Source: a virus. From it: a stretch of 38,761 nt of DNA. The notes below the pieces were generated by a model, which saw only the letters and a program-made list of their open reading frames with translations, made no database searches and was not told the origin of the DNA. A program made the translations under genes and the position numbers. Of the stretch, positions 1 through 38,761 are shown one piece after another. Where the stretch lies: the IMG/VR virus record IMGVR_UViG_3300048996_000020, positions 1-38,761 of that record; one strand, given 5' to 3'. Numbering within the stretch: the first letter of the stretch is position 1; the number at the start of each line of letters is the position of its first letter.

Positions 1-19
1 AAGAATACGAGTTGCTTCA

Positions 20-418
20 TCAGATCTTTCCTTCTTCTAGAAGTCTTCTTACTCGGTAAGTCAGGGGGTCCTTGGTTTTATCGACGTTGAACCTGATCGT
101 CATCACGTCGAGCTTCCCATGAATCCAATCCTTGCCATGGGCAAAACCTTGGTCCCATACGCCAAAATAGACGTAACCGTCACCCTCACCAGGAGCAGGA
201 TCCCGGAGCCAACCGATTTGATCGCCCCAACGATCGCGCTTGAATCCAAGGAGTCCAAGCGCTTCGTTGAGGGTCACATAACCCCGGACTCGCAGCAGAT
301 CATTCAGCTCCTGCTGAACCATGCCGACGAATATCGGGTTCTTCTTACGGTCGTGGTTGTCCCAGTGAGGGTTGAACTTGTCGAACCATCGGTAATGCCG
401 CGAGGCAAAGGATTTCAA
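20..418 (-). CDS. Conserved phage protein, 132 aa, TTG start
   Basis: I do not recognise a function. The protein is rich in aromatic and charged residues and has no membrane segment. Its middle (YVTLNEALGLLGF, then GDQIGW) loosely resembles the C-terminal part of the DUF6353-like protein at 4008-4826 (SDNLGW), which may mean a shared fold. The frame has no ATG or GTG before the first conserved residues. The TTG at 416-418 overlaps the TGA of the upstream 44-aa gene, and an AGGGAAAG ribosome site lies just ahead, so translational coupling with that gene is likely. It is the last gene of the visible leftward operon. Confidence 0.72.
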   Translation of the reverse strand: MKSFASRHYRWFDKFNPHWDNHDRKKNPIFVGMVQQELNDLLRVRGYVTLNEALGLLGFKRDRWGDQIGWLRDPAPGEGDGYVYFGVWDQGFAHGKDWIHGKLDVMTIRFNVDKTKDPLTYRVRRLLEEGKI

Positions 419-549
419 ATCTTTCCCTGCCCTTTGAGACGTAGGTATATGGCGGTAACCTGACTTTCAGGCATTTTATCGACCTTGGCTTGCCAGGTCT
501 TAGTGGGGTATGCCTGCTTGATCAACTCCCTTTTGGATATGCCGGACAT
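415..549 (-). CDS. Small conserved phage protein, 44 aa
   Basis: This is a short, basic, soluble protein that starts MSGISKREL and ends LRLKGQGKI. The pattern KVDKMPESQV...AIYLRLKGQGKI resembles a small family I recall from other phages of Gram-positive hosts, with no known role. The ATG lies 17 nt after the stop of the 236-aa gene and its stop overlaps the next TTG start, so it fits a tightly packed operon. No catalytic motif can be seen. Confidence 0.65.
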   Translation of the reverse strand: MSGISKRELIKQAYPTKTWQAKVDKMPESQVTAIYLRLKGQGKI

Positions 550-565
550 GGCGGTGGGGCGCCCG

Positions 566-1276
566 TCAGCCGTCGATGGGACGCGGACGCGGCATGGAGA
601 TCAGGAATTCGTCACGACCGAGCTTGCTGACCCGAGCATCCCGTAGATCGGTCCAGCCCCATTCCTCATCGGTGGACACGGTGCGCTCACCGCACGCGGC
701 GTAGAAGTCGCCCACAGTGCAGTGACCGACACTGCTGTCGATGATGGCATCAAGCTCTTCGAGAACCGCGTCGCCATCTTCACGGCTTTCTACGATGATC
801 TCCCTGACCCGGTTCGAGCGACGGGAGGAGCCGTCTCGGTCCCGGTCACGTTCGGATCGGTCGGAAGATCGCCTCACAGATGAAGTGGAACTGTACCGTG
901 TGTAGTTGACAACCGGCCTGCCTGTGCCGTAGCTCGTAGTACGTCCACGGCGATCCTTGGCATCCGGACCGAAGAGCATCTCCTCGACGCCCTGCCGGAA
1001 GCCGTCGACCATCTGCGTGGCAATGCTGAGAGCCATGTCCTTGACCATCGGGACGACAACCTTCTCCACGACATGCTCGGCGAAGTTTCCACCGTCGTGG
1101 ACGAACATGTTCTTGAATCGCTTGCCGAGTGTCGGCTTGTTCTCGGTAACCTTGCCGGTGACGACCTTCTTGACCTTCTTCGGCTCAGAGGTCGTCGGGG
1201 TGTTCTCCGGCACCTGCTCCGAGGCCTTCTCTTCTTCTATCCGTGCCGCCGTGTGGCTGTTGCCGGGGAAATCCAT
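566..1276 (-). CDS. Conserved phage protein with basic linker, 236 aa
   Basis: Function unknown. The N-terminal third is polar and lysine-rich. Residues about 59-105 (FVHDGGNFAEHVVEK onward) form an amphipathic or weakly hydrophobic block. Residues 125-160 are an Arg/Ser/Asp-rich, probably disordered linker. The C-terminus (EEWGWTDLRDARV ... ISMPRPRPIDG) matches a recurring C-terminal motif I recall in phage proteins of Gram-positive hosts. The ATG has an AGAGGT ribosome site. The gene follows a strong terminator at 1291-1320, so its transcript depends on read-through or on a promoter I cannot see. Confidence 0.75.
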   Translation of the reverse strand: MDFPGNSHTAARIEEEKASEQVPENTPTTSEPKKVKKVVTGKVTENKPTLGKRFKNMFVHDGGNFAEHVVEKVVVPMVKDMALSIATQMVDGFRQGVEEMLFGPDAKDRRGRTTSYGTGRPVVNYTRYSSTSSVRRSSDRSERDRDRDGSSRRSNRVREIIVESREDGDAVLEELDAIIDSSVGHCTVGDFYAACGERTVSTDEEWGWTDLRDARVSKLGRDEFLISMPRPRPIDG

Positions 1277-1290
1277 GACTACCTCTATCC

Positions 1291-1320
1291 AAAAAACCCA
1301 AACCCCTTGTGGGGGTTGGG
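1291..1320 (-). terminator. Rho-independent terminator
   Basis: On the minus strand a CCCAACCCC / GGGGTTTGGG stem with a 5-nt loop is followed by TTTTTT. It lies between the 51-aa membrane protein gene and the 236-aa gene. It is the best-formed terminator of the cassette array. Confidence 0.85.
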
Positions 1321-1338
1321 AGTCGAGAGCTTACGGGG

Positions 1339-1494
1339 TCAGTTGTCCTCGTCGGACGCGGGCTCGGGGGTAGCGAAATGCTGGTCGATCCGCTCGTCGA
1401 TCTTCTTGCCTGCCTTGTAGGTATAACCGATGGCGACAGAGACGATCAGACTGGCGGCGCCCTTGACAATCGTCTTGGCGAGCTTGGCGTTCAT
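1339..1494 (-). CDS. Small membrane protein, 51 aa (cassette gene)
   Basis: This short gene encodes a one-pass membrane protein. A basic N-terminus (MNAKLAKTIVK) is followed by a hydrophobic stretch at residues about 12-26 and an acidic tail ending EPASDEDN. AAGGA lies 9 nt before the ATG. The repeated promoter element at 1514-1549 sits directly upstream and a terminator directly downstream, so it is a stand-alone transcription unit. Function unknown. Small phage membrane proteins of this type sometimes act in lysis control or superinfection exclusion, but nothing here specifies that. Confidence 0.75.
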   Translation of the reverse strand: MNAKLAKTIVKGAASLIVSVAIGYTYKAGKKIDERIDQHFATPEPASDEDN

Positions 1495-1513
1495 AGCGGG
1501 ATGTCCTTAGTTA

Positions 1514-1549
1514 GTAGGGGTCTCACTATAAGGCCTGTAAACTTTGCGA
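1514..1549 (-). promoter_or_regulatory. Repeated promoter-like element, copy 1
   Basis: Minus-strand core: CGCA, then TTTACAGGCC, then TTATAGTGAGACCCCTAC. It matches seven other copies nearly base for base and lies 20 nt before the start of the 51-aa gene. The TATAGT would be a -10 box, but no TTGACA-like box sits 16-18 nt upstream. Confidence 0.75.
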
Positions 1550-1570
1550 CCTTGGAAACCCCGTTGATCA

Positions 1571-1735
1571 TCAGCGAAATATGGAGGCTCCGCAGAAGCC
1601 AGTCCGGAAGGGCCGCGTGCCGAAGATGATGCACACGTCGTACGAGGTTCTCCATCGAGGACACTTCTCTTTGTCCGCGCATTTCTCGAGCTTCTCGTTG
1701 CAGTTCGGGCAGCAGATCTGGTTGGTCCTAGCCAT
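1571..1735 (-). CDS. Cysteine-rich zinc-ribbon-like protein, 54 aa
   Basis: The N-terminal half carries CCPNC and further cysteines at KCADKEKC, a spacing that suggests a small zinc ribbon. Two more cysteines lie in the C-terminal half. A GGAAGG ribosome site sits 8 nt before the ATG. The gene lies between the secreted NlpC/P60 gene and promoter copy 1. The role is unknown. A nucleic-acid or protein contact through a zinc knuckle would fit, but no specific family is recognised. Confidence 0.65.
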   Translation of the reverse strand: MARTNQICCPNCNEKLEKCADKEKCPRWRTSYDVCIIFGTRPFRTGFCGASIFR

Positions 1736-1770
1736 CACACGACCCTTCCGTTTTTGGTTACCGCTAAATA

Positions 1771-2250
1771 TCAGTACCGACCGTACACGGCGTACGGCGA
1801 TCCGGCGGTGTACTCGAATATCGGGGCTTCCACGACCTTGTACCCGCGGTACTTTCCGTGGTTCGCGTTGACCATGTAGCCCGTTCCGTTCGTCACGCGA
1901 GTGAGGATCCCGGCGTGCTGCACGCGTCCGTAGCGGTCCTTGATGAAGACCAAGTCGCCAGCCCTCCGAGAACCGGCGCTTATCTTCTGTGATCTGTTGT
2001 ACTGGTCCTGAGCGACTCGCGGGAGGGTCTTTCCGTGCTGTCTGTAGGACCAGTAGATCAGCCCCGAGCAGTCGTAACCCCTGCTGTAGCCGCCCTCGTT
2101 TCCCCAGACGTACTTCGCGCCCTTCTGAGTGTTGGCGCTTGCCATGGCGGCGGACCGGAGCGTCGGTGCTGCCTCCGCGTTCGGCACGGTCACGGTGAAA
2201 ATGCCGAGTGCCATGGCGATGGTGACGACGAGCTTGGTGGTGCTTTTCAT
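1771..2250 (-). CDS. Secreted NlpC/P60 peptidoglycan hydrolase, 159 aa
   Basis: NlpC/P60 enzymes are cysteine peptidases that cut peptide stems of peptidoglycan. Residues 1-27 form a classical signal peptide ending in AEA|A, so the enzyme should leave the cytoplasm through Sec without a holin. The catalytic cysteine is C61 in the motif YDCSGLIYWSY, the histidine is H112 (QHAGIL), and the third polar residue is probably N130 or H131 in NANHG. The domain is near minimal length for the family and has no wall-binding module. I chose the ATG at 2250; a TTG four codons upstream has no ribosome site. It is distant from the holin/amidase genes. Confidence 0.85.
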   Translation of the reverse strand: MKSTTKLVVTIAMALGIFTVTVPNAEAAPTLRSAAMASANTQKGAKYVWGNEGGYSRGYDCSGLIYWSYRQHGKTLPRVAQDQYNRSQKISAGSRRAGDLVFIKDRYGRVQHAGILTRVTNGTGYMVNANHGKYRGYKVVEAPIFEYTAGSPYAVYGRY

Positions 2251-2282
2251 GGTGCTGTCCAATCTGATGAAGGGACTTGCGT

Positions 2283-2429
2283 TCAGTCGATCTCCAGAAT
2301 TTGAAGAGCCGGAGGAAGGCAGCCGAAATGACTGCGGTCCATCAGACCTTCACAATCCGGAGCCCCACAGCAAGGATCGCTGACAACACGATCTCCAGGT
2401 TGGAATTCCTTATTACACCTTGAGCACAT
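2283..2429 (-). CDS. Cysteine-rich small protein, 48 aa
   Basis: The protein starts MCSRCNKEF, so a CxxC lies at the very N-terminus, and DPCCGAPDCEG gives a second Cys cluster. A single treble-clef or zinc-ribbon site is likely. A strong AGGAAGGA ribosome site lies about 8 nt before the ATG. It follows the structured non-coding block and precedes the NlpC/P60 gene. No function is recognised. Confidence 0.7.
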   Translation of the reverse strand: MCSRCNKEFQPGDRVVSDPCCGAPDCEGLMDRSHFGCLPPALQILEID

Positions 2430-2562
2430 TGTTTTTGATCCTTCCTGTGAGTTTTTTTAGTGTGATGATCGAGGCGCCAGGAGGAGTTAAGGTAATCCGG
2501 TTCTCCGTTTTTAAAATTCCCTAGCCTGGCCTTACGGCGGATTCCGCCTCAATCGGATATGC
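2430..2562 (-). other. Non-coding leader between structured RNA and Cys-rich gene
   Basis: No ATG-led frame is present on the minus strand. It contains a GGCGG/CCGCC mini-hairpin near 2536-2548, an A/T-rich tract near 2510, and a run of seven T on the plus strand near 2452. It could be the 5' leader of the Cys-rich and NlpC/P60 genes or the tail of the structured RNA. Confidence 0.4.
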
Positions 2563-2699
2563 GATGACCGGGGCACATGTCTGATCCCTGCCCTTGGGAG
2601 GGCGGGCAGGTACGTCGGCTGTCGTTTAGTTCGTAAGCATCCGGAATATGGCCTCGGGTGAGACCCCTACGTGGCCACTTGCTTACGACCCCGGTCATC
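2563..2699 (-). ncRNA. Candidate structured RNA with anti-leader loop
   Basis: The outer stem is a perfect 11-bp pair, GATGACCGGGG (2563-2573) with CCCCGGTCATC (2689-2699). Inside are CCTGCCC/GGGCAGG (2587-2593 with 2604-2610) and a 9-bp stem TCGTAAGCA/TGCTTACGA (2631-2639 with 2680-2688), which ends in TGGCC/GGCCA and a 19-nt loop at 2654-2672. Read on the minus strand, that loop contains CGTAGGGGTCTCA, the exact complement of TGAGACCCCTACG, the shared 5' leader following the repeated promoter elements. The strand is chosen from the surrounding genes; no promoter of its own is evident. It starts 3 nt after the stop of the 48-aa membrane protein gene, so it could also be a structured 3' UTR. 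Confidence 0.5.
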
Positions 2700-2702
2700 A
2701 CG

Positions 2703-2849
2703 TTACAGATGTTGCAATGGGCTGTGGGCGATTACTTTGACCAACTTGTCGATCAGCCAAAGCGAACCGCCCACAGTTAGAACGAGAAGCACCCAGAGCT
2801 TAATGAGTTCGACGAACTTTTCGAACCCGTCTGGTTTGTTCTTCTCCAT
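2703..2849 (-). CDS. Small membrane protein, 48 aa
   Basis: A polar N-terminus (MEKNKPDGFEKF) precedes one hydrophobic segment (residues about 16-40) and a short tail. It starts 2 nt after the stop of the 175-aa gene and has no clear ribosome site of its own, so it probably depends on translational coupling. It ends 3 nt before the structured RNA. Function unknown. Confidence 0.6.
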   Translation of the reverse strand: MEKNKPDGFEKFVELIKLWVLLVLTVGGSLWLIDKLVKVIAHSPLQHL

Positions 2850-2851
2850 CG

Positions 2852-3379
2852 CTATGCCGCGTCAGCGGACTTGTGGGACCTGCGCTGGAATGCGACGAGA
2901 AGCTGCTCGGGCGAGTACTTGGTCTCGTCCTTGCCGAAGGCCTTGAAGAACTCCTCGTCGGTCATGCCGATCATGTCGTCCTTCGAGTACACCTTGCTCT
3001 GCTCCTCGGCGACCCTCTGCTGGATGTGCGCGGGGAGGATCGAGTTGAAGAACTCGGCTCCGGCGTCATCCATCTCGATCAGCTCCGCGAAGAGCTGCTT
3101 GTAGGCCCCTCCGTACTTGAACTGACGGATAACGGATTCGTCCTTGACGAGCAGGCTTCCCTCGCGCTTGCCGACGGACGCGAACAGCATTTCCTTCAGG
3201 ACGGAGATCCATCCCTTGCTGTCCTTGTTCTTCAGCATCTCACTCAGGTACTCTTCGAGGTTTTCGTGGTGAGCGAGGTCCATGTCAGCCGCGTCGGCCT
3301 CGCTGAGAGAGAAGTACCACTCCTCCTCGACGGGCTTACCGTCCAGATCCTCGAAACGTATGCTCTTCTTCACGGCCAT
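2852..3379 (-). CDS. Tail-assembly-chaperone-like protein, 175 aa
   Basis: The N-terminus (KKSIRFEDLDGKPVEEEW, YFSLSEADAADMDL) and the FASVGKREG...AELIEMDDAGAEFFN stretch resemble phage tail-assembly-chaperone-like proteins, which coat the tape measure during tail assembly. The C-terminus carries a second acidic/aromatic motif (MTDEEFFKAFG). It is soluble and acidic. Its place in the accessory arm, about 20 kb from the tail genes, is odd, and the tail module has its own chaperone candidate at 23817-24359. A GAAGGGA ribosome site precedes the ATG. The family call is from memory of similar sequences. Confidence 0.55.
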   Translation of the reverse strand: MAVKKSIRFEDLDGKPVEEEWYFSLSEADAADMDLAHHENLEEYLSEMLKNKDSKGWISVLKEMLFASVGKREGSLLVKDESVIRQFKYGGAYKQLFAELIEMDDAGAEFFNSILPAHIQQRVAEEQSKVYSKDDMIGMTDEEFFKAFGKDETKYSPEQLLVAFQRRSHKSADAA

Positions 3380-3424
3380 GAGAATGTCCCTTCTGCTTCT
3401 TGCTGCTGGTGGAAGTGAGTGTGA

Positions 3425-3925
3425 TCAGGCTGCGGAGTCATCGACGCCGATGACCGGACCTTCCGCCTCGTCCAGCGGCTCCACGGCGAGGGCCTCTTCG
3501 GCCTTCTTCTTGGCGTACTTGGCGAACGCGAGGGCGGCGACACCGGCCGCTGCGCCGACGGTGATCAGGACCTTCTTGTTCTCCTTGAGCTTCTCGGTCA
3601 CGACGGCGAGACGCTCCTTCAGGGACTTCTTGCCGCCCTCGATGACCGTGAGCTCGGGGGACTCGTCGACCTGCGACTCGCAAGTCCGCGCGTCCACGTC
3701 CACTTCCTCGGCCTGAGCCGGGACGGTGGTGATGAGCTTCTCCTCCGTGGCCTTGGCGACGACGTCGGCGGGGGTCACGTTGGTGTTCTTGGCGTTGCTC
3801 ATGGTGGTGTTACCCTTCATTTTCTGTTGGTACAGGTTGGCTACGAAAGCGAATCTTCGGGCTAGATCACAGGGAGTTCCCTGATGGCATGCTTCTCTGT
3901 CTGGGCAGTCGTCGCAGAAAGCCAT
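3425..3925 (-). CDS. Membrane-anchored protein with Cys-rich N-terminus, 166 aa
   Basis: From the ATG at 3925 the protein begins with a Cys cluster (CDDCPDREACHQGTPCDL), followed by a polar region and one hydrophobic segment near residues 118-135 (VLITVGAAAGVAALAF), then a basic and acidic tail. An internal ATG at 3802 (MSNAKNTNV) has its own AAGGGTAA ribosome site and would give a 125-aa protein without the Cys cluster. Both forms may be made. The upstream start has only a weak GGGGA site. Function unknown. Confidence 0.65.
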   Translation of the reverse strand: MAFCDDCPDREACHQGTPCDLARRFAFVANLYQQKMKGNTTMSNAKNTNVTPADVVAKATEEKLITTVPAQAEEVDVDARTCESQVDESPELTVIEGGKKSLKERLAVVTEKLKENKKVLITVGAAAGVAALAFAKYAKKKAEEALAVEPLDEAEGPVIGVDDSAA

Positions 3926-3928
3926 TTA

Positions 3929-4008
3929 TCAGTCCCCGAATACTCCGGTCGGGTTAGCTGCGTAGTACTGAAGAATGGCGCTTCTGTAATAGCTACGCCA
4001 AATATCTT
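3929..4008 (-). other. Open coding-like tail in the +1 frame after the DUF6353-like gene
   Basis: Directly after the stop of the 272-aa gene, an overlapping frame stays open with protein-like content (SYYRSAILQYYAANPTGVF) and stops 3 nt before the next ATG. The frame has no ATG or GTG with a ribosome site; the nearest candidate is a TTG near 4054. It may be a tiny overlapping gene or a frameshift extension. Confidence 0.3.
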
Positions 4009-4826
4009 CAGCGATTGTTTCGGTAGAACTTAGGGACGGGCCCGGGACGAAAGGTCGCAACGATGCACGGCTTGTCCCGATCCGTGAGAGCCGTCGTGTA
4101 TTCGACCTCGAACTTCGTGTCCTGGTTCCAACCAAGGTTGTCGGACTCGCTGGTGCTCTCGATTCCGAGGTGATGCCACCAATCCGAAAGCGAAGCGTGC
4201 CCGTCGTTGAGGATCTCCCAGTTGATGTCGTTCTCCGCCTTGCGGAGCGACTCCATATCACTCAGGAAGTACCGAGCGGAATATGCGTCCCGGCAGAGCA
4301 CGTTCCCTTCGGGGATGATGAGTACCTCGTTGCTCTTGGGCGGGTTCTTCGTGACGTTGTCCTGGGCGACCTCGTCGCGAATCTCCTGCTCCTTCTTCTT
4401 GCCGACCTTGTCCAACGTCTTGGCGCGGTAGTCCTGGAGAGACTTCTCCGCGAAGGTGTACGCCGATACCAGAGCAGCGTTCCGACGGTCCTGGATGCGG
4501 GCGGCGAAGATGATGGCCGACACCGTCATGGCAGCGCTCATCGCCGCAGGGACGTAGAGCTTCCAGACTGCTTCGGCCTGCTCCTTGGCGGTAAGGCCCT
4601 CCGGCTCCACCTCTACGATGTCACCCTCGTCGTCCTTATGGACTCCGAAGAACTCGGCCTTCTTGACTTCTTCCGCGTCCTTGAGAACGTCGACGGAGCG
4701 GAACGCGGCCTTGGCGGCCAGATATGCGGTGGTCAGAGTTCCCGTGACACCGACCGCGGTAAGAATCGCCGGCGAGTTTTCAGCGGCGACCTTCCCAGCC
4801 TGCTTAAACAGCGTGCTGAGATCCAT
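4008..4826 (-). CDS. DUF6353-like membrane protein, 272 aa
   Basis: The N-terminus (residues 10-40, ENSPAILTAVGVTGTLTT) is a hydrophobic segment after a short amphipathic start. A second membrane segment lies near residues 92-112 (VPAAMSAAMTVSAIIF). The C-terminal soluble domain has the SDNLGW ... PCIVATFR pattern I associate with the DUF6353 family of phage proteins. A coiled, charged linker lies between them. An AGGAG ribosome site and a small TCGCC/GGCGA hairpin at 4849-4862 precede the ATG. The family is of unknown function; two membrane passes with a cytoplasmic C-terminal domain is my reading. Confidence 0.7.
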   Translation of the reverse strand: MDLSTLFKQAGKVAAENSPAILTAVGVTGTLTTAYLAAKAAFRSVDVLKDAEEVKKAEFFGVHKDDEGDIVEVEPEGLTAKEQAEAVWKLYVPAAMSAAMTVSAIIFAARIQDRRNAALVSAYTFAEKSLQDYRAKTLDKVGKKKEQEIRDEVAQDNVTKNPPKSNEVLIIPEGNVLCRDAYSARYFLSDMESLRKAENDINWEILNDGHASLSDWWHHLGIESTSESDNLGWNQDTKFEVEYTTALTDRDKPCIVATFRPGPVPKFYRNNR

Positions 4827-4887
4827 GATGAGCTCCTGTCTTGTCGCCAGCCGGCGATTCTTAAGCGGGTGGTTGTTGGGTTGTTAC

Positions 4888-5121
4888 TTACGAGCCGGAC
4901 TCGTCAATCGTTTTGAAACACTGCTTGCCGGAGTCGTCGATCCAGCACACCAGAGTCAGGCCTTCTTCGCGGACCTGATGAAGAAGCTCCGGCGGTACCG
5001 GAAGCGAACTCTGGTTGTACTCTTCGAGCTGTAGGCGGTAGAACGCGGCGAGCCCGAATCCTGCAACAGCACCAACGGCTGCGAGAACGAAGGAAATACG
5101 ACGAGTCTTGCGTTCCTTCAC
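4888..5121 (-). CDS. Small membrane protein, 77 aa, GTG start
   Basis: A basic start (MKERKTRR) and one hydrophobic segment (residues 9-27) are followed by a polar domain of about 50 residues with two cysteines (CWIDDSGKQC). The latter could be a disulfide-linked outside domain if the protein is N-in. An AGGGA site lies 8 nt before the GTG. It follows the 147-aa membrane-anchored gene closely. No family recognised. Confidence 0.65.
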   Translation of the reverse strand: MKERKTRRISFVLAAVGAVAGFGLAAFYRLQLEEYNQSSLPVPPELLHQVREEGLTLVCWIDDSGKQCFKTIDESGS

Positions 5122-5131
5122 GGATGTATCC

Positions 5132-5575
5132 CTACTTGGAGAGATGGACGGTGGTCGTCATGCCTCGGATGGTGAACGTGAAGTTGAGGTCACCGCGGTC
5201 GTAGTCGAATACCTTGGTGTCGGCCTGGGAACCGAAGAGACTGGCATCCAGCGCCTTCGTGTCTGCCTTGGACGCGACACTGAACGAATCCGACGTGTTG
5301 CTCGTGTCGAATGAGCCAGTCCAATATAGGCCCGTGACATCGGAGTCACCCTCAGCACCGCTGTCCAGCACGAGAGTCACCTCGATATTGCCATCGGTGA
5401 TCACGGCGGACATCTTGGTGTTGGGGATTCCGTTGGCGGTCTGATGATAGTCGCCGGTCAGGACTCGGTTGGATGCGGGCTTCGGAGTCGCATCACTCAC
5501 GAAAGCTCCGGTCAGTACGTAGGCCACCACAGCAAGCGCAGCGGTCACCAAGATGGATATGAGCGTCTTACGCAT
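5132..5575 (-). CDS. Membrane-anchored beta-rich protein, 147 aa
   Basis: Residues 4-26 form a signal-anchor segment; the rest is predicted outside the cell. The outer part reads like a beta-sandwich (MSAVITDGNIEVTLVL, GLYWTGSFDTS, FDYDRGDLNFTFTIRG), a pattern I recall from exported phage proteins of unknown role. There is no lipobox cysteine, so it is not a lipoprotein. AAGGAG precedes the ATG. It lies downstream of a terminator, so expression may depend on read-through from promoter copy 2. Superinfection exclusion at the cell surface is possible but unsupported. Confidence 0.7.
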   Translation of the reverse strand: MRKTLISILVTAALAVVAYVLTGAFVSDATPKPASNRVLTGDYHQTANGIPNTKMSAVITDGNIEVTLVLDSGAEGDSDVTGLYWTGSFDTSNTSDSFSVASKADTKALDASLFGSQADTKVFDYDRGDLNFTFTIRGMTTTVHLSK

Positions 5576-5600
5576 TGCTGGGCTCCTTGTTTACGTGCGG

Positions 5601-5638
5601 ACAAAACGAAAACCCAAACCCCGTGTTAGGGGTCTGGG
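5601..5638 (-). terminator. Rho-independent terminator
   Basis: On the minus strand, CCCAGACCCC pairs with GGGGTTTGGG around a 6-nt loop, followed by TTTTCGTTTTG. It ends the 83-aa cassette gene. The interrupted U-tract suggests partial read-through. Confidence 0.75.
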
Positions 5639-5671
5639 CTCTGAGCATCCAGGGGAGGTTGGATGTCAGTC

Positions 5672-5923
5672 TTAGGAGGCGATCTCCTCGGAGGTCTCTT
5701 CCTCAACCGGCGCCATCTTGGAGAGGGCCTTCCACGACAGAGCGAGGACGGCGACAGTTCCGACGGTAGCGGCCACGGCGATCTTCGCGAACTTCTTGTT
5801 GTCAGCGATGACGGCGGGGTGGTCGTTGTACTCGTCGGAGGAGTCGGCGTTCTGCTTGTCGCGGACGTTCTCCATGGCACGGGTGAGGAAAGACTTCTTC
5901 GGGGTAGCAGTCTCAGTGGACAT
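5672..5923 (-). CDS. Small membrane protein, 83 aa (cassette gene)
   Basis: The N-terminal 40 residues are polar and charged (MSTETATPKK ... DEYNDHPAV). One membrane segment lies at residues about 47-68 (IAVAATVGTVAVLALSW), and the tail is acidic (EEETSEEIAS). The order polar head, membrane segment, short charged tail recurs in several cassette genes. Promoter copy 2 and an AAAGGAT ribosome site lie upstream, a terminator downstream. Function unknown. Confidence 0.75.
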   Translation of the reverse strand: MSTETATPKKSFLTRAMENVRDKQNADSSDEYNDHPAVIADNKKFAKIAVAATVGTVAVLALSWKALSKMAPVEEETSEEIAS

Positions 5924-5937
5924 GACAAATCCTTTCG

Positions 5938-5973
5938 TAGTGGGTCTCATTATAAGGCCTGTAAAACTTGCGA
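5938..5973 (-). promoter_or_regulatory. Repeated promoter-like element, copy 2
   Basis: Core CGCAAGTTTTACAGGCC and TTATAATGAGACCC, followed by ACTACGAAAGGA. One extra base (A) interrupts the CCCCTACG leader. It drives the 83-aa gene. Confidence 0.78.
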
Positions 5974-6011
5974 GGTAAGGGCCTCGGAATATGTCAGATG
6001 CCCGGGATCTC

Positions 6012-6257
6012 TTACTTCTTGGCGCGAGTCTTGCGCTTCTTGGGAGGCTTGGTGTGCTCTTCCTCCAGCAGAGCGGGGGCCCTCAGGTCGTTCTGGTCGA
6101 CGGCCTCCCACTTACCGAGAAGAGTGATCCCAACGTCTGCCAGGAACTTGTCCGTCTCGGCCGCCTTCTTCGGCGTCGCCCTTGCCTCGTTGGAGACCCG
6201 AATATGGACCCACACGAACGGGTAGTCGGGATGCGGACGCTTAACTTCTATCTGCAT
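6012..6257 (-). CDS. Small conserved phage protein, 81 aa
   Basis: This soluble protein has a beta-like front (MQIEVKRPHPDYPFVWVHI) and a helical middle (KKAAETDKFLADVGI). It ends in a strongly basic tail (PPKKRKTRAKK) that could bind nucleic acid or membrane phosphates. The ATG has an AGAGG site. It starts 3 nt after the stop of the preceding gene, in one small operon with 6261-6488 and 6485-6709. No known function. Confidence 0.68.
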   Translation of the reverse strand: MQIEVKRPHPDYPFVWVHIRVSNEARATPKKAAETDKFLADVGITLLGKWEAVDQNDLRAPALLEEEHTKPPKKRKTRAKK

Positions 6258-6260
6258 GTC

Positions 6261-6488
6261 TTACCTCTTCCCGGAACGACGCTCAGCGTCCTTGGCGTAG
6301 GCCCGCTTGCTCTGGTAGGAGCCGACCGAATCGATCAGCTTGGCCGCGGCGGTCATCACGGCGGCTGCAACGATGGCAACGCCCATCGGATTCTCCTCCC
6401 AGGCCTTTTCAACTTTGGCCAGACCCCTCCTCCAACCGCTCTGCTTGGGCTGGGGGTTGGCATAGGAGCCGGGTCCCATGTTGCTCAC
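6261..6488 (-). CDS. Small membrane protein, 75 aa, GTG start
   Basis: The GTG at 6488 overlaps the upstream TGA as GTGA and has AAGGA 6-7 nt ahead. An ATG at 6503 lies further inside the upstream gene with no ribosome site, so I chose the GTG. The protein has a Gly/Pro/Ser N-terminus, a charged helix (WRRGLAKVEKAWEENP) and a hydrophobic stretch (MGVAIVAAAVMTAAAKL), and ends very basic (AERRSGKR). Function unknown. Confidence 0.65.
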   Translation of the reverse strand: MSNMGPGSYANPQPKQSGWRRGLAKVEKAWEENPMGVAIVAAAVMTAAAKLIDSVGSYQSKRAYAKDAERRSGKR

Positions 6489-6709
6489 GACTGGTCCTTC
6501 CATTTGATCTTATCAAGGTGTTCGGGATATATCACATCGAAGTCCCGGATGGTTTTAGCCAGGTTCTTGATTGCGATACCGGTTGCCACCTTGAGAATCA
6601 CAACCGTGATCAGCTGGATGACGAGCTTTCGGCCGAGTTCCGGAGGAGATGGCGGGGGTGGTTCAGGCTCGTCCTCCGAAATAAGCGTTACCAGTTCCGG
6701 ATCTTCCAT
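6485..6709 (-). CDS. Small membrane protein, 74 aa
   Basis: It opens with an acidic, proline-rich segment (MEDPELVTLISEDEPEPPPP), then one hydrophobic segment at residues about 28-48 (KLVIQLITVVILKVATGIAI) and a basic tail. GGGGGAACC precedes the ATG. It is the first gene after the stem-loop at 6729-6750 and leads a three-gene run with 4-bp or shorter junctions. Function unknown. Confidence 0.65.
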   Translation of the reverse strand: MEDPELVTLISEDEPEPPPPSPPELGRKLVIQLITVVILKVATGIAIKNLAKTIRDFDVIYPEHLDKIKWKDQS

Positions 6710-6728
6710 GGTTCCCCCAGCGAAAGCG

Positions 6729-6750
6729 TAAACCCCATGTAGGGGTTCAG
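6729..6750 (-). terminator. Cassette stem-loop (weak terminator)
   Basis: AACCCC and GGGGTT pair around ATGTA. The flanks (GCGTAAACCCC and AGAGGCTCTTGAGATCA on the plus strand) recur at 7854 and 8564. No continuous U-tract follows, so it may be a partial terminator or an RNA 3'-end stabiliser. Confidence 0.55.
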
Positions 6751-6762
6751 AGGCTCTTGAGA

Positions 6763-6975
6763 TCAGTCTTCGGTGGTGGCTTCCAGCTTGGCGGCCTTCT
6801 TGGCCTCCCGCTTCTTCTTCATCTCCTCGAACTTGGTCATGGCCAGGCCGACCGCCACGAAGCCCGCCACAACGCCCGTCGAAATGACGGTGCTGAGGAC
6901 GAGCGACTTGGCGATCTCCTTGCCGAAGTTCAGTTCGGTGGACTCAGTGGTCTCGGGGGTCTCGTTGGTCTCCAT
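6763..6975 (-). CDS. Small membrane protein, 70 aa (cassette gene)
   Basis: Thr/Glu-rich head (METNETPETTESTEL), one membrane segment (residues about 24-46) and a long, highly charged helix (KFEEMKKKREAKKAAKLE). The architecture matches the 83-aa and 82-aa cassette proteins although the sequences differ. Promoter copy 3 lies directly upstream, with a TGGAGAA ribosome site. Function unknown. Confidence 0.75.
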   Translation of the reverse strand: METNETPETTESTELNFGKEIAKSLVLSTVISTGVVAGFVAVGLAMTKFEEMKKKREAKKAAKLEATTED

Positions 6976-6992
6976 GATGGGTTCTCCATTCA

Positions 6993-7028
6993 GTAGGGGT
7001 CTCACTATAAGGCCTGTAAAACTTGCGA
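6993..7028 (-). promoter_or_regulatory. Repeated promoter-like element, copy 3
   Basis: Core CGCAAGTTTTACAGGCC and TTATAGTGAGACCCCTAC. It begins 4 nt after the stop of the 42-aa gene, so the upstream transcript and this unit abut. Confidence 0.78.
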
Positions 7029-7031
7029 GGT

Positions 7032-7160
7032 CTACAGGATCCCTACCAGCAGACAAGCCATGAGGAACATGCTGAATCCGATATTGAACGAGCGACACAG
7101 GATGCATATGCATCCGAAGCCGATTATGAATAGAATGGCGTAGAACTTGAAACCCTTCAT
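7032..7160 (-). CDS. Very small hydrophobic membrane protein, 42 aa
   Basis: Nearly the whole protein is hydrophobic, in two stretches (FYAILFIIGFGCICIL and FSMFLMACLLVGIL) split by CRSFNIG. This suggests two short membrane passes or a hairpin with cysteines in the membrane. A GGGGGA ribosome site lies about 7 nt before the ATG. It shares a transcript with the 86-aa gene upstream. A holin-like or toxin-like role would fit the size but cannot be claimed. Confidence 0.6.
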   Translation of the reverse strand: MKGFKFYAILFIIGFGCICILCRSFNIGFSMFLMACLLVGIL

Positions 7161-7187
7161 CGAATTATCCCCCGGGAAAAATTTGGA

Positions 7188-7448
7188 TCACGTCCACCAT
7201 CTATGCAGATCTGCTCCGCGAAACTTGGCTTGCCTTTTCATGTCCTCCATGTACGCAACGTCTTCGTGTGTGCGGCATGGCCACAACCCGTCAAGCCACC
7301 AGACTTCATACTCGTCGAAGTACCTACCGAGAAGGTGACGTGGTTCAGTAAGGATGTCGAAATATCTGACGTCCCAACCTTCGAACTGACAGAACAGCAG
7401 TGCCTGTCGGTAGGTAGGGGCTATGATTGCTTTCTTTTTGGGTGCCAT
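7188..7448 (-). CDS. Soluble protein of unknown function, 86 aa
   Basis: A basic start (MAPKKKAIIAP) leads to an aromatic-rich compact domain (CQFEGWDVRYF, EYEVWWLDGLWPC) that ends RWWT. It resembles small phage proteins with an alpha-beta fold, but I recognise no motif. AGGAG lies 10 nt before the ATG. It sits downstream of the terminator at 7465-7495, so it is probably expressed by read-through from promoter copy 4. Confidence 0.65.
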   Translation of the reverse strand: MAPKKKAIIAPTYRQALLFCQFEGWDVRYFDILTEPRHLLGRYFDEYEVWWLDGLWPCRTHEDVAYMEDMKRQAKFRGADLHRWWT

Positions 7449-7464
7449 TTTTAAACCACTCCTA

Positions 7465-7495
7465 ACGAAAACCCAAACCCCTTGCGGGGTGGGCT
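7465..7495 (-). terminator. Rho-independent terminator
   Basis: On the minus strand, CCCACCCC and GGGGTTTGGG pair around a GCAA-type loop, followed by TTTTCGTT. It ends the 82-aa cassette gene. Confidence 0.75.
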
Positions 7496-7499
7496 TTGA

Positions 7500-7748
7500 T
7501 CACTTCTCGTTATCAGCGCTCTTGGTCTTCTTAATTGCGATCTGGCTCAGGGTGTCGATCGTCTTGACGGCGGCGTAGGCACCAACCGCGGTGAGGGCAA
7601 TATACTTCGCTACCTCTTTGCTTCGCTCAGCGATGAGCTTAACAGTTTCGGGGCGAAGGAACTTGTCCTCGTCGGGGGTGGCGTCTTGGGCCTTACCGGT
7701 CTTGACGAATGAAACCTGAACAGCACGCTTTTTGTTTCGTCCAAGCAT
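7500..7748 (-). CDS. Small membrane protein, 82 aa (cassette gene)
   Basis: Here the head is basic (MLGRNKKRAVQ) and polar, followed by an amphipathic helix (AERSKEVAK), a weakly hydrophobic segment near residues 50-66 (YIALTAVGAYAAVK) and a charged tail (IKKTKSADNEK). Promoter copy 4 is upstream with a poor ribosome site (TTGGA). Function unknown. Confidence 0.7.
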   Translation of the reverse strand: MLGRNKKRAVQVSFVKTGKAQDATPDEDKFLRPETVKLIAERSKEVAKYIALTAVGAYAAVKTIDTLSQIAIKKTKSADNEK

Positions 7749-7764
7749 GGCGGGTCCAATCAGA

Positions 7765-7800
7765 GTAGGGGTCTCATAATAGGACCTGTAAACCGTGCGG
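7765..7800 (-). promoter_or_regulatory. Repeated promoter-like element, copy 4
   Basis: This is the most divergent copy: GGTTTACAGGTCC replaces the usual centre and TATTATGAGACCCCTAC follows. The leader TGAGACCCCTAC is intact. Confidence 0.7.
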
Positions 7801-7853
7801 GTCCGAACAGCAGATTGCACAAAGTACTGCCATTTTGACAAGAATCGAAAGCG

Positions 7854-7875
7854 TAAACCCCATGTAGGGGTTCAG
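7854..7875 (-). terminator. Cassette stem-loop (weak terminator)
   Basis: Same AACCCC-ATGTA-GGGGTT hairpin and flanks as at 6729, directly after the stop of the 89-aa gene. Confidence 0.55.
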
Positions 7876-7887
7876 AGGCTCTTGAGA

Positions 7888-8157
7888 TTACTGCTGAGAG
7901 GCGTTACCGACGTGACGCATGGAATAGGCCTGGCCGTCAATGTTGTATCGGATGTCGACGTTCCCGGTTTGCATGGCTTCGCGGTCGTCGGGAGTCAGCG
8001 GGAAGAAGTCGTCCGACTTAAGCCCACGAGAAATTTCGGTGGCTTGGTGGACGACATACAACGCGTATGAAATCGCGACGAGGCCGACGGAAGTGGTTAC
8101 AACGGGGAGGTTTTTCTTGATCCGGCTCTTGACGGCTTTGATCTTATCCTTGTTCAT
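7888..8157 (-). CDS. Small membrane protein, 89 aa (cassette gene)
   Basis: A lysine-rich start (MNKDKIKAVKSRIKKN) leads to one membrane segment (residues about 17-36) and a 50-residue soluble domain (SDDFFPLTPDDREAMQ ... DIRYNIDGQAYSMR). The N-terminal half resembles the next cassette protein (VKAKIKRHPN...), so the two may be distant paralogues. An AAAGGAAACC ribosome site and promoter copy 5 lie upstream. Function unknown. Confidence 0.72.
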   Translation of the reverse strand: MNKDKIKAVKSRIKKNLPVVTTSVGLVAISYALYVVHQATEISRGLKSDDFFPLTPDDREAMQTGNVDIRYNIDGQAYSMRHVGNASQQ

Positions 8158-8170
8158 TTGGTTTCCTTTC

Positions 8171-8207
8171 GTAGAGGGTCTCATTATAAGGCCTGTAAAA
8201 TCTGCGA
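8171..8207 (-). promoter_or_regulatory. Repeated promoter-like element, copy 5
   Basis: Core CGCAGATTTTACAGGCC and TTATAATGAGACCC, then TCTACGAAAGGA. One extra T sits inside the CCCCTACG leader. Confidence 0.78.
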
Positions 8208-8221
8208 TACTGCGAAAAACA

Positions 8222-8242
8222 TAAGCCCCGTGTAGGGGCTCA
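8222..8242 (-). terminator. Cassette stem-loop (weak terminator)
   Basis: AGCCCC and GGGGCT pair: both arms differ from the 6729 copy yet pairing is kept, which is a compensatory change and supports a real RNA hairpin. Confidence 0.6.
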
Positions 8243-8248
8243 GAGGTT

Positions 8249-8509
8249 TTAGAGGTCTTCGGCGGAAAGCGGTTCGGGTTGAATGCAGAGGTATCCTCCG
8301 TCAAGCCAAGCAGCATGCTTCTCTCCGTCTGCGAAGTCATCCAGGATCTCGATGAGTACTCGACAGCCTCTCTTTGCTTTGCTCAGTTCCTTTCCTGAGT
8401 AATAGCCTAGGGCGGCAGCGGTAATCAACATCGATCCCATAGCTGCGACGCAGTTGGGGTGGCGCTTGATCTTGGCCTTGACATTGGAAACTTTCTTCTT
8501 CAGGTCCAT
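8249..8509 (-). CDS. Small membrane protein, 86 aa (cassette gene)
   Basis: Start MDLKKKVSNVKAKIKRHP, then one membrane segment (residues about 21-38, VAAMGSMLITAAALGYY) and a soluble tail with a cysteine pair and acidic end (PEPLSAEDL). N-terminal basic helix and placement match the 89-aa neighbour. AAAGGAACC lies before the ATG. Function unknown. Confidence 0.72.
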   Translation of the reverse strand: MDLKKKVSNVKAKIKRHPNCVAAMGSMLITAAALGYYSGKELSKAKRGCRVLIEILDDFADGEKHAAWLDGGYLCIQPEPLSAEDL

Positions 8510-8522
8510 AATGGTTCCTTTC

Positions 8523-8559
8523 GTAGGGGGTCTCATAATAAGGCCTGTAAAACTTGCGA
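8523..8559 (-). promoter_or_regulatory. Repeated promoter-like element, copy 6
   Basis: Core CGCAAGTTTTACAGGCC and TTATTATGAGACCCCC, then TACGAAAGGA. It starts 4 nt after the stem-loop of the preceding cassette, so terminator and promoter are back to back. Confidence 0.78.
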
Positions 8560-8563
8560 AAGC

Positions 8564-8586
8564 ATAAACCCCGTGTAGGGGTTTAG
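8564..8586 (-). terminator. Cassette stem-loop (weak terminator)
   Basis: A 7-bp AAACCCC/GGGGTTT stem around GTGTA follows the stop of the 64-aa gene. Confidence 0.58.
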
Positions 8587-8597
8587 AGGCTTTGAGA

Positions 8598-8792
8598 TCA
8601 GTTGTCGATGGTACCAAGGGTGGCGGTTCGTCCGTCAGCGTACTTGACTTCACCCGCGATGTTCTCGTTCCACATGTCAATTCCAACCGCGAAGAAGTCC
8701 TTCATGAGCTTCTCTTTGGTTTCCTTGTCATCGGTCTGGGCCATCTGCGCGGCGATGTCGTTGGTCTTCTGAACGAACTCGGCGTTGTCCAT
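8598..8792 (-). CDS. Small soluble protein, 64 aa (cassette gene)
   Basis: Unlike most cassette genes it has no membrane segment. The first 45 residues form a charged helix (NDIAAQMAQTDDKETKEKL), followed by a short beta-like end (GEVKYADGRTATLGTIDN). Promoter copy 7 is upstream; the ribosome site is weak (TTGGAAC). Function unknown. Confidence 0.7.
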   Translation of the reverse strand: MDNAEFVQKTNDIAAQMAQTDDKETKEKLMKDFFAVGIDMWNENIAGEVKYADGRTATLGTIDN

Positions 8793-8807
8793 TGTGTTCC
8801 AATCGTT

Positions 8808-8843
8808 GTAGGGGTCTCATTATAAGGCCTGTAAAACGTGCGA
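8808..8843 (-). promoter_or_regulatory. Repeated promoter-like element, copy 7
   Basis: Core CGCACGTTTTACAGGCC and TTATAATGAGACCCCTAC. It lies 12 nt from the strong hairpin at 8855-8907. Confidence 0.78.
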
Positions 8844-8854
8844 GGCCTTTTAGA

Positions 8855-8907
8855 CAAAAAACAAAAGGCGTGTAAACCTTATTAGGGTCTACACGCCTTT
8901 TGTTTTG
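8855..8907. terminator. Strong bidirectional terminator hairpin
   Basis: A stem of about 17 bp (centre CAAAAGGCGTGTA / TACACGCCTTTTG at 8862-8874 and 8890-8902) has A-tract and T-tract arms on both sides. It would stop transcription in both directions. It ends the 100-aa gene's transcript and insulates promoter copy 7. Confidence 0.88.
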
Positions 8908-8931
8908 ACTTCCGTCTGGTTCAGCTTGTCA

Positions 8932-9234
8932 TCACTTGATGCTCTTCACGACGAAGCCGAGGGCCTTCGAGGTCATCACGTGCGCGTGCTCGAAGTTGAG
9001 GATCATGAGGATGCCGACGAGGTTCGTCGCGGCAGCGGCCATCGCGTCAGGGCTCACGCGCTTCTTCGAATCAGATTCGATGAGAAGCTTCTTGAGCTTG
9101 ACGACTTGGTCCGCTACGTGCGAGTAGTTCTCGTTGGTGGCAGGGTCCATAGTCTTCAGTACTTCGATGAGGCGCTCGGTCTCGATCTCGAGGGAGCTCG
9201 GCTCAGTCTTTTTGAGCTTCCAGTTCTGCAACAA
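8932..9234 (-). CDS. Conserved helical phage protein, 100 aa, TTG start
   Basis: The protein is mostly helical: LEIETERLIEVLKTM, a Lys-rich middle (VVKLKKLLIESDSKKR) and a C-terminal Ala/Leu-rich helix (AAAATNLVGILMILNFEHAH). The pattern resembles small proteins found in other actinophages, function unknown. Two TTG codons in tandem sit 8 nt after AAAGGAT, with no ATG nearby; I take the first. Driven by promoter copy 8 and closed by the strong hairpin. Confidence 0.7.
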   Translation of the reverse strand: MLQNWKLKKTEPSSLEIETERLIEVLKTMDPATNENYSHVADQVVKLKKLLIESDSKKRVSPDAMAAAATNLVGILMILNFEHAHVMTSKALGFVVKSIK

Positions 9235-9247
9235 AGCAGATCCTTTC

Positions 9248-9283
9248 GTAGGGGTCTCACTATAGGGCTTGTAAAATGTGCGA
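9248..9283 (-). promoter_or_regulatory. Repeated promoter-like element, copy 8
   Basis: CGCACATTTTACAAGCC and CTATAGTGAGACCCCTAC, then GAAAGGA. It is the rightmost copy, and its leader matches the structured-RNA loop over the full 13 nt. No copy is seen in the structural-gene region. Confidence 0.75.
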
Positions 9284-9298
9284 CCCCTGTGAAAGATG

Positions 9299-9538
9299 TT
9301 ACTCGCCGGTAAGTGGGGCGTTCTCGGCTATGGCCTTGTGGGACCACATCGATGCTTCTTCGAGACGATCGAATGTCAGGTTCTTGAGACGACCATCCTC
9401 GAGAATCTCGTCGAGACGGTTCGCGAGCTCCTTGTACAGCTTCCTCAGAAACAGGTGTCTCGGAAGAGTGGCGTTGTCACCCTCGATGGTCGCCTTGTGG
9501 GACCCGAACCGATTCTCAATTGCTTCCTTGCCGAGCAA
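9299..9538 (-). CDS. Acb2/Tad1-hairpin-like protein, 79 aa
   Basis: The pattern FGSH ... LRKLYKELANRLDEIL-DGR ... LEEASMWSHKAIAE fits my memory of small phage proteins annotated as Acb2/Tad1 hairpin domain. These are helical hairpins that assemble into oligomers and soak up cyclic nucleotide signals of CBASS and related defences. The most telling part is the LEEASMW...AIA helix at residues 59-71. It lies 12 nt after the holin gene with a strong AGGAGGAG site before a TTG start, so it belongs to the late/lysis transcript end. Binding of a nucleotide is inference; sequence alone does not give the ligand. Confidence 0.65.
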   Translation of the reverse strand: MLGKEAIENRFGSHKATIEGDNATLPRHLFLRKLYKELANRLDEILEDGRLKNLTFDRLEEASMWSHKAIAENAPLTGE

Positions 9539-9550
9539 GTTGTTCTCCTC

Positions 9551-9958
9551 CTACTGAACAGGCGGCTGTACCGGAGTTTGGACGATTGGCGTACTGCCGG
9601 TCTCGCTGTTGACCCTGAACGTGACTTCGTCCTTCTTCTCGATGGACTCAGGTTCGTCGTTCAGCTCGATCGAAAACACCTTCTTCTCAGCGGTGTCATT
9701 GACCTGTATTACTCCGGCATACTTGGTGTCGCTCTTGTTGTACGAGGCCGTCGACGCGTGTAGGACGACACCGAGGAACGTATTCAAGGCAGCGACTGAC
9801 CCGATCACTTCTTCCGCCTTGGGAAGGTGCCAGGTCTGTGCCAGCGCGAAATACAGTGCGCCGACTGCCGGAAGAATGACCGTAGTCGACTTCTTCAGAG
9901 CGTTGTACGCGGTGTCACCCAATACGGGTTTCTTCAGGGCGTGCGACGACTCGGGCAT
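9551..9958 (-). CDS. Holin, r1t-like, 135 aa
   Basis: Holins make pores in the cell membrane so that the endolysin can reach the wall. Residues 10-66 match the r1t-type holin pattern: a lysine pair (ALKKS), a first membrane segment (TTVILPAVGALYFALAQTW), a short KAEE turn and a second segment (VIGSVAALNTFLGVVL). The remaining 70 residues are an unusually long polar tail, rich in charged residues, ending in PVQPPVQ. The ATG at 9958 lies inside the end of the upstream gene and has a GGGGAG site. Confidence 0.8.
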   Translation of the reverse strand: MPESSHALKKPVLGDTAYNALKKSTTVILPAVGALYFALAQTWHLPKAEEVIGSVAALNTFLGVVLHASTASYNKSDTKYAGVIQVNDTAEKKVFSIELNDEPESIEKKDEVTFRVNSETGSTPIVQTPVQPPVQ

Positions 9959-10310
9959 TGTTGATGTGCTCCCCTTCTCGGTTGCGAATCTCGACGGTAT
10001 CGGAGTACTTGCGAGAGGCAATCGGAAGGTTTTCAACCGCCGTCATGATTCGCTCCGCGACGCCGTTACCGCCAAGTTCTTTGTACGGGTCGTAGAAGTA
10101 CTTACGGTAGTCCTCGTACTCGTCCCTGGTGATCGAGCCACGTTGGATGTAATTCGTCCCGAGAGTCATGAGCTCGATGTAGGCAAGCCCCATCATGAGC
10201 TGAGTCGTCGCTGATTTGTGGTCGGTCTTACGCATGACGTAGGCCCAGAAGCCTGACGACGCTACGACCGAACCAGCTGACGCCAGGACTACCTGCAGCC
10301 AGACATCCAC
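9915..10310 (-). CDS. Conserved lysis-region membrane protein, 131 aa, GTG start
   Basis: An N-terminal membrane segment (residues 5-26) is followed by a cytoplasmic domain with LLMGLAY-like and ITRDEYEDYRKY...YDPYKELGGNGVAERIM motifs. This combination is common in phages next to holins and is sometimes annotated as holin-like. The GTG has a GGGGAGG site; an ATG nine codons upstream lacks one. It overlaps the holin start by 44 nt. A role in lysis timing is plausible. Confidence 0.7.
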   Translation of the reverse strand: MDVWLQVVLASAGSVVASSGFWAYVMRKTDHKSATTQLMMGLAYIELMTLGTNYIQRGSITRDEYEDYRKYFYDPYKELGGNGVAERIMTAVENLPIASRKYSDTVEIRNREGEHINNARVVARPEETRIG

Positions 10311-10351
10311 GTAAAATATCCTCCCCTTTTTCCCCATGACGAGAGTTACTT

Positions 10352-11338
10352 TTAAGTTGTTCTCTTCCAGACCCCCGCGCTTCGACCCCATGCTTCAGCG
10401 ATCTTCCATACCCCGCCTACATTCACATACGGGACAGCAAGTTTCCATGTGGTGCCCACGAGAATATAGACACCAGCGACCGTTCTCATGCTTGTGGGTT
10501 TGGACCATGCACTCCACCCGGTAGAGTTCTGAGCTCTAACGAATATGTAGTACGTCGTACCCGGAGTGAGGCCTGTTACTACCTGCGGCGAATTCGCCGA
10601 TACAGTAGATGTCGGGGCTGACGAACTTGTTCCCCAACCGATCTGATGCGCGGTGATCGAGCTGCCACCATTGCTGTTGTCCGTCCAGGAAACATCCACG
10701 GTGGTAGCCGTGACACTGGACAGAAGTGGTGCGCTCGGGGCCGTTGGAACAGAGAACGTTTTCGCGCTAGCTCTGCCCGACCAAGGGCCCCATCCTACTG
10801 AGTTATGGGTTCGCGCCCAGAAATAGTAGGTCGTATTCTGCGTCAGTCCCGATATGGTGGTCGAACCATCGGAACCTACAGTTGTACTCGACGACGCGTC
10901 AGCATTGTTGTCATATCTGATCTGACGGGAATCGATCGCGTCGCCACCGCTTGAGCCATCCGTGAATGAGACAACAACCGACGTTGCCTTGATACCGGAT
11001 ATCCTCGGAACGCTTGGCGCCCCGGGCTCTGTATCCCGAGTGACGGAATGTGTGAACGTTGTGGGCCCACCCATACCGGAAATACCGGTGGAGGTCTTGA
11101 GCTTGAACGTTACGGTCTGGTTGTACGTTGCAGTGTCAGATCCGACCTTCTTCCAGTCGGCACCAGTTGGATAGTCGATCGACTTGTTGGTCGTACTACC
11201 ATCGACGGTATAACTGAACTGCAGATCGTTGTACCAGTCGCTGGAATAACCGGCCTTGAACCAGAATTCTACCGAGGACCCGGTATCCCGGATCATCATC
11301 GTTCCGGTTGAGCCGGTTGACTTAGTCCAGTCAGTCAC
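10352..11338 (-). CDS. Fibronectin type III tail protein, 328 aa
   Basis: An N-terminal beta domain (residues 1-105) is followed by two fibronectin type III repeats (about 106-195 and 198-290). Both show the LTxxTTYYxxxRAxNSxGWxxWS pattern (GLTQNTTYYFWARTHNSVGW and GLTPGTTYYIFVRAQNSTGW). The C-terminus ends in short Val-Trp-Lys motifs (TTWK, GVWK, GVWK). Fn3 repeats in phage tail proteins probably aid surface adhesion. The gene closes the tail module, after the Gp37-like protein, so it is likely at the tail tip. GTG start. Confidence 0.8.
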   Translation of the reverse strand: MTDWTKSTGSTGTMMIRDTGSSVEFWFKAGYSSDWYNDLQFSYTVDGSTTNKSIDYPTGADWKKVGSDTATYNQTVTFKLKTSTGISGMGGPTTFTHSVTRDTEPGAPSVPRISGIKATSVVVSFTDGSSGGDAIDSRQIRYDNNADASSSTTVGSDGSTTISGLTQNTTYYFWARTHNSVGWGPWSGRASAKTFSVPTAPSAPLLSSVTATTVDVSWTDNSNGGSSITAHQIGWGTSSSAPTSTVSANSPQVVTGLTPGTTYYIFVRAQNSTGWSAWSKPTSMRTVAGVYILVGTTWKLAVPYVNVGGVWKIAEAWGRSAGVWKRTT

Positions 11339-11345
11339 GGATCAC

Positions 11346-11585
11346 CTACCCGATGATCTTGAAGTAGATGTCTCCGTCGGTGCCGCCAGTCGGGTCAGCG
11401 GTTCCGGAAGTGATACCGGCCGCGGTGCGATAAGCGGCCTTCCCGGTCGGCACCTGTGCCTTTACTTCCGCCACGTAATCACGTGTACGGTTGATCTCCT
11501 GGTATCCGATCTTGACAAGACCTTCAGGACCAGTGTTGGGCACCAGTGAATATCCCGCGGCCAGAGCCTCATCGCCCACAGCCAT
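11346..11585 (-). CDS. Small tail-tip protein, 79 aa
   Basis: The sequence (GYQEINRTRDYVAEVKAQVP) suggests a short helix after an N-terminal cap, with a Gly/Thr-rich C-terminus (GGTDGDIYFKIIG). Similar short proteins lie between the tail-tip genes in other actinophages. A good AGGAGG ribosome site precedes the ATG. It may be a linker or trimer stalk for the Fn3 protein downstream. Not firmly recognised. Confidence 0.65.
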   Translation of the reverse strand: MAVGDEALAAGYSLVPNTGPEGLVKIGYQEINRTRDYVAEVKAQVPTGKAAYRTAAGITSGTADPTGGTDGDIYFKIIG

Positions 11586-11594
11586 TGCATCCTC

Positions 11595-12779
11595 CTATCC
11601 GGGCAGGTCTGCCCAATGCTCAGTGGTGAAGTCGTTCCACACCTTGTCAGCCGGAAGAGTTATCCAAGATCCAGGAGTGACGAACTGGGTTACTGCCAGC
11701 GTCGGGTAGGAACGAACACCTTCTTTGTCGCACACGAAGATATGTTCCGTCGCTTGCATGTTGTTCGAAGCGCCATCGACGTTTCGTGTCTCTACGAGAT
11801 CGCCGAGATTGTAGTCGACGCCATACACATACTGGCTCGTCTGGCTTATCTCGCCGTCGAATGCTTGGATCTTCCGGTTCTTGGCGAGCTCGTCAATACC
11901 TCTCTTGAGCATAAGGGCTTGCGCGGTTGGCGGATCAGGATCGGTAATATCGTCAGCCTTCACGATCAGCACCCGACGGTCGAACCCGGATACCGTCGGG
12001 TCGACGTCGTCCGGATAAACGATCCGTGTGCCCACCGGCGTTATGACGTAGGCCGTGTTCTTGTAAAGCGCCACCGACCTCAGTTCGGAAGTGTTGTGTA
12101 GATTACCCAGGCCCGAACTGAATATGACCGCCGGAAGAGAAGACTGGTGTGAAGTCCTGTCGCTCCCCATGTATATGTCGAACCACAGTTGCGAGGTATC
12201 GGCATTTCGAACCAGACGGAAACCCATCAGGTACTGGTCACACAGGGTCTTCTCGGCATCGTACAGGGTGGTAGGTTCGACCACGTAAGTGATAGAACCT
12301 GTCGGAGCGGGAATCGTGTCGACTGGGAATATGCTTCCCTCGTTGATAAAAGGGATCTTATCCCCGAGATCGAGGACCCCCGTTACGCAAATCTCGTGAA
12401 ACATTTGCGTGGCTATGTTCTTGGGGGTCCCCGTCAACGTCCATGACGGATTCGTGGTGGTGTCGGTCATCCCACTTCGTGCCATCCGCTGGTCTAGGAC
12501 TGATTCTAGCGATGGTCCCTTGACCGTCAGAATTTGCTGGCCTTCGTCGTCGATACCATCCTCGACAGTCTCCACGATCATGACCCGGTAGGACTGGAGA
12601 ATCGCCAGCTTGACCCCTTCTTTGAACCGGTTTCGGTTCTCGAGGGTCGAATGCAACTTCAGTTCGAAATCGCCTGCTGACGAAAATCGCTCGGTCCAGA
12701 TGAGAGACTCATAGCGATCCACTACGTCGTTACGTCGATAGAGACTGTCGAGAATATACACCTCCATCCCCATACCCAT
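11595..12779 (-). CDS. Gp37-like tail protein (ReqiPepy6 type), 394 aa
   Basis: The N-terminus (MEVYILDSLYRRNDVVDRYE, SLIWTERFSSAGDFELKL) and SYRVMIVETVEDG match the Gp37-like family named after Rhodococcus phage ReqiPepy6. These act as baseplate hub or tail-associated proteins next to Dit. GGAGG lies 6 nt before the ATG at 12779; a GTG just upstream overlaps the Dit stop. The length is normal for the family. Confidence 0.85.
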   Translation of the reverse strand: MGMGMEVYILDSLYRRNDVVDRYESLIWTERFSSAGDFELKLHSTLENRNRFKEGVKLAILQSYRVMIVETVEDGIDDEGQQILTVKGPSLESVLDQRMARSGMTDTTTNPSWTLTGTPKNIATQMFHEICVTGVLDLGDKIPFINEGSIFPVDTIPAPTGSITYVVEPTTLYDAEKTLCDQYLMGFRLVRNADTSQLWFDIYMGSDRTSHQSSLPAVIFSSGLGNLHNTSELRSVALYKNTAYVITPVGTRIVYPDDVDPTVSGFDRRVLIVKADDITDPDPPTAQALMLKRGIDELAKNRKIQAFDGEISQTSQYVYGVDYNLGDLVETRNVDGASNNMQATEHIFVCDKEGVRSYPTLAVTQFVTPGSWITLPADKVWNDFTTEHWADLPG

Positions 12780-13603
12780 CACAGTCCTCCATAGAGCTCG
12801 GTGTATGCGATGGAATAAGAAATGGTTGTTGAGCCGGTGATGTACACCCTGAAGCGGTTGTCACCGGGAAAGAACTCGATCCAGTCCGACTGGGTCGTCA
12901 TTCCGTACAACAGAGAAGTGGTTACACCGGAACGGGTCAACTTCACCGACTTGGCCCCGGAGACGGTGCTGATGGTTACAACGTCTCCAGAGACAAGTGA
13001 AGCCTGGATATCCAGGCTTTTGGTGAGGCCGTCTTCTCCAGTATTGTAGATGGTGAATTCAGTCAGGCTTTGGTTCACGTTAAGCGTAAGTGTGAAGCCC
13101 GTCTCGATATCACCGTCGTACCGAATCAGACGGTTTGTTGTGCTGTTTACCGTGGATCCGGAAATCGTTACCGGATTGACATTGGCGAAATCCGGATCGA
13201 AGCAGAGGATCGAAATATCGACCGTCGGATCTTCCGAGAAGAGATCCGAGTCGAACGACTCGACCCTCCCCGAGATGTTCACGGTGAGACCGTCATCGTC
13301 GTAGAACCGAAGACTCACGTAGCTCTTCGGTTGGAAGAATTCGTACAATCTCTTCCGGAGACTGCGGACGCTGTTCGAGACGTAGTCGGTTTCAAAACCC
13401 AACCCAATCACGATATTCCGCTTCTCACGCCTACTCGACTGGTACTGCTCTCCATCAGCAGTCGCGTAGCTAGATGAGACGATCGTTGCCTTCACGGGGT
13501 CGAGCCCCGCTACCTTCTGCACGCTGTAACCAGCAGATACATCACCCAGCGGCAGACTCAGAAGAGTGCCCTGGAGGGTTCGTGCTTCGATCAGAGTGAT
13601 CAA
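12779..13603 (-). CDS. Distal tail protein (Dit-like), 274 aa
   Basis: It has the Dit-like N-terminal half (LLSLPLGDVSAGYSVQKVAG, RREKRNIVIGLGF, SVRSLRKRLYEFFQP) and a beta-sandwich C-terminal half with a late galectin-like region. Dit forms the hexameric hub at the end of the tail tube. It sits directly between the tape measure and the Gp37-like gene, the canonical order. TTG start with GGAGG 5 nt ahead, immediately after the tape measure stop. Confidence 0.8.
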   Translation of the reverse strand: MITLIEARTLQGTLLSLPLGDVSAGYSVQKVAGLDPVKATIVSSSYATADGEQYQSSRREKRNIVIGLGFETDYVSNSVRSLRKRLYEFFQPKSYVSLRFYDDDGLTVNISGRVESFDSDLFSEDPTVDISILCFDPDFANVNPVTISGSTVNSTTNRLIRYDGDIETGFTLTLNVNQSLTEFTIYNTGEDGLTKSLDIQASLVSGDVVTISTVSGAKSVKLTRSGVTTSLLYGMTTQSDWIEFFPGDNRFRVYITGSTTISYSIAYTELYGGL

Positions 13604-16600
13604 CTAATCCTCCAGATCCTTCTTCAGCTTGGATATCTGGTTGTTGGACTGACGGTAGATCTCGGCCGAGGCCAGTGCCTTAGGCGAGTAATTGTTCTGT
13701 GTGTAGTTGACGGTCTTCGACGCAATGGCGGCGCTGGACACAGTTGCGTCCTGTGTGCTCATTCGCTCCGAGGAAATAGCCTTCGCCTTGGCGTAGGCCG
13801 AGTCCACCGAGACCGACTGAGCAGGAAGAAGGCTGCCAATTTGACCGGCGCCCTTCTTAACGCTGGACAGATCCAATACCGGAGTGATAGTCGGCTGGAA
13901 GTCGACATCAGCGGTGATCAGATCCGAGAAACCAGACAGCGACTTCCGAAGAGATTCCACTGCGGTCGTTCCGGTAGTCGCAGCAGCCTTACCGACAGAA
14001 GCGGACATTCCGTCCAGACCCTTGACGAGTCCCTTCGCGGAAAATTCACCGATCCCCATGAAGACACGAGACGGCGACTTGATGCCCAGGGCCTTCTTGA
14101 TGGCCTTGATCATGTAGCCAGCGATCTTGTCCATCTGCCGTTCGATGGCCTTCTGCTGCATTTCGAGACCCTTGACGAGTCCCTCTGCAGACTTGACTGC
14201 GGCATCGTACAGTTCGCTGGATGCGGAACTGCCGAGAGCCTTTGCTGCAGCGGCCAGCTGGCTGTCAAGGCTGTTGACCTCGTTGACCGCGTCCTTACCA
14301 CCAGCGAGAAGCTGGTTGGCGAACGGGAGCGCGTCGACACCCTTGGAGAGAAGCTGCTTGTACGCGGCGTCGTTCAGACCTAGATCGCGAAGCCTCTGCA
14401 GCGTGTTTGCGAACTGCTTCGTCTTCTCGATCTGAGTCTTGAGGTCGTCCTCGTAGTTGACAACCGTCGTGTCGGCAGAAATATCCGGCAGTACCGAGTA
14501 CTGATCCGTGATCGACTTCTTGAAATCGTCGCGGGTCTTCTTGATGTCAGTGAGCGCCTGCTTGGCGTTCTTGATCTTGTCGGTGTACTTGTCGTACTGG
14601 TCGGACAGCTTGTCGAGGGCTGCGTGTTCGTCCTTCAGGCTCTTGGTGAGCGTGTTGTAGGCCACAAGGGCCTTCTTACGCTCCTTGCCGGTCGCCTTCG
14701 CGTCCTTGGACAAGGCCTTGAGCTTGTCAGACATATCCTTGAACGCGTTGTCGATCTGCCCTCTGTTTCCGTCGAGTCCCTTCTTGAAACCATCGTTGAC
14801 GTAGTTGCCGATCTTCTCGAACTCCTTGGACGGGGAGTTAATCCCCAGGAAGCTCTTTGCTCCGTTCAACGCCGACTTGGCGACACCGACCGCAGCATCC
14901 TTGATCGCACCGATACCAGCCATAATGCCCTTGGCCATGCCCTTGATGATGGCAACGGCCAGACGCCCACCTGCTGCACCCAATTCGGATGCGTGCTTGT
15001 CGATGGCATTGGTGATTCCGTTTATGAAGCTCAAGATCAACTTCACACCGGATTCGATGATCCGGGGCAAATTCTTGGCAATGCCGTTGAGGAAGTTGAC
15101 CACGACATTTGTTGCTGCCGTGACCATCTTCCCGATGTTCTGAGCGATACCGTTCAGAATACCGATGATCAGCTTCATGCCTGCCGCGACCATCTTAGGA
15201 ACGTAGTTCGCCAGCTGTTGGAGCAGCATGGTGAGCATACGAAGAAGTGTCGAGACGATCTTCGGCGTCAGGGTTGCGATGGCATTGAGCAAGGCCGTCA
15301 TGACCGTAACCATTGCCTTGAATATCGCCGGACCTGCTGTTGCGATAACCTTGGCAAACGCAACGACACCCTTACCGATCCCTTCCATGAACTTCGGAAT
15401 GAGACCGATCAGACCACCAACGATACCGATGATGGCTGCCGCTCCTGCCGCACCCGCTGCCGCCAGAGCTGTGAGGCCCGTGGCGAACAGGAATGTACCA
15501 GCGCCTGCTGCCAGCATACCGAGGCCTAGAATGCCTATGGCAATGCCAAGAGCAACCATCACTGGGACAACCGGCGCAAGCAGCAGAGCCGCCGCACCGA
15601 ATACCACAAAGACACCGGCCAGCATCAGAAGAGATGTACCGATTTCGGCCAGAGACATTGCGGCGAACTGCTGGAGAACAGGTGCCAATATCGCCAGAGC
15701 ACCTGCAACGATGATAGTTGCCGCAGCACCAGGAAGAGCCCCGGTCATGAGCAACATGGCTCCAGCGATGATCCCCAAAGTACCGGCAAGCATAAGCATA
15801 GCCTTGCCGATCTCTTCCCAGGAATATGCAGCAAAGTCCGTGAGGACCTGCCCGATCTGTTGAAGGGATATGACGACCAGAAGGATAGCTGCCGCAGCGA
15901 GAGGAGCCGTAGGTGGAATAACGATCAGCGCTGCAGCGATGATGGCGAGAGCACCGAGCATAACCGTGAGACTGGAGGCAATTTCAGCCCAGCTCATCAG
16001 GGCCATCTCGGCCAGGGCCTTGGCGACCATTCCCAAGGATATGGAGACACCCAACACTCCAGCGGCCGCAAGAGGCGCCGTCGGAGGAATGAGCATCAAC
16101 GCACCCGTGATGATACCGAGAGCACCAGCCAGAGTAACGAGACCCTTGGCTATTTCGCCCCATGACATCTTGGCCATGTCGGCGACAGCACTAGCGAGGA
16201 TCTTGATCCCTGCCGCCAGCAATATGATCCCGACACCCTGAGCGATACCGCCCGCATCCGCCTTGGCGAACATGGTGAAGAGAGTGAGTGCTCCCAGGAT
16301 AACGCCGACTCCGACGAGCCCCTTGGCGAGTTCGTTCCACCCGAGACCGGACATATCCGCTACCGCACTGGCAAGGATCTTGACTCCGGTAGCGAGAGCG
16401 ATCAAGCCCAGGCCTGTGGAAATCATTCCCGCGGGGTTGGGCATCAGCTTGAGCGATCCGACCAGCAGACCCAATACAACAGCCAGGCCTGTGAGACCCT
16501 TCGCCAGCTCGTTCCAATTCAAACCGGAAAGCTGCTTGACTGCCTGTACCAGAATAAGAATAGCACCGGCAAGAAGGATCAGCGATCCCATCACGAACGG

Positions 16601-19078
16601 AAGCTTGGCGAATCCGGCTGTTCCGATGAACTTCTGGAAAATAGCAAGAGCGCCCAGAAGCTGACCGAACAATACCGTGATCGCGGCACCGGCCTTGGTG
16701 AGATCGTCGGGGTTGATCTTGGCCAGGATACTCAGAGATATCGAAAGCACCCCGATTGCAAGAGCGATCTGAAGAAGCGTCGCCGCCTTCAGAGTACTCT
16801 GCATGGTGGTGAAAGTGCTGGTAAGATTCCCGATGCCCTCGGAAATGGCGTCGAAAATTCCACCGGCTCCACCGCCGAACGCCCCCATGAATTTCTTTAC
16901 GATGAGGAACAATCCAGCCAGCAAACCAGTATCGAGACCAGCGAAGAGCGTCTTGAAATCTATGCCTTCGAACATGGTGGAGAAATCGATACCCACGCTT
17001 TGGAGGACGCGGTTTATCTTGTCTCCGAGCTTCGAGAAGAAGTCTCCCACGTTGTGCATGACCGTGAGGACCTTCTGCCAGACCTTCGAAACTACTTGAC
17101 CCAAACGAGCCATGGGGTCGAGCTTTGAGGATATACCCGCAACGCTCTTCTCGAAAGACTTGGCGTCTCCACCAGTTCCCTTGAACAGCGAGCCGAGGAA
17201 ACCGGCAAGCTTCTGAATGAGCTTGATCGGGATGGCGAGAACGGTTCCGAGCCCCTTGAAGAAGTTCGTTATGCCGTTGCCTTCCCGGATCCCATTCCGG
17301 AGTGCGACGAGGAAATCACCGATCTTCGCGGTGAAGTTGAGGAAACCTCCGGAGCCCTTGGTGGCTACTCCGACCAAATCAAAGATAGTTCGAACAACGG
17401 CCTTGACAATGTCGACCGCGATTCCAAATACCGCGAAGACGCCTGCGAACGTCCTCTTCAGTTTGTCTGCTGTGTCACTCCCGATTTTGAGCTTGGCGGT
17501 GAAGTCCCTGAAGTTCTTCGTCAGGTCGGCAAGCTGCTTGCCGGTGGTGGCCGGAAATATCTCCCGGAAGGCGTCCTTTATCGGCTTGAGGACTGCCCCC
17601 AAAGCCTTGAAGGTATTTTCGAGTCCCTGGATTAGGGCGTTACGACCACCGAGCTTCTTCCAGTCCGACAACATTTTGTTGCGGGCATTGGATGAGTTAC
17701 TGATTAGCTTGCCGATGGAATTGCTGATACCGGTGAACAGACCCTTGGCTTCGGTGAAGTCACCGAATATGGTCTGCCAGGTCTGCGACCAACCCGAACC
17801 AAGCGCTTCCTTGGTAGTGTCAAAGAGCTGCGACAGGGTCTTGACCTGAGTAGCAGCTTCCTTGGCGGTCTTGGCCTGAGCCTGGATCGCCTTGATCTCC
17901 GACTTGTTGAACCCCTGAGCCGCAAGATCAGCGTCACTCAAGTCACCAGTGAACTGAGCCAGAGTGCTGGTAAGAACCTTTGACGTAAGCCAGGATTCTT
18001 GACCCGGCTTCGCCGTGATGGACTCGCGGAAAGACTTTCCAGAAATGGAGACGTTCTTCATGGGACCCGTGAGCTTGACAGCTCCGTCCTTCAGGGTTCC
18101 CATTTTCTCCGCGGTCTGAGCCAGAGCACGCTGGAATACCGTGCCACCCATTCCGGCGTTGACGACCGAGTTCCAGTCCTCAAGCGAAACCCGACCTGCG
18201 GATATAGCTTGAGAGAGCTGGTACATGGCACCTGATGCCTGCTCCGAGTTGGAGCCGGACAGAGCCGCCAGGTTGGCGATACCCTTGATCGCCGAAGTGG
18301 ATTCCTTCAGACCGACACCGGCAGCCGTGAAGGTGCCGATGTTCTTCGCCATCTCGGAGAAGTTGTAAATGGTCTGGTCGGAATAATGGTTGAGATTGTT
18401 GAGCGAACCTTCAACGTCCTTGAGAGTGGCTCCGGATGCCTGGGTGTTCGCCAGGATGGTCTGAATCGAATTCAGGTTCGTCTCGTACTCGTGGAACCCG
18501 TCCATGATGGGCGCGAACGAGAACGAGTTGAGCATCTGGGTTGCGGACTGTGCAGCCCTGGATCCGATGTTTAGAAGCGCTCCGGTGGCCAAAGTTCCGA
18601 GGGCTGAGAACTTACCGGCGAGGGTTGAGACGGCACCCTCGATCTTCTGGAGTGAAGAGGCTGATCGATCGGCCTGGCCTGCAGTTGAAGACAACCCAGT
18701 GGTGAACTGACCCAGGGAATTCCGACCCGAATCGATCTTCGATCCGAAATTCGTGACGTGAGAAACCAGCGAAGAAAATCCGGTGGCGAACTTTCCGAGA
18801 ATTCCATCGGACGCTTGAATCTTCTGACCGAAGGTTGTAGCAACGGTAGAGGACTGAGAAACGCTGGTGGTGAACTGGCCGAGGGAGTTCCGACTTCGCT
18901 CCATCTTGGAGCTGAATTCCCCGGCGATGGTGGAGACCCCCGCAAGACCCTTCGTGGCACCCTGGAGCTGAAGCCCCTTGTTGAGAGCCTCGAGGGAACG
19001 CAGTGTCTGCTGAACGCCTTGCTGGAATGCGGCGTTCTCGAACTTCATCTGTACAACGCGCTCATCGATACTGCTCAT
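13604..19078 (-). CDS. Tape measure protein, 1824 aa
   Basis: The tape measure sets tail length and is ejected with DNA. The N-terminus (SIDERVVQMKFENAAFQQG) and the block around residues 195-310 (DGFHEYETNLNSIQTIL, NGFSEM-like, SGAMYQLSQAISAGRV) match the family. The centre is hydrophobic and built of five or more tandem repeats of 56-59 residues, each starting around W-x-E-(I/L)-x-K-x-L, near residues 890-1200. Two SPSxxFxxIG motifs occur in the C-terminal third (GINSPSKEFEKIG and GIKSPSRVFMGIG). The ATG at 19078 overlaps the upstream TGA (ATGA). At about 0.15 nm per residue the tail would be about 270 nm, a family rule of thumb. Confidence 0.93.
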   Translation of the reverse strand: MSSIDERVVQMKFENAAFQQGVQQTLRSLEALNKGLQLQGATKGLAGVSTIAGEFSSKMERSRNSLGQFTTSVSQSSTVATTFGQKIQASDGILGKFATGFSSLVSHVTNFGSKIDSGRNSLGQFTTGLSSTAGQADRSASSLQKIEGAVSTLAGKFSALGTLATGALLNIGSRAAQSATQMLNSFSFAPIMDGFHEYETNLNSIQTILANTQASGATLKDVEGSLNNLNHYSDQTIYNFSEMAKNIGTFTAAGVGLKESTSAIKGIANLAALSGSNSEQASGAMYQLSQAISAGRVSLEDWNSVVNAGMGGTVFQRALAQTAEKMGTLKDGAVKLTGPMKNVSISGKSFRESITAKPGQESWLTSKVLTSTLAQFTGDLSDADLAAQGFNKSEIKAIQAQAKTAKEAATQVKTLSQLFDTTKEALGSGWSQTWQTIFGDFTEAKGLFTGISNSIGKLISNSSNARNKMLSDWKKLGGRNALIQGLENTFKALGAVLKPIKDAFREIFPATTGKQLADLTKNFRDFTAKLKIGSDTADKLKRTFAGVFAVFGIAVDIVKAVVRTIFDLVGVATKGSGGFLNFTAKIGDFLVALRNGIREGNGITNFFKGLGTVLAIPIKLIQKLAGFLGSLFKGTGGDAKSFEKSVAGISSKLDPMARLGQVVSKVWQKVLTVMHNVGDFFSKLGDKINRVLQSVGIDFSTMFEGIDFKTLFAGLDTGLLAGLFLIVKKFMGAFGGGAGGIFDAISEGIGNLTSTFTTMQSTLKAATLLQIALAIGVLSISLSILAKINPDDLTKAGAAITVLFGQLLGALAIFQKFIGTAGFAKLPFVMGSLILLAGAILILVQAVKQLSGLNWNELAKGLTGLAVVLGLLVGSLKLMPNPAGMISTGLGLIALATGVKILASAVADMSGLGWNELAKGLVGVGVILGALTLFTMFAKADAGGIAQGVGIILLAAGIKILASAVADMAKMSWGEIAKGLVTLAGALGIITGALMLIPPTAPLAAAGVLGVSISLGMVAKALAEMALMSWAEIASSLTVMLGALAIIAAALIVIPPTAPLAAAAILLVVISLQQIGQVLTDFAAYSWEEIGKAMLMLAGTLGIIAGAMLLMTGALPGAAATIIVAGALAILAPVLQQFAAMSLAEIGTSLLMLAGVFVVFGAAALLLAPVVPVMVALGIAIGILGLGMLAAGAGTFLFATGLTALAAAGAAGAAAIIGIVGGLIGLIPKFMEGIGKGVVAFAKVIATAGPAIFKAMVTVMTALLNAIATLTPKIVSTLLRMLTMLLQQLANYVPKMVAAGMKLIIGILNGIAQNIGKMVTAATNVVVNFLNGIAKNLPRIIESGVKLILSFINGITNAIDKHASELGAAGGRLAVAIIKGMAKGIMAGIGAIKDAAVGVAKSALNGAKSFLGINSPSKEFEKIGNYVNDGFKKGLDGNRGQIDNAFKDMSDKLKALSKDAKATGKERKKALVAYNTLTKSLKDEHAALDKLSDQYDKYTDKIKNAKQALTDIKKTRDDFKKSITDQYSVLPDISADTTVVNYEDDLKTQIEKTKQFANTLQRLRDLGLNDAAYKQLLSKGVDALPFANQLLAGGKDAVNEVNSLDSQLAAAAKALGSSASSELYDAAVKSAEGLVKGLEMQQKAIERQMDKIAGYMIKAIKKALGIKSPSRVFMGIGEFSAKGLVKGLDGMSASVGKAAATTGTTAVESLRKSLSGFSDLITADVDFQPTITPVLDLSSVKKGAGQIGSLLPAQSVSVDSAYAKAKAISSERMSTQDATVSSAAIASKTVNYTQNNYSPKALASAEIYRQSNNQISKLKKDLED

Positions 19079-19464
19079 GCGGAGGTCACCGCCTTCCATA
19101 CCTGATTTGCGATTCGGTCAAAAACTGGTTTCATGGCCGGGTTGATGTAGTCCTGGCCGTTGATGTATCCACCGGTTCCCGTACCATGGCCATACTGCAG
19201 CATGATGGCAACGGGGAAGCCGTTCTCCACGTCATGGTTGAGCCACTTGATTGTGACCGATTTCCCAGAGCGTTCTACTTCGTAGCTCCAGGAATCAGCG
19301 GCTAGACCGGAATCAATCGGTGTCCCAGCAATCAGAGCGGACACACCTTGCTGGGCAAGTGAGTCCAGGGAGCTGTAGAGGTTCCCCGAAGCCATCTTCT
19401 TTAGGAAAGCTTCAGTCCGCTTGGTGGAGCCGCTGACTGTGAAACTGACCAATTCGGCTCCCAT
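19075..19464 (-). CDS. Tail completion-like protein, 129 aa
   Basis: The motif LQYGHGTGTGGYINGQDYINPA and the C-terminal helix (FDRIANQVWKAV) resemble HK97 gp10-like tail completion/minor proteins. In most siphophages that gene lies in the head-tail joining region; here it is just before the tape measure. The stop overlaps the tape measure start. Confidence 0.65.
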   Translation of the reverse strand: MGAELVSFTVSGSTKRTEAFLKKMASGNLYSSLDSLAQQGVSALIAGTPIDSGLAADSWSYEVERSGKSVTIKWLNHDVENGFPVAIMLQYGHGTGTGGYINGQDYINPAMKPVFDRIANQVWKAVTSA

Positions 19465-19472
19465 TTTGACCT

Positions 19473-19730
19473 CTACAGGGTGGTCTCGTACACAGTGATC
19501 TTCTTCATCGGACCCTGGATGAACGTGGGATGTGATGCAACCACGGAGTCCGCCAATGTCTGCACAGCCGCCTGAACGTTGGCGGCTGTCAAGCCCCCAT
19601 TTGCTCCCGGTGTGGAGATTTGGAAGACGAACGAGGTGAATTCTGCGTTCGGATCGGTGTCACTGATCGTCACCTCGTAAAAAGGAGAGTTCGTTCCTCC
19701 GACCGTGATGGTCTTTTCGAGAGATGCCAC
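19473..19730 (-). CDS. Small tail protein, 85 aa, GTG start
   Basis: The protein has a beta-like front (KTITVGGTNSPFYEVTISD), a middle with TSFVFQIST and an Ala/Val-rich helix (AANVQAAVQTLADSVV). The GTG at 19730 has AAGGG ahead; longer readings run into the fibre gene upstream. The role is unknown; it lies between the fibre and completion-like genes. Confidence 0.6.
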   Translation of the reverse strand: MASLEKTITVGGTNSPFYEVTISDTDPNAEFTSFVFQISTPGANGGLTAANVQAAVQTLADSVVASHPTFIQGPMKKITVYETTL

Positions 19731-19743
19731 TACGTTTCCCTTG

Positions 19744-21003
19744 TTAGGAGGCAGACTCGTACGTGAACTGACCCTTGACCGAATGACCGCTACCCCACCC
19801 AAAGGGCGAGAGGGAGTCGACGTCGCCGGTAGTTGCTGGCAGAGTCAAACCAGTGCCATCAGCGAAACCCGTGGACATGCCGATTCGGAAAGTGGAAGCA
19901 GTAACCAGTCGAGCACGACCGATCATTACCTTGTCATTTCCGTTCTGCAGTTGAAGCCACCCGATAGTGTCACTGGTTCGAGCGGCAAGCACAGGAGGAA
20001 GACCGAACTCCCAGTTGTCAGAAGTCCCAGGCGACGAACCGAAGTTCGTAGTATTGCCGAAAGTGATCTCGAACCTGCCATCTACCTTTCTGCCGAGCTT
20101 GGTAAAGCGACAATCCACAGCGGCGTTACCGAGAGAAGGAAGAGCGCTACCAGAGGATGTAGTCCAAGACGGGGTCCAAGAACTCCAGGCCCCAGGCTCT
20201 GAAAGGATCTGCCAGCCGGACCATCCGGTAGTGCTGTCAGACGTACGCGTCCATACGACCGGCTTGTTCAGGCTTCCGGTGGAATGCTGAGTGAATGTCT
20301 GACGACCGAAAGCATTGGCGCTGTCGTAATAGGTCTGAACTTCTCCGGCAGTGCCGTTGAAGTCCCAGGAACCACCGTTAGCCGTCGTGTAGTAGATCCT
20401 TGACGAACCAGACGGATAGTTTGACAGTGCAGTGAGCTGAGTGAAGCTGGCCGCAGTGAGAGTGGACATGAACGATATTTCTCGCCACGGAGTCCAACCG
20501 CCGCCTCCATCGCTGCTGTGGTAGAACCTCATCCAAGCCCTAGGGATACCTGTGGATCCACCGGCCCTTGCGTAGAAGGTCTGTTCACAGCGATCGCTGT
20601 CTAGGTTGATCGTCAGAACGGTTCCGAACCCAGAGTTCAATGACCACCCAGAACTGTTCGTGAGATACAGTGTGGAAATACCGGCGGGGTAGTCAGCGTA
20701 GATCTGAGACTCGGTTTTTGCGTTGCTTCCGAGATCCTGAACCTTTTGGCCCGGTATGGACGCAAGTCCTGCCGGAGTCACAGCGCGAGTTGTGTCGGTC
20801 CCCGTCTGCGTTTCAGCCGAAGTGGCAAGTTCTACAACTCCGGGAAGCGTGGCGGTTGCAGCACCGATAACCCCAGCATCAACCTGAGTTCCATCGTACT
20901 TGGTGAGGATGAGATGGTTCGCCGAGTCGAAATCGGCGCTGACCACCATCCCGTCGCGTACGGCGTCCATCGCAGCGGCGGTCATTCCTGTGATGGTTGC
21001 CAT
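19744..21003 (-). CDS. Tail fibre-like protein 2, 419 aa
   Basis: Residues 1-45 are a particle-attachment-type head nearly identical to that of fibre-like protein 1 (TAAAMDAVRDxMV, LILTxYDGTQxDAG). A repeat pattern common in tail fibres follows (PGVVELATSAETQTGTDTTR, then two W-rich lectin-like repeats around YxxSDGGGGWTPWREI and SDSTTGWSGWQIL), with a C-terminal beta domain. No protease or lyase motif. It follows fibre 1 by 27 nt. Binding of a host surface sugar is the likely role. Confidence 0.75.
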   Translation of the reverse strand: MATITGMTAAAMDAVRDGMVVSADFDSANHLILTKYDGTQVDAGVIGAATATLPGVVELATSAETQTGTDTTRAVTPAGLASIPGQKVQDLGSNAKTESQIYADYPAGISTLYLTNSSGWSLNSGFGTVLTINLDSDRCEQTFYARAGGSTGIPRAWMRFYHSSDGGGGWTPWREISFMSTLTAASFTQLTALSNYPSGSSRIYYTTANGGSWDFNGTAGEVQTYYDSANAFGRQTFTQHSTGSLNKPVVWTRTSDSTTGWSGWQILSEPGAWSSWTPSWTTSSGSALPSLGNAAVDCRFTKLGRKVDGRFEITFGNTTNFGSSPGTSDNWEFGLPPVLAARTSDTIGWLQLQNGNDKVMIGRARLVTASTFRIGMSTGFADGTGLTLPATTGDVDSLSPFGWGSGHSVKGQFTYESAS

Positions 21004-21029
21004 TAGGCCGCCTTTCTACTTGAGTATGG

Positions 21030-23000
21030 TTACGCAGGTTCTACGATCCGATAGCCGACGAGGCTGGTGTCAGATGAGCTGGACGATGTGATGGTCAGAC
21101 TTGTGCCGGCGACCTTGGAGACGCGCAGCCATCCAGGAGTTCCAGCTGCGGTCATGTGATAGGCGATGATGTGACTGCTTGCGGTGACTGATGTGTTGGA
21201 CACAGTCACCGAACCACCCACAAGAGTTGCGGTGCCCATTTTTGCGTTGGTACCGGTGGCTACACGAAGACCTTTTCCGATCAGTCCAATGACTACGTCG
21301 GAATCCTGTGTGCCGATTTGAGCAGTGCCTTGACGACCCCAAGTGGTGTCTCTCGCGGTCGGTCCGGGACCGTACTCGACCCGGTCAGAATAGATCCGGT
21401 ATCGATCGTTTGTATCCGAACCAGCCACATTGATCGCGGCTACGTGGTTTGCGGAAGACGATGGACGCCAGGAAACTCTCTGGCCAGACGAAAACCGATG
21501 ATCGACGTTTCCGAATGTCTCGTAGTTGGTTCCGTCCACCCGAGTGGCCATCTGCGGCTGAATCCCCGGATACCAGTTAGAAGAAGTACTCCCGCTTCCG
21601 GTGAAGTTCGCATTGATGACACGAACCACAGTTCCGGAAGCGATATTGATTATTCCTTGAGCGCCAGCCGACCCGATGGCCACAACGGAGGAACCAAATC
21701 GGCAGTCGGTAATGAAGCCTTCAGCGCTACCAGTCCAGTTGATGTCGTAGTTTGTTCCCGCAGCTCCCTGGCCCGCCTGAGAGATCGAACATTCATCGAA
21801 ATAGATACCGAAGCCAGTACTCGTGACGGAGACGTTGTGCGTTTGGTTGTTCAGGATACGTACGTTACGAACACGGACTTGGTTGGAGGCTCCAGCAATC
21901 AGAATCCCGATGATACCTTGCTGGATGACACCGCCCTGGATCTGGACGTTCTGAGGGGATCCGTTGGTTCCAGTTTCGATGACGACGTTTGCGGAGCCGG
22001 TCTGTGGACCAAGTGCATCGAGATTCTGCACAAAGATAGCAGCACAGTCACCGATCACCCGAAATGATGTGCCGGTGCCACCCAGCGTGGCCTGCATCCA
22101 CGGCATGACATTCTGGCAGAGAACATCCCAGGAGTCCTCAATGCGAATTCCATCCAGGTTGGCGTTCGCCCCCGAGTTGACTCCCAGATAGCGTGTGAAA
22201 ATGTTGCTGAGTTGGACGTTGGCCGCCTTGTCAGCAACATCTGACTTGACGTGGATTCCACCGGCGCAGGACTGGATCTTGATCGTGTTGATCTGTGTGC
22301 CGTGCAGCGTGTTGGCAGCGGTACCGAAAGTCCGAATGGCATACCCGTTGATCCACTGGAACGTGGCGTTGAAAACCCGGAACTCCTGGACTCCAGTTGC
22401 TGTCACACCATGACACGCCGGGTTGGACGTGGTCGTTGTGGAGTCACCGCGAATCTGGAGACCTTGTATCATACAGTCATCTGAACTGACTGTGATGGCG
22501 CTGGAACCGGTGAACGACGATCCGATACGGATCTTTGTGGCCCCGTGACCAGCACCCTGGAAATTTATGGGGGCGTTCAGGTTGATCGGGTTGGAGCCGT
22601 TCAGAAGGAAATCGCCGGGTGGGAGATATACAGTTCCACCTGAGCTACCCAATGAATTCGCAGCAGCCTGAATAGCAGCCGTGTCGTCAACGATTCCGTT
22701 TCCTACGGCGCCAAAGTTCTTGACATCGTTGATGATAGTGAGATCGGCCTTTAGCTGAGCCAAAGTTCGATTTGTCCACGCACCAGCTTTTCGCTGGATG
22801 AGATCATTGTTTGCGGGAGACAGACCAGCTATCACGGTTATGTCGGGATCGATGGCACCGGTAGCAGTTCCTGCATCGATCTGAGTTCCATCATACCGGG
22901 TGAGTATCAGATGGCCTGTTTCGTCAATGTGGCCACTGATCACCATATCGTCGCGTACGGCGTCCATCGCAGCGGCGGTCTTACCCGTGACGGTTGCCAT
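21030..23000 (-). CDS. Pectate-lyase-fold tail fibre-like protein 1, 656 aa
   Basis: After the shared N-terminal head (residues 1-45), residues 90-160 show the pectate-lyase 3 signature (NFGAVGNGIVDDTAAIQAA, GGTVYLPPGDFLL) and lead to a long right-handed beta-helix with many Asn/Val/Ile turns (to about residue 480). The C-terminus has a Gly/Ser-rich trimer domain and a final beta unit. Proteins of this type bind or degrade host polysaccharides. Catalytic residues cannot be assigned from sequence alone. Confidence 0.85.
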   Translation of the reverse strand: MATVTGKTAAAMDAVRDDMVISGHIDETGHLILTRYDGTQIDAGTATGAIDPDITVIAGLSPANNDLIQRKAGAWTNRTLAQLKADLTIINDVKNFGAVGNGIVDDTAAIQAAANSLGSSGGTVYLPPGDFLLNGSNPINLNAPINFQGAGHGATKIRIGSSFTGSSAITVSSDDCMIQGLQIRGDSTTTTSNPACHGVTATGVQEFRVFNATFQWINGYAIRTFGTAANTLHGTQINTIKIQSCAGGIHVKSDVADKAANVQLSNIFTRYLGVNSGANANLDGIRIEDSWDVLCQNVMPWMQATLGGTGTSFRVIGDCAAIFVQNLDALGPQTGSANVVIETGTNGSPQNVQIQGGVIQQGIIGILIAGASNQVRVRNVRILNNQTHNVSVTSTGFGIYFDECSISQAGQGAAGTNYDINWTGSAEGFITDCRFGSSVVAIGSAGAQGIINIASGTVVRVINANFTGSGSTSSNWYPGIQPQMATRVDGTNYETFGNVDHRFSSGQRVSWRPSSSANHVAAINVAGSDTNDRYRIYSDRVEYGPGPTARDTTWGRQGTAQIGTQDSDVVIGLIGKGLRVATGTNAKMGTATLVGGSVTVSNTSVTASSHIIAYHMTAAGTPGWLRVSKVAGTSLTITSSSSSDTSLVGYRIVEPA

Positions 23001-23012
23001 TAGACCGCCTTT

Positions 23013-23801
23013 CTACTCGGAGCTGATGTTGTAGGTGTCTGCGTCGATGAAGACCGCAGTCGGAGCGGTGATCTCGAACGTCTCGTCGTTCAACATTCGA
23101 ATAACGTCGAACGGAGCAGTCGCAGTCCAGGTTCCATTGCCATTGTCGAGCACCGTGAGTGTAGATATGGTGTCGTAGGCGGCAATCAGTTGTTCAGGTG
23201 TAGGAATTCTCGATTGGTCCGTGTCGGTGCCGTAGAGAATATCCTCGACGGTCGAAATCACCGACGGATCGGTGGACCGAGTATCGAGAATCACGTGCGA
23301 AGTGGGTCGGTACCCGGGCATGGCAGGAGGCTTACACGTGATTTTCCAGCTGAAGTCGCTCGGATCTGTCTGTTCCTTGAACGTGTCGTTCGAACGGTCC
23401 GAGGGAGATGCCAGAGCATTGTAGACGATGTGTATCTTGTACCCGGCAGCTTCCGACAAGTCATTTCCGATCATGGTTCGATAGGAAAGACTGAACGGCT
23501 TCCGACGCTGGTGAGTCAGGAACATTCCCGAACGGGCTTCGTCGTTACCGTTACACGGTTCGAATTCGTCCGGGTAGGTGAAGGCGGTTATGGTCCCTTC
23601 GAATTCCTCCGGGGAAGGAACCGCCAAGTACTTGACTCCGTCGATGTAGAACGACTTCGGATCTCCGCCTGAAGGATTCTCGCTGACGGACGTCAAACCG
23701 TTCCAGGGGACTCCAGGGTATCCATCGACGTACAGAACACCTCGGTCAACGCCCGTTTCGTAGAAGCGAGTACCGGCAGCATTCCAGTCGAGCCTTGCCA
23801 C
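23013..23801 (-). CDS. Second tail-tube paralogue, 262 aa
   Basis: The N-terminal two thirds closely parallels the tail tube at 24393-25277 (RxYETGVDRGVLY, PGVPWNGLTSVSENPSGG, FEGTITAFTYPDEF, LSYRTMIGNDL, YNALASPS). The C-terminus differs: it lacks the Ig-like extension and ends in a short beta unit (VFIDADTYNISSE). It may cap the tube or form a tail-tip ring, as other phages duplicate tube genes for tip parts. GTG start; it follows the chaperone-like gene. Confidence 0.8.
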   Translation of the reverse strand: MARLDWNAAGTRFYETGVDRGVLYVDGYPGVPWNGLTSVSENPSGGDPKSFYIDGVKYLAVPSPEEFEGTITAFTYPDEFEPCNGNDEARSGMFLTHQRRKPFSLSYRTMIGNDLSEAAGYKIHIVYNALASPSDRSNDTFKEQTDPSDFSWKITCKPPAMPGYRPTSHVILDTRSTDPSVISTVEDILYGTDTDQSRIPTPEQLIAAYDTISTLTVLDNGNGTWTATAPFDVIRMLNDETFEITAPTAVFIDADTYNISSE

Positions 23802-23816
23802 GTCGAATTCCCCCTC

Positions 23817-24359
23817 TCATCCAGAAGTGCCCAACTGGGCTCGTCGTCGGGCGTTCATTTCTCGGTTGTTCCGGGCAATGTCGGCCCTGCCCATCTTCTT
23901 CTGCGGCTTGTTCTTCTCGCTGAACACCTTGATGAGCGTGAACAGGCGGTTCAAATGCCAGTCCTCGCAGTCTTTCGGAATTCCCGAGGAAAACATCCAG
24001 AAGTAGATGAGCTCGGCGGTGATGGTTTCACGACTACGTCCTCGGTTCGCATCTTCTCTGAACCAGGTGGCCGTCATCTTAGCGCCGATGTAGCTGTCGA
24101 TCTCTTTGACGTTGTCCTCCGAAAGCCTCAGGAAAACCTCCGAGGGAACATCCGGAGTGAGAGTCATCGATTCGACGTAGAAGAGAATCTCTTCCGAAGT
24201 TTTGTTCTCAGTACTAAGGAATGGCTTCTCGAACTTCGACTCCCATTTTGACAGGGAGACCAGAGAGTGCTCCAATTCAAGCTTAACCACATCAGCAGGT
24301 ACGAACTCTTGTGTCTTCTCGTTGAATCCTTCGGACATCGGGACTTCGATTGTGAGCAC
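23817..24359 (-). CDS. Tail assembly chaperone candidate, 180 aa, GTG start
   Basis: Its place between the tail tube and the tape measure is the usual place of the tail assembly chaperone. It has a Glu/Lys-rich N-terminal part ([20 protein letters not shown]), a typical helical middle ([25 protein letters not shown]) and a basic C-terminus ([13 protein letters not shown]). The GTG has a strong AAAGGAGG site. I see no paired overlapping frame that would need a programmed frameshift; the next gene is a tube paralogue instead. Confidence 0.7.
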
Positions 24360-24392
24360 TCTCTAGCCTCCTTTCTGCCGAGAGAACGACGT

Positions 24393-25277
24393 TTACGAGA
24401 AGGTGATGGTCCAGTCGTTGTCGGCGGTCGCCGGGAACTTGTATCCCGCGGCAGGCTGGGCCTCGACGAACGTGTCCGCGGTGATCGGGCCGAAAGGCCC
24501 GGACGGAACGAGGTCGCCGCCGATGTAGTAGTTGACACCGGTGACAGCCGGGATCGTGATGATGTCGGTCGCCGCGTTGTAGGTCGGCTGGGTCGGGGTG
24601 ACCGTGGTGACCGTTCCGGAGAAGAACGCGATGACCTCGGCCGGGGTAGGCAGACGAGGGTCCTGACCCACGGTGCCGTACAGAGTGTCCTCGAGGCTGG
24701 CCAGAGCGGAGGCAGACACCTTGGTGGAGTCGATGACCATGCTGGCCGTCGGCTTGTAGGTGGTGCCGCTGATGGTCCCGACCTCGACCGCGTAGGTGGT
24801 GAAGTCCCAGCTGAACGCCATCGCCTCGGGAGAGTCGTTGACGGTCGCGTAGGCCTTCTCCGACGGGGCCGCGAGGGCGTTGTAGACGAGGTGCAGCTTG
24901 TAGCCGGCCTCTGAGTTGAGGTCGTTTCCGACCTTAGTGCGGTAGGACAGGCCGAACTTCGATCGCGGCTGCTGCCCGATCGCAACACCGGCCTGCGGGC
25001 TGGCGGTTCCGTCACACTGCGCGAACTCGTCCGGGTAGGTGAAGGCCTCGATGGTGCCGCCGAACTCCTCGACGGACATCAGGGTGAGGTACTTGATGTT
25101 GTCGGCGTACTGCGGGTTGGCCTCGGCGCCCGACGGCGACTCGGTGAGGGTCGTCAGACCGTTCCAGGCGAAACCGCTGTCGTAGACACCGGCGTTGTTC
25201 GGGAGGTACAGGACTCCGCGGTCGACACCGGTCTCGTAGAGCCGTTCGCCGGTCTGGTCCCAAGCGAGCTTGGTCAT
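24393..25277 (-). CDS. Major tail tube protein with Ig-like C-terminus, 294 aa
   Basis: The N-terminal about 215 residues form the tube domain; the same pattern occurs in the paralogue at 23013. The C-terminal about 75 residues (TPTQPTYNAATDIITIPAV ... AAGYKFPATADNDWTITF) form an Ig-like extra domain that also occurs at the C-terminus of the capsid protein. The codon usage is visibly G/C-ending and uniform, as in the capsid gene, which fits high expression. Confidence 0.87.
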   Translation of the reverse strand: MTKLAWDQTGERLYETGVDRGVLYLPNNAGVYDSGFAWNGLTTLTESPSGAEANPQYADNIKYLTLMSVEEFGGTIEAFTYPDEFAQCDGTASPQAGVAIGQQPRSKFGLSYRTKVGNDLNSEAGYKLHLVYNALAAPSEKAYATVNDSPEAMAFSWDFTTYAVEVGTISGTTYKPTASMVIDSTKVSASALASLEDTLYGTVGQDPRLPTPAEVIAFFSGTVTTVTPTQPTYNAATDIITIPAVTGVNYYIGGDLVPSGPFGPITADTFVEAQPAAGYKFPATADNDWTITFS

Positions 25278-25290
25278 GCTTGACTTCCTC

Positions 25291-25605
25291 TCAGAAGTAC
25301 AGGTTGAAAACGTAGTGGTGGAGGTTGTCCGCCGTGAAAACTCGGTTGAGATTCGACAGTGGCAGTTGAGCGACGTCGTCAGGAATATGAGTGTCCGGAT
25401 TCCTGTCGATCACCGTCACCTGATATCGCTTGGTGCGACTGTAGGGGTGGTTGCCAGCGAACTCGGTTTTCGCCATATCGTGGGCGTAGACGATACAGGG
25501 ATACTGCATCGCCAGGTTCGAAGGGGGCTGGAAATATACGTTACCGCTTCCCAGCACCCCTTCGAGAAGTGTCTGCAGCTCAAGCCTTGGGGCCGTTGTA
25601 GACAC
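25291..25605 (-). CDS. Tail terminator-like protein, 104 aa, GTG start
   Basis: The layout RLELQTLLEGVLGSGNVYFQP, YPCIVYAHD, RYQVTVIDRNPD matches small tail terminator proteins that end the tube and join head to tail. It overlaps the preceding gene by 26 nt and has a GGAG site ahead of the GTG. It lies directly before the tube gene, in the standard position. Confidence 0.72.
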   Translation of the reverse strand: MSTTAPRLELQTLLEGVLGSGNVYFQPPSNLAMQYPCIVYAHDMAKTEFAGNHPYSRTKRYQVTVIDRNPDTHIPDDVAQLPLSNLNRVFTADNLHHYVFNLYF

Positions 25606-25903
25606 CTCCTAGCTCCAATATGAGACGGGGGCCCCGAACCTCAATGTTCGTGACGGCCCAGTAGGCCCCCGCCCAAACAACGTAGCGAATGTTGAAGAAA
25701 TGCCCGTTGGCGTACTCATCCGCAACGATACTTATTGAGTTACTCACCGAGAGGTCGTTGTTGACACTCTCACCTTCCCTGAATCTCAACGAATTCCGGA
25801 TCACGTCTCCAAAGTATGAGAACTCTGTGATCTGGTCTTCGTTCACGCCAGGGGAGGTTTCTACGGTCGCACCGTATCCCACCTTTCCAGAAAATCGTGT
25901 CAT
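25580..25903 (-). CDS. Head-tail joining protein, 107 aa
   Basis: This small beta-rich protein (KVGYGATVETSPGV, FYFGDV-like, VSNSISIVADEYA) fits head-closure or stopper proteins. It sits between the capsid fusion and the tail terminator. The ribosome site is weak. The exact class is not certain. Confidence 0.65.
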   Translation of the reverse strand: MTRFSGKVGYGATVETSPGVNEDQITEFSYFGDVIRNSLRFREGESVNNDLSVSNSISIVADEYANGHFFNIRYVVWAGAYWAVTNIEVRGPRLILELGGVYNGPKA

Positions 25904-25920
25904 GACTAGGGGCGCCTAAC

Positions 25921-27966
25921 TCAGGCGGCCTTGCGCTTGAACATCCACGAGTCGTCGGCGTTGTCGGCGAAGTAGTAGCCGCCCGCCGGGACCGCGTAGA
26001 CGGTCGTCGAGGCACCCGCCGCAAGGGCGGTCTGAGCACCCGCGGTGAGGGTGGTCGTGCCGTCGTTGCCCTTGTAGACCACACCGGTGACGGTCGGGAT
26101 CGTGACGACACCCGTGTTTGCGTCGAAGCCCGGCTTGGTCGGGGTCGCCAGGACGTTCGCCGCGGCGGTCTTGCGGATGACCAGCGCCGACTTCGGCTTG
26201 ATGAGGGCGCCCGACATGCGGGTCTCCATCAGGTACTTCTGCTGGTTGTAGTCGATGTCGAAGTCGTCGAAGAGGTTGACCTCGCCGCCGCGGTCCGTAC
26301 CGACGTTGTAGTCGTCGAGGTTGACGATGATGCCAACCAGGTCGGAGACATCCTTCATCGGCTCGACGGTGACGATCTGGCTGACACCGAGAGCGTCCGC
26401 GACCGCCTGCTTGGTCTCGTAGAGACGCCGTCCCTGGAGGTCCTTGGCCTTCAGGAACATGTTGAGCTGCGGGATGGTAGTGAAGAAGGTCGGCGTGCCG
26501 GTGCCCTTGTAGAACTCCATGCCGTCCATGACGGAGTCCACGACCTCGTCGTAGGAGGAGTTGGCGTTGTCGACGTTCACGTACAGCGTGGTGACGAAGA
26601 GCTCGTGGTCGTTGAGGATGGACCGGATGCCGTCGCCGCTCGAGGCGCCCATCGGGTCCTTGACCTTGTCCTCGTCGCTGACCGAGCGGCCGTCGCCGAG
26701 AAGGATCGAACGGGCGATCTCCTCCTCCAGCATGAGCCGCATCTCAGCCTTGAGGAAGGCGACGATGTCGAAGTCCGTGATGTCGAGCATGTCGTCACGG
26801 TCGAGCTTTTGCTTCTTGTAGAGCGTGGTCGGGCTGGTGGTCCGCTTGGTGACGCCGAACCACTCCTCGAGCTTGTAGTTGCCCTTGATGTAGCCCTTGG
26901 CACGAGCCTCGTCCTGGGTCAGGTCGGCCGTGAAGGTCTTGATCCGGGAGAACGGGGTGTGGCGGGTACCGTTGAGGACGCTCGCGACCCACTCGGTCCG
27001 GCGCTTCTCGAGATCGACGGTCCCGGTGGCCATCTTGGCGTCCGGGAACAGGACGTCGATGTTCTCGATGCCGTGCTGGAGAGAGTCGACGTAGTGCTGG
27101 GCCGCTTCCCGCAGCGAGCCGCACTTGACGGCGTCGGCAAAGATGCCCTTGATGGCGTCGTGGCTCAGGGCGGTCTTCTTGCCGTCCTTGGTGTCGTCGG
27201 TCTGGTCGAACACGTTGCGCGACATATCGTCGGCTCCTTCCTTGTGGATGAGGTCGCCCTCGGCGGGCTTGTCGGAGTGCTGGGCGTCGGCCACGGTGTT
27301 GTCGACGGCCTTTCCGACCACGTAGTACATGACGTTCTTCTGCTCTTCGGTCATGGAATCGATGACGTCCTGAACCGTCATGTCCTTGACGCTGGCGTGC
27401 TTGAGATCGTCGGTGTCGTCGGTGCCGTCGGTGCCGTCGGTGTTGTCAGTGTTGTCAGTGTTGTCGGTGCCATCCGCAACTTCCTCGTCGAGAGCATGCT
27501 CGAGTTCGGAATCGGTGTAGATGACTGCCTCGTCGTCCAGCTCCGACATAGAGCCGTCACCGTGCTGGAGATTCACGAAGTCGATGACTGCACCGGGGTT
27601 GGCACCGGCCAGAACCAGGCTGACTTCGCGGATCACACCGTGCGTGACCTTCTTCGCCGTCTCCACCAAGTTGTTGGCGTAGATGGACAGGTGCTTGAGG
27701 TCACGGTGCTTGACCATGGCCTTGGCGCTCTGGCCCTGCTTGGTGTCGTTGAAGAATGCGTAGGCGTAGACGCCCTCGTCGCGGTGCTCCAGGATCGCGT
27801 GGCCGAGGATGTTGTCGATGTTGCTGTGGCCATGCTGGAACACCAGCGGGACCTGCATCTTGTCCATGTGCTCGAAGGCGCCGGGCATGATGGTACGGCC
27901 GTCGGTGCACTTGAGCCCAGCCTTGGTGGCCCAGCCGCCGAAATCGGCTTCGAGTACTGCTGCCAT
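25921..27966 (-). CDS. Fused prohead protease and major capsid protein, 681 aa
   Basis: Residues 1-135 are a prohead serine protease of the U35/S78 type: H45 or H47 in VFQHGHSN and S116 in REVSLVLAGANPGA. Residues 140-190 are an acidic linker with a repeated Thr-Asp-(Asn/Gly) run. Residues about 190-320 may serve as scaffold. An HK97-fold capsid follows (EWFGVTKRTTSP ... YLMETRMSGALI). The C-terminal about 75 residues repeat the Ig-like domain of the tail tube. The capsid shell forms after self-cleavage; the site is not visible. One long frame with no internal start close to a ribosome site at the junction. Confidence 0.88.
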   Translation of the reverse strand: MAAVLEADFGGWATKAGLKCTDGRTIMPGAFEHMDKMQVPLVFQHGHSNIDNILGHAILEHRDEGVYAYAFFNDTKQGQSAKAMVKHRDLKHLSIYANNLVETAKKVTHGVIREVSLVLAGANPGAVIDFVNLQHGDGSMSELDDEAVIYTDSELEHALDEEVADGTDNTDNTDNTDGTDGTDDTDDLKHASVKDMTVQDVIDSMTEEQKNVMYYVVGKAVDNTVADAQHSDKPAEGDLIHKEGADDMSRNVFDQTDDTKDGKKTALSHDAIKGIFADAVKCGSLREAAQHYVDSLQHGIENIDVLFPDAKMATGTVDLEKRRTEWVASVLNGTRHTPFSRIKTFTADLTQDEARAKGYIKGNYKLEEWFGVTKRTTSPTTLYKKQKLDRDDMLDITDFDIVAFLKAEMRLMLEEEIARSILLGDGRSVSDEDKVKDPMGASSGDGIRSILNDHELFVTTLYVNVDNANSSYDEVVDSVMDGMEFYKGTGTPTFFTTIPQLNMFLKAKDLQGRRLYETKQAVADALGVSQIVTVEPMKDVSDLVGIIVNLDDYNVGTDRGGEVNLFDDFDIDYNQQKYLMETRMSGALIKPKSALVIRKTAAANVLATPTKPGFDANTGVVTIPTVTGVVYKGNDGTTTLTAGAQTALAAGASTTVYAVPAGGYYFADNADDSWMFKRKAA
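27408..27473 (-). repeat. Nine-base tandem repeat in the capsid linker
   Basis: A run of GTCGGTGTC/GTCGGTGCC/GTCAGTGTT units encodes Asp-Asn-Thr and Asp-Gly-Thr repeats. It is a coding microsatellite in the acidic linker and may vary in copy number. Confidence 0.75.
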
Positions 27967-27983
27967 TTTGACTGTCTCCCTTC

Positions 27984-28487
27984 CTACTTCGATGTGTTTC
28001 GCCGGGCTCCGACGGAGCCGTCCTTGCGCATCTTGGCGATCCGCTCTTGAATGGTCTTGATCCTCTGCATCAGCGACTTGACCTGTTCGTCGAGAGACAC
28101 GTCCTTGTTCTGCTCTCGGCGCTTCTTGTCTTCCTTCGCCTTCTTAGCCTTCTGCGAAGCAGTTAGCTTGTCGGACTTGGAATTGGAGCTCTTCTGAGAA
28201 GAAGCTGTCTTTGTATCGGTCTTCGTCGACTTGACGCCGCTTCGAGCTTGAGCCTTCTTGACTTCGGCAGCGAGAACTTCCTGAAGCTTCTTCAGACGAG
28301 CCTTCAGCTCGGCGATCTTTGCTTCTTGATGCCTTCGTCGTTCGGCCTGTCGCTGTGCTCTCGTCTTGTGATGAGGCGCAGGCTTGGGTGACCCATGCTT
28401 ACGTCCCTTCAGCTTGCGAGTTCTCAGGTAGTACTCACGGCGCTTTGCTGCGTCGTAAGCCGAGATGTGAACTAGTTCATCAGCCAT
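27984..28487 (-). CDS. Basic head-module protein with ELVH-type N-terminus, 167 aa
   Basis: It starts MADELVHISAYDAAKRREYY and continues LRTRKLKGRK. The YDxxKxxEYYxRTRxLKGR motif recurs in phage proteins I recall. Residues 55-85 form a coiled coil (EAKIAELKARLKKLQEVLA), followed by a Lys/Ser/Thr-rich linker and a second coiled coil (EQVKSLMQRIKTIQERIAK). ELVH also begins the HYGVKGM tag in two nearby proteins. A scaffold or packaged role is likely. The ATG overlaps the portal stop by 8 nt. Confidence 0.65.
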   Translation of the reverse strand: MADELVHISAYDAAKRREYYLRTRKLKGRKHGSPKPAPHHKTRAQRQAERRRHQEAKIAELKARLKKLQEVLAAEVKKAQARSGVKSTKTDTKTASSQKSSNSKSDKLTASQKAKKAKEDKKRREQNKDVSLDEQVKSLMQRIKTIQERIAKMRKDGSVGARRNTSK

Positions 28488-29868
28488 CTTCGATACCCAG
28501 ATCTGCGAAGATCTGATCGACGATGCCGTTAAGCTCGTCAAGTCCACTCGAAACAATGTCTGCGCCAGGATCACCGACACTGTCGGCGTTTGGATCGGTT
28601 GACGGATCAACTGATGGATCAATTGACGGGTCAGGCGGTGCGGCGCCGGTACCCATGTCGGTACCAGGCTGTGGCATGTTGCTGTTGATCAGCTGATCGG
28701 CCTTCGGATCCTTGGATGGCTTGAACCCGATTCCCTGACGGATCTCGTTCGAACTGAGAATCTCGTTTCGGGTGAACTTGTCGGCGATCTCAGCAATATC
28801 AGCCATCGGAACCAGAGCGAACGGGTCGCGGAAGTACTGGATCGACTGACCCTGCGTCCGAGCCGTCTTGGTCAGGAAGGTGCGCTTCATGGCTTCCGTG
28901 ATCGCCTGGACGGCAGGCTGGATAGTCCGGCTGAAGTAGTTCAGCATGGCCTTCTCATCGGCCGTGCCGTTCATTACCTCCGGAGTCAGACCGAGTTCGC
29001 TGTAGAGCTTGTCGGTCAGATACTTGATCTGCTCAAGGAGGTTGTTATCAACCGGGCGGTTCAGCTGAGTGATCTTCTCGGTACCGTCTGTGTAGGCGAT
29101 ACCGTACTTACTGCCCTTCAGCTGGAACTCAATATCCTTCCGACGTTGTTCGGCCTGCACGCGTCGGGCTTCGGTCTTGATCACGTACGGAAGCTGGATG
29201 ATCATGTCGAGCTTGCCGGAACTGGAGGCCTCGTCGACCGTGTCCAGCATGTTGATCTTCCGAATAAGACGCTGCAATGTGGAGTTCGGCTCGTTCATCA
29301 CCGAATAAAGCGGATTCTCGATTATCGCCGTCATCCGCTTCGAAACGGTAACGATCTTCCGTTCGCCAATGCGCTCGTCGTACAAACTGACACGAACGTG
29401 CTGAGGCTGCCAGCCAACTATCTCACCAACTCGAAGTTGCTGAATATCGTAACTGGTGGTCCCAGTAGGATCGAGACTGGTCTCAACCGGAACAATCGCA
29501 ATAATCCCCTTTTCGAAGAGGGTCTGAGCTATGTCCTGTCGAAACTGCCGCGGGCCCTGATCTATGTTCGGCTCGACCGTGAGACAGTCGTGAAGACCAC
29601 TCGTGATGATGTCGTTGAGATACCGGCCATCTTCATCTGTTCGAACGTGCCGGATGTCGATACCCGAAACGTCGATACTGAGACGGGTATAGATCGACGA
29701 GATAAGGGTTCGTTCGCTGGAGAACGACGATCGGTTCCGGTTTGGAGGGCTGTAATAACCGAAACCATTCCCACCGGTAACGTGCAGTCCATCCAGGTAG
29801 TTGGGATCCGTGAAGACATTCCAACTGTGTTTCAAACCCGTTTTAACACGTGAAAACAAGCTTGCCAT
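28480..29868 (-). CDS. Portal protein, 462 aa
   Basis: The portal is the 12-fold ring through which DNA passes. The N-terminal region (YTRLSIDVSGIDIRHV, NDIITSGLHDCLTVEPN, QFRQDIAQTLFEKG) and the later LLEQIKYLTDKLYSELGLTPEVMNGTADE fit the portal family. The C-terminal 80 residues are acidic, with a DPSIDPSVDPSTDP repeat. The position between terminase and capsid is standard. Confidence 0.88.
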   Translation of the reverse strand: MASLFSRVKTGLKHSWNVFTDPNYLDGLHVTGGNGFGYYSPPNRNRSSFSSERTLISSIYTRLSIDVSGIDIRHVRTDEDGRYLNDIITSGLHDCLTVEPNIDQGPRQFRQDIAQTLFEKGIIAIVPVETSLDPTGTTSYDIQQLRVGEIVGWQPQHVRVSLYDERIGERKIVTVSKRMTAIIENPLYSVMNEPNSTLQRLIRKINMLDTVDEASSSGKLDMIIQLPYVIKTEARRVQAEQRRKDIEFQLKGSKYGIAYTDGTEKITQLNRPVDNNLLEQIKYLTDKLYSELGLTPEVMNGTADEKAMLNYFSRTIQPAVQAITEAMKRTFLTKTARTQGQSIQYFRDPFALVPMADIAEIADKFTRNEILSSNEIRQGIGFKPSKDPKADQLINSNMPQPGTDMGTGAAPPDPSIDPSVDPSTDPNADSVGDPGADIVSSGLDELNGIVDQIFADLGIEDG

Positions 29869-29901
29869 GAGTCACCTCCTTTCTGAAAACGTGGCTCAGG
29901 G

Positions 29902-30507
29902 CTAACCGATCCCCATGTCTCGGAGGAGGTTTCGGGCAGCTTGATGACCGTTGGGATCCTTGGCCTTGGCGTAGGCCTTCTTCCCAACGTTTAGAATTGT
30001 CCTGTCGATACCTGCCTTGTGGGCGTAGAGAGCCCCACCAACGACAATTGCCGTAGCCGCGGAAGCGTACTGAGAGTTGCCGTTGAGGATATGGCGAGTG
30101 CCCCTGATCCCCTTACCGGCGCTCTTCTTGATGTTCTTCCGCTTGCGTTCGGACACAGCCTTAGCCGCATGGACTGACATGTCCTGCTTGCTGAGGTGGT
30201 GATCGAAGGCCTTCTTATAGGAGGAGTCGTTCTTGCTCTTGCCCTCGACGGTGGCCTTGACCAGCTTCCGTCGGGTACCGGCGCCCTCGCCGAAGAACTG
30301 CTTGGCACGAGCGAACTCTTGGGCATCCTTCTTGGCGGTTCGGTTAGTGCTTCGAGAAACACCGGGAGGGCCGTCGTGGCGGACACCCCAGCGCATTCCC
30401 TTGACCCCATAGTGGACGAGTTCGTCGCCCCCGGAAGTATGCAGAAGTTCTTCCGCACTTGGAGGGGTGGACCCAGCGTTTTTGTACAATTCTCGGAGCC
30501 TCGCCAT
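29902..30507 (-). CDS. Tag-bearing basic head-module protein, 201 aa
   Basis: An N-terminal helix (MARLRELYKNAG) is followed by the tag HYGVKGMRWGVR (residues 32-43). The middle (FARAKQFFGEGAGTRRKLVK, FDHHLSKQDMSVHAAKA) is strongly basic; the end has a hydrophobic segment (residues about 147-162). The GEGAGTRRKL motif recurs in other phage proteins of unknown role. An AAGGAGG site fits the ATG at 30507; a TTG at 30564 also has a good site, so a 220-aa form is possible. Confidence 0.7.
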   Translation of the reverse strand: MARLRELYKNAGSTPPSAEELLHTSGGDELVHYGVKGMRWGVRHDGPPGVSRSTNRTAKKDAQEFARAKQFFGEGAGTRRKLVKATVEGKSKNDSSYKKAFDHHLSKQDMSVHAAKAVSERKRKNIKKSAGKGIRGTRHILNGNSQYASAATAIVVGGALYAHKAGIDRTILNVGKKAYAKAKDPNGHQAARNLLRDMGIG

Positions 30508-30565
30508 CATCACCTCCTTATTGGGGAACGACGAGGGGATGATGAACCCTGGCGTTCTGTTCAAG

Positions 30566-31282
30566 CTACTTCACCTCCTTGAAAGGCGTTGGGTCGATAC
30601 CCATCTCGTGATGCAGGGTTTCGCCCCACGCCTTAACAAAATTTGGTGGATCGGTAGCCCAGTGATACTGACTGAAAAGCTCGGCTTCGAGCTCTCCTCG
30701 ATCAAGAACAGTTCGAGCATAGCCTGAGCTGTCCCAGATCGTTTGCCCATCTCGCGCAGCTACTTTTTCCGCGACCCTGAGGGCTTTGTCTCGCGCCTTG
30801 ATGTTCCCACCGACGATCTTCTCTCCTCCAAGAACACCTTTCTTGAATTCTTGGTTGGAGTGAAAAAGGGCGTGCGAACTTTCATGGGTGAGAAGACCCT
30901 TAACGTTCCCGGTCCCAGGAGCATTCCAGTCAGGCTCGGCGTCCTTCATGATCTTTGTCAGATCGCGAGACTGTATGAATATGGTCCCGTCGTTATGACC
31001 ACCGGCTAGTTGGTTGTTTTCGACGAAAGCTATGTCAGTCCCGTTGAAATGGGGGCTGTTCTCTATTCGATTTACGTTCTTGATTTCGTAACCGTAACGG
31101 TCTTTCATCAAGCCCGCAACTTCGATAGCGGCTTTCGCTGTACGCTCGTTTACACCCGGTTCGACAAGAACGGCAGATGATCGAGAACCAGAACTACCTT
31201 CATCTGCCTTCCGAACGCCCCAGTGCATCCCCTTGACGCCGTAGTGAACAAGGTCACCCGGCGAAGGACTTCCTTGTGTCAC
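30566..31282 (-). CDS. Tag-bearing zinc-metallopeptidase-like protein, 238 aa
   Basis: Residues 13-24 are HYGVKGMHWGVR. After a Ser/Gly linker a domain follows with HESSHALFH (H133, E134, H137), the HExxH zinc site of metallopeptidases, and a downstream ELEAELFSQY helix that could provide the third ligand (E198 or E200). This suggests a gluzincin-like peptidase. GTG overlaps the terminase TGA (GTGA) and has a strong AGGAGGAG site. Target unknown; a role on entry or in head maturation is possible. Confidence 0.7.
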   Translation of the reverse strand: MTQGSPSPGDLVHYGVKGMHWGVRKADEGSSGSRSSAVLVEPGVNERTAKAAIEVAGLMKDRYGYEIKNVNRIENSPHFNGTDIAFVENNQLAGGHNDGTIFIQSRDLTKIMKDAEPDWNAPGTGNVKGLLTHESSHALFHSNQEFKKGVLGGEKIVGGNIKARDKALRVAEKVAARDGQTIWDSSGYARTVLDRGELEAELFSQYHWATDPPNFVKAWGETLHHEMGIDPTPFKEVK

Positions 31283-33024
31283 TCGAACTCCTCCTTATGG
31301 AGCTTGTACGCCACGAAAGCGTCCATCAGAGCGGCGACGTTGTCGATCTTCGCTTCCTGCCGCTTCTTCAAGAGCTTTCGGTTTCCGTTGGTGTCTTCCA
31401 TGGTGATCGCGTTACCCATGGCAAACGTCATGAGACCTTGATCAAAAATGAGCAATCGTTCGCCACTAAGAGCCTTGAGTTCCCCAAGCGGGACAGACTC
31501 AGTCCTCGCCCCCTGAATTACCTTTTCGATTCCGTACGGCCCGTTCTCCGCTTCCCATCGGGCCACGAACTCCTTAGCGTTGTAGGGGTCGAAACCAAAC
31601 GCGCGCACGTCATAGGCAGATTCCTGAATGAAGACATCCAGGTCATCAAAGACCTCCATCATGTCGAGAATCGTGCCCTCGAGAACATGGAGGCTTCCTT
31701 CGTTGATAAACTCCTCGTACTTCTGACGCATGGCCCCGGGAAGCTTCATCAGAGTCAGAGACGTGATGTAACTTCGAGTCTTTACGCCGAATTTTCCGTC
31801 TCGCAGTGGAAAGAGGAATGTGAAGGCACAGAAGTCGTCGCCCTGGGAAAGGTCAGCTCCAAGTGCGCAAGGCATCTCCCAGAATTCCCGGTAAGGGTGA
31901 GGCAGAGTTTCCTCGTAGGTGAAGAAGTACGTGTAACCCTCCATCGGAATTCCGAAACGCTTCGCCAGAATATCGTTCCTAGCGGCAGGAGCCTTTTCGG
32001 CTCGTTCAACGTCCAGTTGGTAAACGTCATACGTTACGGTCTTTCCGAGATTCGGATTTGCCTTCGTCCACATCGCCGGATCTGCGACTTCTTCCAGTTC
32101 ATCCAGCTTGTAGTGCCAGATCGACACGTGAGGAGCTTGATACTCGCCTTTGAGGATGTCTTGAAGTTCAAGCTTGATGGTGTCGCCGCTGCCGTTACGG
32201 ACCGTTCCCTCGGAACTGACGGCCACGATGAGGTAGTCGTCGAGCTTTGAGGCACCTTGTTCGATTGCACCGATGACGTCCTCTCGAAGGTCACCAGACA
32301 GCCATTCGTCTACGGTTGCCACTTTGGTTCGAAGGCCTTGGAGCTTGTTGATGGTCATTGGCCGGACCTCGAGCATCGAACCCGTGAGGAAGTTCTCGAC
32401 GCCCTTCTTGGTGGCAGCCAGTTTGACTCGGTTGGCTCTGGAACCAGTGGTGTTCTGTAGCGAACCCTCGGTGAGAAATGCAAAGAGAGGCCCGCGGCTC
32501 CGAGTGATGGAGGTTCGGACGGGAGACATGACCTCGTCTGCCTGCTTCATCGTCGGTGCAGTAGTGATCTGATGAGTCGTGGCAGCGTCGATGTTGAGGA
32601 AATAACTCTGAAGGCATGACTCGTACAGAGACTTAGCCGCACCTCGGGCGACGATTAGATACTGCTTTGTCGTCAGGCGCTTCTTTATCACCTTATCGAC
32701 GTACCGACCGCCATGCTTGTCCGGATCCGGTTCGTACACACTTCGGTTGACGAAGTAGTACCAGCAAAATATCTGCTCAGCCCAGAGTTTGAACGAATCG
32801 AGCAGATACAGGTCGCTGCCGTCGGTGAGCGTTAGCTCGCCCTCGCAGTAGAGAACAAAACCCTCTACTGGGGCCGGGTCGTAATAGATGTTCGGGTTGG
32901 CGATGAGTGCATCGATGCGGTTCATCTCCAAGGAGACTTCCCGATTAACCGGAATATCACCTCGCACAACCGCGTCACGGAATCTCCCGTAGTAGTAGGG
33001 AGTCGCCGTGTTCGACAAAGCCAT
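31279..33024 (-). CDS. Large terminase subunit, 581 aa
   Basis: This is the motor ATPase and nuclease of DNA packaging. The P-loop is a variant, ARGAAKS at 126-132 (in LIVARGAAKSLYES). Walker B is VDEW at 238-241 (TKVATVDEWLSGD). The RNase-H-like nuclease shows D391 in GADLSQGDD, D479 in GFDPYNA and D561/D568 in IDNVAALMDA. The length and order of motifs are normal. Confidence 0.93.
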   Translation of the reverse strand: MALSNTATPYYYGRFRDAVVRGDIPVNREVSLEMNRIDALIANPNIYYDPAPVEGFVLYCEGELTLTDGSDLYLLDSFKLWAEQIFCWYYFVNRSVYEPDPDKHGGRYVDKVIKKRLTTKQYLIVARGAAKSLYESCLQSYFLNIDAATTHQITTAPTMKQADEVMSPVRTSITRSRGPLFAFLTEGSLQNTTGSRANRVKLAATKKGVENFLTGSMLEVRPMTINKLQGLRTKVATVDEWLSGDLREDVIGAIEQGASKLDDYLIVAVSSEGTVRNGSGDTIKLELQDILKGEYQAPHVSIWHYKLDELEEVADPAMWTKANPNLGKTVTYDVYQLDVERAEKAPAARNDILAKRFGIPMEGYTYFFTYEETLPHPYREFWEMPCALGADLSQGDDFCAFTFLFPLRDGKFGVKTRSYITSLTLMKLPGAMRQKYEEFINEGSLHVLEGTILDMMEVFDDLDVFIQESAYDVRAFGFDPYNAKEFVARWEAENGPYGIEKVIQGARTESVPLGELKALSGERLLIFDQGLMTFAMGNAITMEDTNGNRKLLKKRQEAKIDNVAALMDAFVAYKLHKEEFE

Positions 33025-33039
33025 CGTCTACCCTCCCTT

Positions 33040-34119
33040 CTAAAATCCGACGTTGGTGAAGTGGTTGGCCGCACTTCTGACGGCAAGACCCGTTCCGACC
33101 CTGGCAGCAGCAGAACTTCCACCTGTGGCGTATGCCGCTCCAGCAGTAGCAGCGACCTTGAGTCCGGTCTTGATCGCTTTACCGGTATCGGTATCCAGGA
33201 ATTTGCGTACATTCTCGTACGTCTGGCCGTAGGCGAGATACTTCTTGACCTGCTCGTGCCCCCGGTCGGCAACGGACTTCCCAGGCGGACTGCTCATCGT
33301 CTGCGAATAACGCCGTTCCAGATCCATGCGCTCGAGAAACTGGCGCATCTCCTGGTTGCTGAGTGATCCAGTCCCCTTGGTAGCGATCTTGTCGTGGAGA
33401 CGGTTGGCGGTCTTGGCGTCTTCAGACAAAGTGGGCCGAGGTGTCGACGTTCCTCGAGATGACGGAGCATCACTCCGACGAACGCCCCAGCGCATTCCCT
33501 TGACGCCATAGTGCTGGAGGACGCCATCCATGGCGGAGCGACCTCGTTCGATCTGAGACATCGCGACCTCCAAGTCGGAGTCATACTGCTTAAGCTGGAA
33601 CGTAGGTCCTGCGGAGTCCTCGGTCCAGAGAGCAATCCGGTTGAAATCCACGTAGGAGAAATTGGCGTAGTCCCGTGTGTCTTTCTTAGCCGGAGATGTT
33701 GGGTATCCCATCGTCAGATGCGGAGTCCAGTCTGGAAACTGATCTATCGACAGGTAAGCTTGCGAGATGAGAGGATCGGCAAGGAGCTGTTGACGGAAGC
33801 CCGCAATGCTTTGAGCCCACCTCTTGTTGAAGAACAGAACGTCTGCGTTCTTGTCTCCGAGCACTCCACGACTCTCGACTTCGAGATGGAAGCGATGAAA
33901 CTGTGATGACGCGTGTTCGATGTACTCCGTTACATGCGTCAGTTCGGAGGAATTGAACTTGTTCTCGCCCAGATACAGAAGCGTCAAGTGAGGAGCTGTC
34001 TCACTAGAAAACTTCAGCACTGGATCGTCCTCGGCAGGGAGAGCTACGATCACAAGTTGGTTCTTGTTTACCACCATGTGTCGGACGTCACCGCCGGAAC
34101 GGGATCGGGGTCCGTCCAT
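33040..34119 (-). CDS. 2H phosphoesterase fused to tagged head-module domain, 359 aa
   Basis: Residues about 17-180 form a 2H phosphoesterase (LigT/cyclic phosphodiesterase fold), with HLT at 44-46 (APHLTLLYLG) and HLT at 134-136 (TPHLTMGYP), the paired HxT sites. The tag HYGVKGMRWGVR lies at residues 203-214. A domain follows with the LSNQEMRQFLERMDLERRY motif common next to this tag and a hydrophobic Ala/Gly-rich end. The phage protein Acb1, which cuts cyclic signals of CBASS, has the same fold, but other 2H enzymes act on RNA ends. GGGAGG lies 7 nt before the ATG; a later ATG at 34077 has no site. Confidence 0.75.
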   Translation of the reverse strand: MDGPRSRSGGDVRHMVVNKNQLVIVALPAEDDPVLKFSSETAPHLTLLYLGENKFNSSELTHVTEYIEHASSQFHRFHLEVESRGVLGDKNADVLFFNKRWAQSIAGFRQQLLADPLISQAYLSIDQFPDWTPHLTMGYPTSPAKKDTRDYANFSYVDFNRIALWTEDSAGPTFQLKQYDSDLEVAMSQIERGRSAMDGVLQHYGVKGMRWGVRRSDAPSSRGTSTPRPTLSEDAKTANRLHDKIATKGTGSLSNQEMRQFLERMDLERRYSQTMSSPPGKSVADRGHEQVKKYLAYGQTYENVRKFLDTDTGKAIKTGLKVAATAGAAYATGGSSAAARVGTGLAVRSAANHFTNVGF

Positions 34120-34454
34120 GAGTCTCCCTCCCTTACGACATTGAGGCGCCACTCGAGCTCGGCGATCTGCTTGTTCATCGAGTCGATGACAAACGATGTG
34201 TTAGGCGGATCGAACAGGAGACGAACCCGGAGATAGACGTAAGTCTTGACCGAGTTCAGTCTCTTGTCCGTGACGAAGTCGTCCCACGTGGCGGTGGAGT
34301 CCTCGATCAGAAACCCACCGGGGGGGCCGATCCCGACTTGGTCGAGAATCGAGAACACGGAGTTGATGTGGAGCACGACATCGATGTCGAACGATGTATC
34401 ACTCTCGGCTATGCCAAGAATCTTCTTGACACTGATGAGTACGCTCTGTGCCAC
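34068..34454 (-). CDS. Connector-like conserved phage protein, 128 aa, GTG start
   Basis: The pattern ISVKKILGI, DTSFDIDVVLHINSVFSIL, KTYVYLRVRLLFDPPNTSF and QIAELEWRL matches a small family widespread in phages of Gram-positive hosts, often near portal or terminase. Many of these are head-tail connector-like. I chose the GTG at 34454 because GGAGG lies 8 nt before it; a GTG three codons upstream touches that site. Confidence 0.7.
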   Translation of the reverse strand: MAQSVLISVKKILGIAESDTSFDIDVVLHINSVFSILDQVGIGPPGGFLIEDSTATWDDFVTDKRLNSVKTYVYLRVRLLFDPPNTSFVIDSMNKQIAELEWRLNVVREGDSWTDPDPVPAVTSDTWW

Positions 34455-34482
34455 GTGGGACACCTCCTTTCATTTTGACGGT

Positions 34483-35358
34483 TTAGCGCCGCCTCTCGGC
34501 AACCAGGCGATTGACCTCGCGCTGGACATGTGCCGGGTCGTATCCAGCGGCCTTCAACTTCTTGGATCGCTGGGGATCGTCACCCCACACGCCTCGGTAG
34601 ACCTCATCTGCGAGCTGCTTATAGGTCTTGGGTCCCTTCGGACCGGTGGCGACGTGGTCGTGATGCATCAACTCGTCGACCTTGTCCTGGACGGCCTTCG
34701 GGCTGTAGCCAGCGGCGATCAGCTTGCGGACTCGGGCGGGACCGTTGTCCCACTTGCCGGCGATGACTTCCTTGGCGATCTCGTCGACGGTCTTCTTCTT
34801 GGAGGGGTTGGAGGGGCCCGGGGAGGAAGGGGAGGAAGCCGCCTTCTTGAAGGAGTCGTAGGCCTTCTGAGCCTCAGCCAGAACCTCGTCGTAGATCTTG
34901 TCCATGTACGGACCGGCGCAACTCGTGGCCGACCAGTGATGGTGGTAGAACAGGTTGCTCTTGGACGGTCGAGCGCCGACCACCTTGAAGAAGAGCCAAC
35001 CCGCAAGGCGAGCGGCACCCTTCCACGTAGCTTCCGCGACAGTCCAGCCAGGAGCGAGGGTGGCGTTCGCCATCTCGACAGAGATCGAGCTCTGGTTGCC
35101 AGCCATGTTGCCGACAGCCCAGGCGTACTCGTTGACCTTGACGTACTGGGCGACGGCACCGGCGGAGTCGACATCGAAGTGGGCCGAAGCCGGTCGCGTC
35201 TTCCAGACGTTGAGGACACCATCGTGCGAGAGACGTCCGCCGTTGTGGTGCAGGGTGACTGAAGTCTTCTTGTAGCTTCGATGGGTAACGTGGCCCGTAG
35301 CCGAGAGCTGGTCGATCAGGTTCTTGACCGGCTTGTCGTAGGCGATAGTCGCAGTCAC
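34483..35358 (-). CDS. Endolysin: amidase with two Cpl-7 repeats, 291 aa
   Basis: The enzyme is an N-acetylmuramoyl-L-alanine amidase (Amidase_2 type): zinc ligands in VTLHHNGG (H37/H38) and in HHHWSATSCAGPYM (H139-H141, C147). A Ser/Pro linker (residues about 170-188) leads to two Cpl-7 (CW_7) repeats that bind the wall, at about 189-229 (DEIAKEVIAGKWDNG) and 243-285 (QLADEVYRGVWGDD). The holin lies 25 kb away. GTG overlaps the preceding TGA; GGAGG 7 nt ahead. Confidence 0.9.
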   Translation of the reverse strand: MTATIAYDKPVKNLIDQLSATGHVTHRSYKKTSVTLHHNGGRLSHDGVLNVWKTRPASAHFDVDSAGAVAQYVKVNEYAWAVGNMAGNQSSISVEMANATLAPGWTVAEATWKGAARLAGWLFFKVVGARPSKSNLFYHHHWSATSCAGPYMDKIYDEVLAEAQKAYDSFKKAASSPSSPGPSNPSKKKTVDEIAKEVIAGKWDNGPARVRKLIAAGYSPKAVQDKVDELMHHDHVATGPKGPKTYKQLADEVYRGVWGDDPQRSKKLKAAGYDPAHVQREVNRLVAERRR

Positions 35359-35558
35359 TTGCTGTCCTCCTCTTCGGATTCGACGGTGACGTTGTTTCCG
35401 TCGTGGTCGTTCTCGACGCCGTCCTCAGCGAAGCTCTCGAAGTCGCTCTCGGGGAGGTCGTCCTCGTTGTCGAAGCCGGGGCCGTCGGCGGTCTCCCTCT
35501 TCAGCGCTCGCTCGACATCGGCCTCGTCGTGGTTGTCCTGCTTGCGTGTGGGAGTCAC
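35355..35558 (-). CDS. Acidic small protein, 67 aa, GTG start
   Basis: The protein is strongly acidic (EDDLPESDFESFAEDGVEND, ending SEEEDSK) and probably disordered. An AAAGGA site precedes the GTG 6 nt ahead. It lies between the HNH nuclease and the endolysin; its stop overlaps the endolysin start. It may be a DNA mimic or regulatory tail, but nothing fixes this. Confidence 0.6.
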   Translation of the reverse strand: MTPTRKQDNHDEADVERALKRETADGPGFDNEDDLPESDFESFAEDGVENDHDGNNVTVESEEEDSK

Positions 35559-35572
35559 GTCGGTCCTTTCCG

Positions 35573-35980
35573 TTACCAGAGTTTCGTGTCGCCAGGTTTG
35601 CGTTCGACGAGTTGACGCGTAAGCATCCGTTCGTCGCCGTAGTGAATGGCGTTGTGGGTATTGTGAGTTACGGTGATCAGGTTGTTGGGATCGAGAATAC
35701 ACGGATCACCGGACTCGATCTGCTGCAGCGTGATCGGGTTCAAGTGATGGATAAACAGACCATGATGAATCTCGTATCCCTCAATACCGAGGTCGCATCC
35801 GTTATCACGAACAATGATCGTGTCTCGAATGTGACGCCACTCAGTCGATCGGTAGAAAGCTTGGTTCGCCCATCGGTTGAAACCGAAAGTCGATTCGCCT
35901 ACTTTTCCCCGGAGGGCGAGGTAGCGATAACGTTCCTCGAACGTCTGAAGTCGACGGAGTTCGGAGTATGACCTAACCAT
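35573..35980 (-). CDS. HNH endonuclease, 135 aa
   Basis: The motif IVRDNGCDLG...IHHGLFIHHLNPIT...DPNNLITVTHNTHNAIHYGD is typical of a phage HNH nuclease next to terminase genes, where it aids cos cleavage. The start overlaps the small-terminase stop; two ATG codons (35986, 35980) are possible and neither has a strong site. Confidence 0.85.
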   Translation of the reverse strand: MVRSYSELRRLQTFEERYRYLALRGKVGESTFGFNRWANQAFYRSTEWRHIRDTIIVRDNGCDLGIEGYEIHHGLFIHHLNPITLQQIESGDPCILDPNNLITVTHNTHNAIHYGDERMLTRQLVERKPGDTKLW

Positions 35981-36335
35981 CCTCATAGCCGTCTTCGGGC
36001 TCTTCGGAAGAGTGACCCTGGTACCCACGGAAGGCATCCATCGCCTTGGTGTACATGGCTTCCAGACGCTGAGTAGATGCCATGGATTCGATCTTGGCCT
36101 TCTGGAGTTCTACCTCGCCTTCGAGACGCCTCTGTTCGAGTTGCTCTCGAGAAGATCCCAGCTTCAGGTAATGAGTGATCACCTGAGCTGATGCACTGCC
36201 GTCTTCGAGCTGTCGTTCGGCGAGTCTCTCGGCCTTTGCGATCAGTCGACTCTCCCGAGCCTCGGGAGTTGTGTCCGGCTTTCGACGGCTTCTACTTGTC
36301 TCGGCAGAAGGGATACTTCTGCGGTTGGCAGGCAC
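35973..36335 (-). CDS. Small-terminase-like protein, 120 aa, GTG start
   Basis: A basic, Ser/Arg-rich N-terminus (RRSIPSAETSRSRRKP) is followed by a helical core (ARESRLIAKAERLAERQLEDG, SAQVITHYLKLGSSREQLEQ), a pattern widely annotated as terminase small subunit or terminase-adjacent protein. The C-terminus is acidic. AAAGGAG lies 9 nt before the GTG. It directly follows the non-coding block that could be the packaging site. A helix-turn-helix is not evident. Confidence 0.65.
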   Translation of the reverse strand: MPANRRSIPSAETSRSRRKPDTTPEARESRLIAKAERLAERQLEDGSASAQVITHYLKLGSSREQLEQRRLEGEVELQKAKIESMASTQRLEAMYTKAMDAFRGYQGHSSEEPEDGYEDG

Positions 36336-36704
36336 AGTTTACAACTCCTTTCGGATGGGTTCATGACAAGAAAACTGAGACTTCTCCAGGGGATTCCTTG
36401 CTATGGCGGTTGCCATTGCCCAGAGCTTTGTGCAAGGAACCCCCGGGGGAAGCCTCAGGGTCAAAAACTTTGCCCAAAAAGTCCCGCCGGGGATATTTTT
36501 GGGAGTCGGGCGATGCACAGGGGGGCCTATTTTGCGAGACCCCCTCCCCCCTACCTTGATCGGCGAGGCAAAAAGGAAGAAGACCTGTAGTCGTACCGTG
36601 TGGCGGCCCGAGACCAGTCGGGGGGAAGATCCAGGATTGGCTGGAGGGACAACCGATCTGAATCAGTAAAACTGGTCTCGGGCCTGTCACGGGATGGCGA
36701 GAGC
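36336..36704. other. Non-coding inverted-repeat block, candidate cos/pac region
   Basis: No convincing gene lies here. GGGGATTCCTTGC (36389-36401) pairs with GCAAGGAACCCC (36432-36443), next to a perfect CCCCCGGGGG palindrome (36440-36449). A perfect 14-bp inverted repeat, GGCCCGAGACCAGT at 36605-36618 with ACTGGTCTCGGGCC at 36671-36684, encloses 52 nt. G/C runs occur near 36520-36550. The position just ahead of a small-terminase-like gene is usual for cos or pac. It may also hold the late promoter. Confidence 0.5.
36605..36684. repeat. Perfect 14-bp inverted repeat with 52-nt loop
   Basis: The arms carry GAGACC, the same word found in the promoter elements and the structured-RNA loop. It sits 20 nt after the 85-aa gene on the minus strand. 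Terminator function is unlikely without a U-tract; a protein-binding or packaging role is possible. Confidence 0.75.
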
Positions 36705-36962
36705 CTAGGACAGCTGTAGGTCCGTAGGTTTCTCTACCTTAATGTGAACACCCGAAAGGTTTTCGGTAACGATCGTTTCGATCGCGTCTTCACCAGCTTC
36801 TTCTTGTAGTGCTTGAGGAAGCTCATCGGATGTTAGTACTGTCCTGCCGAGGAGGGCGAGGGAGTAGTACCCCTCTTGTGTGTCCCATGCCAACCACTCA
36901 TCCCACTGTGTCCATGGATTGTAGGGGTTGTCCTCGGTACTGAGCATGTGTTCTGCACTCAT
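36705..36962 (-). CDS. Small conserved phage protein, 85 aa
   Basis: The sequence DNPYNPWTQWDEWLAWDTQEGYYSLALLGR and TSDELPQALQEEAGEDAIETI is a pattern I recall from small phage proteins next to terminase genes; function unknown. It is acidic and aromatic. The ATG at 36962 overlaps the upstream TGA; a GTG one codon before is also possible. Confidence 0.72.
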   Translation of the reverse strand: MSAEHMLSTEDNPYNPWTQWDEWLAWDTQEGYYSLALLGRTVLTSDELPQALQEEAGEDAIETIVTENLSGVHIKVEKPTDLQLS

Positions 36963-38761
36963 CACTCAACACCTGCCAATGCAGACTTGAGCTTGTCCAC
37001 TGAGACACCAAGGGCATCGGCTACTTCTGCCAGAGTGTGGTTACGCAGCATGACAGTAGCTCGGTTCAGATCCGTGGTACTCATGGCCTGCTTCTCTCGA
37101 GGCGTGGCCAGTTCCTTGATCTTCTCCACGTCAGTATTGTCCAGGATTCTATTGAGCATGGTCTTGCTGACTGCTCCTGCCTGGATCGCTTGCCACTCAC
37201 GGGGTTCGATCTTGACCTGGTCCTTCTTGGCCCCCACTCTTTCACGCGCATCCTGAAGTTCTTTAGACCTCAGCTTCTTGATCTCAGCTGGATCCATGTC
37301 AGGGGTGGCGTCCTTCTTCAGACGGAACCCGGCGTTTGCAATCACCTGGGCCTGTCGTTCGATAGGGGCATTGCGGAGAGCCATGTTGAGCTTGGCCTCG
37401 AGCATCTTGACTTCCGGAGCGTACCCCTTGTTCGCCGAGGGGGAGTACTCGATGTCCTTGGTCCTGAGCATCTCTTTGCGAGCCTGGTTGGCCAGACTCT
37501 TTAGCCTGTTCGAGTGCTCGGCATAGATGTGCTCAATCGGCATACCAGAAGAGAGCGAGTGAGCATCGTCAGTGTTGGCGAGCTTCTCGATCTTGATGGT
37601 CTTCGGTTTGCCGTTGTAGTACTCAGTGCCGGTCTCTACATAGACCCGCTTACCCGTAACCGGATCAATCGGGCCGCCTTCCTTGGCAGGACGGGGCTTC
37701 CTGTCCGGAATTCGAGTCTCAGAAGTAGCTCTCGAGATGAGGGTAGACGCACCGCCAACAGTGCCATCTTCTCTACTCTGATACTTCTTCTTGAGCTGTG
37801 CGATTCCGTTGTCAATGGCAGACTGCTTGTAGTCGAGGCCGTGTTTCTCGGCATCGATGACCACCATGGAATGGCGGACTGCTCGGGCAATCTCATCATT
37901 GGGGGCGCCCTTGATGGTCATGTCAGTGATGAGGTTGGATACCTTCCCCATCTCCTGAGCCTTGATCTTGGGCGTCATTCGAGGGATCGGACTATCTTTC
38001 GGAATCTTGTACTTCTGAGGATCGAAACCCTTCAGACCTTCTAGAGCAGGCTCGGTCTTGATCTTCCCATGATTGTTCGGGATCACCAGGACAGTGTCGC
38101 CATCGAAGTCTGCACCAGAGAGACGCTCAGCAACCTTGCTGTGGATGCCGATTGCGTCGGGTGCGTTACCGAGAAGCTTCCTCGCTTCAGGGTGGCGGTT
38201 GTTCACCTTCAGTTCAGGGATCTCGAACTTGCCGCCGTGAGGGAAACGAATCAGTACTACGCGCTCACCATCCTTGAAGGTAGGCGCATAGACCTCATCC
38301 TCCTTCATCGAATTGATGGGCAGGATGACCTTGGTCGATTGGCGAGGCATCTGAGCAGCCTTCAAGTGAACTGCGGAAGAGTCTGCCGAATCGGCGAACT
38401 TCTCCAGCAGATGCTTCTTGACGGTGTCATTGGTAAGACTCATGATCTCGTCGAACTCACGCTGCTTGCTCTCGTAAGCCATGTCGAGTTGATTCTTTGC
38501 CAGCGAAGGCTTCTGCTTAGACAGCATCTGAGATGAGAGGTTTCTAGACCACTCGTCCCACTTGCCTTCCTCATTGACGATGTTCATCGTCGATTCGACT
38601 TTCCTTCGACCGAAGGAGTCGCGGACGAACGTTCCGTCAGGATGCTTCGCGTAGACCTGATCGCGAATGTTGGAGCCGAAAGGGTCATCCTTACTGATCT
38701 CGCCAGTAAGCTTGTCCTTCTGCATCGGCTTCATCGCATCGAGCTTGTTTCCGGTGCTCGA
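36962..38761 (-). CDS. RNA-polymerase-like protein (DFDGD), C-terminal part
   Basis: The frame runs off the right edge, so the N-terminus is missing. Codons for ADFDGDTV lie at about 38089-38113, the DFDGD at 38096-38110. This is the catalytic Asp triad motif of the beta-prime double-psi barrel of cellular RNA polymerases (NADFDGD) and of YonO-like single-chain phage RNA polymerases. Upstream features fit that barrel (ERVVLIRFPHGGKFEIPEL, then HPEARKLLGN). The C-terminus ends in a helix-turn-helix-like unit (LAEVADALGVSVDKLKSAL). No second barrel can be checked here. It could act as a polymerase for phage genes; no activity can be proven from sequence. Confidence 0.75.
   Translation of the reverse strand, partial: SSTGNKLDAMKPMQKDKLTGEISKDDPFGSNIRDQVYAKHPDGTFVRDSFGRRKVESTMNIVNEEGKWDEWSRNLSSQMLSKQKPSLAKNQLDMAYESKQREFDEIMSLTNDTVKKHLLEKFADSADSSAVHLKAAQMPRQSTKVILPINSMKEDEVYAPTFKDGERVVLIRFPHGGKFEIPELKVNNRHPEARKLLGNAPDAIGIHSKVAERLSGADFDGDTVLVIPNNHGKIKTEPALEGLKGFDPQKYKIPKDSPIPRMTPKIKAQEMGKVSNLITDMTIKGAPNDEIARAVRHSMVVIDAEKHGLDYKQSAIDNGIAQLKKKYQSREDGTVGGASTLISRATSETRIPDRKPRPAKEGGPIDPVTGKRVYVETGTEYYNGKPKTIKIEKLANTDDAHSLSSGMPIEHIYAEHSNRLKSLANQARKEMLRTKDIEYSPSANKGYAPEVKMLEAKLNMALRNAPIERQAQVIANAGFRLKKDATPDMDPAEIKKLRSKELQDARERVGAKKDQVKIEPREWQAIQAGAVSKTMLNRILDNTDVEKIKELATPREKQAMSTTDLNRATVMLRNHTLAEVADALGVSVDKLKSALAGVE

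Follow-up and report, generated by a model that had tools for sequence, protein, structure and literature searches.

Why should a phage place the same short leader at the start of many separate mRNAs, and what does a complementary copy of it do in the loop of a structured element of the same genome? The window analysed here (the whole stretch of 38,761 nucleotides) is a virus record from IMG/VR whose relatives are Streptomyces phages (genera Rimavirus and Bingvirus), and the question arises on its minus strand, where eight near-identical promoters are each followed by the leader UGAGACCCCUAC(G) or a form of it with one inserted base, and where the region 2563-2699 would expose the complement of this leader. 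Our analysis suggests that this element is a trans-acting antisense RNA, probably the 3′ part of a chaperone transcript, whose loop pairs with the cassette leaders and most likely represses translation, a reading to which we assign a probability of roughly 0.72. That pairing in trans with the leaders is the function of the element appears highly probable from the comparisons given below.

A preliminary description of the locus had taken the loop for the complement of a leader shared by eight mRNAs, and this was confirmed to the base, as were the match length of each copy, the ribosome site directly following four of the leaders, and the 11-bp closing stem and 19-nt loop, both on the sequence and in the fold (Table 1). 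The stretch CGTAGGGGTCTCA of the loop (2671-2659) covers leader positions +1 to +12/13 in the form found in this window and only adjoins the Shine-Dalgarno sequence (SD). Indeed, the 12-mer TGAGACCCCTAC occurs six times in the window (five leaders, and the loop on the other strand), compared to 0.01 times in shuffles. The promoters belong to a class with fixed spacing and the consensus CTCGCAAGTTTTACAGGGCCTATAA, for which the position weight matrix gave 6 matches in 2.2 Mb of shuffled sequence at a threshold of 12.5. Note that 16S rRNA was also considered as a putative pairing partner of ACGACAGCC. In addition, near-identical repeats (CCCC...GGGG with flanks) are found after several cassette genes (6721-6763, 7846-7888, 8214-8256 and 8557-8599) and look like a shared terminator cassette.

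Table 1. Features of the window discussed in the text; on the minus strand, each leader starts at the higher coordinate of its range.
Feature	Coordinates	Strand	Evidence or remark
Leader copy 1, UGAGACCCCUAC	1514..1525	-	12-nt match
Structured RNA element, whole	2562..2699	-	fold z -4.6; model R1 match 80.9 bits, E 5.6e-17
P1 closing stem, 3′ side	2563..2573	-	fold
P2 stem, 3′ side, UGCUUACGA	2631..2639	-	covariation in relatives, as for the 5′ side
P3 stem, 3′ side, GGCCAU	2648..2653	-	fold
19-nt apical loop, ACGUAGGGGUCUCACCCGA	2654..2672	-	fold
Antisense core in loop, CGUAGGGGUCUCA	2659..2671	-	complement of leaders; own-leader match beats swapped
P3 stem, 5′ side, GUGGCC	2673..2678	-	fold; P3 covaries in relatives
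P2 stem, 5′ side, UCGUAAGCA	2680..2688	-	pairs with 2631-2639
P1 closing stem, 5′ side	2689..2699	-	fold; pairs with 2563-2573
Small ORF (48 aa, membrane-like) between chaperone gene and element	2703..2849	-	sequence reading
PF23803 Phage_TAC_17 ('tail assembly chaperone') gene	2852..3379	-	Pfam E 2e-51
Leader copy 2, UGAGACCCACUACG	5936..5949	-	one inserted base; GAAAGGA next
Leader copy 3	6993..7004	-	12-nt match
Leader copy 4	7765..7776	-	12-nt match
Leader copy 5, UGAGACCCUCUACG	8170..8183	-	one inserted base; GAAAGGA next
Leader copy 6, UGAGACCCCCUACG	8522..8535	-	one inserted base; GAAAGGA next
Leader copy 7	8808..8819	-	12-nt match
Leader copy 8	9247..9259	-	13-nt match; GAAAGGA next
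Fixed-spacing promoter (example), TCGCACATTTTACAAGCCCTATAG	9260..9283	-	position weight matrix score 37.8

For the minus strand of 2563-2699, the predicted fold has -62.5 kcal/mol, compared to -44.7 +/- 3.9 in dinucleotide shuffles (0 of 200 as stable), and is a closed junction formed by P1 (11 bp), P2 (9 bp), P3 (6 bp, with the 19-nt loop) and a variable further hairpin. Self-folding of the loop core is possible (GGGU/ACCC), and its predicted unpaired probability is only 0.49, compared to 0.40 for the whole element. The window contains no Rfam 15 match above the gathering threshold, five relatives searched at a relaxed E-value gave chance-level matches only, and no tRNA or tmRNA was found. 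A coding reading (a 50-aa ORF across 2549-2701) was rejected because indels in the relatives break the frame and nearly all of them have no CDS annotated there.

BLASTN with the element alone returned 36 Streptomyces phage records, in which the corresponding place is almost always intergenic and unannotated. Alignment brought out three stretches that do not vary, namely CCGGAUGC, AACGACAGCCG and ACAUGYGCCC, and, in the loop, the core GGGGUCUC. Pattern scans of IMG/VR with these three motifs, the loop being left out (except in one scan that used it), provided dozens of further contigs, and a covariance model (R1) found more members, including a tandem pair (L127:7269-7552) whose first copy is without the GGGGUCUC target loop. 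Altogether, about 70 homologues occur in Streptomyces, Rhodococcus and Gordonia phages and in soil virus contigs, the named hosts of the carriers including Streptomyces, Rhodococcus (ReqiPoco6, ReqiPepy6) and Gordonia (Secretariat). From 61 extracted elements, 49 were aligned with MAFFT, and the inner GGGG/CCCC of P1 is kept in nearly all relatives.

When a hand-written structure was imposed on this plain MAFFT alignment, the stems showed 144 double-changed cells, where shuffles gave 38 +/- 6, and scored 0.473 for covariation compared to 0.162, both sides having changed in 11 of the 16 pairs (6 of the 8 scored in P2). Pairing cells reached 90.8% compared to 74.4% in shuffles, and the covariation signal was destroyed when the partner was slid by one to three columns. 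Strong compensatory change in the stems of related phages, which the preliminary description had proposed as a check, was thus found among the 49 relatives, and such helix covariation above chance is what a structured RNA family should display. Since the stems covary and nearly all relatives have no CDS annotated over the element, these comparisons, which demonstrate the fold and its conservation, indicate that the element acts as RNA and not as DNA or protein.

Both partners, i.e., element and leaders, were found in every named phage examined (SscP1EGY, IceWarrior, Kardashian, ReqiPoco6, Scap1, Scarif, Secretariat and ClubPenguin). The last four were chosen by protein-coding DNA similarity to other loci, with neither element nor leader used, and all of them have the element (73-84 bits), located after a PF23803-type gene, as well as leaders. 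Reduced elements were identified in phage Miek (L011 / L016), where only P1, the hairpin and the GTAGGGGTCTCACCCG loop are kept, and in L032, where P1 and the hairpin remain with the same loop, which suggests that the loop is the essential part. No host or prophage copy was found in 296 Streptomyces and 396 Actinomycetota genomes by a search that recovered 8 of 9 virus records as a control, and the reading as a host or prophage RNA was rejected on this basis. Pattern scanning of genome contigs was set aside, since its scattered matches fell in unrelated bacteria and were about as many as chance would give. No description of the element was found in the open-access literature searched, and the 2024 Scarif paper has a main text in which 'promoter' never appears and RNA is mentioned with other meanings only (PMC11536984).

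The preliminary description had made its reading depend on stems and match being preserved together in relatives, and both recur together in about 70 phages or contigs. As whole-loop duplex energies discriminate poorly for single records, contiguous complementarity was used as the measure. Over 64 records, loops matched their own leaders across 8.62 contiguous nt and swapped leaders across 7.90 (0 of 20,000 permutations as good), and the 14 records in which GAGACCCC is not the main leader gave 6.22 and 5.71 (p ~0.013); both tests ignore kinship, so that their p values overstate independence. Natural compensatory pairs illustrate this co-change. In L044, the leaders read UGAGAACCC (3 of 4) and the loop GGGUUCUCA (rank 1 of 64), so that GAGAACCC in the leaders faces GGGUUCUC in the loop; in L058, UGAGACCCA faces UGGGUCUCA (rank 1); in L256, GAACCC (3 of 3 leaders) faces GGGUUC (rank 4); and in L258 and L259, GAGA is lost from the leaders and UCUC from the loops. 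Pairing is poor in several members: no complementary loop is found in L056 and L083, and the own-leader match has a low rank in L251 and L111. Comparison of these lineages demonstrates complementarity and its compensatory upkeep, and indicates that loop and leader have changed together where the leader differs; given this joint change in evolution, a single RNA probably acts as a simultaneous switch for an entire set of viral genes. An origin of the loop from an inverted copy of the promoter found no support and was rejected, because the GGCC preceding the match belongs to a stem whose sequence is different in most relatives.

The promoter class also provides information about which transcripts are addressed. 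Using a matrix that excluded the leader (1-11 promoters per locus), 311 promoters of the class were examined, of which 269 carry a CCC-type target leader, followed by an SD and an ORF in 265 cases. Among the 42 promoters without target leader, only 16 precede an SD and an ORF, mostly with near-matches such as UGAGACCUCUAC, and most of the remaining ones head a tRNA (ReqiPoco6) or short hairpin RNAs with T-runs, the others nothing recognisable. These proportions indicate that the target marks mRNAs and not the promoter: within the class, the leader travels with translation, and the promoter does not need it. Promoters without the target leader that head short non-coding RNAs were observed in L024, L053, L058, L088, L046, L254 and L266 (UGAGAGGAGAGGYAAACCACUAGGGUGG in L024 and L053; hairpin RNAs GAAGAG...CUCUUC-T-run in L254), and these short RNAs are possible further phage sRNAs.

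Almost all promoters (226 of 227) lie on the strand of the element, so that pairing must be in trans, and the putative targets are located up to several kb away. The element thus has the position of a trans-acting sRNA, away from its predicted targets and on the same strand, as well as the conserved complementarity to the translation initiation region expected of one (8-13 nt, over the SD in some lineages). Indeed, in Rhodococcus phages and their relatives the loop also covers the SD (UCCUUU): ReqiPoco6, L041, L042, L045 and L046 have UCCUUU(C)GUAGGGGUCUC, or a sequence close to it, in the loop, which is thus antisense to GAGACCCCUAC(G)AAAGGA, with predicted duplexes reaching -37.5 kcal/mol. 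The extension of the antisense stretch over the SD in other lineages, together with the mRNA specificity, strengthens the translational reading, and net translational repression is the most likely effect.

We propose that the RNA is made as part of the chaperone-gene transcript, which would be processed so that its 3′ part is released as a trans-acting antisense RNA, and that the junction of stems would display the loop complementary to the 5′ leader common to the small cassette mRNAs. If these leaders begin at TGAG, as we infer, the loop would pair at the extreme 5′ end of each mRNA, beside or over the SD, and the pairing would most likely block the access of ribosomes and may target the mRNAs for cleavage. 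One RNA would then turn the whole cassette set down whenever the chaperone operon is expressed. The trans control of the cassette set by a single RNA, already advanced in the preliminary description, gains support from the conserved fold, from the ~70 relatives and from the loop-leader co-change.

The same pairing could also help the mRNAs, by protecting their 5′ ends or opening the leader, in which case the RNA would be an activator or stabiliser of the cassette set. Pairing at an extreme 5′ end can protect an mRNA, and the loop of this window only adjoins the SD; however, over their first 12 nt the leaders are largely open to begin with (0.52-0.86 unpaired), leaving little structure for pairing to release, and the SD itself is covered in the Rhodococcus and related forms, which makes such a positive role unlikely. 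Still less probable is a reversed direction, in which the abundant leaders would act as sponges controlling the RNA and its real job would lie elsewhere, e.g., with a phage protein binding the conserved junction. The junction stretches CCGGAUGC, ACGACAGCCG and ACAUGYGCCC, which the search patterns partly selected for, are conserved beyond what pairing needs, but coverage of the SD would be unnecessary for a sponge.

The gene setting of the putative antisense RNA bears on its origin. A homologous upstream protein was found in 58 of the 60 loci with a candidate ORF, and the PF23803 chaperone gene precedes the element in nearly all relatives, even though the window's protein shows only 20-56% identity to those of other loci. 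The gap between chaperone stop and element is mostly 3-14 nt, and about 80-200 nt in the window and several relatives. In 28 of the 53 loci, the 150 nt 3′ of the element contain the start of a cassette promoter, so that the mRNA that follows does not have the element as its 5′ UTR; the short gap and these promoters make the RNA resemble a product of the 3′ UTR of the chaperone operon. In the window, the nearest cassette promoter is separated from the element by a terminator at 5642-5609, and a sigma-70-like promoter was not found in the interval. It should be noticed that the PF23803 gene, beside the element, lies ~10 kb from the tape measure gene, an unusual place for a tail assembly chaperone gene.

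A cis-acting role, as a 3′ UTR structure (stability, termination or frameshift stimulation) or as a 5′ UTR switch of the next gene, with the loop match being secondary, would agree with the usual location just past the chaperone stop codon. We consider it very improbable, since the gap is wide in the window and several relatives (in the window with another small gene inside), the frequent promoter after the element argues against a switch, and the loop-leader co-change would be left unexplained. A frameshift stimulator of the chaperone gene was rejected given the gap and the inserted gene that separate the two in the window, and a 5′ UTR riboswitch given the new promoter. Least credible of all is a leader serving as DNA operator of a phage regulator (as stoperators do), with the element as decoy or relic copy, since, although the leader keeps a fixed distance from the promoter core in every copy, it is missing from most same-class promoters of RNA genes, which does not fit an operator, the stems covary as RNA, the match can run over the SD, and the copy occurs on one strand only and always inside the same loop.

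As to the transcription of the cassettes, IceWarrior, Scarif and Secretariat encode a large protein belonging to PHROG 4291 or annotated 'RNA-dependent RNA polymerase'; the window record is shorter than its relatives. In IceWarrior, gp85 (L015:46809-49592), annotated as an HTH protein, gives a full-length match to PHROG 4291 'RNA-dependent RNA polymerase' and contains an ADFDGD motif and, at its C-terminus, a sigma-like HTH. This motif, which we take to be the signature of two-barrel RNA polymerases such as YonO, suggests that the cassette-class promoters may belong to a phage polymerase, and our guess is that the phage's own two-barrel RNA polymerase reads them. CATATT is a polar genome motif, almost perfectly strand-specific: in seven phages (the window on its minus strand, L014-L017, L276 and L277), the coding strand has 14, 47, 23, 23, 54, 58 and 5 copies, compared to 0, 0, 1, 1, 0, 0 and 0 on the other strand, many of them inside genes, in all three frames, and some in promoters or the RNA element. 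In a wider reading, for which we see even odds, the phage would possess an RNA regulon in which a 5′ address tag is placed on mRNAs only and one structured RNA reads the tag and switches translation, tag and reader co-evolving; the tagged transcripts would come from phage-specific promoters and would perhaps be made by the phage two-barrel RNA polymerase.

Altogether, a deeply conserved actinobacterial phage RNA family faces the leader found on nearly all cassette mRNAs of a phage. Trans-acting control of this kind would explain why the same leader precedes genes without assigned function in dozens of actinophages, as a common control of timing, and would offer for Streptomyces an orthogonal translation switch in which one RNA serves many genes; natural compensatory pairs exist as ready tests of the mechanism.

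Among known systems, c4 of phages P1 and P7 is a phage-encoded structured antisense RNA in which loop stretches pair near a ribosome site and which acts in trans on phage genes (PMC12197685). Our element resembles c4 as a structured phage RNA with an antisense loop stretch near the ribosome site, but the leader that it faces recurs on many separate mRNAs, all under promoters of their own; given these many targets with their own promoters and the lack of an Rfam match, identity with c4 RNA was rejected. The c4 RNA controls a single operon, the ant operon, with which it shares a transcript. Other small phage RNAs regulate transcripts by pairing, namely the CI RNA of satellite phage P4, the sar RNA of P22 and the OOP RNA of lambda, but their targets are few, they are mostly encoded in cis or act on a leader inside a single operon, and none of them is known to be a 3′ UTR element that addresses a leader shared across a regulon. 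Bacterial trans-acting sRNAs that block SD regions, including those derived from 3′ UTRs, combine a loop seed, multiple mRNA targets and SD-proximal pairing. Their seeds are usually short and imperfect and their targets unrelated, whereas the putative targets of the element share one leader, matched over 8-13 nt (up to ~17 nt with the SD) and kept by co-change. The start-associated sequences and stoperators of mycobacteriophages (the latter in cluster A) are likewise short conserved repeats before many small genes, thought to meet the ribosome or a repressor; in contrast, the leaders described here have a putative partner RNA encoded in the same genome and are missing from most promoters of RNA genes. 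For phage antisense RNAs, usually a single target is known. The kind is thus already known, and what is new is the family, the proposed address tag of a whole regulon and the series of natural compensatory pairs.
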